Shown here: positions 1 to 64,000 of the stretch, piece by piece | Numbering within the stretch: the first letter of the stretch is position 1 | Layout of the letters: every line of letters starts with the position of its first letter | Assembly (NCBI GenBank): GCA_036172665.1 | Contig: CM069878.1 | Location: 20,346,501-20,410,500 of the forward strand | Length of the DNA stretch: 64,000 nucleotides | DNA from: Prosopocoilus inquinatus | Taxonomy: Eukaryota > Arthropoda > Insecta > Coleoptera > Lucanidae | Direction: 5' to 3' | Notes under the pieces: model-generated | The model's database searches: none | The model's input: only the letters and a program-made list of their open reading frames with translations | What the model was told of the DNA's origin: nothing | Translations under genes and position numbers: made by a program

Positions 1-745
1 GCAGATAGTGAATGATTTCTTTGAGTGGGCCTCTCTAAATGGCGACCTAGTAGGTTGAGCAGAAGTTGTAGTTTCTCAGCTGTAAATCTAAACCTTTCAT
101 TATATTCATATGACATCTTCATATGTCCATAATTAATCCTCGTCCTAACAGTCTTGGGTCTTCTCACCACAATAATTTCTTCTTCGTCACTTGAATCGCT
201 TGACTACATTTTTTCACAGATTATTGTTTATAAATGTTATAATAACTGATCTGAAATATTCAATATTCACAAATTAAATTAAATTACTAAAATAAAATAA
301 ACGCTTTGGTTTATTATTAGTATTTTGCAAGTAAGGCGCTACTTGTAAGATTACAAAGAGTTGCTTGACACTCGTAGAAATTTACTTATATTTTAACAAC
401 TATTAACTGTTAGAGAATATTTTGACAAACTAAATTTACTTACACTTGTAAGAAGTTACTTGTATAAAAGTCATGGTCGCCTTGTAACTTGTATATTACA
501 GGTGTAATTTCCAGAAACTTAAACTTGTGAAAAGTTACTTCTTTACAAGCGTATACACTTGTATTATAAGTCTTGTACCTTTTGAGAAACAGGCCCCTGG
601 TAAAGTTATTAAAAAATTAAGTCATTTTTACAGTCTTAAAAAGTAATTATTAATTTCTTACCCTATGTTATATAACAAAAAAGTCTTATTTTGGCCTCTT
701 TCACTTGCCCTAGAAATTTGACAAACGAATTTTTCAACACCCTGT
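1..745. other. Left edge, AT-rich repeat-derived sequence without a gene
   Basis: No coding signal is visible. About 320-600 is made of short variants of a CTTGTAAG-type motif. About 660-745 reappears inverted near 40985-41055 and similarly at 44690-44810 (same wording around the TTGGCC and CACTTGCCCTA motifs), so it is the end of an interspersed repeat. It ends with the phrase CACCCTGTATAT directly beside the next repeat. Confidence 0.5.
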
Positions 746-747
746 AT

Positions 748-965
748 ATCTTTTAGGATGATTAGATTGTTGTTAGTTTTTACATTTTTATAATTGTATT
801 AGGATGATTAGGTTGTTTTTAGATCTTTTTAAGTACTTTTAAGTTGGTAGCGGACTGAAGATGGCAGCTTAGCTGCCGAAATACGTATCTACGGATATAA
901 AATTATTGTAGACGGAGATTAATTTCAATTATTTCTTAAACCACAGTCTCCTTTACTATTTTAGT
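748..965 (+). mobile_element. PLE-type repeat, family B copy 1, carrying a hammerhead motif
   Basis: The unit begins near the motif TTTTAGGATGATTAGATTG and ends near CAGTCTCCTTTACTATTTTA. Three other copies lie in the window (10235-10417 minus, 28800-28936 minus, 29139-29361 plus). No protein is encoded. The ribozyme core, the compact size and the resemblance to the Penelope-like element at 23.7-26.1 kb suggest a non-autonomous piece of a Penelope-like long terminal repeat. That origin is inference; the repeat itself is seen directly. Confidence 0.7.
851..897 (+). ncRNA. Hammerhead ribozyme motif, family B copy 1
   Basis: CUGAAGA lies at 855-861. It is followed by one unpaired U, a 6-bp stem II (GGCAGC/GCUGCC), GAAA at 878-881, the self-complementary hexamer UACGUA at 882-887 as stem III, and the cleavage triplet AUC at 887-889. 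Stem I is weakened by a G where copy 4 has a U (854 pairs with 890, but 853 and 891 do not pair). It fits the type I, short-stem-III hammerheads of Penelope-like elements. Activity is uncertain because of the stem I mismatch. Confidence 0.7.
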
Positions 966-1445
966 TCATCATATTAAACACTCACCGACTGACCTATTTT
1001 CTTGTCGTCGTTCAAACAGGCAGCCGCGTGCGCGAGAGCTTAGCCACCTATACTCCTTAGTTATGCCAGTAGTTCTCAAATGGTTTGGCGAAAATCTGCC
1101 AATGCATTTTTCTTGAAAATTATTAACTTTCTGTTAAGGACATATGAGTTCAATCGTTGCCATTTATGGTGATGCATTACATATTTAAATATTTGCACAC
1201 AGTAAAAGAACAGCCTGTATACCGTGATTTTATTTTAACATGAAACATTGTTGTTCATGTTACTGTAGTAACTAATTCCATTTTCTAAAAATATCGTTGC
1301 ATGATCGTCGTCGTTAAATTTCTCCATTTTATTTTGGAATATCTGTCAAGCGATAACTGCGAAAATTTTTGAAAACTTGTCCGATGTTTGTTTTCCTTAT
1401 GTTTTAAGTTCACTTATTTCACACAATAATATACTTATCTAATAT
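966..1445. other. Non-coding sequence with one shared repeat segment
   Basis: About 1137-1204 is the inverted counterpart of about 41090-41152 (shared wording around the ATGGTGATG motif). Nothing else is recognised. Confidence 0.4.
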
Positions 1446-1663
1446 AAGGTGCTTTCTTTCGCTCACAAAATCGTGATTCAAAAACAGACATTCTTTTCTT
1501 TGAATCCCTCTATTTTTAAAACTTGTTTGGATTGAATTATGGTTATTTACAAATGAACTGTCAATCAAAAATTCAAGTCAGGTGTTTTGTTGCAACAACT
1601 ACGAAATTCAGGTCAAACTATTCGAAACATGATTCAAACTTTTAAGCGAAAGAAAACACCTAT
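1446..1663. mobile_element. MITE with ~17-bp terminal inverted repeats
   Basis: The left end reads AAGGTGCTTTCTTTCGCT and the right end is its near-perfect inverse (AGCGAAAGAAAACACCT), giving a ~218-bp element without coding capacity. A solo arm of the same family is at about 62386-62455. The superfamily is not clear from the ends. Confidence 0.65.
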
Positions 1664-1842
1664 AATTGAAAGAGTCGCTGTTACTTTGTAGTACAAGTAT
1701 ATTGAAAGCAGTAAAGGTTCACTTACATAAAACTTATCGTAACGGTATTGGACTGTAGAAAACTTAGCGTCATAATTTTAAATGTAATCATTTACATTGA
1801 TGTAGTCAGGGTAACAATAGTGGAGAAGGTTTGCAATAGTGA

Positions 1843-1965
1843 GTCCCCCATGCAAGGCGGCCATGCTTGCATGGGGGACTTATTAGGAGCAAAACCGCTT
1901 CAATTTGTCTATCCTACTGCAATGTCAGGTCAAAAAGCGAGCGTAAGATGTCGCTGTTTATAACA
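1843..1965 (+). repeat. Partial ribozyme-family A repeat without the ribozyme
   Basis: It matches the left half of the family A unit (CATGCAAGGCGGCCATG, GACTTATTAGGAGCAAA, TGCAATGTCAGGTCAAAAAG) but stops before the hammerhead. A 71-codon frame across it is incidental, because the same repeat gives similar frames elsewhere. Confidence 0.75.
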
Positions 1966-3495
1966 TTGATCTGTTTATAACATTGTTTTAGAAAAGTTGT
2001 ACCGTATAACTAATTACCGAACGCTATTTTTTTTTTAAATATGGGAGCTAATCAGAAAATAATTCTTACGGAATTTGTAAGCGTACGCGGCCGATTTTGG
2101 TCGACGTAGTTGCCGAAATTTTCGGGTTGTAACAAATAATTGGCATTTAAAATTCAAAAAATGTGGAAAAACTAATAAATTTATTAACGTTATGAACAAT
2201 TAAAACATAATTAAAATATAATTAAAAATAATATTATTGTAAAATATGCAAAATTAATCAGATTTTCAATACTGACCAATTCACAACTTCAAATTAGACA
2301 AGGTGTCTGTCCATCTGTCACGCTAACAATTCCTGCACCAAGGGTCACTTCCTAACCAAGAGTTTTATTTAAGAGTTTTATCATGTTTTTAAGGTAATTT
2401 ATTTTTTACGATAACCGCAAACGAGTTTTTCATAATATTGCGTTATATTATATTATAAGCAAAAATGGCCGTATAACGTAACGGAAAAGAACGTAGAACA
2501 TAAATTTTTACACGTAACTTTCCAACCCTGATTAGATAAAGTCCCCCGGTAGGCGGGTAATATGCCGTCTTACTTACGCATATCAATTGAAATTGTGGGT
2601 TAAGATCATTGAAATCCGCTGGACGGCAGGATTTCGCAACGGAATGCACGAAGCCGCCAGCGGACGTTCAGCACCAATTTTTTTAATTTTAAATATCCTC
2701 GCGCACACTACGGGGACGTAGAAAAAGCGGGCGTAATAGTTGCATTATGCGGAAACTAGGAACGTCACGAGCCCCGACAAACAACTAACAAACGTATTAA
2801 ATTATATTTAGCCGAAACTTTGTCCATTTATATTCTGCGAGGGACGGATATTTTTTATAATACCGGCGTGTATGCACTGCATGCGAAGTTCGGAACGAAC
2901 GAGTCAACAGCTTGTTTTCAAAGTGCAATCGAATGCGAGCTGAGCACCTGAACTCTGCATGAACACGCGAAAAATTGACTGTCATAAAATGCTGTGTCTG
3001 CAGGACGTGAACGATTTGGGAATTGCCTTACACGGACATCGACCGACCAAATTTCAGCAATCGTCGCAGTCTAAGACAAGCTTCTGTTCAGCTTGAAGTA
3101 TTATATTTCTTATCTCTTTTACTCCCAATAATATTGCTTTTATCACTTCGCGAGATCATTCCTTTCTTTCAATGAGACTCTTCCCTTCTTCATCAAAGTA
3201 CAACGCCGATCTATTTTCTAAACACGTTCATCACCACCACCACCATACTTGAAATTTTTTTTTCATTTCCTATCACAAAGTAACCACTTTCAATTATCAA
3301 GAATCTGTGGTTTTTAATGGAACTGTTATTAAGGGCACTGCCACCATATGGAAACAATCGTTTTTCGTTACAATAACTTTAACTAAGAAATTTAATTTCT
3401 TCTGACGGGGATCATCTATCTAAATATCGAAACTTCCTACCCGCTGCAAACTGTGCTAGAAGTTTTGTGTATGAAAACTGTGGATGGGATGATAC
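1966..3495. other. Non-coding, no recognised feature
   Basis: AT-rich sequence with a slightly GC-richer patch at about 2520-3070. The frames of 60-70 codons are short, lack recognisable motifs and have no neighbours supporting them. I see no splice, promoter or repeat structure that I can defend. Confidence 0.4.
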
Positions 3496-3830
3496 TGTTA
3501 CGTTTCTAGGGTTTGAGTTTATTTATTTAAACGAATAAAACACTCGATAAAAACTTAACCGTAATTTAATAAAGCTTAAAAACTAATTTATTTGTAATAA
3601 TTTATTTTCACACTAAAAATCTAACTTCGACGATCGCTGTTCGAATTCGACTGACTGCTGAGTCAACTTCGGCCGATTTTATATCATTTGCTGCCGTCTG
3701 GAATTCTCTAACGCTGGAAAAGTCTAGTCTGTTCGATGTAGGCCCCGGTGGCGTGATGGCCGATGACGCATAACAGCGAACCGACTTCTTGACGCCTTCA
3801 GCGTGACGTAGTACTGAGCGGCTCGCCACA
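3496..3830 (-). repeat. 3' LTR of the gypsy element
   Basis: Read on the minus strand it starts TGTGGCGAGCC and ends CGTAACA. The first ~160 plus-strand bases (R-U5 side) match the other LTR almost exactly, while the distal ~175 bases (U3 side) differ widely. A TATA box (TATAAAA on the minus strand, 3677-3683) sits at the same place as in the 5' LTR. The last codons of the gag-pol frame lie inside it. Confidence 0.93.
3677..3683 (-). promoter_or_regulatory. TATA box in the 3' LTR
   Basis: TATAAAA on the minus strand, conserved in position with 9881-9887 in the 5' LTR although the surrounding U3 has diverged. Confidence 0.6.
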
Positions 3831-6800
3831 CTGCTCCCTTCTTAAAAACGTTTCGTCTCGAAATGTTCCTGGTGATAGTCTTGAAGGAGGATGTCGGAAT
3901 CTACAAGCTGGCCCATTCTTGCAACTTCCCGTCTGGAAGAAGTAGCAGTCTATGGTTTTACTGTTGCTGACTGTTGCCTGTGGGTGATGGCTGCAGACTA
4001 GGACTTCAATTCCCGTTCTGTGGAAGATGACTTCCAGCATGCTTCGTATTACTCTCCAGTCTAGTCCGTCCAATCCGCAGCCCAATTTGGGGACGGCTAA
4101 CTTCATCTGGTGGTTCTCTATTAGCTGTCTCCTCAGGCTATATAGGGCTCTCCACATACTTTGATAGTCAGGTTTACCGCTTGATGTTTTCTTAGTGACT
4201 AAATAATGCACGTGGCGCCTCCGATCTGCCGTCGAATCAATGATCTGCAAGCTCTTGCCTACCACGGGATGCTGTCTTCGTAGCTCGTCGAGTTGACCAA
4301 ATTTCTTCCTAAACACCTGAGCGATTCCTTTGGACATTTTCAGGTCTTCTGCTACGCAGTGGGCCAGACTGTACTCCAGTGGCACTTTAAAGAGATCTTG
4401 TTGCTTCTCCGTGGTCACTCCAAACCGTGCCTTGCTTCCTTCGGCGTGATGAGACATTAAGGTTTCGAAGTTCACTTCGGAAACTTGCGCCCTTTGTACT
4501 GTCCCTTCATCTGCTTCTCCATGGTAAGGGGCTATCCGGTTGAAGTGGATTACTTTGGGTTTGCCATGGGGGACCTTCTTGATGCGGTAAACGACGTCGT
4601 TGATCCGTTTCATCACTTTGTAAGGACCTTCCCAAGAGGTCTGCAATTTTGGGGAGAGGCCTCGACGTCTTTGGGGGTTATAAAGCCAGACCAGTGCTCC
4701 AGGTTGGTATCCCCCGTGTTGAGCGTTGATGTCATAGTGCTCCTTCATCCGATCGCTGGCCGTCTGTATATTGTGACGCACTTGGTTGTGGATGTCATCC
4801 ATTTTCCTGCGTAATTTGCTCACGTAATCTTCGTCGGCAGAGACTTCGCCAGGCCTCCCACCAAACTTCAGGTCGCAGGGCAGTCTCGGCTCTCGCCCGA
4901 ATACCACTTTCGCGGGAGTCTCCCCTGTTGTCTCATGAACAGATGAGCGGTATGCCATTAGAAACAGGGGGATGTACGTGTCCCAGTCCCTCTGATGATT
5001 GGAAACGACCTTGGACAAATGTCGGTTGATGGTTCTATTGAACCTTTCCACCATTCCGTCCGACTGTGGGTGGAGTGCAGTTGTTCTAGTTTTTCGTACG
5101 CCGAGCAGAGTACACACGTTCTTGAACAAGGCCGATTCAAAGTTCCTTCCTTGGTCTGAATGCAGTTCCATAGGTGCACCATACCGACTGATCCATTCCC
5201 TGACAAGGACTTCCGCAATAGTGACTGCCTCTTGGTTAGGTAGGGCGTAAGCTTCAACCCACTTGCTAAAGTAGTCCATTACCACGACGATGTACTTGTT
5301 TCCACCATTCGTTTCTGGAAACGGGCCGGCTACATCGATGGCAACTCTCTCAAAAGGACTTCCAACGTTGTACTGTCTCATGGGAGCCTTACCGCGCCTG
5401 TGGGGACCGTTACTGGCTGCGCAGACTGTACACTTTCTGCACCAATCCTTCACGTCTTCCTTGCAGTTCACCCAGTAAAATCTTTCGCGCACTTTCTCCA
5501 TAGTCTTCTTAACTCCCAGATGCCCTCCCGAAGTTCCATCGTGAAGTTCCCTCAGAACTTCTGGCACCCTATTCTTGGGGATCAGTAACTGTGTCTTCTG
5601 TTCCATGCCTTCCTGATTCTCTATGCTTCGTCTCAGAAGACCACGATCCAACACTATGGAGTCCCACTGCGCCCAGTATGATTTTACGGACGGTGCACAT
5701 GGTGCTACCTCTTCCCAGGTAGGCCTCGCGTCCCTGCTTTTCCATTCTAGCACTAATTTCAAATCCGGGTCGTTCTCCTGGTCTCTTCGCAGTTCTTCGC
5801 CTTGCCATTTGTCGTCAACTTTGGCTGTCCTCGCAGTCGTGGCTACTTTCTCGTCCAAACGACTACAGTGCTTACAGTCTTCGGCACAGGGTCTTCTCGA
5901 CAGAGCATCGGCATTTCGATGGCTAGTTCCTGCCCGATGCTGAATTTCAAAATCATACTCCTGAAGTCGTTCGATCCATCGTGCAACTTGCCCTTCTGGG
6001 TTCTTGAAACGGAGAAGCCATTTTAGAGCGGCGTGGTCGGTCCTCAGCAGGAAGCGTCTACCATACAAGTACTTGTAGAAGTGTTCTATCGTTTTTACGA
6101 CGGCTAGCAATTCCCTTCTTGTGACGCAATAGTTTCGTTCCGGCTTTGATAGGACTTTACTGAAGTAGCCGATCACCTTCTCTTGCCCCTCTTGTATCTG
6201 GGAGAGTACGCCACCAATTCCAACGTTGCTAGCATCTGTGTCCACGACGAACTTGCCTTCCGGGAGAGGATAACTCAGAATAGGAGCACTAACCAAGTAC
6301 TGCTTTAGTTGTTCAAAGCCAATTTGACACTGTTGGTCCCATTCAAATGGACGACCTTCTTCAGTGAGTTTTGTTAACGGCTTAGCAATGTCTGCAAATC
6401 CAGGAACGTAGCGCCGATAGTAAGTGCACAGGCCAAGGAAACTCCTTATTTGGTGTTTATTTGTGGGAGTTGGCCAGTCTTTCACCACCTGAATCTTCAC
6501 AGGGTCCACGGCGATTCCGTTTCCATTAACAATGTGCCCCAGGTAATTCACTTCCTTCTGGAACAGGTGACACTTCTTGAGGCTAAGCTTTAGTCCAGCT
6601 CCGCGAAGCCGCTGGAACACTCCTTCCAGGTTCCTTAGGTGGTCGTCGAACGTCTTTCCCACGACAATTATGTCGTCAAGGTACACCACGCACGTTGTCC
6701 AGGACAGACCTTTCAGAACCGTCTCCATTAACCTCTCGAATGTCGCTGGGGCATTACATAACCCGAATGGCATCACTGTGAACTGCCACAGACCCATACC

Positions 6801-9458
6801 AATGGAAAACGCCGTCTTTTCTCGATCTTCGGGCGCCAGCTCCACTTGCCAATATCCACTCTTTAAGTCCAAAGTTGAGAAGATCTTTGAGCCGGCCAGG
6901 GTGTCCAGGGTATCATCAATCCGTGGCAAGGGATAGCTGTCCTTCTTGGTGACATTATTGAGTAACCGGTAGTCTACACAGAACCTGGTGGACCCATCCT
7001 TCTTCTTCACAAGCACTACTGGTGACGCCCACGGGCTGCTTGATGGTTCTATTACATTATCCTTTTCCATCTCTCGAATAATGCGTTCCGCTTCCTCACG
7101 CTTCGCCAACGGTAATCGCCTTGGAGCTTGACGGATAGGTCTTTCTTCTCCAGTCTCTATTTTGTGTTTCACGACATCAGTTCTTCCCTTGGATCTATTT
7201 TCTACCTCAAATACATCTTGATAGCGGCCGATCAGATTCTTTGCTTTTGTCTTCTGGTCTGGAGTCAATTCCTGGGCTGTTGACATAACCATTTCCCATA
7301 ATTTCTTTGGGACTTTCGCTTCTGGCACGTTTGTTTCAAGTTGCCGGGAGATGGAGGACACCATGGTGCAGCTTCCCAAGATTGTTCCTTTCTTGATATT
7401 GACAGAGAAACAATTGACGTTCATCAGGCGGACAGGTACTTCCTTCTTCGCCGTCAACAACATTTTCCCAACGAGGACTCCTCTTCCAATCCTTTGATCA
7501 TCAGTATTAGGTTCAACCATAATGACTTGCCCATCTTGAAAAACACCGTCCAGTTTTGCGTCGACGATAACCTCAGTCCTGCTGGGTAATACAATGTCTT
7601 CAGCGAGGACTACTCGAGCGGCCACGTCCCCTCGTTGATGTAGAACCAACTCCTCATTATTGACCGCCATCACGCCACGCTTTAAGTCCAATTGGAACCC
7701 GTGGGCACACATGACGTCCATGCCCAAAATTGCCTCGTCCTCTATATCTGCCACCAGTGCACGGTGTTTTATTGGAGTTGAACCAATGGTGATGATAACC
7801 TCTACTTCACCGTGGACAGTTGCTGATGTTCCAGTCGCAGTTTTCAGTCTCCACTTGGTCGGCTCGGTGCGTCCAGATGACTTAATGACGTCGGGTCTTA
7901 GGATGGTCTTCGTCGCACCCGTATCCAACAACATGGTGTGAGGAATGTCATCAATGGTAACATCCACGAAGATACTGCTGGTTAACTGCCGTAGGGATAT
8001 TACTTGGTTGGCTTTCGTCTTTGGGGGCCTTTGAATACGGGTCGACGTTTGCCCCTCTGCACCGACCCGGCTTAGTTTAACTGTGGCTTCCTTGGATCCT
8101 GTCTGGGCTTTGGACATCGCCTGCGAACATGTCCTTCGTCCTGGCCTTTCCAGCGGCTTCTTCTTCTTGAGGACCTGTTCCACAATGCGGCGAACATCCT
8201 CGGCGGTGGTATACTCCCTGGGTCGCTCCTTTATAGCAGATCCCACCTTGGCGTTAGCGGATTCTTCCTCTTCTTCCTCTTGGAAGTCCATAGCCGCTCG
8301 CACCTTGACATGCCCTCTTGAGACTCGTCTCGCCGCTTCAAATTCCAAGGCATAAGCCAATGCGTTCTTGGACGTCTTCGGATGGGTCATTCTCAATGCC
8401 TGCTGGTTGTCTGGGTCACGGATTCCATCTATGAAGGTCTGCACCGTCAAACATTTGAGGAATTCAACAGGAGCTGTGGGATATGCCAACTGGGCCAGAC
8501 GCGCAACGTCTGCTTCGAATTCCTGAAGACTTTCTCCGGATTTCTGACAGCGATTCCTTAACTGCGCATGGTATACCTCAGTCAGATGGGCCTGTCCGTA
8601 ACGCATTTCCATCCTATTCACAAGCTTGTCGAAGTCTTCTTGTTCCTCTGGCGGCATCGTCTGTAGCACATCGATAGCGTCCCCTCTCAAGGCCACAATT
8701 AACGAAGTGGCTTTTTCGCTGGCCGTCCATCTGTTCGCCTTTGCTGCTGCTTCGAACTGTTTGAAGTAGTTGGGCCAAGAAGACTTTCCATCGAACGTTG
8801 GTGGTTTTACTTTCAGTTTAAAATTTTCTGCTGGTCCTTCCACAATTCGGGTTTCATTATTTTCTACTACTTCTACTGGTGGCTGATCCCCGAACACTCG
8901 CAACCCCGCCATGATTTGTTCCAGATTTTTGATTTTATTATCCTGCTGGAATATTATTTCTTCCACGTTTTCTTGAAGGTTTCTTGTTTCTTCCGATATT
9001 TTTACCACTAGTTTATCTTCGAGTCCTTTCGTCTGTTCTAGAAATTCACCCTTCAAATTTCCGGACTGTTCTAGAAGTTTCTCGTCGAAATTTCTGGATT
9101 GCTCTAGAAATTTCTCGTCTAAGTCTCTAGATTGTTCCAACAATTTATTTTGTAATTTGTCGAAATTTCCAGATTGTTCTAGAAGCTTCTCCTCTAAATT
9201 TCTGGATTGTTCTCGAAGTTCTTCCTTGAAATTTCCAGATTGTTCTAGAAGCTTTTTCTCTAAATTTCCAGACTGTTCTTGAAACTTTTCGTCCAAATTT
9301 CTGGATTGTTCTCGAAATTCATCCTTGAAATTTCCAGATTGTTCTAGAAACTTCTCGTCCAAATTTCTGGATTGTTCTCGAAGTTCATCCTTCAAGATTT
9401 TTGTTAAAATCGACGGGACCACACGAAATTTCGAAAAGGAACGTCTCTGGATCTTCAC
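3798..9458 (-). CDS. Gypsy gag-pol polyprotein with C-terminal TARG1-like macro domain and CCCH zinc finger
   Basis: An 1886-codon frame. In order: 11-residue coiled-coil repeats (aa ~20-150); retrotransposon gag core starting near the W at 228 (to ~385); retropepsin with LLDTGATKT (Asp 512); RT with YLDD (Asp 928-929); RNase H (Asp 1073); integrase zinc domain from His 1306 and catalytic D1375-D1435-E1471 with the 35-residue D-E spacing; GPY/F-type module near 1608. After it come a macro domain (~1685-1825) with YLVTKK (Lys 1756) and GCGLDGL (Asp 1797), the positions of the TARG1/OARD1 catalytic pair, then a C-x7-C-x5-C-x3-H finger (C1838, C1846, C1852, H1856). No CCHC knuckle is seen in gag. 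The stop lies in the 3' LTR. Met 1 is probably not the native start: a SAP-coding frame begins upstream at 9594 and needs a frame change near 9391-9410. The macro domain would be expected to remove ADP-ribose from protein or bind it; this is inference from the family. Confidence 0.93.
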   Translation of the reverse strand: MKIQRRSFSKFRVVPSILTKILKDELREQSRNLDEKFLEQSGNFKDEFREQSRNLDEKFQEQSGNLEKKLLEQSGNFKEELREQSRNLEEKLLEQSGNFDKLQNKLLEQSRDLDEKFLEQSRNFDEKLLEQSGNLKGEFLEQTKGLEDKLVVKISEETRNLQENVEEIIFQQDNKIKNLEQIMAGLRVFGDQPPVEVVENNETRIVEGPAENFKLKVKPPTFDGKSSWPNYFKQFEAAAKANRWTASEKATSLIVALRGDAIDVLQTMPPEEQEDFDKLVNRMEMRYGQAHLTEVYHAQLRNRCQKSGESLQEFEADVARLAQLAYPTAPVEFLKCLTVQTFIDGIRDPDNQQALRMTHPKTSKNALAYALEFEAARRVSRGHVKVRAAMDFQEEEEEESANAKVGSAIKERPREYTTAEDVRRIVEQVLKKKKPLERPGRRTCSQAMSKAQTGSKEATVKLSRVGAEGQTSTRIQRPPKTKANQVISLRQLTSSIFVDVTIDDIPHTMLLDTGATKTILRPDVIKSSGRTEPTKWRLKTATGTSATVHGEVEVIITIGSTPIKHRALVADIEDEAILGMDVMCAHGFQLDLKRGVMAVNNEELVLHQRGDVAARVVLAEDIVLPSRTEVIVDAKLDGVFQDGQVIMVEPNTDDQRIGRGVLVGKMLLTAKKEVPVRLMNVNCFSVNIKKGTILGSCTMVSSISRQLETNVPEAKVPKKLWEMVMSTAQELTPDQKTKAKNLIGRYQDVFEVENRSKGRTDVVKHKIETGEERPIRQAPRRLPLAKREEAERIIREMEKDNVIEPSSSPWASPVVLVKKKDGSTRFCVDYRLLNNVTKKDSYPLPRIDDTLDTLAGSKIFSTLDLKSGYWQVELAPEDREKTAFSIGMGLWQFTVMPFGLCNAPATFERLMETVLKGLSWTTCVVYLDDIIVVGKTFDDHLRNLEGVFQRLRGAGLKLSLKKCHLFQKEVNYLGHIVNGNGIAVDPVKIQVVKDWPTPTNKHQIRSFLGLCTYYRRYVPGFADIAKPLTKLTEEGRPFEWDQQCQIGFEQLKQYLVSAPILSYPLPEGKFVVDTDASNVGIGGVLSQIQEGQEKVIGYFSKVLSKPERNYCVTRRELLAVVKTIEHFYKYLYGRRFLLRTDHAALKWLLRFKNPEGQVARWIERLQEYDFEIQHRAGTSHRNADALSRRPCAEDCKHCSRLDEKVATTARTAKVDDKWQGEELRRDQENDPDLKLVLEWKSRDARPTWEEVAPCAPSVKSYWAQWDSIVLDRGLLRRSIENQEGMEQKTQLLIPKNRVPEVLRELHDGTSGGHLGVKKTMEKVRERFYWVNCKEDVKDWCRKCTVCAASNGPHRRGKAPMRQYNVGSPFERVAIDVAGPFPETNGGNKYIVVVMDYFSKWVEAYALPNQEAVTIAEVLVREWISRYGAPMELHSDQGRNFESALFKNVCTLLGVRKTRTTALHPQSDGMVERFNRTINRHLSKVVSNHQRDWDTYIPLFLMAYRSSVHETTGETPAKVVFGREPRLPCDLKFGGRPGEVSADEDYVSKLRRKMDDIHNQVRHNIQTASDRMKEHYDINAQHGGYQPGALVWLYNPQRRRGLSPKLQTSWEGPYKVMKRINDVVYRIKKVPHGKPKVIHFNRIAPYHGEADEGTVQRAQVSEVNFETLMSHHAEGSKARFGVTTEKQQDLFKVPLEYSLAHCVAEDLKMSKGIAQVFRKKFGQLDELRRQHPVVGKSLQIIDSTADRRRHVHYLVTKKTSSGKPDYQSMWRALYSLRRQLIENHQMKLAVPKLGCGLDGLDWRVIRSMLEVIFHRTGIEVLVCSHHPQATVSNSKTIDCYFFQTGSCKNGPACRFRHPPSRLSPGTFRDETFLRREQCGEPLSTTSR
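3831..3843 (-). other. Polypurine tract
   Basis: Immediately upstream (minus strand) of the 3' LTR the sequence is AAGAAGGGAGCAG, a purine run suited to priming plus-strand DNA synthesis. It is also translated as part of the C-terminus of the long frame (Arg-Arg-Glu-Gln), so the tract is embedded in coding sequence. Confidence 0.8.
9010..9400 (-). repeat. 33-bp coding minisatellite encoding hendecad coiled coil
   Basis: About eleven tandem units, each coding eleven residues built on EQS(R/G)N(L/F)-E-(K/F)L. Units alternate EQSRN and EQSGN forms. An 11-residue period is a hendecad, expected to make an extended, slightly right-handed coiled coil, here probably for Gag oligomerisation. One unit near 9140-9180 has three extra residues, which breaks the register. 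Confidence 0.9.
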
Positions 9459-9594
9459 CAGCTGTCAACAAATCGGATCGGAGACGCTGTTGAAGTGCGC
9501 CTTTCAAACCACAGGTTTCTAACTCTCGTTCTTCCAATTCGGTTTTTAATTCGGCCACTTTTAAGTCTTTCAACAACACTTTTCTCGTAGCCAT
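9385..9594 (-). CDS. Gag N-terminus with SAP domain, frameshifted from the long frame
   Basis: Sixty-nine codons starting at an ATG soon after the leader and overlapping the long frame by about 74 bases in another phase. Residues ~8-43 fit the SAP fold (LKVAELKTELEERELE, then a Gly and AL-QRL), a DNA/chromatin-binding helix-turn-helix found at the start of some insect gypsy gags. The frame closes just after a run of five A residues (minus strand, near 9396-9405) where the long frame is open in the neighbouring phase. A single-base slippage mutation or assembly error is the simplest explanation; programmed frameshifting so close to the start would be unusual. Confidence 0.8.
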   Translation of the reverse strand: MATRKVLLKDLKVAELKTELEERELETCGLKGALQQRLRSDLLTAGEDPETFLFEISCGPVDFNKNLEG

Positions 9595-9679
9595 TGTTTT
9601 TTTTTTTTTTCGATACTGTACTTATTTAATAATCTGATTAAATTTAATTTACTTTAAATTGTTTATTTATTTGCACAAA

Positions 9680-9697
9680 CCCGCACACCTGACACCA
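9680..9697 (-). other. Primer binding site, tRNA-Leu-like
   Basis: One base inside the 5' LTR the minus strand reads TGGTGTCAGGTGTGCGGG. The leading TGG complements a tRNA CCA end, and TGGTGTCAGG resembles the 3' end of tRNA-Leu species. The tRNA identity is recalled knowledge and not tested; the position as PBS is firm. Confidence 0.75.
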
Positions 9698-9698
9698 C

Positions 9699-10026
9699 TG
9701 GTACGTTTCTAGGGTTTGAGTTTATTTATTTAAACGAATAAAACACTCGATAAAAACTTAACCGTAATTTAATAAAGCTTAAAAACTAATTTATTTGTAA
9801 TAATTTATTTTCACACTAAAAATCTAACTTCGACGATCGCTGTTCGAATTCGACTCGACTGGTGAGTCAACTCCGGGCCATTTTATATCATTTGCTGGCG
9901 TCTGGAAGTCTCTATTCGGGAAGATTCCAGTCCGTTCGATGTGGGCCCGACCGCGTGACGGCCGATGACACACCGAAGCGGATCGACTTCCTGACGCCTT
10001 GCGCTAAGTCAGGTTGGCTCGCCACA
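9699..10026 (-). repeat. 5' LTR of the gypsy element
   Basis: Minus-strand ends are TGTGGCGAGCC and CGTACCA. It would drive transcription of the element: TATAAAA is at 9881-9887 (minus strand), and AATAAA-like poly(A) signals occur in the R-U5 side. The U3 half differs from that of the 3' LTR by many substitutions and small indels. Confidence 0.93.
9881..9887 (-). promoter_or_regulatory. TATA box in the 5' LTR
   Basis: TATAAAA on the minus strand inside U3. It is the likely core promoter of the gypsy element and lies at the same offset as in the other LTR. Confidence 0.65.
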
Positions 10027-10234
10027 ATACCATTAAATGTTATTATTATTGTAAGTATTTAATCTCTAACCGGACAGAATATAAATGGAAAAACACTCAA
10101 AAAGTAAATAAACGTTGCGTGCTTTTCCATTTATACTGGTTGTCTCATAACCTAAGCAGGAGATTAAAAGGGTAGCTAGGGGAGATTAAATTAAAGCTTT
10201 TTTTCTTAATAAATTTTTGGTAAAAAGTCTATAA

Positions 10235-10417
10235 TTGAAATTAACCTCCGCCCACAATAATTGTTATATCCGTAGATACGTATTTCGGCAGCTAAGCTGC
10301 CATCTACAGTACGCTACCAACTTAAAAGCACTAAAAAATGTCTAAAAACAACCTAATCACATTAACAAAATCATAAAAATGTTAAACCTAACAACAATCT
10401 AATCATCCTAAAAGATA
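10235..10417 (-). mobile_element. PLE-type repeat, family B copy 2
   Basis: Minus-strand copy of the 748-965 unit, running from AGGATGATTAGATTG to TTAACCTCCGCCCAC (plus-strand wording at the low-coordinate end). It abuts the next repeat at 10419. Confidence 0.75.
10270..10318 (-). ncRNA. Degenerate hammerhead motif, family B copy 2
   Basis: Stem II, GAAA and the UACGUA hexamer are intact, but the core reads CUGUAGA (10303-10309) in place of CUGANGA. The change hits an invariant A, so the ribozyme is predicted to be inactive. Confidence 0.6.
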
Positions 10418-10418
10418 T

Positions 10419-10810
10419 ACCGGGTGTCCACGCCATGTGCTCACCTTTCTAGAATCTTTATTTATTAATCGATTAACCTGAATTTTGGAGATGATAAACA
10501 AAAAATGGAATTTTTCGTCATACTGATAGTCGTCATAGGACTTCCGGTTTCGCCGGAAGTGATATCAACTTTCTTATTTTAAATGGAACACCCTATATAT
10601 TTTTACATATTTAAAATCTACGGAGCATTACGAGTCCGAATATGTATCAATTGTTAATTTTGGTTTCCATGACAACGAAAAAAAAAAACTTTTTTATTTT
10701 TCAATCTAGAAAGCTATGGATCGCATTTTTTCGATCTAATGCGATCAAGTGTTTCGAAAAAATCACTCCTTTGATGGTATTTTGATTTTTCACATTTTTC
10801 AACGCTTTAA
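10419..10810. repeat. Single arm of the 19.6-20.6 kb fold-back family
   Basis: It starts CCGGGTGTCCACGCC and matches the left arm of 19617-20600 through the blocks TCGTCATAGGACTTCC and GGAAGTGATATC to about 10800. The other arm is missing. Confidence 0.7.
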
Positions 10811-11459
10811 CAAAGCTTTGTCAAACCGGCCATTAGAGTTTATTTAACAATAAAGTTGCATTTTATGAAATAATTTTTATTAATTGAGAAGCTATAGGTG
10901 TCAATTAAAGAAGAAATTAAGAAAGTTAAACTGCTGTAACTTTCTTACTATTGGGTCTTTGTCAATAGCGAATTAAGAAAGAAAGCTTCATTTTAATGTC
11001 CTACAGCTGCCCTTTCAATCTCCTCCGTAGATTGTGAGACACCCAGTATTATGTCCGGTTAAAGATTAAAAACTTACAATTTTCATCGAATAAGAGTCAA
11101 CTGCTACTATTATTAATAATAAAATTCCAATAAGTTCAAAGTTAAGGGCAGTACTTGAGAATTCATATCTTATTTTTATACCGGCTGTTTCAAATTGAGT
11201 GTGCACTGAAGGGATCTCCTAAACCGTAAGAGATACAAATTCGGTTAAATGGAAGAAAAGTTGCACGAATTTCGTATCCATTGACAGAATGATTGTATTC
11301 TTATTTCTTCTTGAGATATGAATAAAAATGTAAAAAAGTCGATTTTCTTTTTTCCTCCGTATCTCTTTTATTATAAATAATTTTGAAATTATCATTTAGC
11401 TTTCTACAGGCACTTCTTGATTCTGCTTCGAATAGGGGTGGCAGAATTGGAGTCAAACA

Positions 11460-11485
11460 TTTCGGCTTCCCACGACCATCATCAG
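11460..11485 (-). ncRNA. Hammerhead-like motif in left arm, family E copy 1
   Basis: CUGAUGA (11479-11485) and GAAA (11460-11463) flank a short hairpin whose stem reads GUC/GCC, with one mismatch. Two unpaired bases separate the core from the stem. Weak as a ribozyme, but the spacing is shared by all five copies. Confidence 0.4.
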
Positions 11486-11984
11486 TTTCGATTTTTTAAA
11501 TACATCGTATATCTTTTTATTATTCTATTCGATAGCATTTTTTCTCCTGATTGTAATGATATATCAAACTTAATAGTTGAAGCTTAAATAATATAGATTT
11601 TTGTATGAAAATTTTGTTTAATACATAATTTCAAATTTTTGGTTCATTTTCTTATCTTTTTATTATTCTATTCAATTCAGTGATGTATAATACTTACTCC
11701 TTTTTTCAAGTGAAATTAAAATATAACAAGTAAAACTGATACAGTTTCGTCATGATTTGCTTAATAAATAAATTTATTCCTAAGTACTTTTTTTATTTGT
11801 TTAATAGTCAATTATCGGAAGACGAAAAATTAATTTATTATATTAGATGGATAACACACACATAAGCAGCGGTATAAACATATTAAATTACCAGAAAAAA
11901 ATAAACAATAACATGACCAAAAATCACAAAAGAAGAACATGAATTTGTGAAATAAATAAAGTGAAGATAATAAATTAGAGTAAA

Positions 11985-12115
11985 TTTTCGAAATGTCCTC
12001 TACCGTTTTCAAGACATATATTTGTTCTTAATCTTATGTGTTGCCTAGCATGTCGAATATGAATTTGCGAAACATTTCTGCAAGAATTTAATGTTTGCTT
12101 TCTTAGTTCCTCCTT
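11985..12115 (-). pseudogene. Transposase C-terminal remnant, family E copy 1
   Basis: Homologous to 49455-49598, where the frame reads an Arg-rich helix followed by CLESSGGHFEDLL and a stop. In this copy the frame is broken: the GGHFE region is truncated near the minus-strand motif GAGGACATTTCGA. The tail GGHFE-LL resembles the end of insect Tc1/mariner-type transposases. Catalytic residues are gone. Confidence 0.5.
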
Positions 12116-12686
12116 ATTATTTTTCTCAACGCTAGTCACTGTTTCAATGTCCGAAATCCAAAACCTACTTTACCTTGTTTAAATTATGCAGGGTGGTCAT
12201 GATATAACACGCCAAACTCCAACTGGTAATTCACCTCGTCAGAACGAGTGATAAAATCTAGTATCATTTTTGCAATCAACTGTGCTCAAAAAAATTAAAG
12301 ATAGTTAAACGTTGAGAGCCGTTGAATGCTAAAGAATATACTAACAGTGTGAGTCAAAATTACAAAATTAGGCTTTTTCATTTCTTTACTAAAGCTGAGA
12401 TACCTATCTAGCACGTTATATTAGGACCATCCGATATTTGTCGGTAAAAATTGCAATAGTGCAATGCATTATTACAATAGCGATACAGAAAAATATTAAA
12501 TAATTTATGATAATTTACACTATAGCTAAGAAAATGAATTAAAAATTTTAATTACATATTAAACAAAATTTTCATACAAAAGTCTATATTATTTAAGCTT
12601 CAAATTAATATCAACTATAAAGGTGACATATCATTACAATCAGGAGAAAAAATGCTATCGATCAGAATAATAAAAAGATATCGAAA

Positions 12687-12712
12687 CTGATGATAATCGT
12701 GGGAAGATGAAA
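12687..12712 (+). ncRNA. Hammerhead-like motif in right arm, family E copy 1
   Basis: CUGAUGA at 12687-12693 and GAAA at 12709-12712. The hairpin stem is AUC/GAU here and GUC/GAC in other copies, a compensatory change. After GAAA comes CGUU. Confidence 0.45.
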
Positions 12713-13003
12713 CGTTTGACTCCAACTCTGTCACCCCTATTCGTAGGAGAATCAAAAAGTGCCTGTACAAAGTTTAATCAAAATTTCAAAATTATTTATA
12801 ATAAAAGAGATACGGAAGAAAAAAGAAAATCGACTTTTTTACATTTTCATTAATATCTCAAGAAGAAATAAGAATAAAATCATTCTGTCGATGGATATGA
12901 ATAAAGCATTGATTCGTGCAACTTTTCTTCCATTTAACCATATTTGTATCTCTTACGGTTTAGGAGATCCCTTCAGTGCACACCCAATTTGAAACAACCG
13001 GTA

Positions 13004-13149
13004 TATTGTTTCACTTCTCAACTACACACCCCTATACTTTTTAAATTTATTAACCTTCTGCACTACAAACCATAGTCTAATACGTTAAAAAAATATTAGA
13101 ATTAGCAAATAACTCCAAATTCCAAATTTGGGCAAGAAATTTAGATTTT
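13004..13149. other. Non-coding spacer
   Basis: No recognised feature. Confidence 0.3.
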
Positions 13150-13897
13150 TAATTATTTAATTAACAGTAAAATTTAGAAATAAAGTTGTTTCTTGTCCGA
13201 TGAGAAATGTAAGTAAAAAGTTTTTTAAACTTGAACATGGCAGAATTGTGTTTAGAAATGCACTCAACGTTTCGGACGAGATTTACTCCATTACTGGAAA
13301 TAGTACTCCACGCAAATCAAAGCATGAATTTATGCTTTTAAAATCCTAATAACTTCCGTTAATCAGGTATTTATGACCAGCGATTTTTGTGCACAAATTA
13401 GTCCATAATGCTTGTTTCATCCTCTTAATTAAGTTTTTTTATTGTATGCTTTAACCGTTAGGGCTACTTCGCCGAACCTGACGTATTAAGTAGTGTTATT
13501 GAGCTGCCTGTACGTTTGGGTGAACCGTCATCACGAGGTTGGAGTTAATTTTATTTTGAGTTTCTGATTTATTATTAACATTTGTTAATTGCTTCGCTTT
13601 TCATATTTGACCACATGTAGTCGCATTCAAGTTAAACATTTTGTCGGGTGTTTACTGCTAATGTTCTGTAGATGAAATACGGACCCCATTATTTGAATTT
13701 CATTTTCTTTTAAAATGTGAATTTCGACTTTGATTTCCATTTTAGTATTTGAAGCATGTAAGTAACGTACGTAATTAATTACTTAACAGCAAAATTTAGA
13801 AATTAAGTTGTTTCTTGTCCGATGAGAAATGTAAGTAAAAAGTTTTTTAGACTTAAACCGGACAGAATTATGTTTAGAAATGCACTCAACGTTTCGC
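13150..13897. repeat. Two ~126-bp direct repeats, 622 bp apart
   Basis: The segments 13150-13275 and 13771-13897 match closely, around GTTGTTTCTTGTCCGATGAG and ending AATGCACTCAACGTTTCG. After the second copy a 10-bp-arm palindrome follows (TACAGATTTA/TAAATCTGTA). About 13930-13960 also holds an inverted copy of the AAAAAGTTTTTTA block. Between them nothing coding is recognised. Confidence 0.65.
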
Positions 13898-14278
13898 TAC
13901 AGATTTATAAATCTGTATCCGGTTTATTTTAAAAAAACTTTTTACTTAGTAAAATTTAGCCAGCTGACACACAATTAAAATATCATCATCTAAACATTCT
14001 AGCAAGCGCTCGTCATGTGGCATCCATTTTTCAATTAAGTTCTTGTGATTTTGCTCTCCAGGGGACGCATACAAAAAAAAATCATTTTCTGCAAATGCAT
14101 TATTTCAGCTTTTTTCGAATAATTAAAAATTAAAATTTTTCTCTCAAATTTGGGAATTGAGGTTCTTTTCTAATTTTAAACAACTTTTTCTGATTGAACA
14201 AGGCCTAATATGTTTTCTTCATTTTTTAATTTTGTTTTTGATCGCAGTATGCCATGGTTTGTAGTGCAAATGGTTTGG

Positions 14279-14536
14279 TGGAACGGAGGGCGGGGATTGG
14301 TATGTTGGTGCATCAGGGATCGTTAATGAGATGTTTTCATGTATTGTGAAGGTAGAAGCCATTATCATGGTTCAGGTTATTGGGGTGTTTGAAAATTTAT
14401 ATAGATGCACGGATTTTACGGTTAAATTAATGAAATGAGCGGGCTGGGAGTTTTTTGTTGGAAAATTGGATTTGGTTTCCGGTTTCTTTGGTTGGTCACA
14501 ACAGACCAACAGACCAATCCCCGCCCACCGTTCCAC
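14279..14536. repeat. 24-bp inverted repeat pair upstream of a promoter
   Basis: GTGGAACGGAGGGCGGGGAT... at 14279-14302 and its inverse at 14513-14536 differ at one position. The pair brackets 210 bases of non-coding sequence and ends 22 bases before a TATA box. It may mark the end of a Penelope-like terminal repeat or a regulatory pair; undecided. Confidence 0.6.
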
Positions 14537-14557
14537 ATCTCTGCCCCGACTGTCTAC

Positions 14558-14591
14558 TATAAATACGACACAACGGACGTATCAACTCAGT
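14558..14591 (+). promoter_or_regulatory. TATA plus initiator core promoter
   Basis: TATAAATA begins at 14558 and the arthropod initiator TCAGT lies at 14587-14591 with its A at 14589, exactly 31 bases downstream. The spacing is canonical for RNA polymerase II. A hammerhead-like core starts about 40 bases downstream, so this is probably the promoter of a retroelement and not of a host gene. Confidence 0.6.
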
Positions 14592-14627
14592 CTCAACGAC
14601 TTACAAGAACCAGCTGTAGCAGTATCC

Positions 14628-14663
14628 CCGAGGAAGTCCTTCTGCAATGGAGAACGAAACGTC
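14628..14663 (+). ncRNA. Hammerhead-like motif 40 nt after a predicted start site, family D
   Basis: CCGAGGA at 14628-14634 (consensus CUGANGA with U to C), one extra A, a 7-bp stem II with one mismatch (14636-14642 with 14649-14655), GAAA at 14656-14659, then CG and UC, giving the cleavage triplet GUC at 14661-14663. Its relative at 48105-48140 has an intact CUGAGGA core and a perfect stem. The core change here probably inactivates it. Confidence 0.5.
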
Positions 14664-14909
14664 TGCAGTAGAAGAAATCCGAGACTCGCGGTTCCAACCG
14701 GAAGCTAAGAATTCAACCATGGACGACTACCGCGGAAGCCTTCAAGTTAAACTAAGAAGCCTCTATCACATCAAAACGTACAGTTCCAACCAAATCCTTC
14801 GATGCACCAGAGTTGGTTGGTTAGAAAGTGTTATTCGATAGACAAGCTCATTAAAACTGTGTTGTTAATTGTGTAAAGCGACAACTTTTAATTAAAGTGT
14901 TCTGAAATT

Positions 14910-15420
14910 TAACGACTATAATTTGTGAACCTCTAAATTCGTAACATTAGTTTCTAGGTAATGTACATGATATTTCCAGGTTAATTTACAATGAATATGC
15001 ATTCCCAAAAACTTGTAATGATTAACACAAACTACTGCAATACCGTTAAGTTTGACTAATAGGGAGGTTTCGATTGTAATATTTTTTGTCATAAACGGCA
15101 TTATTTGAGTTTTGATCACATTTAAAGTTAACGCGTTGCACAAACACCACTGGTTCATTTCACTCAACGTGTTATTTGTTTTAAAAACCAGATCTTCGGG
15201 TCTGTTACTTGATATTATGAAAGTCGTGTAGTCGGGATAGATGATTTAAAGATGGACAACATGGTTAAAGATGGACAACATAAGGGCAGGTCGTTGATGA
15301 AAAGGGTGAACAACACGGGACCGAGGATAGACCCTTGGGGAACTCCGTTGTTCACTTCCAATGCAGATGATATTTCGCAGTTAACCGCCACTTTTTGTGT
15401 TCTACCGCTGAGATAAAATT
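14910..15420 (-). pseudogene. Jockey-like LINE reverse transcriptase fragment
   Basis: The minus strand reads the RT block VNNGVPQGSILGPVLF followed by INDLP, a hallmark of Jockey/I-type non-LTR retrotransposons. Then come a decayed catalytic box (YPDYTTF where YADDT is usual) and the downstream block with LNVIKTQ and YKFLGMHI. There are frame breaks near 15230-15290 and the fragment lacks both ends. No endonuclease or ORF1 is seen. A dead LINE piece. Confidence 0.85.
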
Positions 15421-15481
15421 TTATCTATGGGATCCTCTTATACCTATATTTTCTAGTTTGTGACAAAGCAAATTGTGGTTG

Positions 15482-15522
15482 ACAGTGTTCGAATGCCTCC
15501 GTAAAGGCATTCGAACACTGTC
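15482..15522. repeat. Short perfect palindrome
   Basis: ACAGTGTTCGAATGCCT and its exact inverse flank a few bases, at the junction between the LINE fragment and the PLE RT fragment. The right arm runs directly into the PLE coding frame, so the left arm is probably an inverted duplication of its first bases made during insertion. Confidence 0.8.
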
Positions 15523-15675
15523 AACAAGTCCTTATTTCTTTCCCCCTTAAACTCAAGTGTTGGTTCAGGTATATAGATGATGTCTTTGCAATTTGGCCAC
15601 GTGGTAAGCAATCCCTGGACTACTTCTTTGAATACCTTAATTCCCAACGTCCTGACATCTGTTTCACTTTGTAAT
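15523..15675 (+). pseudogene. Penelope-like reverse transcriptase fragment
   Basis: The plus strand reads WFRYIDDVFAIW, the catalytic box of Penelope-like RT, then a segment with YFFEYLNSQRPDICFTL. The same box occurs at about 24980 in the larger PLE. Only ~50 codons survive. The minus-strand frame over the same bases is a shadow. Confidence 0.8.
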
Positions 15676-16740
15676 ACGAAAGTGAAGTGAGAATTTCCAA
15701 TGTAATCGACTTATTATTATTGTTGCTGTTCTACGATTTTAAAACGACCTCTGTAAAATAGTGGCGTGCAATTTCGAGCGAATTTAGATTTACAAGTCTG
15801 ATCTGACCTATTAAAAATTTTTGTTTTAAGAATCAATGTTTACGTTTCACCGGTCGTAATGTTGATTTCTAGTAACAGTAAAGTTCACTTGATTACGAAC
15901 ACAATTATTAAACGAAAATTTTAGTGCTAGAATAAAGCCGGGGCTTTCCATATACTCATCGACAGTGCTGCAGTAAAATATTTACAGCCCTTGTAGTAGT
16001 TTCATTAATTCTCTTATTTATGGAGCACAAAAGAAACGGTTTCGCGATTGCAATAAAAATTTACGGTCCTTTTTATGCCGGTAAATAAGTTTCCCCGTTG
16101 TAATGTTTGCTTAACGCTAGTTACTGGATACAGTCGAAGAAACAGTAAGTACGTTTGTGCAGATGCGAGTTTCTTTATTTATAACTTGCGGTTAAATTTT
16201 ATGTATATGGCTAGCTTATAGCTTCCAGGCGTTTATACAAACATCTTTAGGCTAACATCAGTTAAAATTTATTCGGGGTATCTCTTTATTAAAGAATTAT
16301 TTTCTCAATTTGTTCGATCTGGACGCTTTTTGTTTTATGAAAGGTGCTTTAAAACCACAACAATAACACTAGAAAAAAATATTTTGTTTTGCGTATGAGA
16401 TACGACTGTGTTCTTCAATGATTTCGGCATTACAAAAAAGAATCTGTTATTAGTTTTTTTCTATCACGTCAGTATTTCAAAAAAATTAAATAAATTATGT
16501 ACAAGGTTTTTGTTTGTGTTTTGAACGGCACCTACACCTTTTGTTATTTGATATTTAGAAAAATGGTAATTGCAAAAGTTTTAGGGATTTAGCTGAACCC
16601 CCAGAATTTACTAAAAAAAAAAAAAACAAATGACGATCGGAATCCTACCAAATGAGAACCAGCTCTGCTATTTTAGATTTAACACACAGTATATTTTCTC
16701 GAATTAACAAAAATCCCTTTTTCCTAATTTCAAAAATATA
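15676..16740. other. Non-coding, no recognised feature
   Basis: AT-rich, with an A-run near 16613. No coding, repeat or promoter structure that I can support. Confidence 0.4.
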
Positions 16741-16742
16741 TA

Positions 16743-16905
16743 CAGTCAGATCTCTATAACTCGCACCTTCACTAATCCAAATTTTGTATAAGTCGAAACT
16801 TGCTGATGGTCCCTGCACACTGTGTATAACTATTTCTTTAACTTGAAATCTCTATTACTCGTAATTTTCCGGTAACCTGAAGTTTGACTTACGGAGATTC
16901 GACTG
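16743..16905. mobile_element. Pogo/Tigger-like MITE
   Basis: A 163-bp element whose ends read CAGTCAGATCTCTATAACTC and, inverted, CAGTCGAATCTCCGTAAGTC, flanked by TA on both sides. The CAGT start with CTCTATAACTC is typical of pogo/Tigger ends. Non-autonomous. Confidence 0.75.
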
Positions 16906-17277
16906 TAGTTTGTTTATATTTTAAGTTTGAAATTTAAAAATTGATTTACTTTGATAAATAAGGATTTTGTTATGTGTGACAAGTGTTAACTACAAAATTA
17001 AAAGACTTGCTCGTCTGGGTCATTTTAAAGACAAAACGCTGACAGCTAAGACAATGTTATATATAAATATATATAATATAAATTTGTAAAAACATTTCAA
17101 AACAAAAATAAATTTCAAATATCGAAAAAGGACCAAACATAAACAAACTATATATTTTTAGAATTATAAAAACAATCTTTCTTAATTCGTAAAAATATAC
17201 TGTGTGTTTATTTCTTTTAAGTAAATTCTGGGTGTTCAGATATAAGCAAAAACTATACAGCTGCTGTGACCCCGTTA

Positions 17278-18151
17278 GTACCACTTTTTTTTAAATACAA
17301 TAATATTTCAAAGTACAAGTTTCTTTTTATATATTGCACCCTATCTAGAGGGTTCGTTTTAGAAGCTAGAAATTGGAGAAAGAAATTAAATTTTTGTTTT
17401 TTTAAATGGAATATCCTAGAGCTAGAGAAAAACTTTAAATGCAAAAGTTGTAAGGTTTTATGCCTATTATCTTCTAGAGTTACATAACAAACAAAAGCGC
17501 ATCGGAAATTGGAGAAAAAAACATTTTTTGTTTTTATTTAATGGAATATCCTGTATATTGTTTGCTAGGATGAAAGACCATATTTTTCTGACTTCAAAAA
17601 TATATAATTTGTTGATATTTGGAAGAGCCGCTTATGAGATATTTGAGGTTAGAATATCAGTGAATTAATGTTTAAAATATTAAGGCGACCTGGAATTTTA
17701 TTTTCTATTATTAATTCATTGTATAGTTTCCAGCAGTCGAAATTTTGTTATTTTTTGCTAACTATAACAGCCATTTAGAACTTTTTTAAGCACCTTTCCA
17801 GGCCGTCTTGATTTTTAAACGTTATTATTAGGCTGATATTTTAAATTTAATTATATCAGGAACGACCCCTTCAAATTTGAACATATTATATATTTTTCAA
17901 ATCAGAGAAATATAATCTCTCATCTTAGCAAACAATACACAGGTCGTTCCATTTAAAAAAAACAAAAATTTAATTTTTTTCTCCAATTTGCGATGCGCTT
18001 TTGTTTCTTCTTATAACTCTAAAAGATAATAGGCATAAAACCCTACAACTTTTATATTTAAAGTTTTCCTCTAGTTCCTAAAATAAACCCTCTAGAGTGC
18101 AAAATATAAAAAAACTGTATTTTGAAATATTGTATTTAAAAAAAATGGTAC
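17278..18151. mobile_element. Fold-back element, arms ~400 bp
   Basis: It begins GTACCACTTTTTTTTAAAT and ends with the inverse (ATTTAAAAAAAATGGTAC). The two arms match through the CTCTAGAGGGTTC, ATGCCTATTATCTTCTAGAG and AAGCGCATCG blocks and converge near 17700-17800. Short frames inside are incidental. Confidence 0.75.
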
Positions 18152-18940
18152 GTGATGAAAAAAATATTATATTTTCTTCGAACTCGGGAACACCAAATGT
18201 ACTACATACACTTAGTTTTATGTCATCCGCAAAACCTTCTCAGGCTAGTGTAATTAGAGTTATTTTCGTATAAAATTTCTCTAGGTCTTGGAGATAGAAT
18301 AACGTCGTAGAGTTATGCAGAAATGAAAGCCGTCTGTTTCGTTGCATCGAATTGAATTTGTATACTTTAAATTTCAAATATGTGTTATCGGTTTACTATT
18401 TGCCTGGACCGTGCTAATAATGTTCTCCAGTGCTGTTATTTGCAACAAAATGCCGGATTATATGAAAACAAAGGCCCTACAGTTTTATATCAGACACTTT
18501 TATTGTTTTCTGCCAACGGTATAGTTACGGCTCTCCGCTGTTTATCATTCGAAGTGTCTCTAATTTATGTAATTCATTTCTCGGGCGAACGTCGCCTATT
18601 ATATGGGGCGGTTTTTATGCCGCTCCGGTCCTAGCATTGTGTTCTGTCTGTTATTTGCTTTTTTGGTAGTCACATTAGCGGGCAGAAATAATGACCCGGG
18701 GGGTAATTGATATGGCGAGTTCAAAAACAGCTTGGCCGGGTTTTTCATCTCGCCGAGTTGAGAATCTATTTTAAATTTTATGGATTTGCTCGATATGGAC
18801 GCATAAATCTTGCGCCGGATAAAATTTAAAAGGCTTTTTGCTCACATACTCAAACAAATCCTGAAAAATCATTAAATGGCTTTCTCAGAAACTCATTGTT
18901 TATTTTATGAAGAAGTATTCGACTTACACTTAAGTTTCAT
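18152..18940. other. Non-coding, with a GC-richer unique stretch
   Basis: About 18500-18830 is less AT-rich than its surroundings and lacks the fold-back repeats seen elsewhere. It has no convincing coding frame (those of 60-90 codons lack motifs). It may be a conserved non-coding segment, but that cannot be told from one sequence. Confidence 0.35.
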
Positions 18941-18948
18941 TCTAAATT

Positions 18949-19522
18949 TTATACACCGTAATTCAGAAATGCCTCCCAATATTTACAGGATGAATAGAAC
19001 ACCAAAAAATAAGGTCACCTTTTTATATATTTTTTCAAAACTTAATAATAAGGGAGTTATAATTCCTGAAAGAGAAGTAAAAAAAAATGTTTTTTGGCAA
19101 TATGTTCTGGATCCTTTAAGTTATCAAACTAATATTTTGAACACCTAATTGCGCATTAACGGCATAATTGTCAGATCCTCTATGCTTTTTAAAGGGTAGT
19201 TTTGTAGGGGTAGCTTTCAGTACTTTATCCGTAAATTTTTATTTTCTACATATTTTGTCAAAAATTTGAGAAGAAAATATTCTTTAGATTATTAAGCACA
19301 AAAAAAGATTCTCTTGTTGCATTTCGATAAACTCAACCGTTTAGAGTAATTGAGGTTTAAAGGTTCATATGCACCAATTACATAATGTTAATACCAGAAA
19401 ATATACCAATTTCTTATTTTTCACTTTTCGAAAAGAAATTATATAAAAAGGTGACCTTATTTCTTGATGTTCTATTCACTTTAAAAATATCGGGAGACAT
19501 TTCTGAATCACGGTGTATACAG
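18949..19522. mobile_element. Fold-back element, outer arms ~80 bp
   Basis: TACACCGTAATTCAGAAATG with the AATAAGGTCACC block at the left reappears inverted at 19446-19522. The 90- and 74-codon frames on opposite strands translate the two arms and are repeat artefacts. Confidence 0.65.
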
Positions 19523-19616
19523 GGTGGGCCAATAGGGCGTATTTGGTAGATTGCGCCTGTATAAATGCAGATTTTTAAAATCTTGAAAAGTTGTGTTTTT
19601 TTTAAATGGAACCCGG

Positions 19617-20600
19617 GTGTCCCGCGCCTTGTGCTCACCCTTCTAGAATCCTGAATTTTGGAGACAATAAATTAAACAAAAAAAAAACAAATTTTTCCAC
19701 ATACCGCTAGTCGTCATAGGACTTCCAGTTTTACCGGAAGTGATATCTATTTTCTTATTTTAAATGGAACACCCTATATATTTTAACACATTTGAAATTT
19801 ACGGATCATTATGAGTCCGAATACGTATCAATTGTTAATTTTGGTTTCAATGAAAACGAAAAAAAATTATTTTTCTATCTAGAAAGCTATGAATCACATT
19901 TTTTCGATCTAATGCTATCAAGTGTTTCCAGAAAATTACTCCCTTGATGGTATTTTGCTTTTTAACATTTTTACGGCATTTGAAATTTTCCTTAGTTCAA
20001 CAGAATATTTCTTTCCGAGTACGTTGATACCAAATACATCATATTTTCTTTGAAAATTATTTGAAATAAAGGGAGTGTAAAAGTTCTATAAGACATGCTC
20101 TATTTAAAATCATTTTCTAAGAAAATATGACGTATTTGGTATCAGCGTACTCAGAAAAAAATGTTCTGTTGAACTAAGTTGAGAAACATATGAGGTTCTA
20201 TCGAAAAAAAATGAAACTAATGAAAATTTCAAATACTGCAAAAATGTTAAAAATCAAAATACCATCAAAGGAGTGATTTTCTCGAAACACTTTCTTGCAT
20301 TAGATCGAAAAAATGCGATTCATCGCTTTCTAGATTGAAAAATAAAAAAGTTTTTTTCGTTGTCATGGAAACCAAAATTGATACGAATTCGGATTCATAA
20401 TGATCCGTATATTTCAGATATGTAAAAATATATAGGATGTTTCATTTAAAATAACAAGGGTGATATCACTTCCGGCGAAACCGGAAGACCTATGACGACT
20501 AGCGGTATGTCGAAAAACTACATTTTTTGTTTAATTTAATGCCTCCAAATTTCAGCTTAATCGATTAATAAAGATTCTAGAAGGGTGAGCACATGGCACC
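19617..20600. mobile_element. Fold-back element, arms ~430 bp
   Basis: The left end is GGTGTCCCGCGCCTTGTGCT and the right end AGCACATGGCACC. Both arms carry TAGTCGTCATAGGACTTCC and the GGAAGTGATATC block, and they meet near 20108. A solo arm is at 10419-10810. No coding capacity. Confidence 0.8.
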
Positions 20601-21540
20601 GATATGTTATGGTTTATTTCGATTCGTCTGTAGAGAGTAGATAAATTTATTAGAAGGATATTATCTACCTAAACCCAATGGTTTTTGAGATATTGACATT
20701 TACATAAAAAAATGGTATTTGATGTTTTACAGATTAGATGTTTATTAAAATTGGGCATTTAAAATTTAAACTTTGCAATAACATTACATAACCTCTCTAT
20801 AACAGAAAACAATTTCCATCGCGAACGTATTCCTAATATTTTACACAGGGCGATTCTTAACTCCGATGTTTATTTTACTCGGTTAGTTTAAATTGAACAC
20901 TCTATATTTTATTACTGAGTTTAACAGGTCTTTGATTAAGCTTTACAGTAATATAGGGTTCAGTATGTGTTACACAACAAACATACACACAGCAAGACGA
21001 CAAATTCGTAAATTTATAAAACAGCATTTATTGCATCTTCCAATGGAATATTTTGTCTACAATTTGGTTAATTTTAATTAAAAAATCTATCAAACTGTTT
21101 GTACTTTTTAGTTTGTTAAAAATTTACATTTATTTGATCTGTAACATAAGAAATCGTATGCATACTTTTAGTTAATACCACCCTAGCTCCAACCTTTCTG
21201 GTTTGTCGCGGTGGCGTAATGGTTGGTAATTATGAACATTAATTTTGACTGCGACCGACTTACTACATGTTTACTTTCTTCGTCTTACAAACCGGGGAAA
21301 CGTTCAATCACCAGTTCGAAGCAAATTCCACACAACAATAACCGACATATGAAAATTCTATCTCTCACGTAGAACATACACTGGCATTGGGGATCGAATT
21401 CACGCCTAAAGTAGAATCTAGTAGGTCTAGAGTTGTTAGCGTTTATTAACTGTCATATTTGAAAAATTTGACGTTTTTCAGTTCCTATCCAGGTGAACTA
21501 GTTTTGTTTGTACAGCATTTGAGAAAAAGTAATTTTGTGT
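20601..21540. other. Non-coding, possible weak tRNA-like boxes
   Basis: At about 21209 GTGGCGTAATGGTTGG resembles a pol III A box, and about 21311 AGTTCGAAGC resembles a B box, but the ~100-base spacing is too long for a tRNA gene. I record no RNA gene here. Confidence 0.3.
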
Positions 21541-21544
21541 AAAC

Positions 21545-22497
21545 ATGGAAATCTCGCGTGAAAATTTTCGTGCCATGATTTTTTACGATTTCAAATGTGG
21601 TCTAACGCCGAAAAAACGCATCGATCGGCTTCACTTGGCTTTTGGAGATGGAACACTATCAAAGAGCAGTGTTTATAATTGGTTTGCCGAATTCCAGCGT
21701 GGACGTACCTCTCTCAGTGACGAATTTCTTGAAGGTTGTCCATCAACATCTATTGTTGCCTCTAATGGAGATGCTGTGCGTGAAATGCTTGAGCGAGATC
21801 GACATGTGACATACCGTGAGATTCAAGCATGCTTACGCATTGACATGAAAGCAATACACCAGATTTTGCATGATCATTTGAGTGTACGAAAGCTTTGTAG
21901 TTTTTGGATCCCACACAATTTAACAGAAGCGCAAAAGCAGGGTCGTTCAAATTTAGTTTATAACATCGTTACTAGTGACGAAACGTGGATCTATTCGTAC
22001 GAGCCAGAAAGTAAACAACAATCTACCGTTTGGGTATTTCAAAATAACCAAAACCAACAAAAGTTATCCGTTCACGCAGTGCTGCGAAGCAAATGATTGC
22101 TTGTTTCTTTGAATGCTAATTGGTATACTACATTTTGTTTGCCGGAAGTCATCGATCAAATAAGAAGAAACAATAGAAATCGACGAATTATTCTCCATCA
22201 TGACAACGCCAGCTCTCACTCAGCCCGTCAAACAGTTGATTTTTTGTCCAACAAAAAGTTGAATTAATGACTCATTGTCCATATTCACCTGATTTATCAC
22301 CTAATGATTTCTTTTTGTTCCCAAATATCAAAAATAAAATGCGTGGTGAGCGATTTTCGTCGGCTGAAGCAGCGGTTGAAATATTCCGGACACTGGTTTC
22401 TGAGGTACCATCTTTAGAATGGAAAACGTGCTTTAGAAATTGGTTCGAGCGTATGCAAAAAGTGTATTGACGTCAAAGGCGAATACTTCGGAAAACA
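21545..22497 (+). pseudogene. Mariner transposase, broken copy
   Basis: It begins MEISRENFRAMIFYDF, the usual mariner N-terminal helix-turn-helix, continues with a second HTH (VTYREIQACL), the linker motif IPHNLTEAQK, first Asp in TSDETW, second in HHDNASSHSA and third in YSPDLSPND, matching the DD34D catalytic set. It is shorter than a normal ~345-residue transposase: part of the segment before TSDETW is missing, about 60 bp are lost after ATTGCTTGTTTCTTT (~22110), and there are frame breaks near 22096-22260 and 22468. The minus-strand copy at 60298-60784 retains the segment lost here. Confidence 0.93.
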
Positions 22498-22569
22498 ATG
22501 ATACTGTTCACCAAATTTCATATGCGTTTTTTCATACCGTTTCTAGAAACTTTTCCAGCAGCCCACTTA

Positions 22570-23480
22570 TCATTTAACATCGCCTCGAGACTTTGCGATG
22601 CCCTTGTTAGTTTCCCGACTGCTTGGTTTGCCTCCTGGACAGTCTTCGACCCCATTCATAACACTGGATTCGATAATCAATTTTATCACGGTTGTTAGAA
22701 TTTTTTGAATCACGTGTCGGTGTGGATGTACGATAATGAGCACGTTCCTGACCCGAAGAATCTTGGGCTTTACGCGCTTCTGGTGACCGCCAGCGTACTC
22801 TTCCTCGTTTTGGAATTTTGGCAGTTCCACGTGGCACTTTCATATATTTATTTAGTTGATCTACAGCTAACGTAAGTTGCTCGATTTGTTCTTGAATACT
22901 TGCTAATGGAAGGGTTTCGGCAGTTAAACTACATGCCGTTGTTTTTAATTCGGGGGCGCTGGCTTTATTTTGGCATATGTCATGTAATATTTTGTTCACT
23001 TGGGGTGCATTCTTTACGGCAATCAGTGCTGAATCCAGGGTAGTTTGGTTACTATGCGCTGCCTCTTCTGCCACTTGAGAATTTATACCGCAAAAGAATT
23101 GTTGCAGTAACAATTTTTCTTTTTGTGCTTCCTCAGGTCCTGGAAAAACTTGTCTTCCCAAATATTTTAACGATGCTGCGAACGTAGCAACTGTTTCGCC
23201 CGGTAACTGACGACGCGCCTTAAATTGAGATTCTGGGTCGTCATCATCACGAGCAAAGCTTAATTTCAGCGCTTCTCATGTCGTATTCCAATTTTCACGT
23301 TGTGTTTCTGACAGACTCTGAAATGTTTGTTTCGCAGGTCCTTCTAAAAACAGCGGTAGTGCCACTAATTTCTTTCCTTCGTCCCAATCCTTTAACAGAG
23401 CCAAAGCATTGAAATTCTCAACCCATTCATTCCAATTTCCGGAGATAAATTTATTGCACTGAAAATCACGCGTTATTGGT
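22570..23480 (-). pseudogene. Retrotransposon gag with decayed zinc knuckle
   Basis: The minus strand encodes a gag region with WNEWVENFNALALLKDWDE, then a long helical segment, then a basic tail (RGRVRWRSPEARK) and the remains of a knuckle (IQCYEWGRR, with a Cys replaced and the HLSRDC part damaged). One stop occurs near 23279. It lies one base from a PBS/LTR edge at 23561-23567, so it is the 5' part of an LTR retrotransposon whose pol is missing. Cut at the low-coordinate side by the mariner region. Confidence 0.8.
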
Positions 23481-23547
23481 TACTGTTCCTACGCTATACT
23501 CGGTTCTAATTTTATGTCGCAGGGTGTACTATTTTCTCTATATGTGT

Positions 23548-23565
23548 ATCCTACGGCTGCCACCA
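23548..23565 (-). other. Primer binding site of the gag remnant
   Basis: The minus strand reads TGGTGGCAGCCGTAGG one base inside the LTR edge TGTAACG at 23567, the same one-base gap as in the intact gypsy element. The tRNA is not identified. Confidence 0.55.
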
Positions 23566-23566
23566 A

Positions 23567-23697
23567 TGTAACGTGCTTTATTGGATAATACAGATAGAGT
23601 TAATGATAATCATAGTTATTTATTGTGTAAGTGTTTTTGATAGCGTTTTATCCATGCAAGAAATATTAAAATGTATTTGAGACTGTGGTTTGTAGTA
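23567..23697 (-). repeat. LTR fragment of the gag remnant
   Basis: It starts TGTAACG (plus strand) next to the PBS and runs into the end of the Penelope-like insertion near 23698. The rest of the LTR has been cut off or displaced. Confidence 0.5.
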
Positions 23698-23747
23698 CAA
23701 AGAAATTGGATTTAACCTCCTAACCACAAAAAGTTTGTTTAAAAACT

Positions 23748-23792
23748 AGATACGTATTTTAGCAGCTATGTTGCCATCTTCAGTAGATGCCT
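23748..23792 (-). ncRNA. Degenerate hammerhead motif, left PLE end
   Basis: Minus strand: CUGAAGA, extra U, a GGCA/UGCU-type stem II with mispairs, AAAA in place of GAAA, then UACGUA and UC. Loss of the G of GAAA and the poor stem suggest an inactive copy. Confidence 0.55.
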
Positions 23793-23840
23793 TCTTCTTT
23801 ATCACAAGAGAAGTGACTGTGTCATGCCTGTCGCTACCTT

Positions 23841-23973
23841 ATGTACTAATTCGTTCCGCTCCAATGAGCCTGCTCTCTAAAGCGAGCGTCTGGTTGACGT
23901 TGGTTGATGCAATCCGGTGAGACGCTCGCTTTAGAGAGCACGCTTCATTGAAGCGGAACGAATTAGTATATAA
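23841..23973. repeat. ~58-bp palindrome inside the PLE terminal repeat
   Basis: TACCTTATGTACTAATTCG through AAAGCGAGCGTCT is followed, after about 20 bases, by its inverse ending TAAGGTA. A third partial copy (GTAGCGAGCGTCTCACC) follows at 23993. The right arm contains TATATAAGG, a possible TATA box. Confidence 0.8.
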
Positions 23974-24189
23974 GGTAGATTACTATATAAGGTAGCGAGC
24001 GTCTCACCGGATTGCGTCAACCAAGTCAAGCAACACGGAACCTGCTAAAGGCCCGTGATCGGTGTTAAATAAATCTCTATTATTTTGCTTTTGTTTTCAA
24101 ACCCGTCTAATTCCCTGTTTGCTTGACATTGCTTTTACTAACCTAAGATTGTTTAAATCTATTTTATGACTGGTATCAACTAAGAAATA

Positions 24190-25905
24190 ATGCACGTACG
24201 TCAGAATATGGTTCGAAAGACACCTACGAACAATATCGTACCATTAAAGGTCAGAACCAAAAGAACCGTTTCTTCCTCAAGGTAGACAAAGGTAATAAAA
24301 TTGTGGTTTTGGATAAAGACTACTACTATCAGAGGATACAAAACCTATTAAATACTGGTCCGTACGTTAAATTGACCCGCAACCCTTTGCCTAGACTCGT
24401 CATGGAAGTTAAAGGACACCATTAAAAATTGTCCTCTTCTCCTAAACAAATGGAACAACCAAAAAGTTATAGTTTCTAATCCGATTCTCCCCAAATTATA
24501 CGCCCTGCCTAAAATACATAAACCCGGCAAATCAGTAAGACCAATAGTATCCGGGATTAATTCTGCCTCCTATTTCCTATCAAAATGGTTAATAAACACC
24601 GGGTTTACCAAACTCCACTTCCGTCAAAAACTCAGTAGATTTCATACAACGGGTTAGAGATGTATCACTAAGCGATGATGAAATACTGGTATCCTTTGAT
24701 GTCCAATCATTATTTGCCAGTATCCCCATACCCACCACATTAAACTACCTGCAAGATCTCCTAGCCTCCAACAACTAGAACAATGTAAGATAGATGAATT
24801 TTTGCAACTCACAAACTTATGTATGTCGCAAAATTGTTTCCAAGTGAATGGGGAATTTTTTAAACAAGCCGAAGGGACTTCAATGGGAAACTGCTTTTCA
24901 CCATATCTTGCTAATCTTTTTATGTGTAATTTAGAAACTTCCCTCAAAGAAAACTGTAATTATTTCCCAAAAATTTGGTTTAGATATGTAGATGATGTTT
25001 TTGTTGTTTTTAATACCAAGGAATGCAGAATAAAGAATTTTTTGGATATTTAAAAATCTAAATTTCCTAGTATTAAATTCACGATGAAAGAGAGGTTGGT
25101 GGGAAATTACCATTCCTAGATGCCTAGGTTATTAGAAATAGTGAAAACAAATTAGAATTTGAGATATACAGGAAAAAAACAAGTGCCTACAGATTTATTG
25201 TTAATGACTCATGTCTTATCGCATAAGTATTCTGCAGTTTCTTTTCTACTTAATAGATTAGTCAACTTCCCACTGTCAAAAGAGAGATATAACAACGAAC
25301 TTAGATTTATTAAAGATATAGCGGTCCACAATGGTTACTCAGTAAATATCGTAGAAAATACTTTAAGCAAAATTGTAAACAAAGACAACATCAAAATCTT
25401 ACCACTTTGTTACCGGTAGAAACAAACATATCCAAATACATTAAAATTCCGTTTGACAAACATTGTTCCAAAGGTTTAAATAGCATTTTTAAAACGCAGG
25501 GGTAAACAATCGCACATACTAATAATAATACTTTAAAACGTTTACTGGCAAATCCTAAAGACAAAACGGAACCAAATCAGAAATCAGGAATCTATGAAAT
25601 ATCTTGTCAAGGGTGTACTAAAAAAATATATTGGGCAAACAAAAAGAAATATACTGACACGTTTTAAAGAACACTTAGCTCTTTAAAGTACAATAGAATA
25701 GAAAAATCCAGTGTTGCCCAACATATTTTTGACACCAGTCATAAAACAGATTTAAACAATCTTACGTTAGTAAAAGCAACGTCAAGCAACAAGGAATTAG
25801 ACGGGTTTGAAACAATTTTCATATACAAAAATAACAGAGATTTAATAAACACCGATCATGGGCTTTTGGCAGATTCCGTGTTGCTTGACTTGGTTGACGC
25901 GATCC
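24190..25905 (+). pseudogene. Penelope-like polyprotein: RT plus GIY-YIG endonuclease, decayed
   Basis: Pieces in order: DKGNKIVVLDKDYYY; LYALPKIHKPGKSVRPIVS, the PLE RT entry motif; VSFDVQSLFASIPI; EGTSMGNCFSPYLANLFM; WFRYVDDVFVVF (catalytic Asp pair present); then a C-terminal GIY-YIG domain with GIYEISCQGC and YIGQTKRNILTRFKEH. Several stops and frame shifts separate them (for example near 24424, 24778, 25053, 25420 and 25620), so no product can be made. Family role: target-primed reverse transcription with DNA cleavage by the GIY-YIG nuclease. The family is the plausible helper for ribozyme-bearing non-autonomous repeats nearby. Confidence 0.92.
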
Positions 25906-26014
25906 GGTGAGACGCTCGCTTTAGGGAGCACGCTTCGTTGGAGCAAAACGAATTAGTATATATGGTAGGGATAGGCTTGACACAGTAATTTCTATTGTGC
26001 TCAAGAAGAAGGCA

Positions 26015-26056
26015 TCTACTGAAGATGGCAGCATAGCCGAAACACGTATTTAGTTT
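26015..26056 (+). ncRNA. Hammerhead motif, right PLE end
   Basis: CUGAAGA at 26019-26025, an extra U, short stem II (GGC/GCC), GAAA at 26039-26042, CACGUA as a near-palindromic stem III, cleavage triplet AUU at 26048-26050, and a 3-bp stem I (CUA/UAG). A TATA-like TATATAT lies about 60 bases upstream (25957). The core is intact; stems are short. Confidence 0.65.
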
Positions 26057-26102
26057 TTAAACAAAATTTTTGTGGTTAGGAGGTTAAATCTATTTTCTTT
26101 GT

Positions 26103-27280
26103 CATGATAAAGTTGATTATATTTTAAATAAATTTAATTCTTTTCATAATAGATTATAATTTACTGTAGAAAAAGAAAATAATAATTCCACGAGTTTAAT
26201 TTTGCCTGCCGTTGCTGTGAATTAACGAATTTGAAAATCAGTGATGTAAAAAGACAGGGGCGCATATCTGCTTGTTTCGATACCAGATACTAAGACCGGC
26301 ATTTCACGATTTACAATTACGGAAAGGATTCTCTATCAATACTGTGCAGACGTGTAGAAAATACACGTCCTTATGTCCCACAGTGGTTTAGAATGAATAT
26401 TTAGCGCGAAATAATTCCAGAAATTAAGTCTTTATATACCACGTAAATAAAAATAATTCTATTGATAAACATCACAAAGAATAGGAAAAAATATAGGTTT
26501 GCATAGGTATTGTTTTAATTCTGAATAAGCGATTGTCAAACTTATTAATTTATTAAAACGTCATTCGTGTTGTCATCAGTAATCTTTGAAAGATCTTGCT
26601 TTTTAAACTTATCTATGTTTATTTCTATGTTGTGTAATATTTTTTGCATAATCATATACTAAATATCTAATACATTTGTTACTATTCTGTCTTCAATGTA
26701 AATATTTTTTTGGCTTGCCAAATTACTTGCGTGTCAAACAAAAATAACTTCAGAAATTAAGTGGACCCACAAAAAAAGGCAGATGTTTGCAGATGTGGAA
26801 ATGTACTTTTTTAAGATCAATATATATTCAAAATTCATTATTAAGAAAACAAAGTGCAACTGTGTGTTCCGCAAAAAAATTGATGTACCACAAGTAAAAT
26901 ATATGGTTAATTTGTGAATACATACACATACACATTCATGAAAATATTTGTTCAGAACACGAGTAGTTGCAAACACTCGTGTCACTGCTCTTGTATTGTA
27001 TTCTTTTTGTATTCTTTTAAGGGGAGTGGGGGGGGGGGGGGTAGAACCACTAATAAATACCTAATTTATATGTATTTATTTACGCTAACAATTACCTGCC
27101 TACACCTGGACAACATCAGATAAAAACAGAAATAATATGTTATTGCGAAACCAGTGGTTTTAGAATGTGTGACTGCTAAAAAAAAGTTGGGAAACACTGT
27201 TTTACAGTATAGAATTATTCGCTTATTATCACTGTAAGTTTCTGGAAAATTTGTTCTTACGAAAAATAACTATATAAGTA
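26103..27280. other. Non-coding, with a G-run
   Basis: No gene or repeat recognised, except a G-rich run at about 27021-27042. Confidence 0.4.
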
Positions 27281-27325
27281 GAAAAATTTTGTGCAAATCG
27301 TTTTTGATTGCAGTGAGAACCTCGA

Positions 27326-27380
27326 GCAGCCTCTGGACAGCTGTTTCAGCCCTGCTTGGGGCTTCTTCAGCAGAAACGTA
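27326..27380 (-). ncRNA. Hammerhead ribozyme, family A copy 1
   Basis: Minus strand: stem I (UUCUG with CAGAG, wobble-extended), CUGAAGA at 27364-27370, 5-bp stem II AGCCC/GGGCU, GAAA at 27344-27347, self-complementary stem III CAGCUG, cleavage triplet GUC at 27336-27338. All core bases match the consensus. Predicted active, most readily as a dimer. Confidence 0.85.
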
Positions 27381-27570
27381 GCTCGACATTCCCACTGCAG
27401 ACCAAAAACGACTTGCCCAATTTATTCGCAAATGCGATGTAAGAATGATGAACATATAAAATAGCGACATCTTACTATCGCTTTTTGACCTAACATTGCA
27501 GTAGGATAGACAAATTGAAGCGGGATTTGCTCCTAATGAGTGCCCCATGCTTGCAAGCATGCTTGCAAGC

Positions 27571-27990
27571 ATGGCCGCCTTGCATGGGGCACTCATTAGG
27601 AGCAAATCCCGCTTCAATTTGTCTATCCTACTGCAATGTTAGGTCAAAAAGCGATAGTAAGATGTCGCTATTTTATATGTTCATCATTCTTACATCGCAT
27701 TTGCGAATAAATTTGGCAAGTCGTTTTTGGTCTGCAGTGGGAATGTCGAGCTACGTTTCTGCTGAAGAAGCCCCAAGCAGGGCTGAAACAGCTGTCCAGA
27801 GGCTGCTCGAGGTTCTCACTGCAATCAAAAACGATTTGCACAAAATTTTTCTAAAATCTTTCATTATGCTTTGACAGCAAGCATGGCCGCCTTGCATGGG
27901 GCACTCATTAGGAGCAAATCCCGCTTCAATTTGTCTATCCTACTGCAATGTTAGGTCAAAAAGCGATAGTAAGATGTCGCTATTTTATAT
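27571..27990 (+). mobile_element. Head-to-tail family A repeat, 312-bp period (retrozyme-like)
   Basis: The block ATGGCCGCCTTGCATGGGGC starts at 27571 and again at 27883, 312 bases on, with one hammerhead between. The second unit stops before its ribozyme. Metazoan retrozymes are non-coding tandem repeats of a few hundred bases, each with one type I hammerhead, copied through small circular RNAs. The layout here agrees; transcription is not shown. Confidence 0.75.
27751..27809 (+). ncRNA. Hammerhead ribozyme, family A copy 2
   Basis: CUGAAGA 27762-27768, stem II AGCCC/GGGCU, GAAA 27785-27788, CAGCUG 27789-27794, GUC 27794-27796. Stem I pairs bases just before 27762 with those after 27796 over about seven pairs (two wobbles). 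The core fits the type I consensus completely. Confidence 0.85.
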
Positions 27991-28171
27991 ATATAAGTAG
28001 AATTCATAATTATCTCTCGCTAAAACTGCAGTCCGGACCACTGTGCGTTCGAAGAAGGTATCCAACGACAGATTCTTTTTATGACACACTAATCAAAAAT
28101 GTACTTCACAACCTGCTGGAATCGACACTTTGTCGAAAGTTTCGAGCTGATAGCGGCCATTGCATGAGGCG

Positions 28172-28788
28172 CAGTGTTGCCAAATCGGTGATTTTTTCAC
28201 TAGATTTGGTGATTTTTTCAAGTGGTTGCGAATTTTTGACATGTTTTGCGACCTGTCTCAAAACTGGTGAATTTTATAATGTTGTGCGACTTTTATGAAA
28301 AATTAAAATTGACATAAATAAGTAAAAAAGGAAAAAGGTTCGAGTACATATGCAGTAGTATTTTTTCTAATATTAAGGTTGGTAGTGGACATAGCTCTCA
28401 TTATTTTAAATTTTTAATCAACGGCAAACAATCAGTTAACGTTTATTCTGATATTAAAATGTATTAAAATAAAATTTTAGTGTGAATTGGCATTTAAGAA
28501 ACGTAAAACGAAAAGTAAGCTGATTCGTTAAAAAGCATTTTTAAATATTTATTCGTTTAAGAGAACATTGTTAAACAGCTCGACTTTGTGCAATGTACCT
28601 AGACGTCACAAACAAATTCTATTTAACTTTAAACTTATAAATTGTTTAATTCAGATTACAAATAATTTCTTGTATTCAGTATAAATGTTTGGAGATTTCT
28701 CGTATTAACACTGTCTCAATTTGGTAATTTCTGGTGATTTTTAATGTGGGAAATTAAGATTTTCCATGTTATTCTGTTGGCAACACTG
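28172..28788. mobile_element. hAT-like MITE with 8-bp target duplication
   Basis: The ends are CAGTGTTGCCAA and the inverse TTGGCAACACTG. ATGAGGCG flanks it on both sides (28164-28171, 28789-28796). CAGTGTTGCC ends and an 8-bp duplication are typical of hAT. 617 bp, no transposase. Confidence 0.88.
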
Positions 28789-28828
28789 ATGAGGCGCACT
28801 TAACCTCCGCCCACAATAATTTTTATAT

Positions 28829-28876
28829 CCTTAGATACGTATTTCGGCAGCTAAGCTGTCATCTTCAGTACGTTAG
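28829..28876 (-). ncRNA. Hammerhead motif, family B copy 3
   Basis: CUGAAGA at 28862-28868, GAAA at 28842-28845, UACGUA, and AUC at 28834-28836. Stem II has one A-C mismatch and stem I has mismatches, so activity is doubtful. Confidence 0.65.
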
Positions 28877-29243
28877 CAACTTAAAAAATAAAAATGTTAA
28901 ACCTAACAACAATCTAATCATCCTAAAAGATATATAGGTCTAAATGTAAGTAAATATAAATTAATATGTGAAAATCTAAAATAAACTATATATGTTATGT
29001 ATAAATCGGAAAAAAAAATTATTATGTGATCACCTAAAATTAACTGTCAGAAAACCTTACAAATAAGAGATAACCAAACACGGAAATGCGAAAATAAATC
29101 TGACAGTTAATTTTAGGTGTTCACATAATTTTTTTTATATCTTTTAGGATGATTAGATTGTTGTTAGGTTTAACATTTTTATGATTTTCTCAGTGTAAGT
29201 TTGTTAGTTGTTTTTAGACATTTTTTAGTGCTTTTAAGTTGGT

Positions 29244-29293
29244 AGCGTACTGAAGATGGCAGCTTAGCTGCCGAAATACGTATCTACGGATAT
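29244..29293 (+). ncRNA. Hammerhead ribozyme, family B copy 4 (best of the family)
   Basis: Stem I GCGUA/UACG followed by an internal loop, CUGAAGA 29250-29256, one extra U, stem II GGCAGC/GCUGCC, GAAA 29273-29276, UACGUA 29277-29282, AUC 29282-29284. Every core base fits the consensus. The extra base after the core is the main departure from textbook form. Confidence 0.8.
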
Positions 29294-29361
29294 AAAAATT
29301 ATTGTGGACGAAGGTTAATTTCAATTATCTCTTAAACCACAGTCTCCTTTACTATTTTAGA

Positions 29362-31303
29362 ACAAAAAATTATTATTAATTAAAAATTATCCCAAAAAGC
29401 ATGTTACGCCAATGTGTGTAGACTAAAATACTGATTTCGCAATCGTAAGTTTTATGATATCGTGTTTTCGTACGTTTTATTGTCTTTTTCTAGAGCAATA
29501 AAGCTATAAGTAAAGGGAAGGCCGTTTTTAATCAGCTGCGGACGAAAGAAAATGTCGATTTTAAAATCGTACCTACAGATAAAATATGAACTAGATTTGT
29601 AGGGCATTCAATAACGCAATAACTAAGTGAAAGTTAGACTTACAATGAAGCGAGTTTATACCATTTACCTTTGTGGCTCACAAAACGATAATTTTAACGA
29701 AACAGTCAGGGGTGTTATGGTCTACAGACATTTGTCAATATTATCTTGAAAAATAATTCTAAAACGTCTCGGATCTAATTAAAAATAAAGCAATAGAATT
29801 GGGAGCACGCTTTTATTTATTACCTCAACAATAGGGCAATGCGATGAATGAATTAGGGCCAAGGTCACCAATTTCCAAACGCGCATGATTGACATGGATT
29901 GTTTATTAAGGCTAGCAGGCGAAATTTATTTATTTTCGCAAAAACTCGGGTCACATAAATTTTGAATAAACTGTTTACAGTGATTTCTTACCTTCGTCAA
30001 TATTGAAGTAAAAATTTTAAAACTTTTTTCCGGCATTCAATTCCGTTAAAGGTCAAGTTCACGCCCGATTCCTCGCTGCTGCAGCCATAAAACTAAAAAA
30101 AAAAAAAAACACTTTTAGGACTGTACTTATATCCTTCATCTGGCGGCTGGTTCTTAAACAGTGCAGTATTGTGGATTTGGGTAAAATGTTTGATTAACTA
30201 TTTTTAGAAAACTAAAGCAGCCAAATTTTTTTTAGCAGTTTGATCGTCATCAGTGATTTATATTCTTGCAGGGATTATTATTTGGCGGTCTATTTAAGAA
30301 TCACCCTGTATAAAATAATTCCTGCTTATTTTTGATTTTAGAATGAAAAAACGGTAAAAGAAGTTGTAAAAGTTATTTCAATACTGCTTCAGATATTCAA
30401 AAAATAATTGAGCATCGGATACTCAAAAAAATAAACGAAGTTTTGGTTTTAAATAAAATAATATTAAATAAATTTTATTTAAGTTGTTGTGTTGTATTAT
30501 GTTGAATAGCAGATGTTGTCAAGATAGCAAAACTGAAGTGTTAGACCTGAACTTGACTATATTTGGTGTGCTAATTCCAAAAATGGAATCAGTTTTTCTG
30601 TATCAGGTGTACTTTTTGAGATACAGCGCCACCAATTTTTGAGATACAGTGCCACCAACTTAACATTTTTACCATTCAAACCATTGTTATAAACCATATC
30701 GACAGCGATAAAAATACATTTAAGAATGGCTTATAATAAGCTTAAGTATGAACTCCATGTGTACCAAAAATCTTTTTCTTAGAGTTAAAAATAAATATAA
30801 GAATAAATAAAGTAATAGGTAGCTGCAAATAAGACATTTGAAATTAAATGTTAAATATCTCTAGAACAGTTAGATTTAGGTACAAATTAAGGAGTAGAGG
30901 AAATATGTAGATTGTTATAGGCAGTCCAAATTTAACATCACATATAGGGTGTCTCGTTTGAAATAGAAACTTGCTTCCAGCACTACTGTTTTGATACATC
31001 CAGTATAGATGAAAATAATTTTATGTTGTAGACCTCTAAAATTTAAAACAAAAATATCTTAAAATTTTTTTTGTATCTTCAGTAGTTAGCAAGATATAGC
31101 CTTAGATCTAATTCTTGGGACATCAAGCTACTGAAAATAAAAATAGATCGTTTATGGGAAAATAGTTATTTATTCAGAGATTAAGGTGAATACGTCGTAT
31201 TTCGGAAACTAGACCTGATAGACCAAATTTGATGATATTTTTCAGTTCTGCATCCCTAAATTACGTAGGAATACTTACAAAATCACAAGCGCCAAAATGT
31301 ATG
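29362..31303. other. Non-coding, no recognised feature
   Basis: AT-rich, with an A-run at about 30095 and a fragment near 30302 (CCCTGTATAAAATA) that resembles ends of other repeats. No gene seen. Confidence 0.35.
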
Positions 31304-32637
31304 TTGGCCACCGATGAAAATTAGCAAAATTCCAGCAATAAAATTATGAAATTTCAAAACGCTGCCAGTAATCTATTACAAAGAGTATAATGTGTAGATT
31401 CCCCTCATATGAAGAAACTGAAAAAACATTTGATTTTAAGTTAACTATGACTATTTCAACCAACATACGTCATTATTCATATATTGCACCAAAACAATTG
31501 CTTTCACTGAAAATGTTCAAGTAGTCATAAAGTAAACACACATATCTATTTAATAATGCCTTTAGAAAGTTTTAGCCGGTTGATTTAAAGTAATTAGAAA
31601 ATTAATTAAAAATGGCATTCCCAGCAATAAAATAATACTAAATTTGAACGTCCATATCTTTTCATGCAGTATTCGCATAAACATTCTGTTTGCAGAATAT
31701 GAAAGCACGGATCGAAATCTATCGTTTAAACCATCCTCTGAGTTTTAGACGGTCGGTTTGAAGTAATTAAAAATTAATTCAAAGTGACGCTTGAACCAAT
31801 GAAACACTGACAACTTCAAACGTTCATAACTTTCCATACAGCACTTGCATAAACATTCTGTTTGCAGAATATGAAAGCACAGATCGAAATATAGCGTTTA
31901 AACCACCCTCTGAGTTTTAGCCGGCTGATTTGAAGTAATTACATAGTAATAAGTTGCGGAATTTGCAAGAGTAAAATAATATTAACTTTACATTGTCCCT
32001 TCTGAATTATTTTGTACTTAAAAATCGAGATTTGTACAAACAGTAAATATTTCATGACTATTACGAAAAGTCTTGATTTTATAATTACGAATTTAAACGA
32101 GTTCAAACCAAAAAGTAGAAGTAATTCTTGCAATTTTCGATCTGGTTATTCTAAATTAGGGTTGTGAGAAATGTATTATGAAGAAATCAAAAACAATAAC
32201 ACGATATCTTAAGTAAAAAACGCCTGGCACAGAAACGTGAAAAATCGTTTCAAATTTTCTTGTGCATGCAACAGGTAAGAACAGAAGAGCAAATTTTATT
32301 CTATTGAATATTTTTTATAAACACAAATGAATAAGCTAACCACTCGGATGAGTTAACTGACAAATATCCATTAACTGCTTCAGATCTTTAGCAAAACTGA
32401 GAAAATCGGAAATATTTTTTTCTGAAGTATTAGGCCGAAGTGAATTTTCTCTGGTAACCAAGAAACACATTTTGTAAATTGTTACCGAATCCTACTAAAA
32501 TTTTGTCTAGTTTGCCCAACAATTCCAAATTGCAACTTTTTTTGTAATTTTCGTACCCTAAATAAGTGCTATTTTTAGCCACACAACAAATCAATAATAA
32601 AAAAATTTCCCATGTGGTGCGAACGTTTTAGCGGTCA

Positions 32638-33537
32638 CTGTATACAGACTATTAAAGAATAACTCGGCACTATTGCTAACTTTTTTATTATTAAAGTTAC
32701 AGATCCGGTTAAATTAGCAAACTAGTAGCATTTTTTGGACTGATTGCACCGATGCATACAAACAAAAAAAAAATGAACAACGCGTTTACGAAATAAAGAG
32801 AATAGAACACTTTCTTTTAAATGGAACACACTGTGTATTATTTGACCTATCGATAGAGAATAAAATTCTGAATTAAAATTGTTTTTTATCATTTTATCGG
32901 AAATTAATAAATAAAGAAGATATTTTGATTTTGTACAAATTCATTAAGATGGCTGTGTTCCAAGAACAAAACATTTGAAAACCGTGTATGTATTTGAAAA
33001 CATTAATTTTGGTTTATTTGTTTATTATAAAAGGTGTTTCTGAGTGAATTTTGTCAAAATCTTTTAATAAAAGGAATTTTCATAAGATGCATGTTCTGGG
33101 CCAGAAAGTGCATCTTATAAAAATTCTTGTTATTAAAAGATTTTTACAAAACTCAGACAAAAACACCTTTTATAATAAACAAATAAACAAAAATTAATGT
33201 TTTCACATACATACACTGTGTACAAATGTTCTGTTCTTGAAACACAACCATCTCTTCTGTCTTCTTTATTTATTAATTTCCGATAAAATGATAAAGAACA
33301 CCTTTAATTCAGAATTTTAATCTCTATCGATTGGTCAAATAAAATACAGGGTGTTCTATTTAAAAATAGTGTTCTTTTCCCTTTATTTCATAAACGCGAT
33401 GTTCAATTGTTTCTTTTGAATGCATCGTTGCAATCAGGACGAAAGATACTACTAGTTTGCTAATCTAATCGTGTCTGTAACTTTAATAATAAAAAAGTTT
33501 GCAATACTGCCGAGTTATTTTTGAACAGTGTGTATAG
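32638..33537. mobile_element. Fold-back element nested in the larger one
   Basis: Arms of about 445 bp run from CTGTATACAGACTATT with the AACTCGGCA block to the inverse at 33500-33537. They meet near 33088-33100 at AAGATGCAT/ATGCATCTT-like sequence. Paired positions sum to about 66175. Confidence 0.85.
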
Positions 33538-34159
33538 GATGATCAAAGTTTCCATTATAAAGTGTTTCCCAGTGATTCTCAGTAGTCGCGAATGATTATA
33601 GCTCAAATAAAAATACTATGATCCACAAATAATATGTGGGAAGAAGAAAAATTTGCAAATAGAAAAGATGGTTGGAGATAGATGTCTAATAATATCGATT
33701 CACGATTCGAATAATGCACTTCTAAATTAAGAGAAAATTCAATATAAACCTCAAGTTTTAACAAATTTTGAGCATTAAAAATTCTTGTTTTTCTTAACCA
33801 TTTTATAGAATTTATCCGTTACTTTTGGGAAACACTGTATACATACAATAACTTCATTATTATTAAGGTACGAAATCGTTCAAATCATCAGCAATAATGA
33901 AACCACAATTACAGCGGTGATACCAAAAAAACAATTACGCATCGCGTTCTCATAATATCTTCATATGTAAACTTCTCTTTAATGAAATATTCCGTATTTT
34001 TTGTTGTGAAACGAAAGAATAGTAAATTCTAAATATAAAGTACTCTTTACTATTTAACCTCAGAACGAATAATAAAGGAGTTATTGCGATATTTGTACTC
34101 ATTATTTAAAAAAAAATCATTAAAAATCTGAAACAATTCAGCTAAATTGCAACAGGGTT

Positions 34160-34200
34160 CTCATAGCGATTTCGGCCCTAATTGAGTCCTCATCAGAAGA
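34160..34200 (-). ncRNA. Hammerhead-like motif, solitary
   Basis: Minus strand: CUGAUGA at 34190-34196, a hairpin GGACU...AGGGCC with one or two mismatches as stem II, GAAA at 34170-34173, then UCGCUAUG. The core is intact, but stem III and the cleavage site are not clear. Confidence 0.4.
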
Positions 34201-34689
34201 AGAACATATCGAGAATTCCACCGTAATCTGACTGATCCGGACAGCTTACGCATGGACAATACTTAATTATTAATCTTGAGAAAAGCAGTATATTTTTGCC
34301 AATTTGAACGACTTCGCACCTTCCATAATAACGAAGTTGTATGCGTATAACAAAAACTTTGAACACCCTGTATACTCAATGCAAAGTTCAAACCATGGCC
34401 ATAATTCACAAAGCGCCATGTAAAGTTTTTTTTTATTGTTGCAAACGTCACAATTTATTAATTTCAAATTGCAAGAATTACTTCTATTTTTTGGTTTGGA
34501 CTCGTTTAAATTCGTATTTATAAAATCAAGACTTTTCGTAATAGTCATGAAATATTTACTGTTTGTACAAATCTCGATTTTTTAAGTACAAAATAATTCA
34601 GAAGGGACAATGTAAAGTTAATATTATTTTACTCTGTCTTCAAACGAAAAAAAAGAAATTGTCTGTTTACTGAAATTGTCAGTATTTCA

Positions 34690-35380
34690 TTGGTCCGAGC
34701 GTCACTTTTAATTAATTTCTAATTACTTCAAATCAACCGGCTAAAACTCAGAGGGTGGTTTAAACGATAGATTTTGATCTGTGCTTTCATATTCTGCAAA
34801 CAGAATGTTTGTGAATGTGCTGTATGGAAAGTTATGAACGTTTGAAGTTGGTACTGTTTCATTGGTCCGAGCGTCACTTTTAATTAATTTCTAATTACTT
34901 CAAATCAACCGCCTAAAACTCAGAGAGTGATTTAAACGATAGATTTCGATCTGTGCTTTCGTATCCTGCAAACAGAATGTTTATGCAAGTGCTGTATGGA
35001 AAGTTATGAACGTTTGAAGTTGTCAGTGTTTCATTGGTCCGAGCGGCACTTTTAATTAATTTCTAATTACTTCAAATCAACCGGCTAAAACTCAGAGGGT
35101 GGTTTAAACGATAGATTTTGATCTGTGCTTTCATATTCTGCAAACAGAATGTTTGTAAATGTGCTGTATGGAAAGTTATGAACGTTTGAAGTTGGTACTG
35201 TTTCATTGGTCCGAGCGTCACTTTTAATTAATTTCTAATTATTTCAAATCAACCGGCTAAAACTCAGAGGGTGGTTTAAACGATAGATTTCGATCTGTGC
35301 TTTCATATTCTGCAAACAGAATGTTTATGCGAATACTGCATGAAAAGATATGGACAAATTTAGTATTATTTTATTGCTGG
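34690..35380 (+). repeat. 172-bp tandem repeat, four copies
   Basis: TGGTCCGAGCG recurs at 34691, 34863, 35035 and 35207, exactly 172 bases apart, each unit carrying AACTCAGAGGGTGG and CTGCAAACAGAATG. Two inverted copies lie at about 31680-31930. Confidence 0.9.
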
Positions 35381-35737
35381 GAATGCCATATTTAATTAAT
35401 TTTCTAATTACTTTAAATCAACCGGCTAAAATTTTCTAAAGGCATTATTAAATAGATATGTATGTTTACTTTATGACTACGTGAACGTTTTCAGTGAAAG
35501 CAATTGTTTTTGTGCAATATATGAATAATGACTTATGTTGGTTGAAATAGTCATAGTTAACTTAATATCATATGTCTGTTCAGTTTCTTCATATGAGGCG
35601 AATCTACACATTATACTCTTTGTAATAGATTAAATATTATTGATCTGTGATCGTTATTTTAGCGGTGGCAGCGTTTTGAAATTTCATAATTTTATTGCTG
35701 GATTTTATTGCTAAAACTTCTCATCGGTGTGTTGGCC

Positions 35738-36235
35738 TATCTTATCGATTTATGTTACTAATAAATTAGATAACTGGCATGTGATACTTCATTTTAAAGA
35801 GAATTTTTTACAGTTTTAGAAAACGTAATAAAACTGGGTACATTCTATTTAAAATTTTGCAAATATTTGCTACATCAAATACATTTGGTGCTCAATTGTT
35901 TTTCTGATAGAAAATAAAATGCAGAACAACTTTCCTTCTATAATATTTTGTCGTATCTGTAACTGTATATCTATTGTAAAATTGGATCTTTCGCTTTTGT
36001 GTTATCCGTCAAAAAATTATAGGAGTTTTGTGGTAATGCGAAACAAATTAAAATATTATATTATTATATTCTGCTTGACGTTTAATAGACTTTTCCTAAT
36101 AAACGTCAAGCAGAAACGGTATTTAACAATATTCTGATTTGTTTTGGGTTTCCATTACCTTAAAACTACTATAATTCCTTGACGGATAATATAAAAACTA
36201 GTGAACTATCCTGTCTTCTTCTCAGGTATGGGAAG
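35738..36235. other. Non-coding with a short palindrome
   Basis: CTGCTTGACGTTTA at about 36071 and its inverse ending 36113 form a 14-bp-arm hairpin. Nothing else recognised. Confidence 0.4.
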
Positions 36236-36715
36236 GCGCTACAATAGTTAACTTTCTAATTTTTATTTTTATGAAGTAACTTAGAAAAGTTTCAGTACCT
36301 TGCCTTCTCGATTTTATGGCGCCTTCAGAAAAACAAATGGCTATTAAGTTTTCCAGATTTTCAGTTGTTTTCAATTTTTTTAAATGGAACGTTAGGTTTT
36401 TTGTCATCGCATCGCGTACAGGATGCCAAATTAATTATGTCTCTAAAATATCATCTCCCAAAGCCCACTATTTTAAAAATGATTTAGTACCAAAATCTTG
36501 GTGTTCACGGAAAATGGCTACAATAGCTAACTTTTTTATTTAACATTTCACAAAGTACCTTAAATTAGAAAAGTTTCAGAACATTTCCGACTCTATTTTA
36601 TGGCACCTTCGGAGAAACAAATGACTACCAGATTTTCGGGACTTTCAGTTGTTTCCAACTTATTTAAATGGAACATTATATTTTTTATCATCGTATAGCG
36701 TTCAGACTGTCAAAC
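36236..36715. repeat. Two diverged ~190-bp direct repeats
   Basis: The segments 36236-36425 and 36520-36715 share TTAGAAAAGTTTCAG, ATTTTATGGC-CCTTC and TTTAAATGGAAC in the same order, about 285 bases apart. They are tandem relics of one repeat family. Confidence 0.6.
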
Positions 36716-37520
36716 CGTTTCAGAGATATTTAAGAAAATATGCTTTTCAAGTTACCCCTCTAGGAGGTTATACTTTAGAAACGAAAAGCATTTGTATACA
36801 GGTTGTCTCTAAATGCAGTGGACATGGCTTAACCACAGATTTCTGAGCTTAAAATAAGACGATTTAATCAAACTAAATCTATACCGACAATTGTTTTGTA
36901 AAGCCAGTATTGTTCTTACATTTCTCGGAGAGAAAGTTAATTTTTCTTATAACAAGAAAACGCCTGAATCGATTTGAATGATATTTGGTATGAGGTCCCA
37001 CAAGAAGATAAGTCAGATTTGCGGTTGGTTTTAGTCAAGTTAGTTACTTGCAGTGAACCGCTAGTCTGGGTTGCCACAACACAAATTGTACTATAACTTT
37101 TGAGGTTAAGAAATTAAGTTTAGTTAACAAATTTTCAGAACTTTTTTATTTTTGAATTTTCGAAAAAAAGGGAGGATTCCTTATAAGAGTTTCTGCTTGT
37201 CCTAAAACCCCCAGAAATATTATCGGAACTAATAAATTCCGACTAACAGCTGAGGAAAACTAAAAATTCTGTTCTGACTTTCATAAAATATGGCAAAGTC
37301 CGAAAAGTTGTGAATAAAATCCTGTTGTCAGTGTCAGGAATTTAAAAGTCTGTTTTGGCTTGCAATTAGGACTTGCTAAGATTTAAGCTTCATTCAAAAT
37401 AGTAATTTATACATAAATTAAGACGTAAAATTATAATTATACTTGCAGTGAAACCCCAGCATTCACAACGTTAAGTAAAATTAAAACGGCGCCACGTTTT
37501 TTTTATAAAAATTTAGTGTT
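36716..37520. other. Non-coding, no recognised feature
   Basis: No coding, promoter or repeat signal that I can defend. Confidence 0.35.
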
Positions 37521-38200
37521 GCAGAACGCTTCTGCATCTCTTAAAATCAAACTGGGAAGTGTCAAATGAAATTTTTCTTGAACGGTATACAGCGTGTACA
37601 ACGAGAAATGAAGACCGCTTAAGAGTAAAGTGTAAGTGCCTTTATTTTACAAGCTACAGGAAATGCCATAAGAATAAGTTGTTCAGAATGAAAAGTTATA
37701 GCCAGATATGAAATTATAGCCTTCTATCTCCAAAACAAAAAAATTGCAATTTATTGTGAAACATTAGTATATCGGGTGGAAAGTTTCAAACCCGAACATA
37801 GGAAAGTTCCATTGAGAACCACGTTTCTACTGCTCGCCATTTAAAGATACAAAAATGGTAATGGTATTAAATGAAAGATAAAATTAAGACCAAAGTTATC
37901 GTTTTAAAATTATTCCTGTTGTGTTAATACTTTGAAATAGAAATTAAATTTTTAAATTTCAAATGAAAAGTGTAACCGGAATTTTGTACAATATGCTTCT
38001 TACTCAAAATTATATTCCATTCATCTGTGTAGCATACTGACGACGAAAAAATGTTAGGACTTATTTCTTTGCTCCTGCATTGCTTCACAAAATACTTTGC
38101 CACTATTCTTGTCAATTTCAATACAATGTTGATGGCAATTGGATTTGTGGAATTGATGTTTTTTTTTAATATTCTTTAGAGTTGTGTGTTACCTATGCTT

Positions 38201-38520
38201 GGTTTATACAGTCACTAAAACTAAAACTAAAAATTAACTAAAACTAAAATTAAAACCTTGCAAAAGTTTCCGTTTATACAAGCAAAAATTACGCATGCTC
38301 GTTGCACACCTAGCTGTGAAAATTTCTTGGAGGGAATATTAGCTGGAGAGAAAGTACAGTCAATTTTACAGTCAACCCGCCTTTTCCACTAAGAACTGAA
38401 ATAAACGAATTCTTAATTTTTAGTGATGTTGTATAAATCACTTCATAGCAGTACGGCCTTTTAATTTCTTAGATGATAGTTATTAATGTTTAGTTATTAG
38501 TTTTAGTGACTGTATAAACC
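38201..38520. mobile_element. 320-bp MITE, 22-bp inverted ends
   Basis: GGTTTATACAGTCACTAAAA at the start is exactly inverted at 38499-38520. Degenerate AACTAAA runs follow the left end. Superfamily unknown. Confidence 0.85.
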
Positions 38521-38756
38521 ACACTTTACTCTTGAACGGTGTGAAACTTATTTAATTTTTAGTACAATTGAATTTAAAACTGATTCAGTATCGACAAGTG
38601 TCGGTATTGATTGCCCATGGCATCGTTTCAAGTTTATCGATAGTATCGGAAACAACAGTATTTTTGTATGCAATGACGTAGAATACAATTATCATTTTAA
38701 TGAAGAAAGAATTATTGTAACTTAAACGACAAGAGTACCTACCTATTATTTGCTCT

Positions 38757-40126
38757 GTACAGGGTGGCCCAACGATGCGTATTTCTTCTGTGAGGCTTAT
38801 GGGGAAAAAAAATAGGAAAGAAATTTATAAAGAATTTTATACTAGACAATACGCGACATATTGTAAAATTATTTTGAATTATACAGAGTGATCAGAAAGA
38901 TGGTGGTTCGTAGGAACCTATTTTTTTTTAATTGAACACCTTTTATATCTTTAGATATTTGGATGCCCCAGCCGATTACAACGGTACAAATATATATTGA
39001 TTTCATTGAATAAGTTTCGTAAAATAATTTTTTTTCTTGAAAAATTTTTCAAAAATTCTGTCAGTTTGAATATGAATTTCTGATTACTGAGGTAACACAG
39101 ACGACCGAAAATCTAACACGATATTTTTAGGACTTTGGCCTTTATGAAAATGTGAACAAAATTAAGATATCTTTTTGCTTTATACCGAGCGATCACTACT
39201 CAGGGAACATTCGGTATGTCATTTCTTTTTAATAGAACGGCCTACTTTTTATTTCAGAAATGGATAGCACTTAAATGCAGCTTTCTGCTGATATAAAGTT
39301 ATATACCTTTATTTTTAATAATATCGTCACTAGAAATTTTCTTTTCATAAGTATTTCAGTGGTCGGCGTTTTAAACTATACTCTCAGTATTGCTACTTTC
39401 CTACCTAAATTCAATCATTCGAAGTCATTTTTCGATAATTTGATTCTACTTTCAACGATCTCTAATTTGAATACCCCCGCGACAGGATTTATTTTACCAA
39501 AAATAATTTAAAAACAGACCATTGAAATACTTCTAAAAAGAAAATTTTTAATGACGAAATTATTAAAAATAAAGGTATATAACCTATATCAGCAGAAAGC
39601 TACATTTAAGTGCTATCCATTTCTGAAATAAAAAGTAGTACGTTGCATTAAAAAAAATAAGATACCGAATGTTTCGTAAGTATCGATCGCTCGGCAAAAT
39701 ACAAAAAGATATCTTAATTTTGTTCACATTTTCATAAAGGCCAAAGTTCCAAAAATATCATGTTAGATGTGTGTTCGTCTGTGTTATCTCATTAATCAGG
39801 AATTTATATTCAAACTGACTGAATTTTTGAAGAATTCTTCAAGAACAAAATTTATTTTACGAAAATAGTTCAATGAAATCAATATATCTTTATACCGTTG
39901 TAATCTGCTTATTGCGGCACATTCAAATATTTAAAAATATGCAGGGTGTTCCATTTAAAAAAATTAGTTTCCACGAACCACCATTTTTCTGATCACTCTG
40001 TATACTTCAAAATAATTTTACAATATGCCGCGTATTGTCTAATATAAAATTATTTATCGATTTTTTTCCTAATTTTTTCCTTATAGGCCTCAGAGAAGAA
40101 ATACGCATCGTTGGGCCACCCTGTAC
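38757..40126. mobile_element. Fold-back element nested at 37.5-40.9 kb
   Basis: The ends are GTACAGGGTGGCCCAACGAT and the inverse. The arms (~600 bp) match through CAATACGCG-ACATATTGTAA and GATCACTCTGTAT and converge near 39440-39540. Confidence 0.88.
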
Positions 40127-40979
40127 AATAATTCATAATACTTTTTGACTGACGTATAAATTATTTTCCAGTAATTGAAACAACTTAAAGTTTCAAACCT
40201 GACAGGCGACTAAAGTTTTCGTTTAAAATTTGAAAATTCTATTCATATTCCGAAAGTATTAATATTTAGGAATAATTTTAACACCATAATTTTCTCTTTT
40301 CTTTAATACCATTACCATTTTTGTATCTTCAAATGGCAAGCAGAAATTCACAGAAACATAGTTTTCAATACAAGTTTGCTATGTTCCACCCGGTATATAC
40401 TACATTAGGAAATACAAGTGTTCGATAAAATAATATGAACATGAAAATACGAAATACGTTCTTATTTTTCAATTATTTCATTCTTTTCTGAATGATTATT
40501 TCAGTGCATTCCGAAACTTTGTGCATTTTTGTAGCATGATAACAATTCTTTGAAATAATTACTCAGAACCAAACGAAATAATTGAAAAATAAGAACGAAT
40601 TTCGTATTTTTCTATTCATGTTAGTACAGCGGATATTTTAATCCCACCAGTATTTCATAATGTAGTACGAATAATAAAGCGTGGTTCACAATAAATTGTA
40701 TTGCTTTTATTTTTGAGATAGGAAGCTATAATTTCATATCTAGCTATAACTCTTAATTCTGAATTACTTATTCTTATAACCTTTTCCTGTATCTTATGAA
40801 ATAAGGGCACTTAAGTGATATTCATTTCTTAGCGTCCACGCTGTGTACCATTCAAGATAAATTTTATCTGACATTTGCTAATTTGACTTTAGGGGATGCA
40901 GAAGTGTTCTGACTCATTAAATTTAAATAAAAATCGATAGTAAAAAATCTCCATTTGTACACTTTTTGAAGGTCACTGT

Positions 40980-41160
40980 ATGTGTGAAAATACAGGGTGT
41001 TGAAAAATTCGTTTGCTAAATTTCTAGGGCAAGTAAAAAGGCCAAAATTAGACTTTTTTGTTATTCCGGGTGTTCGTGAAATATGCGCAGAAATTTAAAC
41101 CTGTAATACATCACCATAAATGGAAACGATTGAACTTATATGTCAAAAGTCTTCCACATT
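40980..41160. repeat. Interspersed repeat shared with the left edge
   Basis: The two parts correspond, inverted, to about 660-745 and 1137-1204. In the left-edge copy a family B element (748-965) sits between them, so this copy may show the uninterrupted order. Confidence 0.55.
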
Positions 41161-42780
41161 TCGAGAAAATCACTGTTGAAAATCGGACAAGAAATAATCG
41201 TATGTCTATCTGTTTGAGGTAGGTGAATTTGATTGGAACAAAAAACAGAAGTCATTCGAACAGTGACTTTTACCGAAGTCGAGAGGCCAATAAAAGCGAT
41301 GTTTTTAAAGTCGCAATAAGTCGTATTACAGCTGAGCGAAAGAATTTGCTTCATTTTTATGATTATGACACAATTTATTTCTCCTATTCTATGGGATCAA
41401 CAGTTTAGTTTGTGAAAAGTGATTGAATGACTTAAAGCTAAATATGATTACTAAGCATACGATTTGAATAAGTACACGCCATCGTTTCAGTAGCGCCGTA
41501 AAAATGTATCGAACAGGCACACTGTGTAATGGGACGGTGAAAATAATTTACGGCGTTCTTACTATATGACGCAATGTCGCAATAAAGTCCGCCGGTCGAG
41601 GTACAACTGGTCAAACTAATTATTCTGAAAATCTTTACACATTTAAACAAGAAGAGTTGATTACACAACTGTATTTTTTTATTGCGGAAATATTGGTCTG
41701 TTTTTTATTATACTGAGTAACACCATTGCTGTAGCGACCTTAATTGCCTCCGCATCCCTCGCGTTTGTTTGTTTACACGCTACGGTCTAATATTTTATAT
41801 TGCCTGCTTCACTAGAATTTGAACCGCACAAAATATATTTCTCCTATATATAATGATTACTATCTACACAATATTATTACTTATTAAAATGTCGTAATTC
41901 ATGAATGCCGAAAGAACAGCATTTTTGTGGATTTATATTGCCGTCAACAGTATTCGCGCTAATCTTGACATGCACACGAACACAAGAATCACTGTTTTGC
42001 CGAGCTCGTTTCTGTGTAGCTAATGACCAGACCTAGGCGCATTTTAGGCGGAAGGCTTTGTTAAATATACGAGGAACTACTAATATGCTGAAGCGATTAT
42101 AGTCGGAAAAAGTTCTAATCTTTAACGCGTCTGCCCTGTAAAAATAAAAGAATAAACCAGTCTAAGCCCGTATTCTTTTGCAGTAACGCCGCTATAATTT
42201 ATATGAATTAAATGTATTGTACCAGTCTTTTTAAAAGCTACTTTAAAAAATTATAATGTTTTCATAATTATTAATTTGAAAGAAACTATAAAGGCAATTA
42301 TGATAAACATGTAATTTACATCAAACGGTTCCTTTTGATGGAATGAGCGCGAGAGTGAGAGTGCCTCGGGCATATGAGCCGTTCAGCGTCGTTAAAATCT
42401 ACACCGCTGCTTTGTTTATCTTTATACTAGTTTTTACCAGATATCCTAGGAATGTCCGACCCTTGCTAATGACGAACGGCATGTCCAACAATTGCTATAA
42501 ACATTTCTAGATGTGTAATAGTAAACGTTTGTTTGAATGTGATTCTCTACACACATGATATTCAGTGACTGTGTCTTGCGTGTTAGTCATTCCCGCGATG
42601 TTTACCGTCTATGATTAGAGAAGCAAATTCTGTAAGTTTTTTTTTGTTATTTCATGAGCGCCGGATAAGCGAATTTTCTTTATGTTATACGATTTTTTTT
42701 TTGTATTTTTTTCGTGTTGTTTGTGTTGTCGGCGTATTATGGTTAAAATTTTTGCACTTATTTTGCAAACACCCTTTAGG
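41161..42780. other. Non-coding, no recognised feature
   Basis: No gene seen. About 42620-42730 is T-rich. Short frames are isolated and without motifs. Confidence 0.35.
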
Positions 42781-44722
42781 CAGGGTCGGAAATTATTAAT
42801 TACTTTTTAAGACTTTAAAAATGACTTAGCATGACAGAATACTGAAGAAATTATTAACGTACTAAAACGAGGTAATTAAATGAATAAAATTTTTGTTATA
42901 CAGGCTGTCGTAAAAGTTTCTGGGATTTATTTACACATAATTTTTCGATGTTTTTTGAGGATCTTAAATTCTAAAAACTGGTAACTGTATTAAATGTTCC
43001 GTCAAATATTAATCTAGAATGTGTTTGTTTAATTCTTTGTTTATTTTGAGTTAAGAAAACTGAATCATAAAAATCATTGTCAAAATTGTATCTACTAAGA
43101 ATGACTTTACAGGTAGCATTTATTTAAAAAATTGAAAGGTTTCACATTTAACAACCTTAAGGCAAAAAATTTTTTCATTTGTCTTTAATCAATACCATCT
43201 TGAGAAACAATAATTACAGGCGACTTTTTTGTCTATTTCTTGCTTTCAACTGTAGCTCATTCGACACCACTACCAAAACGAAATGGAACTGATTCTAATG
43301 TTGAAGCCGCTGGCGAGATACGAGCGAATCTTGGAATTTTTGAACACACAAGACAGTTATTGATACATCATTAGTTGTCTTTTATTTGCAACGCAGATTA
43401 GTTCAGATCAGTTCAGTTTAACCGAACGTGAACTGATCTCAAGTGATCGATTTGATAGTAAATAAAACATGCGAGATGCGATCGCTGCATTTTAATCTTC
43501 AGATGAAGATATTATTTCTGCATCACTTTACTGCGAGTAAGCAAAAACAAAAGGTTATTTGGACGAGTAATGTAATTTGGCAAACAGTTGAAATAACATC
43601 CTCTCTACAAGTGAACTAACTGATCCAAACTGATCTAGAATTTCCGAAGTGTAGTATCAGCAAGGCGGGAAGCGTTTTGGATCACTTTGGGTTAGATCAT
43701 GTAGCCATATAAAACAGACAAATTTTTGTATAAGTGATCAAGGGTAAAAGTGAACTGATTTGACGTGCAAATAAAAGACAACTATTGTCAGATGTGTGTG
43801 CAAGTTACATCATTGTCAGATGTGTGTGCCAGTTAAGGGCAACACTTTTGAACATACGTTGTAAAATAATCTGAAATTCACTAAAAGAATCTTTCATATG
43901 TCGTTTGTTAATAATTTTTTATTTCCACCTTTTTAGTAAATGACATTTTATAGGTTAATTTTGTTGTTTATGGTAACCAAGTAAACTGTAAAATTAGGGG
44001 AACAGACCTGTAATATTTTACGGACTGGTATGAAAGGCTTGTAAAATTTTACAGGCTTGCAGAAAAGGAGATGACTACGTGTAGCTAAAAATAACGTGTA
44101 GCTGGAAATAACGTCTTTAATAAAAAGAAAACGTTTTCATAAAAAAATTAAAGTATATGATTAAAAATTGCCATGTGAAGGTGAAAATAAAGGTTTGTAC
44201 GCGGTACCCTTTGAAATTAATCTTTACTGGGTTCACTGGATTGTGGGGCTCACAGCGCATCGTTTCTACAGTATTAAGTAGCTTTTACAGATCGTGGTCC
44301 GCGATTCAAACAGTCTTCCTGAATCACTGTGTCACGGTGTTATAGATAACAGATTTCTTAAAACCCGTCGTCCGAACAATGTCAATCATCTTCATTACTA
44401 GCACGTGTAGTTATGACTCGTTCATTTTGATGATTCACAGTTCTATTAACTCAAAATAAACATGGAATTGAACAAATACATTCTAGATTAAAATTTGACG
44501 GAAAATTCAATTAGCATTTTTTTTAGAAATTAAAATCTATAAAAAAACATCAGAAAATTGTCTGTAAACAAATTGCGGGAACTTTTACGATACCCTGTAC
44601 AATGAAAATTTTATTCATTTATTATGTCGTCTTGGTACGTTAATAATTTCTTCAGTATTCTGTCAAGTTAAATTTTATTTAGATTTACAGTCTTAAAAAG
44701 TAATTATTAATTTCCGACCCTG
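42781..44722. mobile_element. Fold-back element, arms ~300 bp
   Basis: It starts CAGGGTCGGAAATTATTAAT and ends in the inverse. The arms match through ACGTACTAAAACGA-type, TACAGGCTGTCGTAAAAGTT and ACTCAAAATAAAC blocks. A MITE is nested at 43373-43783. The terminal 150 bases also resemble 600-745. Confidence 0.8.
43373..43783. mobile_element. 411-bp MITE
   Basis: Ends AGTTGTCTTTTATTTGCA and exact inverse, flanked by ATT on both sides. Inner sequence is rich in GATCAGTT-type repeats. Just outside it, GTCAGATGTGTGTGC is duplicated in tandem (43787-43834). Confidence 0.8.
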
Positions 44723-44814
44723 TGTTATATAACAAAAAATATAAAAATAATCTTTTGGCCTCATTTACTTGCCCTACAAATTTGTTAAACGAATTTTTCA
44801 GCACCCTATATTTA

Positions 44815-45237
44815 CAGGCTGTTTCAAATTGGGTGTGCACTGAAGGGATCTCCTAAACCGTAAGAGATACAAATTCGGTTAAATGGAAGAAAAGTTGCAC
44901 AAATCAATGCCTAATTCGTATCCACTGAGATAATGATTTTTTTCTTATTTCTTCTTGAGATATTAATGAAAATGTGAAAAAATCGATTCTCTATTTCTCT
45001 CTGTATCTCTTTTATTATACTTAATTTTGAAATTCTGATTTAACTTTCTACAGGCACTTTTTGATTCTGCTTGGAATAGAGGTAGCAGAATTTAAGTCAA
45101 ACGTTTCGTCTTTCCACGACCATCATCAGTTTCGATTTTTTAAATACAACTTATGTCTTTTTGTTGTTCTATTCGATAGCATCTTTTCTCCTGATTACAA
45201 TGATATATCACACTTAATAGTTGATATTAAAAATAAT
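44815..45237. repeat. Solo arm of DNA transposon family E
   Basis: It matches the left arm of 48450-50199 from GGCTGTTTCAAATTGGG to about TTGATATTAA, and lacks the centre and right arm. Confidence 0.85.
45104..45129 (-). ncRNA. Hammerhead-like motif in solo arm, family E
   Basis: CUGAUGA 45123-45129, GUC/GAC stem, GAAA 45104-45107, then CGUUUGAC. Confidence 0.4.
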
Positions 45238-45879
45238 AATTGGAAATTTTTTGCTTGAACTTTAGCAATTAATAAATTTCTGTTGTAAGAACTCCTTGTA
45301 GTGAACTTACGTTCTCGGATTACTTATAAATGCCAATACTTTAATGAAATTTAATAAATCTAATTATGCCCTTTCTTTTTTCTTCATTTTCTTTTCTTTT
45401 TCAGAAGTTGGATTATACTATAGCTATTTAGATGTGTCAAAATATATAGGGCGTTCCATTTAATTTTCTTGTAAAATTTAAACTTTTAAATTTCAATTGT
45501 TTCTGTGCAAACATAAAGCCGTGCGCACCTTAAGTGCTACAATTTGACATTTCTGTGAGTCTTGTAGCATAAGGTCTTAGGGTGAAGTTTGCCTGTAGTT
45601 GGTGCATTTTAGTTGCGCATGACTGTACATCAGAAATGTTACGTTTATATTCTAATCAATATTTATAATTGGTTAGGTAAATATTCGAATTGCTCTCTTT
45701 GCAGATAGAATCCAAAACTGTTACGACAGAATAAAATGAACAGATTGATTCCCAGCATGAAAATATTTGAGGTGAGTATATTTGATGAGAGCATATGTCA
45801 AAGGATGAGAATTGGGAACAATCGCAGGAAATTTTTAAACGAAAGAGAGTGAAGCATGTTGAAGCCCCCTCTTCTTAAA
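45238..45879. other. Non-coding
   Basis: No recognised feature. It may include further-decayed 3' parts of the BEL/Pao element, but I could not identify integrase motifs. Confidence 0.3.
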
Positions 45880-46334
45880 AGTTCTATGAATGGAGATAAT
45901 TTGAAAAGGTTTTGGAAGTTTTTACCTTGTTGAAGAACAGAGATTTCTGCGATCAAACATGATTTTTGCACATGACGGACTAAAGTGAAAAGCGCCAGAT
46001 GAAATTCGGATGAGGTAATATAACTATTTTCCGTTCAGAAAGAAAACGAGAATTATGCAAAAATCGTAAAATACATGTCAAAATGTGGAGTATGGTTGCG
46101 AAGGATGAAAACTTTGTGAGAAGTTCATCTAAATAATTAGGAACAGTAATAATTAATAACTAAATAATTAGGAACAACTAAAGTAGTGAGGATCACTTTG
46201 CGTTCTTCCTCCAAAGCAGAATATTCAAATGAGCAAGAAACCGGTAATGGCATTCGATCAGTGGTTTTTAAAAATGACGGTCCTACCCACCAAAGAGAAC
46301 AGTGCCGAAGCTTAGCATGCAAAAGGCCGCGGGA
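45880..46334 (-). pseudogene. BEL/Pao region after RNase H
   Basis: Continues after one stop as HAKLRHCSLWWVGPSFL, then a decayed linker with FSSFATILHILTCILRFLHNSR, typical of the segment before the BEL/Pao integrase. Frame breaks are frequent. Confidence 0.75.
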
Positions 46335-46814
46335 CTAAATGTCAGCGGGATTGTCGGGCGAAGGAACATATGACCGTAAAAAAGAAGGAGTAGTTCCTTG
46401 AATAAATGATACTCGGTTACTTACAAAAGTTTTCCAGCGATGCGGTGAGGAATTAATCCAATAAATAGCAACGGTAGAGTCAGACCAAGCACAAATTCTC
46501 ATGAACTTCAATTTTTCATCATATACCTTGCAAACGTAACTAACTAGACGAGCGAGCAAAACCGCGGCGCAAAGCTCGAGTCGAGGCAAAGAAATCCTTT
46601 TCAAAGGGGCGACTTTACTTTTGGCACGTATAAATGCAGTGGAAATATTTGCATTCGGAAGAGTAAACACAAAATAGATTACTGCACAATAACCTTTCTC
46701 TGAACTGTCTCCAAAACCATGAAGCTTACATCCGATGAAATTATCACGGACAAGTTTTCGAGGCAATGATATTTCCTTTAAACTTCTTAGAGTTCTTGGG
46801 TATAGTTTTCCCAT
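46335..46814 (-). pseudogene. BEL/Pao RNase H domain
   Basis: 160 open codons: LHGFGDSSEKGYCAVIYFV (first acidic residue of RNase H in the FGDSS motif), then AKSKVAPLKRISLPRLELCA, WSDSTVAIYWI and PHRWKTFVSNRVSFIQ, ending PSPDNPADI at a stop. This is the best-preserved part of the element. Confidence 0.92.
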
Positions 46815-47143
46815 ATGGTTAAAATATCATTTGGGGGTTTATCGTCTCAGTCGAGCTTTATGGTCCAGATTTGTTGAATTAAATGTTTAAGGAAAAATGT
46901 TATGGGAGTTAAAATTCCCAAAGGGCTAAATATGCGAGCTAAGTGGGATAACAATTGACGTTTAGTACATTTCATGTTTATAAACTGAACAGAAAATTTA
47001 AAACTATCTGTGGACGGATTTCATTGCAGACCAAGAAATTTTAAAGAATTACCATCCGTATCTTCAAACAACAGAGGGTTCATGGAAAGATAAGAGTCCG
47101 GTAAATCTGATAAAACCTTTCGACTGTTACTAGCCCAGTTTCT

Positions 47144-47880
47144 TCATTTAAATTCTCCCTGATGTAAGAGAGTAATCAAGTTGTTTTTTAACTGTGAAAC
47201 ATCTGCAAAAGAAGAGCAACCGGTCATGATATCATCAACGTAAGTATCATTTTGAAGAACTTTGGCAGCACAGGGAAAAGAATCGCCATCGTCCGTTGCA
47301 AGTCGTAGTAGAGTTCGAATGGCCAAATATGTGGCAGAATTAATGCTATATCGCCGGTTCCACAAGCAAATCGCGTAACTTTGAAATGTCAAATTTTTAG
47401 AGAAGAGAAGAAAACCTTTTTGAAAACAATAATCTTAAAAGAAAATTTACATATTTTTGCTTGTTAAGGAAGTATAAGTGACAAATATGAAACATATATT
47501 TATTTTGCAATTATTTGTAGTAGAAGATTGTTTTTAAATAAGTTTTTCGTCTCCTATAAACCTCGACGTTTTGAAGTTATGCGATTTGCTTATGTAGCCG
47601 ACGGCATGTGACTGTATTTAAACGATATTCTTGAGGATCGCCCTCGGAAGAGAATCGCCAAATTATTCTTTGATAATCTCGTTGCACCGGGAGAATTAAA
47701 ATCTGTCTGTACATCATTTCAAGGTATTCTCGCATGATACTTGAATATTTTTGATAAAGTTCAGGATTTTTTAGAAGACAATTTTCCAAAGAATAAAATC
47801 TTTGAAAGGCTAACGTACGACTTTCTGGAAAATCCGGTTTGGGATTTCTAAATGGAAGGGAAACAACAAAACGACCATCT
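47144..47880 (-). pseudogene. BEL/Pao reverse transcriptase, interrupted
   Basis: Segments GRFVVSLPF, ESRTLAFQRFYSLE, LLKNPELYQKYSSIMREYLEM, then QRIIWRFSSEGDPQEYRLNTVT, an inserted stretch, then YLAIRTLLRLATDDGD and DTYVDDIMTGC with the catalytic YVDD. Order and spacing are those of BEL/Pao RT. Confidence 0.9.
47362..47596. mobile_element. Small inverted-repeat insert within the RT
   Basis: AAGCAAATCGCGTAACTTTGAA on the left is inverted on the right (TTGAAGTTATGCGATTTGCTT), enclosing AT-rich sequence and interrupting the RT between LNTVT and YLAIRT. Probably a MITE. Confidence 0.55.
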
Positions 47881-48011
47881 TTAAGTATTGTTTAACAAAG
47901 GAGGAGATTCATTCGTCGTACAGAATGTGTGAATTTGGAGAAGAGTAAATAGAGGTTAAATGGCCCTTTAGAACAAGTCCGAAAACGGTTTCAATGGCAC
48001 CTGTTCTCCAT

Positions 48012-48201
48012 TTAGACCATAAATTTTATTAGGGAGTCAGATTTTTGGAAAACGTCTGCTCCAAGTAATAAATCAACACTACTTGGTATGTCAAAAATAG
48101 GATCGACGTTTCGTTCTTCATTGCAAAAGAACTTCCTCAGGGCTGTTGCTGCTGGTGATACTGCGTGCAATTTCGTTTGTCTAGAAGACCAGTGTTCGAT
48201 G
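48012..48201 (-). pseudogene. BEL/Pao segment with an embedded ribozyme-like insert
   Basis: The BEL/Pao block FDIPSSVDLLLGADVF is present at about 48045-48090. Between it and the protease part lies an extra stretch (~48098-48165) related to 14605-14665, including a hammerhead core. Confidence 0.65.
48105..48140 (-). ncRNA. Hammerhead-like motif, family D, inside BEL/Pao remnant
   Basis: Minus strand: CUGAGGA at 48134-48140 (consensus), one extra A, perfect stem II GUUCUU/AAGAAC, GAAA at 48109-48112, CG, cleavage triplet GUC at 48105-48107. Stem I is poor in the flanking sequence. The close relative at 14628 shows the motif is a shared unit. Confidence 0.55.
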
Positions 48202-48447
48202 ACAATAGAAACGGAAGGCAATTTCCACAAATTTTGGATAAAATAACAGCGTCAAAATAAAATAACTGAAAGAACTGGCCTACGGGTCTAATTGAAACAG
48301 TAACTGCTCCCGAATCCGCCAAATAAGAAGTTTCTCCGATTCCACTAATCACCAAGGATGTATTCTTCTTCCTTAAGCCTAGATTCTGAAGAGCTTTTTA
48401 GTATTGAAAGATGTCTGAGAACAGGAATTTAATACAGCACGAAGAAC
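48202..48447 (-). pseudogene. BEL/Pao protease remnant
   Basis: Beyond the insertion the frame resumes as LRAVLNSCSQTSF, where the usual catalytic DSG/DSC has become NSC, with two stops soon after. GIGETSYLADSG-type and FFQLFYFDAVILSKICGNCLP segments follow in another frame. Confidence 0.75.
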
Positions 48448-48740
48448 TATACCGGCTGTTTCAAATTGGGTGTGCACTGAAGGGATCTCCTAAACCGTAA
48501 GAGATACAAATTCGGTTAAATGGAAGAAAAGGTGCACGAATCAATGCCTAATTCGTATCCATTGAGAGAATGATTTTTTTCTTATTTCTTCTTGAGATAT
48601 TAATGAAAATGTGAAAAAATCGATTTTCTTTTTCTCTCTGTATCTCTTTTATTATACTTAATTTTGAAATTCTGATTTAACTTTCTACAGGCACTTTTTG
48701 ATTCTGCTTCGAATAGTGGTAAGAGAATTGAAGTCAAGCG

Positions 48741-48766
48741 TTTCATCTTTCTACGACAATCATCAG
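48741..48766 (-). ncRNA. Hammerhead-like motif, left arm, family E copy 2
   Basis: CUGAUGA 48760-48766, stem GUC/GAU (wobble), GAAA 48741-48744, then CGCUUGAC. Confidence 0.4.
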
Positions 48767-49454
48767 TTTCGATTTTTTAAATACAACTTTTGTCCTTTTA
48801 TTGTTCTATTCGGTAGCATTTTTTCTCCTGATATATATCACACTTAATAGTTGATATTAATTTGAAGCTTAAATAATTCAGATTTTATTTGAAAATTTTA
48901 TTTAATACATAACTTCAAATTTTTAGTTCATTTTCTATAGTGTAAATTATAATAAACTATTTAAAGTTTTTCTGTATCGTTATTTTAATAATGCACTGCA
49001 CTTACGAAAATGAATTTTTACCGAAAAATATCTAGTGGTTCTAATATAACTTTCTAGATCAGTGTCTCAGCTTTAGTATAGGAATGAAAAAGCCTATTTT
49101 TAATTTTGAGTCGCACTGTTGGATTAAAAGAAAAAGTGAATACTAATTATACTAAAAATATTTAGATATTACTGAATAGTGCCTTCTATAAATACATTGG
49201 CAGCTAAAACGAATATTTTTGTAATAAATTTGAAAGATACTTTCTATAACAATGTATTTTTTTTTAATTTCTTTAGCACTGAGTGGCTCTCAACACTTGA
49301 CTATCTTTATTTTTTTTTTAATATGGTTAAGTTCACTCGTTTTAACCAGTTGAAGTTTGGCACGTTATATCGGAACCACCATCCATAATTTAAACAGGAT
49401 GAAGTAGGCTTTATATTTTGGACCTTGAAACAGTGACTAGCATTAAGATAAATA

Positions 49455-49598
49455 ATAAGGAGGAACTAGGAAGGCGAATATTAAATTCTTACAGAAATGT
49501 TTCGCGAATTCATGTTCGACACGCTAGACAACACATAGGATTAAGAACGAATCTGTGTCTTGAAAGCAGTGGAGGACATTTCGAGGATTTACTTTAAT
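49455..49598 (+). pseudogene. Transposase tail in family E copy 2
   Basis: An open frame of about 45 codons (EELGRRILNSYRNVSRIHVR, then ARQHIGLRTNLCLESSGGH, then FEDLL and stop). The GGHFE-LL end resembles the C-terminus of Tc1/mariner-like transposases of insects. The catalytic domain is lost. Confidence 0.6.
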
Positions 49599-49884
49599 TT
49601 ATTTATTTCACTTCATTTATTTCACAGTCATGTTCTTCGTCTATAATTATTATTCAACTTATTTATTCTGTTCTTGTAATTTAATATGTTTATACTGATG
49701 TTTATTTGGTTTGTGTTAACCACCTCATATCATTTAGTCAATATTTATTGACGAAATGCTTTCGACTGGAATAATAAAAAGATAAGAAAAGGAACAAAAA
49801 ATTTGAAATTATGTATTAAATAAAATTTTCATATAAAATCTGAATTATTTAAGCTTCAAATTAGTTATATTTAAAAAATCGAAA

Positions 49885-49910
49885 CTGATGATGGTCGTGG
49901 GAAGACGAAA
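49885..49910 (+). ncRNA. Hammerhead-like motif, right arm, family E copy 2
   Basis: CUGAUGA 49885-49891, UG, stem GUC/GAC with a 7-base loop, GAAA 49907-49910, then CGUUUGAC. Confidence 0.45.
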
Positions 49911-50201
49911 CGTTTGACCTCAATTCTATTACTCTTATTCGAAGCAGAATCAAAAAGTGCCTCTAAAAAGTTAAATCAGAATTTCAAAATTATGTATAAT
50001 AAAAGAGATACATAGAGAAAAAGAAAATCGATTTTTTCACATTTTTATTAATAACTCAAGAAGAAACGAAAAAAATCATTCTCTCAATGGATACGAATTA
50101 GGCATTGATTCATGCAACTTTTCTTCCATTTAACCGAATTTGTATCTCTTACGGTTTAGGAGATCCCTTCAGTGCACACCCAATTTGAAACAGCCGGTAT
50201 A

Positions 50202-50489
50202 AGTTCCTTTGCCATTGAGAACTTCAACCAAAGCGATAGCCAACAATACATTTTTTTCAAGAGAACTGGAGGTTGCAACGTCAACAGGAGAAACATCCGA
50301 GGAAATCATAGTTGTTAATGTTGAGGTCTGAGACGTTGAAGGATTATCTTCAGAATGTAAAGATTTAGAACGGGGTGTTTCGGAGAAATATAAGAGCATG
50401 TGATGTCGATTACCATATTTATAACAGTTCGAAGCGGATTTGCAAGATTTAGCAGAATGTCCAAGGCTTAGGGCCGGTTTTTCAATCAC
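50202..50489 (-). pseudogene. BEL/Pao gag C-terminus and protease start
   Basis: Reads GHSAKSCKSASNCYKYGNRHHMLL, two abutting knuckles in which one Cys has become Tyr, a Ser/Thr-rich spacer, then VLLAIALVEVLNGKGTY, the usual entry into the BEL/Pao protease. The transposon insertion follows after the Tyr codon. Confidence 0.85.
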
Positions 50490-50592
50490 AAGTTAACTTT
50501 AACCTTCAGTTTATTACCATGGAAACCATTATCTTCATAACTGTTACTATGGAAATAAATCGAAAGTTAAGGTTAACCTATGATTGAAAAAT
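50472..50592. mobile_element. ~120-bp palindromic MITE
   Basis: GGTTTTTCAATCACAAGTTAA at the left end and its inverse at the right, around ACCATGGAAAC. No coding capacity. Confidence 0.7.
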
Positions 50593-50844
50593 CTGAATGT
50601 AGACTCTGAATCTGAATCTAGATTCTGAAGAGGTTCATTAGTAATCTGACATGAGTTGCATTGAGTTCAATGCTTTATTATAGAAAATGCACTGGATTCT
50701 TTAAGGAATTTTTTTTTCATGCGACAACGTAGTTTCTGTTTAATTACCAATTCTTTTGCAGTACTGAACTTAACGGTTTAGTACGAGATTGGATTAGTTT
50801 TGGGTTGGTATCGCGCCTACATATTCAGTCATCTTTACCTAAGG

Positions 50845-51014
50845 CTTAATACTCACATGGCAGTGCGTCGCAGTGCGCCACGTCGCGGCATTTTGCTGCC
50901 TATAAAAGTTGCCATGGTTTTAAATGAAGTAATTCTCATTCGGCAGCATTTTATGTCACAAAATTACATGTAAAATCATGAGGCGACGCGACGCACTGCT
51001 CTTGTGAGAATTGA
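50845..51014. mobile_element. ~170-bp MITE, GC-rich ends
   Basis: CTTAATACTCACATGGCAGT plus GCGTCGC at the left is inverted at the right (GCGACGC, ACTGCTCTTGTGAGAATTGAG). The ends are much GC-richer than the surroundings. Confidence 0.75.
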
Positions 51015-51225
51015 GCGTAAGTTTTACGGTGTGATTTTTTGAAGTTCTGTCTAAAGGGCTAGGTAAAACTTAGATGGAGTACGCGCTATAGTCTCAGCTG
51101 AATAGACACGAAATTTCAAAAGGAATCATATTGTATTCGTAGGAAATATAAAAGTTCACACTGACTAAATTACTTATTTTATAAATTTAAAAAAATTTTG
51201 TTGCAAAACGTTTTTGACAGTAAGC

Positions 51226-51330
51226 ATGACCGCCTTGCAAGGGGGACAAAGCAGATCAGCTTCAATTTGTCTATTCTACTGCAATGTCAAGGCAAAAAGC
51301 GATCGCAGGATGTTGCTGTTTTATCTGTTT
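51226..51330 (+). repeat. Partial family A repeat
   Basis: Diverged copy of the unit's left half (GCATGACCGCCTTGCAAGGG, TCTATTCTACTGCAATGTCA), without the hammerhead. Confidence 0.7.
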
Positions 51331-52090
51331 CTCTAAGTTTAGAAATTTTACTCTACACTCGGTACATTTAACACGAAACATATTAAAAGTTTTATCTAGG
51401 CAATTTGTAAATATTACATCACTCTCGTGTTACTGGAACTCTACAGTTGAATAATTTTGCTGTGTAAATATTTTACACTAAAACAATTGGACTTATATGG
51501 CGTCGGATTTAGTGTAAAATATTCATTCTAATTTCTTACTGTGTAGTCGTTAGATTTTTAAAAATGTTGAATACTGTTAAAGTAGAGAGGTTTATAAATA
51601 TGTTTGTCTAAGCCTGATTGTCATATCTTTAAAATTGAAAATTTGGTATCCGATCAAATATAACCCAATTTTTCTCTTAAAATTAAAAATAACTCGGTAA
51701 ATACTAAAAATAACTGAATATAATGTTAAATAATTTTTGTCGTCTTTTACTGGGCGTAACAGACAAACGTATCTTAATTTTAACACGGCGCGCAGTTAGT
51801 TAAATGAATAGTTTTTTTTACTTAACTTGTTTTATTTTAAGCTTTCTAAACTGATTTGAAGTTTGGAACGTATCACAAATTAAAACCTATACTTGCCCCT
51901 GGTTAAGACCAGAAAATTTCGGTTGTGATAGAAAGGAAAAAGCCACATAAAAAAGTCAATTGTAATGTCACATTTACTAAAATTGAACAGAAATTTATAC
52001 CTTGTCGGAAAAAAATAATAATTGTCTATCATTATTATAAGTTTCCATAACCCTTAAACACAACGAAGAGAAACTGTATTTGCACATAAC
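51331..52090. other. Non-coding, no recognised feature
   Basis: AT-rich. No gene, promoter or repeat that I can support. Confidence 0.35.
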
Positions 52091-52340
52091 TAGGGTTCCT
52101 AGATGTGATTAACCTTTAACATGACGGACAGAATTCGACAGTACAACGTCATTTCGTTAGTAATGTCAGATTTTATAGTTAGCCGACCTAACTTGATATG
52201 ATTTTCCCATGAGTTAGAAAGAATAAAACATAATATTGATATGTCGTAAACGATTTGGAGCTTGACAAAATGGCGGATTTGACGTTGTACTGCCGAACCC
52301 TGTCCGACATGTTAAGTGTCAATCACATCTAGGTACCCTA
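52091..52340. mobile_element. 250-bp MITE
   Basis: TAGGGTTCCTAGATGTGATT at the start and its near-inverse AATCACATCTAGGTACCCTA at the end. The arms also share ACAGTACAACGTC/GACGTTGTACTG. Confidence 0.85.
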
Positions 52341-54327
52341 CATATAACTATTGCACTTTTAAAATCTGCCAAACTGTCAAATACGATACAGCATGACAGT
52401 ATCTGTTAATTCTTAATTAGAAAAGTTGTGCGTTTATAAAAATGACAACTGCCTTGACACATAAATATTATTGTATCCGCCGTAACAACAGTGGTGAAAA
52501 TGACTATGGTTTTTCTAAAGATGCTTCAATTCAAGCACCAAACGACTCGTTTGCTCAAAAATAGGGATAAAAAATTATGAAAAAATTGATATTTTCAAAA
52601 TGCCATAAAATAAAAAAATAGTTCAGCTTAGTGAGTTCTTTGGTTTAAAATTAACACTTGTATTTCTGGTACACCCAGTATAGTGTTCCATTAAAAAAAT
52701 AAGTTAGGTTTGTAACTTATTAAATGAACAAATTATGCGAAATAAAAACCAACACAACTTTTGCTAAAATATTTTCGTGATAAAATGAATTTAAAAGGCC
52801 TTTTTCGCACTTTTCCAGAGGTTTGGGCCAGCCTGTACAGTTGCAATAGTGTTAAAATTTTAAGGGTGTATACACATTAAGTTGATATTAAGGATGCGCA
52901 TACACTATTTGTCTTGAACGTTGATTTGTTGACATTAAAGTTGTTTGTATTATAGGACGCCAATGCCCATCTACATAAAATGTCTCCAGCTTTGATTGTG
53001 AGAGGTAAAATATCTTCTGATGTGGTCTGTACAGCCCTCCAAGCTACAATGTGAATTGTAATGAAATGTAAAAGTTTATCGGAGGTTGCTGCAATTCAAT
53101 AAGTATTTGTTTTCTTTCTTGTAAGAAAAACGAACAGTGAAAAACGATGCTTGCAATAATTCCTGGTATAAGGACAAAGGTGTCGACATCCTTTAAATCT
53201 GTATCGTTTTTAATAAAAGAAGAAAGAGTTGCATCTTGGTGTGTCAACGTATTTTTGTGGCGGGGATTTACAAAACGCTCTGCAACATCTTATAATAGAG
53301 AGGACCCCGGCAGTAATTCTGTCCCAAAATGAGCCATAACGTCGTCATTAATTCTATTTAACGCCTTTGTAAATCACCATTACTCCGGCGGTTCGGTACA
53401 GTTAGTCGTTTTGTACAACTGCACTTTTAAAAGTTCCGCGGTGGGCGTAATTTACACTGTAAAGTTCGACTTCAACCGTACAATTTAATTTCCGCAATTG
53501 ATATTCATTTCTCGGGCGTTCCGACGCGTTTTCTGTTTACTGCTTTTGGGTGTTTCTTGTTTTGCAGACGCGACGTCGTGAGGCCGTGATAAATTAAATT
53601 CTGTCTATGTGTCTTTCTAACATTTTTCAGGAGTCACTTGCTTTCAAGGTGTTGCAAAATGTGATTTGTAAGTCGTGTAGTCTTATTGTCACCATAAATT
53701 TTTAGGGGAAATAGAATAATAAAAAAGACATTGGAAATAATTTAGAACACTTAAAAATTATGTGTAATCGCATGCCGCTTACGAACACAGTCAGCAAAGA
53801 CTTCGCACGGATTAAGAAATGAGATGAGAGTATTTTTGCAACAACGCAGCATTATTGCACTGCACAGTTATTGTTTCCAATTCAAAACTATAACAGGACC
53901 AGCGCTGTGCCAAATACTACTTATAAATACAACAATAGTACTTAATTGTACTTAAGTACAAGTATAAATGCAATAGTGAGGTAGGCAAGACAGTAGGTAA
54001 GCAAGGCAAATAATAAGCATTAGCAGCCCGTGAATCGCTTCGCTTGCTCATGCAGCTCGTAGCTAAGGGTTGCTAATGCGTTTCAACACGTGTGACACAC
54101 AACTGTTTTTCGCCTAGCACTAAACCAAAAATAATTAAAAAATTAGGAGTATAACAAATTTTTTTAATTTTTTAAAGAAATTTATGTTGTAACCATAGCT
54201 GAAATATTTACGAATTCATTTGTTATAAAATAATGTTAAACCTTAACTTAAACGCAATTATGGATAGTAATGCCAGAATTTGTAGGCATTTGGTGTTTAA
54301 TGATGACTTTATTCATAGTATCTTTCG
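52341..54327. other. Non-coding, with a GC-richer island
   Basis: About 53330-53620 is GC-richer and free of recognised repeats; the rest is AT-rich. No convincing frame. It may be a conserved or regulatory stretch, which cannot be tested here. Confidence 0.3.
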
Positions 54328-54929
54328 TACACGCTTAAAAATCCCAACTAAATTTTTGATGTCACAACTAATTTTTTAGTGAAAATAGTCCCAGTTGATG
54401 GTGTGTTAGTTTAGTTGTGGAAACAGTGTAATATTCGTGATGATTTTTGTTTTCAGCAACAAAATTAAAGTTGCAAAAACTAATTTTGATATTTTTTAAC
54501 AATGAAAAAAGTAATGACAGGTTATAAAAAGACAGAAATAACTAAATTTTTATTCTATGCAACTTAGGTCCGTATTCATAAACAAAACTTACACTATGCG
54601 CCCGCTTAAAATTGGCTATATTTCATAAATTGAGCATATTTTCCGTATTTTTGGCGCATGATCAGTGAGGGTTTATGAACGTTATGTGAATTACTTTCCC
54701 ACAATGTGTTTATGAAATATAGGGAATTGTAAACGAACGCATAGCGTAAGTTTTGGTTTATGAATACGGGTGTAAATTGTCTTATTTGTCACAAGCACAA
54801 TGGAATTTTTAAAACGGTTTTTATAACTACAGCCGTCAAGTTGTCTGACTAAAAAGTAAGTTACGATAGCATAAACAATACAACAAAACAAATTATAGTT
54901 GAAATTACCATGTAATTTTTAAGCGTGTA
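54328..54929. mobile_element. 602-bp element with 15-bp inverted ends
   Basis: TACACGCTTAAAAAT and exact inverse at the two ends. A second MITE is nested inside. Confidence 0.75.
54570..54769. mobile_element. 200-bp MITE nested in the 54.3-54.9 kb element
   Basis: CGTATTCATAAACAAAACTT and CACTATGCG at the left are inverted at the right (CGCATAGCGTAAGTTTTGGT). Near-perfect 30-bp ends. Confidence 0.88.
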
Positions 54930-55859
54930 TCGTTATTTTGATTTTAAAGGCAATAAATTAAGAGAAGCGGTGCTAGTTTCTTCTTGCAAGACCAATGGGG
55001 TACTTGAAAACCTTTGTTCTGCTCTGTTCGAGTTAGCACTCATTTTCACTTTCGAAGAATAACGGATAATTAGATTAATTTACAGTGATTTTACGGTAGG
55101 CTTATCGGTTCTTTAACAGTGACGTTTAATGAAAAACTCTGTAAAATGTCAAAGCGCACGAATGAAAGTCTAGTGTGCTTAATCGTGAACCACAAAATCG
55201 TGTTGTTATGAGTTCAGCAGTTCAGCAGGGCAGGTAAACATTACTTTCAGTCACATTTTTAAGGTTGGTATGAGTTATTTTCAGGTACGTTAGGTGAAAA
55301 TAGTATATTGTGTCACAAGGGCAGAAAATGAGCATTAGCAGCTCGTGGCTATGGGTTGTACCTCTGTACAGCTGATGAAACCCCAAATGGGGATTTTCCA
55401 CTGGCTGCACTAGCATGCATTGAGTGTATTTCCATCTCGGTTCAGCTTTATATAATAAAACGAGATGGATTTTCCATGGTTACAAAAAAATGTCAACGGT
55501 GCTGTCGAATTTAACTCTTCAAATTTAAGGCACTCGATCTCTAAGGACACAAGTACTGCCATCATATGGTTTTGACACTTTACAGTGGGTATTTGGCCTT
55601 GAACAAGCGGAACATGCGGGTTGTCAAAAATGACAAATTAAATACTTTATGTATTAGCTGTTCATCTTCTTTTTAGACTCTAGAGGGCTATGCATTTTTT
55701 CCATTAAGTTACGTGCTTGTACTATGCCCGCCAAAAAATCTGGGACACGTAAAATGTCCTATTGTAAATATGATGAGTTATTTATTGTTGCTATGGTGTA
55801 TTCGTCCATATGTTTATTTCTGCGTTTTTACGTTACCGTAGAAACAAGTTTAAAGTTGC
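54930..55859. other. Non-coding
   Basis: Near 55357-55400 CTCTGTACAGCTGATGAAAC and a CCCC-AAAT-GGGG hairpin recall family A ribozyme sequence, but no full core is present. Nothing else recognised. Confidence 0.35.
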
Positions 55860-55940
55860 ATTCAATCTAGAGTTGTGTCGTTCACGAACGAATTGTTCAT
55901 ATAATAATATGAACAATTCGTTCGTGAACGACACTAATAA

Positions 55941-56223
55941 GTTTTTAGAAAAATTTTGTGCAAATCGTTCCTGATTGCAGTAAAAACCTCGAGCAGCCTC
56001 TGGACAGCTGTTTCAGCCCTGCTTGGGGCTTCTTCGGCAGAGACGTAGCTCGACATTTCCACTGCACACAAAAACGGCTTGCCCAATTTATTCGCAATTG
56101 CGATGTAAGAATGATGAACAGATAAAATAGCGACATCTTACTATCGCTTTTTGACCTGACATTGCAGTAGGATAGACAAATTGAAGCGGGATTTGCTCCT
56201 AATAAGTCCCCCATGCAAGGCGA
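55941..56223 (-). repeat. Family A ribozyme repeat within the hAT-like MITE
   Basis: One unit on the minus strand, from CCCCCATGCAAGG-side to AAAAATTTTGTGC-side. It is inserted in, or was picked up by, the MITE. Confidence 0.85.
55994..56045 (-). ncRNA. Degenerate hammerhead, family A copy 3
   Basis: As copy 1, but the core reads CCGAAGA (56032-56038). The U of CUGA is changed, so it is predicted inactive. Stem II, GAAA, CAGCUG and GUC are intact. Confidence 0.7.
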
Positions 56224-56984
56224 AATTGCGCAATTGAAAATTAAAATTGTTTAAAAATCCTTACTCAGAGCCTACCTGAACATTGTAAATATTATTGAAA
56301 GCCGTATGTCTCACAATCTTTTTGATTAATATAGTGTGCTATATTATTGATAAAGTAGTTTTATTCTTTCTTCAAAAATGTAAAAATATTCAGAATGATT
56401 CATATATTTTCATTATTAAAATACATGAAAACAAGACGTGAAAAATACATGAATAAAACTGGAAGCAACGGTGCAGCGCGAGGTTTCGTTCATTTCGTTC
56501 ATCTGAATCAAATCTTTCGAAAAGATTCGTTTGCTCACGAACGAACGAAATGAACGAATCTTTAGTCAATCGTTCGTAAACGACACAACTCTAATTCAAT
56601 CTAATAAAATAATTCAAAAATGCCTGTAAAGACTTGTCCCAGATTTTTTTGCTGCGTTTGGTATTTAATATCACTTCTTATACATTGTGATTCAAAAGTG
56701 TCGCGCCATCGCTTAGGTGGTGATATAGAATGTTATTAGGAACATAAATATGTTTTTAGAATTCTTTTAGAATTCTTTTGCGATGCGTGGTTTTCAAGAT
56801 ATAGAGGTTTAAAAGTATTACAAATGGGCAACGTTACATCTACAGATACACTTAAAAATTTGAAATCGTAAATTATAGGTATCCTCCTTTTCGAATTGAA
56901 ATGATTTGTCAAAACATGCGGTAAACAAATTTGACACAATAATAATTGTCAGTTCATAATACTGGGTGGTCAATGGAATTTGTA

Positions 56985-57312
56985 ATTAGAGCAGGCTGTG
57001 AGAGGTGCTATTTTACTCTGTGTGGTTGGACACACAAATAATTAATAAATTGACAGTTGTTATATTTGAGATTACATTCGTGCTTTGTTCATTTGGTCTT
57101 TAATGATACAGTAAACATTATTTTGCTGAAACGCATAAATAAAGTAGTGTTTTTTCTGTACATTTTTTAAATAAGTTTTAGTCAGAAAAAGTTTATGTCG
57201 AATATCAAACATTTTAGAAACTAAATGTCACAATTCTGACACTTAAAATCTTTAATATCAAACTGCAGGCCTGTGTTCGTAAATTACGATAAATACCACA
57301 GCCTGCTCTAAT
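56985..57312. mobile_element. 328-bp MITE
   Basis: ATTAGAGCAGGCTGTG and exact inverse at the two ends, no coding capacity. Confidence 0.85.
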
Positions 57313-58078
57313 ATAAATTTCGTTGATCACATAATACTTTATCTTGTTTAGCTATTCTTAAGTTTCTTAAATAAAAATTTGATGAAGCAGTTGGCCGAAG
57401 TTTGCTTTCAGAAATAAAACACGGTAAAACTTGCAAAGAATTTACAAATATCGTAAACTGAAAGAAGCAAACGAGTAGAATATAAAACCTCCGATCACCC
57501 CAGTTAGAGATAGCCGAGTCCGTGTAAATTTTTGGGTAAACTTTCCCCTCCACAAAAATCGCAACTTTCCTTCTCAACTTTCAGATGTCCTTCTAAAAAA
57601 TTTTTTTTTTAGGAAAGCGCGGGATATCTGAATTGGTAAATTTAAGAAAACGCGGGATATTCGAATTCGTTGTAAAATAGTTACATGATATAATTTAACA
57701 TGCACGCATTTTGAAAAATATGGAAATAAATAAAAAATTAATGATTTTTTATTCATTTTACCATAATTATCCAAAATGCAAGTACAATGTTAAATAATGT
57801 AAATATATTTTCACAAATATATAGCTAAATAAGCGCAATATGCAAACAGGAAATCGTCCTCTTAAAAAGGATATATTAAAAAATAATTACATTAAGCACT
57901 TACATAGCTTACATCACCGGCTTACATAAACGACTGACACTGACATTTGCAATTATTTCAGAAAAGTATTAAAAATTGCATTTTTGGAAAGAATAATCGT
58001 TGATTTGCTTAAATCGCTATTTCTGATAGTCAAGTTTAAGGTTTGGTAAACTTTCTGTCGGTCTAGCATTCAGAATTA
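57313..58078. other. Non-coding
   Basis: A short direct repeat around CGCGGGATAT (about 57618 and 57651). No gene recognised. Confidence 0.35.
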
Positions 58079-58822
58079 TTAGGGGCATTCGACAAACAAA
58101 TCGATTAATTATAATCGGATCGAATAGATTTAAATCGATTCATAAACACACTAGGGGCATTCAACAAATAAATAGATTAATTATAAACGTCAGTGGTTTA
58201 TCGTGACAGGTGAACTTTAACCTCTAGCAATAGTTGCATTAAGTATTGAAAATGAAGTTGCAAATTAATTGCGAAATAGAAAGTTTATTCTTTAATTGAG
58301 ATCTGCTGTATTGCATTCAAATCATCTGTAATTATTAATTAGGACATTGTACACAGTATACACTGACCATTCATGCAAACAATTTTTGAAATGCGTTGTA
58401 TATGCACATATAACATCAACTAAATGTATCTTGTGTACGCAAGGCTAATGCACCTTTATATTTAATCGAAATGAAAAGTCATGGAGATAGTAATATTTTA
58501 TTAGTTAAGTTTTTTGTGCGTTCACAAAAATTACTTTTATACACGATACAGGATTATAGGGCAATAACATGGCGCATTCAGTTGGGGCACACAAATGTAA
58601 GAAATAATTTATGTTATCTCATGCTGAAGGATTAAGCACAGTTCTCTTTCGCACATTGATGTTTTGCTTCTCTGCATTCAGCTATCGCTCTTGCACATTG
58701 ACCTTATGCTTTCCTGCATGTACCAACGTACAGCCGAATACTCTGATTGGATCACCTGTTATAGTGTCCATCGTGCTTTTATATAATTATTCAGTTGATT
58801 CCAGTTTTCAACAACCATTATT

Positions 58823-59012
58823 TTATCTGTTCATCATTCTTACATCGCAATTGCGGATAAATTGGGCAAGTCGTTTTTGGTCTGCATTGGTAATGTCGAG
58901 CTACGTCTCTGCTGAAGAAGCCCCAAGCAGCGCTGAAACAGCTGTCCACAGGCTGCTCGAGGTTTTCACTGCAATCAAGAACGATTTGCACAAAAATTTT
59001 TCTAAAAACATT
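58823..59012 (+). repeat. Partial family A repeat with ribozyme
   Basis: Right half of the unit, from TTATCTGTTCATCATTC to CACAAAAATTTTTCT. The 161-codon frame across it is incidental. Confidence 0.85.
58901..58959 (+). ncRNA. Hammerhead ribozyme, family A copy 4
   Basis: CUGAAGA 58912-58918, GAAA 58935-58938, CAGCUG, GUC 58944-58946. Core intact. Stem II and stem I each carry one mismatch (C at 58931 and C at 58949). Confidence 0.7.
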
Positions 59013-59096
59013 ATTTTTTTCTTCGAATTTACGACGTCCTTTCATTATCCTCAAATAACTAATAAACGAATGCAAAATAGTTATTGTTTTCTTTAG

Positions 59097-60240
59097 ATGA
59101 AAAGGATATCACATATAATTTGTTGCCGAAAACGCACTACTTCCAGAAAGTAAAGCAGCAATATCTAAAACATCTGTAACAAAAGAATGTATGTATGAAA
59201 ATTACATAAAGGGGTTAATTTATCTAATTATATGAACAAATCCAATCATTTTATCTTCAGCTCATTTTGAACCACTGAAGAAGTTCATATTTGAGAATCT
59301 TGAGCATCCCTTCTGCACCTGGCTACTTTGTAATATGAGTATTAAGAGAACATATAGCAGCGTAGAAATTGCTTGCAATGCCATGACAAACTTTACATAC
59401 AATTCGAGTTGGTGAAGTTTGGCTAGGAACATTCCATTGGACCATATGAATCATCTACAAAATAAAATTAAGGTTTTAAACACGAATGTTTTACTCACAC
59501 ACAAGTGCAATTTGCAAATGTCAAACGAGGAATGGAATCCCAAGTGATGGTACACGTTTGGAAAAGGCTCTAATTTTGCAAGCTTATTTCTTTTCTAATT
59601 CCTAATTCCTAAGGTCCATTTTATTAAAGAACATAAGTATCTGGGTTCGTTTTTTTACTCTTAACATATAAAATGCTGCATCTTAAAATTTCAACGCTGA
59701 ACTTTGATGACGTCACGCTTTCAGCTTTAAAACGACAATTTCAAAAGCTGCATCTAATAGTACAAAAACACCTAAAATACTACGGAGGTAAAACTTGGAT
59801 GAAAGACCTAATTAAAGTATTTAGGTACAATCATACATTCTTTCTTTGTAAAATTAATTAATACGACATGAACATTGCAAGAACACTTGATATTAACAGC
59901 AGTAGAATTTTGCAGTTCATATTCAAACGCTGCAGAAAAATATTCATCGCTGTAAATTTTTAGGTTGCATTGTAAGTAAAAAAACGCACCGCGGCGATAA
60001 ACCGTTACAACTTAAAGTCTAAACTAAAAGTAAAAAACGCGTTTGGTTTAATCCCTGCAACGGATGAATTAATCCCGAGTACAAAAACGAGCCCTCTTTT
60101 TACTTATTTCTGAAATAAATAAGTAGCACACATAACCACACCACTTCTTATCTTTGACAGCAAATGACACTTCCACGCCATATTTAATCGCATGGCTTGC
60201 ATCGTAAAATTTTTACGATTAAAAATTTAACAATCGATGT
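59097..60240. other. Non-coding
   Basis: No recognised feature apart from several ATCGAT-containing AT-rich words near the mariner boundary. Confidence 0.3.
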
Positions 60241-60297
60241 TGAATCGATTCATAAGTTTCTGGAAAAAACGCATATGAAATTTGGTAAACGGTATCA

Positions 60298-60784
60298 TTG
60301 TTTTTCGAAGTATTCGCCTTTGACGTCAATACGCTTTTGCATACGCTCGAACCAATTTCTAAAGCACGTTTTCCACTCTAAAGATGGTACCTCAGAAACC
60401 AGTGTCCGGAATGTTTCAACCGCTGCTTCAGCCGACGAAAATCGCTCACCACGCATTTTATTTTTGATATTTGGGAACAAAAAGAAATCATTAGGTAATA
60501 AATCAGGTGAATATGGACAATGAGTCATTAATTCAACATTTTTGTTGGACAAAAAATCAACTGTTTGACGGGCTGAGTGAGAGCTGGCGTTGTCATGATG
60601 GAGAATAATTCGTCGATTTCGATTGTTTCTTCTTATTTGATCGATAACTTCCGGCAAACAAATTGTAGTATACCAATCAGCATTCACGGTTTTTCGATCC
60701 TCTAAAGCCACGGTTGCTACATGTCCAGTTAAACTAAAGAAACAAGCAATCATTTGCTTCGCAGCACTGCGTGAACGGACATCA
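60298..60784 (-). pseudogene. Mariner transposase, C-terminal half
   Basis: About 160 open codons from VRSRSAAKQMIACFFSLTGH-type sequence through WYTTICLPEV, HHDNASSHSA (second Asp), YSPDLLPND (third Asp) to GEYFEKQ at the natural stop. Nearly identical in sequence to 22090-22497 and, unlike that copy, it keeps the segment between MIACFF and NADWY. The N-terminal ~180 residues with both HTH motifs and the first Asp are gone. Confidence 0.92.
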
Positions 60785-60826
60785 TAAATCGATTGTACAT
60801 CGATTGTATCCGTTGAATGCCCCTAA

Positions 60827-61130
60827 TGTATTTGTAGGTATGTCGCTAATTTAATAAGCTTTCTACAATACTTCAACGCCTCTGTTTCGCCAAAAGTTGC
60901 AAAAAAACTGTAAAAATTTTCATATTTTCTGAAAGTATTTGAATTGGGAAAATGACACACTTACACTTGCTTCTTGCTTAATTGGAAATCCACGTGTTTG
61001 ACTTTTTTTTGAAAGGAAATGTGAAACGCAACAGTAAAACCAAACGATAACTAACATTTGGAACGAACTCCAATAACCATAAATGTGAGAAACCGAAATC
61101 TCGAGAAAATTCCAGAACGATTTGCACAAA
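60827..61130. other. Non-coding
   Basis: No recognised feature. Confidence 0.3.
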
Positions 61131-61195
61131 ATTTTTTTGATAACATTTTCAAAAAATTTTGTTGCAAATCGTTTTTATTGCAGTGAAAACCTCGA

Positions 61196-61252
61196 GCAGC
61201 CTCTGTACACCTGTTTCAGCCCTGCTTGGGGCTTCGTCAGCAGAGACGTAGC
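61196..61252 (-). ncRNA. Hammerhead ribozyme, family A copy 5
   Basis: CUGACGA (61234-61240, allowed N=C), stem II AGCCC/GGGCU, GAAA, stem III CAGGUG with one mismatch, cleavage triplet GUA, stem I UCUCUG/CAGAGG perfect. Core intact. Confidence 0.8.
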
Positions 61253-61504
61253 TCGACATTCCAACTGCAAACAAAAACGACTTGTCCAATTTATTCGCAA
61301 TTGCGATGTAAGAGTGATGAATACATAAAACAGCGACATCTTACGATCGCTTTTTGACCTGACATTGCATTAGGATAGACAAATTGATGGGGATTTACTC
61401 CTAATAAGTCCCCCATGCAAGGCGGCCATTCTTGCTGTCAAAGCATAAGGAAAGTTTTAAAAAATTTTGTTGCAAATCGTTTTTGATTGCAGTGAAAACC
61501 TCCA

Positions 61505-61561
61505 GCAGCCTCTGTACAGCTGCTTCAGCTCTGCTTGGGGCTTCGTCAGCAGAGACGTAGT
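61505..61561 (-). ncRNA. Hammerhead ribozyme, family A copy 6
   Basis: CUGACGA (61543-61549), stem II with one mismatch, GAAG in place of GAAA, stem III CAGCUG, triplet GUA, stem I perfect. The last A of GAAA normally pairs with the U of the triplet, so a weaker G-U pair is expected. Confidence 0.7.
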
Positions 61562-61682
61562 TCGATATTCCCACTGCGAACAAAAACGACTTGTCCAATT
61601 TATTCGCAATTGCGATGTAAGAGTGATGAATAGATAAAACAGTGACATCTTACGCTCGCTTTTTGATCTGACATTGCAGTAG

Positions 61683-61855
61683 GATCAAAAACGATTTGCA
61701 ACAAAATTTTTAAAACTTTCAAAATGCTTTGACAGCAAGCATGGCCGCCTTGCATGGGGGACTTATTAGGAGCAAATCCGCTTCAATTTGTCTATCCTAC
61801 TGCAATGTCAGGTCAAAAAGCGATCGTAAGATGTCGCTGTTTTATCTATTGATAA
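61683..61855 (+). repeat. Partial family A repeat, inverted next to the dimer
   Basis: From ATCAAAAACGATTTGC to GATGTCGCTGTTTTATC, lacking the hammerhead. Opposite in orientation to the dimer it abuts. Confidence 0.85.
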
Positions 61856-62186
61856 CATTTTCACATTTTTGGCATTTTTGACATTTGCAAAACAAGCGTC
61901 GCTTGACAACAGGAATGACAGGAAATCATCTTAGCGCCTCTTGCGACTTGATTCTCACACTCCCTGACCCATACTTTAAAGTGATACAAAGTTTCCTATT
62001 GAGTCGGACGGGGGTGGTAAAACTAAGACTATAACTTATGACATACCTACCTAAAGCTTTAATGAATGATTTAAATGTCGAATTAACTCAAAATCAGAAA
62101 AATACAATCAAAAACCGGACGAGTAAAATTAAACCGCTGCAATACACGATTGACATTTTGAGTACTTCAATACATTTTCCTATTTT

Positions 62187-62395
62187 GTTGCAAATCGTTT
62201 TAGATTGCAGTGAAAGCCTCTGCCTCTGTACAGCTGTTTCAGCCCTGTTTGGGGCTTGGTCAGCAGAGACGTAGCTCGACATTCCCAGTGCAAACCAAAA
62301 ACGACTAGTCCAATTTATTCGCAATTGCGATCATAGGATATCGCTGTTTTATCTGTTCATCACTATTACATCGCACATTGACATTATAGGTGCTT
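62187..62395 (-). repeat. Partial family A repeat
   Basis: Unit on the minus strand with the ribozyme region; about 10 bp of the CTCGAGCAGCCTC block is lost. Confidence 0.8.
62218..62273 (-). ncRNA. Degenerate hammerhead, family A copy 7
   Basis: The core reads CUGACCA (invariant G changed). Other parts (AGCCC/GGGCU, GAAA, CAGCUG, GUA, stem I) are intact. Predicted inactive. Confidence 0.7.
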
Positions 62396-63262
62396 TCTTT
62401 CGCTTAAAAGTTTGAATCGTGTTTCGAATAGTTTGGGCCTGAATTTTGTGAGGAAATTCGCACTTTTGACACTGTACGTCCGTAACTGATCTGAGATTGG
62501 CTTAAAATTTTAATCAGACCCTTAAGTAAGTTATATGGTCCACCTTCAACCAGAATTTTAGTTTGTATTCCAATCAGCAGAGGGCCAAAATTAGTAAATA
62601 CAGAATTCTACTGACTGGACGCCGGAAAATAAGTTATTCTACCGCCAACTATAAATTTTATTTTTATACGACTTGTGATCTGTCACAGATTAGAAGCACG
62701 ATTCTGTTAAAAGTGTCCTCAGATCTGGTGAAACGTTGTCTTAGAAGTTTTACTTAGATGAAAACTTAAATTTGAAGTTATTGAGTCATCCTTTTTAGAA
62801 AACGTGATTCTAGAAAGACGGTGTCGTGAAATTGTACTTAACGATAAACGGTAACAGTGAATCGAAATTAAACCTCTCTGTGCGCCGCTGAAGGAGACCA
62901 GTCCCGGTTTTGGTTAGAAATCGAGAATTTCACAATTGTCAAATGTTAATCCATCGCTAAGAATTTTGTTGATATTGCGTCTTGGTAGCTATACGCAGAA
63001 GAATAATTTTTGACTGACGCAATACCGAATGTCAGAAGAAAGAACATCATCAACTTTTTAGCCACAATACATCCAGATGTCCAAAATTTTGAAGCTGTGA
63101 CACCTCGGAGCACAAAAATTGAGGCAGTTCAGAGCTACTTGTTCAATGGAATGCTTGGCTTACAGCCCCTGAAAAATTTGAAACTGCTTTTTTATGTAAA
63201 AGAATAGCACTTAATATATAAATTTGTGCAACTATGTATATTTTTGTAGTTCTTACACGGAA
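62396..63262. other. Non-coding
   Basis: About 62386-62455 is a solo arm of the 1446-1663 MITE. The remainder has no recognised gene. Confidence 0.35.
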
Positions 63263-63340
63263 AGGCCGATTCTGGAACCTCCTCCGACCTTGACCAATAA
63301 AAGTCAAGGTCAAGGTCGAAGGAGGTTCCAGAATCGGCCT
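63263..63340. repeat. 32-bp-arm hairpin
   Basis: AGGCCGATTCTGGAACCTCC through CGACCTTGAC (63263-63294) is inverted at 63309-63340 with one mismatch. Both arms contain the CAAGGTC motif. Confidence 0.9.
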
Positions 63341-63725
63341 ATTCCTGACGTGACCTCACCATGACCTTAAACTTCAAGGCCAAGACCTTGAGGTGACCTC
63401 GATCAAGGTCAAGATTAGAGGAGGTTCCAGAATCGACCTGTTCCTAACGTAACCGAGAGGTAACTTTGAAATGACCTTTAGGGTTCAAGGTTAAGATTGG
63501 AGGAGGTTCTAAAATTTGCTTTGTGCCGATGTAACTACAAGGTTAAGGATCAAGTCAGAGAAGGTTGCAAAAGCTCAATGTCATTGACGTGACCTGACCA
63601 TCATTTCCTCTAAAAGCGAGGTCAGAGGAGGGTTCCAAAAATTATCTATCCTTGGCGTGACCTTAACTTGACGGAGGATCCAAAAATGGTTTATCTTGAA
63701 TACGACCGTAAGGTTGGAGGAGGTA
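63303..63725. repeat. Degenerate tandem repeats rich in TCAAGGTCA half-sites
   Basis: GGAGGTTCCAGAATCG recurs at 63321 and 63420 and in weaker form at about 63500, 63630 and 63676, spaced irregularly from ~45 to ~130 bases. TCAAGGTCA is exact at 63304-63312 and 63403-63411, with near forms such as TGACCTTAA elsewhere. TCAAGGTCA is the extended half-site of FTZ-F1/ERR-type nuclear receptors. The block lies directly upstream of a core promoter, so it may act as an enhancer; equally it may be a satellite-like repeat. Confidence 0.6.
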
Positions 63726-63748
63726 GGGACCCCCACCTAAAATCTTGT

Positions 63749-63782
63749 TATATAAGGTTCTTCATTTGGGAATAGATTCAGT
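63749..63782 (+). promoter_or_regulatory. TATA plus initiator core promoter at right edge
   Basis: TATATAAG begins at 63749 and the initiator TCAGT lies at 63778-63782 with its A at 63780, 31 bases downstream. The spacing is canonical. An untranslated exon and intron follow. Confidence 0.65.
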
Positions 63783-64000
63783 TGTTACAGAACTGTGAGT
63801 TGTGTTGTTAAGTTAATCACCTACCTACATACATAAAAGTAAGTTTAAATCATTTTATTGTAATAATTTATAATTTGTATATTTTTATTGTATTTAACAG
63901 TGACATCTAAACAAGTGGATATTTTCCTGAAGCAAAAGAGAAGGCTCAAGTAAATGGTTCTCAGAGTGCATTTACCACTCAAGCAAATGTGCCGCCTTCA
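63780..64000 (+). other. Probable first exon, 62-nt intron and second exon of a gene that leaves the window
   Basis: From the predicted start, exon 1 would run to 63838, the donor AAAA|GTAAGT opens an intron that closes at TTTAACAG (63839-63900), and exon 2 starts TGACATC. Splicing joins a terminal A to TG, making ATG at the junction, followed by 16 more codons (MTSKQVDIFLKQKRRLK) and a stop; another frame of exon 2 (TSGYFPEAKEKAQVNGSQSA onward) is open to the window edge but has no ATG. The product is unknown. It could be a host gene or a transposon-borne gene. Confidence 0.4.

Follow-up and report, generated by a model that had tools for sequence, protein, structure and literature searches.

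What does a macro domain do at the end of the Pol protein of an insect retrotransposon? The question is raised by a locus of the beetle Prosopocoilus inquinatus. Its window (the whole 64,000-nucleotide stretch that was analysed) holds a minus-strand reading frame of 1,886 aa (9458..3798), which the initial annotation had read as a gypsy polyprotein fused to a macro domain and a CCCH finger. The frame itself stood but its beginning did not, as the GTG at 9458 is merely the earliest start codon in the mechanically derived frame and Gag starts in another one; the stop codon (3798-3800) lies inside the 3' LTR. All the features that follow are on the minus strand. The 5' LTR (9699..10026; TGTGGCGAGCC ... 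CGTACCA) and the 3' LTR (3496..3830) form a direct repeat, flanked by a target-site duplication GTAT (10027..10030 on the 5' side and 3492..3495 on the 3' side), with both the LTR ends and the duplication read by eye. Between them, Pfam recovered the PR-RT-RH-IN order by which Ty3/gypsy elements are recognized: an aspartic protease (7710..7961, PF13650, E 1e-9; the match starts at the edge of the searched piece, and the domain may extend further upstream), a reverse transcriptase (6528..7010, PF00078, E 1.3e-38), an RNase H (5955..6263, PF17917, E 4.2e-34), and an integrase made up of the H2C2 zinc-binding domain (5409..5582, PF17921, E 9.5e-21), the core (5076..5357, PF00665, E 6.7e-13) and a p58-type C-terminal domain, Integrase_p58_C (4527..4628, PF22938, E 2e-11). 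Two of the catalytic residues, D1375 and D1435, are within the core match, while E1471 (codon 5046-5048) is just past its end. A purine-rich tract (3831..3843) with a presumed role lies before the 3' LTR and overlaps the codons of a conserved C-terminal LRRxQC. No errantivirus-type env follows pol in the window element. Its Gag region (7962..9458) contains 11-residue (33-nt) repeats that we read as coiled-coil-like, but this copy, as distinct from the family, has no intact Gag, because the SAP-domain start (9388..9594, ATG at 9594, PF02037, E 7.2e-8) is upstream in another frame; a stretch resembling CCHC knuckles likewise reads in another frame. The window element is a gypsy-type LTR retrotransposon with a TARG1-type macro domain and a CCCH finger at the C terminus of Pol.

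The macro domain (3987..4424) was identified by sequence, fold and residues. Pfam Macro gave 17.7 bits on the window frame, under the cut-off of 22, whereas the CCCH finger (C1838-C1846-C1852-H1856, 3885..3959) matched PF00642 above the cut-off (E 5.5e-6). In a phmmer search against PDB sequences, five TARG1 chains were recovered at E 5.8e-29 to 9.8e-29, far beyond chance, and the next macro match was the DarG macro domain (5m3i, E 2e-5); fold comparison also gave a macro fold closest to TARG1. The catalytic pair, K1756 (4191-4193) and D1797 (4068-4070), is kept, and these residues, the integrase triad and the C-x7-C-x5-C-x3-H spacing, which fits C-x7/8-C-x5-C-x3-H, are all where the initial annotation had placed them. 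The window domain matches the TARG1 signature TKx(30,35)Px[IL]GxGxD (PMC6397177). Among 25 representatives at <80% identity, lysine and aspartate are each kept in 23, the ADP-ribose-binding positions H, C, G, I and T in 23-24, G123 in 22, and the CCCH pattern in 21. The strict signature was found in 14 of the 25, versus 22 of 22 cellular-type rows, and rises to 21 when the first G is left free; TARG1 S35 is replaced by Ala in 23. Both catalytic residues are also present in all of the 30 own-genome copies that scored best by protein. In one Diabrotica protein the two are replaced by R and E, and a D. undecimpunctata protein likewise reads TRK and HALEN at the catalytic sites, so that, judging from these residues, the activity may be lost in the Diabrotica lineage. 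The finger also resembles CPSF30-type fingers (E 3.5e-12, a sum across stretches that are each weak) and, by analogy with its family, would bind RNA.

The fusion is not a single chimera or an assembly join; this explanation was rejected because many copies in the genome, at least 150 of the window type, and several other beetles carry it. By Pfam annotation of the matches, the fusion occurs in at least seven beetle genera. An integrase tail followed by a macro domain was found in a contig of a metagenome (P0050), and reading by eye placed the same pair in a leafhopper. Pfam Macro alone proved too weak a detector for the window type: a whole-genome search gave 39 places, none of which was a window-type copy. 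Related domains are found in further element types of the same genome at two positions of Pol, i.e., right after the integrase C-terminal domain in type C, as in the window element (type A), and between protease and reverse transcriptase, not on the integrase, in types B, B2, D and E. All 34 complete copies of these further types retain the lysine and aspartate motifs; one type also carries a ubiquitin-specific protease, and types E and B2, unlike the window element, have env-like frames. A Pfam search of pieces of types B to E gave no CCCH finger. A search for relatives in IMG/VR gave 17 pattern matches, with none confirmed. It should be noted that insect proteins annotated as OARD1-like can be pieces of retroelements.

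There is selection against amino-acid change in the macro domain. Among own-genome copies, pN/pS is lowest in the macro part (0.11) and higher in the finger (0.53) and the tail (0.96), in a sample of the 30 best loci by protein score that biases the ratio downward, and dN/dS between diverged copies is 0.14-0.25 for types B/B2 and D. When the window was compared with the other copies, pN/pS was 2.75 in the finger and 3.87 in the tail, over few sites, with no constraint visible there.

The initial annotation had the domain captured from the host. A cellular origin is supported in outline because the domain is a member of the TARG1 family; a donor did not emerge, as the tree shifts when element types are added. 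The rows of all the macro-domain trees were hand-picked from the matches. With type A alone, a Rhamnusium sequence (P0118) and a second sequence (P0077) were its sister (95/85), and they left this place once types B to D were added; both are rows of unknown context. In a tree that left out seven earlier non-element rows, the long-branch type E joined A (95/99), with the bootstrap unsettled. A single capture for all the types was not rejected (p-AU 0.074 and 0.098). Dating the captures by comparing reverse transcriptase and macro identity was dropped, as the identity of types B and B2 is 94-96% over the reverse transcriptase core (four blocks of 150 nt) and drops to 53-92% in the remaining blocks, a contrast that is a sign of exchange. 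No cellular OARD1 gene was found in the own genome with P0077 as the query (150 of 1,303 candidates scored); the best rows examined were element copies, by which an intron-split gene would be swamped.

The element family took up a cell-derived domain that probably strips ADP-ribose tags. Building on fold, homology, residues, recurrence and selection, we infer, and consider somewhat probable, that the domain is an active ADP-ribosylhydrolase, packaged as part of Pol and erasing host ADP-ribosylation to the benefit of the element. As in TARG1, which takes ADP-ribose off thymidine while its K84A mutant cannot (from the part of PMC8501950 consulted), the lysine would attack ADP-ribose and the aspartate release it. 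Synthesized as a part of Pol, the domain would enter the particle and work at or after nuclear entry of the cDNA complex, where it would remove the ADP-ribose with which host transferases had marked the complex, nucleic-acid ends or the chromatin proteins that silence elements; the CCCH finger may keep it on RNA or on the complex. We count against this explanation the Ala at S35, the looser TARG1 pattern, the Diabrotica losses, the broken Gag of the window copy and the high pN/pS of its finger and tail.

Instead, the domain could mainly be a reader that binds ADP-ribose on chromatin and steers the integrase to ADP-ribosylated sites, with hydrolysis unimportant, much as a chromodomain steers the integrase in chromoviruses. 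The macro domains adjoining the integrase C-terminal domain in the window element and in type C, and the conserved ADP-ribose-binding positions, would suit such a role; however, the catalytic residues are as strictly conserved as the binding ones, and in types B, B2, D and E the domain is away from the integrase, so we regard it as unlikely. The same placement weakens the proposal of the initial annotation that ADP-ribose removal serves the integrase at DNA breaks, and the variable position in Pol is more easily reconciled with a packaged enzyme that erases host ADP-ribosylation. A role in repair or protection of the nucleic acid of the element itself, by stripping ADP-ribose off the ends or bases of cDNA or RNA and letting reverse transcription and integration continue, seems similarly improbable; the resemblance of the finger to the RNA-binding fingers of CPSF30 argues for it, but the finger was not found in the searched pieces of types B to E. 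That the domain is a functionless passenger, captured by chance and hitch-hiking with Pol, is very improbable in spite of the Diabrotica lineage and the partly broken window copy, given the low dN/dS and pN/pS, the residues conserved among divergent representatives and the recurrence in several types of element, at two places in Pol.

The packaged eraser has a context in what is known of silencing, although the facts cited here concern other hosts and other elements. In the parts of the sources consulted, Drosophila without PARP-1 has several mobile elements up, gypsy-type included, while three of the eight significantly changed elements go down and an indirect effect is allowed by the authors (PMC7712786), and L1 is silenced by SIRT6 via mono-ADP-ribosylated KAP1 (PMC4695847). 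The related domains in further elements of the genome, some of them elsewhere in the protein, suggest that the ADP-ribose tag has a part in the conflict that insects have with their mobile DNA. A broader and more tentative proposal, which we consider somewhat less likely than not, is that gypsy-type elements of insects have acquired tag-erasing enzymes more than once (TARG1-type at two positions of Pol, in one type together with a ubiquitin-specific protease); ADP-ribosylation would then be a standing insect defense and the Pol-borne domains a counter-defense. The conserved domains would also make the restraint of insect retroelements by ADP-ribosylation directly testable, with one small domain and a pair of point mutants.

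Compared with known systems, the window element shares with Ty3/gypsy (Metaviridae) the order of the Pol domains, the H2C2 and DDE integrase with its p58_C domain, LTRs with TG..CA ends and the 4-bp target-site duplication; unlike them, its Pol extends into macro domain and finger, with the stop codon in the 3' LTR, and its Gag starts with a SAP domain. TARG1/OARD1 (C6orf130) is a cellular ADP-ribosylhydrolase, whereas here the domain is not a free-standing gene but part of the Pol of a retrotransposon, is followed by a CCCH finger and has Ala at S35. The DarG macro domain differs as the antitoxin of a bacterial toxin-antitoxin pair. Our search of the open-licence literature, in which broad topics were covered by the top-ranked papers, did not bring up a gypsy Pol with a macro domain. 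A retroelement with a macro domain was already known: fish epsilon-like endogenous retroviruses have macro-domain ORFs (Basta et al. 2009, cited in PMC4977317), and, as far as the consulted part of that source goes, there the macro domain is an additional reading frame of the retrovirus, unlike the fusion to Pol. The macrodomains of RNA viruses (coronavirus Mac1, alphavirus nsP3) are likewise encoded by the parasite and, in the part of PMC7232374 consulted, oppose host ADP-ribosylation, a battlefield that transposable elements would join if our reading is correct.

The fusion read in the initial annotation, in which a gypsy Pol runs on into a TARG1/OARD1-type macro domain and a CCCH finger, lies in a mechanically called open reading frame from 9458 to 3798 on the minus strand, and Pfam searches of four pieces of it gave the gypsy order of aspartic protease, RT, RNase H, H2C2 and core integrase, and a p58-type integrase C terminus. 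The LTRs, at about 9699-10026 and 3496-3830 on the same strand, and the 4-bp target duplication (GTAT) that flanks the element on both sides were read by eye. The finger (C-x7-C-x5-C-x3-H, residues 1838-1856) matches zf-CCCH in Pfam (E value, 5.5e-6) and probably binds RNA; the best match of the 54-residue tail alone is CPSF30 (CPSF4), at 3.5e-12 summed over several individually weak stretches. The final codons of the frame overlap the purine-rich tract and the opening bases of the 3' LTR, which would explain why LRRxQC is conserved as the C-terminal motif of the relatives. The two LTRs of this one insertion form a mosaic, with a 159-nt repeat (one mismatch) on the R-U5 side and only ca. 80% similarity on the U3 side; the 5' U3 had no match above 85% in a set of 30 loci that included the 3' side of the window insertion itself. 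In Gag, 33-nt repeats at 9015-9419 encode 11-residue coiled-coil-like units. A SAP domain begins Gag at 9388-9594, in a frame that differs from the long one, as is also the case for a knuckle-like stretch at ca. 8200; SAP at the start of Gag is common to many Aromia models (Pfam column).

This element (type A) belongs to a large family. When the 649.6-Mb assembly (173 contigs) was searched with the macro-CCCH part, all 150 loci scored, out of 1,498 first-look candidates, matched at 94 to 100% identity, and 124 of these rows had no internal stop (hand count). The 30 best loci were cut out; 23 are distinct, 29 are stop-free in the macro-CCCH part, and all 30 keep the catalytic pair (K1756 and D1797) and the four zinc ligands. 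Pooled pN/pS over these loci was 0.11 for the macro domain, 0.53 for the finger and 0.96 for the tail (0.21, 2.75 and 3.87 for the window versus the other loci). The low macro value is biased, since the loci were picked by protein score; the contrast between the three parts across this one set of loci is less affected, yet finger and tail are short. A second copy (L059, G000:C10:20244944-20245654) is found ca. 105 kb from the window copy, on the opposite strand, with 99.9% identity across 711 nt of the macro-CCCH part.

The same architecture recurs in other beetles. From a 387-residue piece, the macro-CCCH part retrieved 53 proteins (E ≤ 0.1) among 682 candidates, a longer-protein search 137 (E ≤ 0.01) among 529, and a macro-only profile 321 (E ≤ 0.001) among 5,204, the matches listed for the last including fly and mosquito proteins named OARD1. 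Integrase-type Pfam domains, macro domain and finger occur in one protein, among the matches listed, in Aromia, Molorchus, Exocentrus, Gonioctena, Diabrotica, Leptinotarsa and Harmonia; judged by their element-type macro domains, the beetles Pyrocoelia, Brassicogethes, Callosobruchus, Acanthoscelides and Aquatica are further candidates. A record under the name of the fungus Erysiphe pulchra may be insect DNA. The 164 proteins pooled from the first two of these searches come mostly from Aromia, and they were therefore clustered into 25 representatives (<80% identity, window included). Of these, 23 have the lysine (the other two show R and a gap), 23 have the aspartate (the other two show E and a gap) and 21 have the CCCH spacing; two of the four that lack the spacing (P0035 and P0054) look cut or garbled. 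Both replacements are in a single Diabrotica protein (P0029), and P0057, from another Diabrotica, reads alike. In the hemipterans Macrosteles and Nilaparvata, macro domains fall in the type A clade; the Macrosteles proteins (by eye) and a metagenomic one, P0050 (Pfam column), open with an integrase tail and have no CCCH finger after the macro domain. Five insect proteins annotated as "ADP-ribose glycohydrolase OARD1-like" (P0057, P0058, P0059, P0062 and P0064) group in the retroelement clade in a tree.

Type A is not the only carrier. A Pfam Macro search of the genome gave 39 places, all inspected, of which 34 are complete TARG1-type copies in further gypsy-type elements (14 B, 8 B2, 6 C, 4 D and 2 E). 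Two more are interrupted (L019 and L025), L001 and L002 seem to be two fragments of an ordinary macro gene, and L003 had no TARG1-type match. Architectures were read with Pfam from stretches that flank one or two copies of each type; the remaining copies were typed by flanking residues (L020 by its macro part alone). Type B has Gag with a CCHC knuckle in its own frame, followed by PR-macro-RT-RH-IN-p58_C, and B2 has PR upstream of the macro domain and RT-RH-IN-p58_C downstream. For type D, PR-macro was seen in one insertion (L035), and Gag (L033) and macro plus RT-RH (L034) in another, whose flanking pieces gave no protease match. In type C the macro domain comes after PR-RT-RH-IN-p58_C, with no CCCH found by Pfam in the flanking pieces. 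Type E reads PR-macro-RT-RH-H2C2 and then, in one open frame, integrase core, p58_C and a ubiquitin-specific protease (PF00443, 1.5e-52; best match human USP2, 5.6e-50) in which, by eye, the Cys and His boxes seem to be in place. A stop codon separates the two halves of that copy and the other has a frame break in the integrase C-terminal part, so neither of the two seen is uninterrupted. Type E loci are L048, L052, L053 and L054 (G000:C5:52238500-52249500) and L049 and L057 (C4). Env-like frames occur after the type E ubiquitin-specific protease (Baculo_F, 6e-31) and in type B2 (L056, G000:C5:33123000-33126000; Monjiviricetes_fusion, 2.2e-171), and a small KH-domain frame (L055:1192-1767; 9.3e-12) lies downstream of a type B Pol.

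All 34 complete copies retain the lysine motif and a GxD-type end of the TARG1 signature, and 31 of them fit the strict pattern, TKx(30,35)Px[IL]GxGxD (PMC6397177). Macro dN/dS (Nei-Gojobori) was 0.14 to 0.15 between B and B2, at a dS of 1.4 to 1.5, near saturation, 0.17 to 0.25 among D copies and 0.19 to 0.53 for close pairs where computable.

In a 47-row tree, a branch separates the type A macro domains from all other rows (support, 100/98), with the Hemiptera nested inside type A (97/90) and two rows of unassigned context as its sister (95/85). With the own-genome types added, B, C and D were each one group, B plus D grouped weakly (57/75 and 80/81 in two trees) and E, on a long branch, grouped with A. 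Neither A plus C (P = 0.060) nor a single clade of all types (P = 0.074 and 0.098) was rejected, and therefore one capture with later moves within Pol and several separate captures would both be compatible with the sequences. Patchy exchange between lineages is likely, since identity between B and B2 (L039/L040 versus L029/L030) is 94 to 96% in four RT-core blocks and 53 to 92% in the others.

As for function, the macro domain might be an ADP-ribose reader on the integrase. An eraser carried in the particle via Pol seems preferable because conservation of the catalytic lysine and aspartate is as strict as that of the binding residues, the domain sits at different places in Pol in different types, and type E adds a second eraser, a deubiquitinase. 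For the statement as a whole, we lean slightly towards an ADP-ribosylhydrolase that is carried on Pol and would counter ADP-ribosylation by the host. Facts from other elements and systems render the eraser reading plausible. Among the mobile elements that change significantly in Drosophila lacking PARP-1, five of eight are reported to go up, and nine of 10 additional weaker rises are gypsy-type, an effect that its authors consider possibly indirect (PMC7712786). SIRT6 is reported to silence L1 by way of mono-ADP-ribosylated KAP1 (PMC4695847), thymidine-linked ADP-ribose to be cleared by TARG1 and not by its K84A mutant (PMC8501950), and PARP responses to be countered by viral macrodomains (PMC7232374).

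Searches of an open-licence collection of papers turned up no report of a macro domain in gypsy Pol. Fish epsilon-like ERVs are reported to have macro-domain open reading frames (PMC4977317), so that capture of a macro domain by a retroelement is already known. The domain described here is of the TARG1 type, is located inside Pol, comes with a CCCH finger, belongs to a large family and stands beside other element types that carry domains like it, and these would be the new features.
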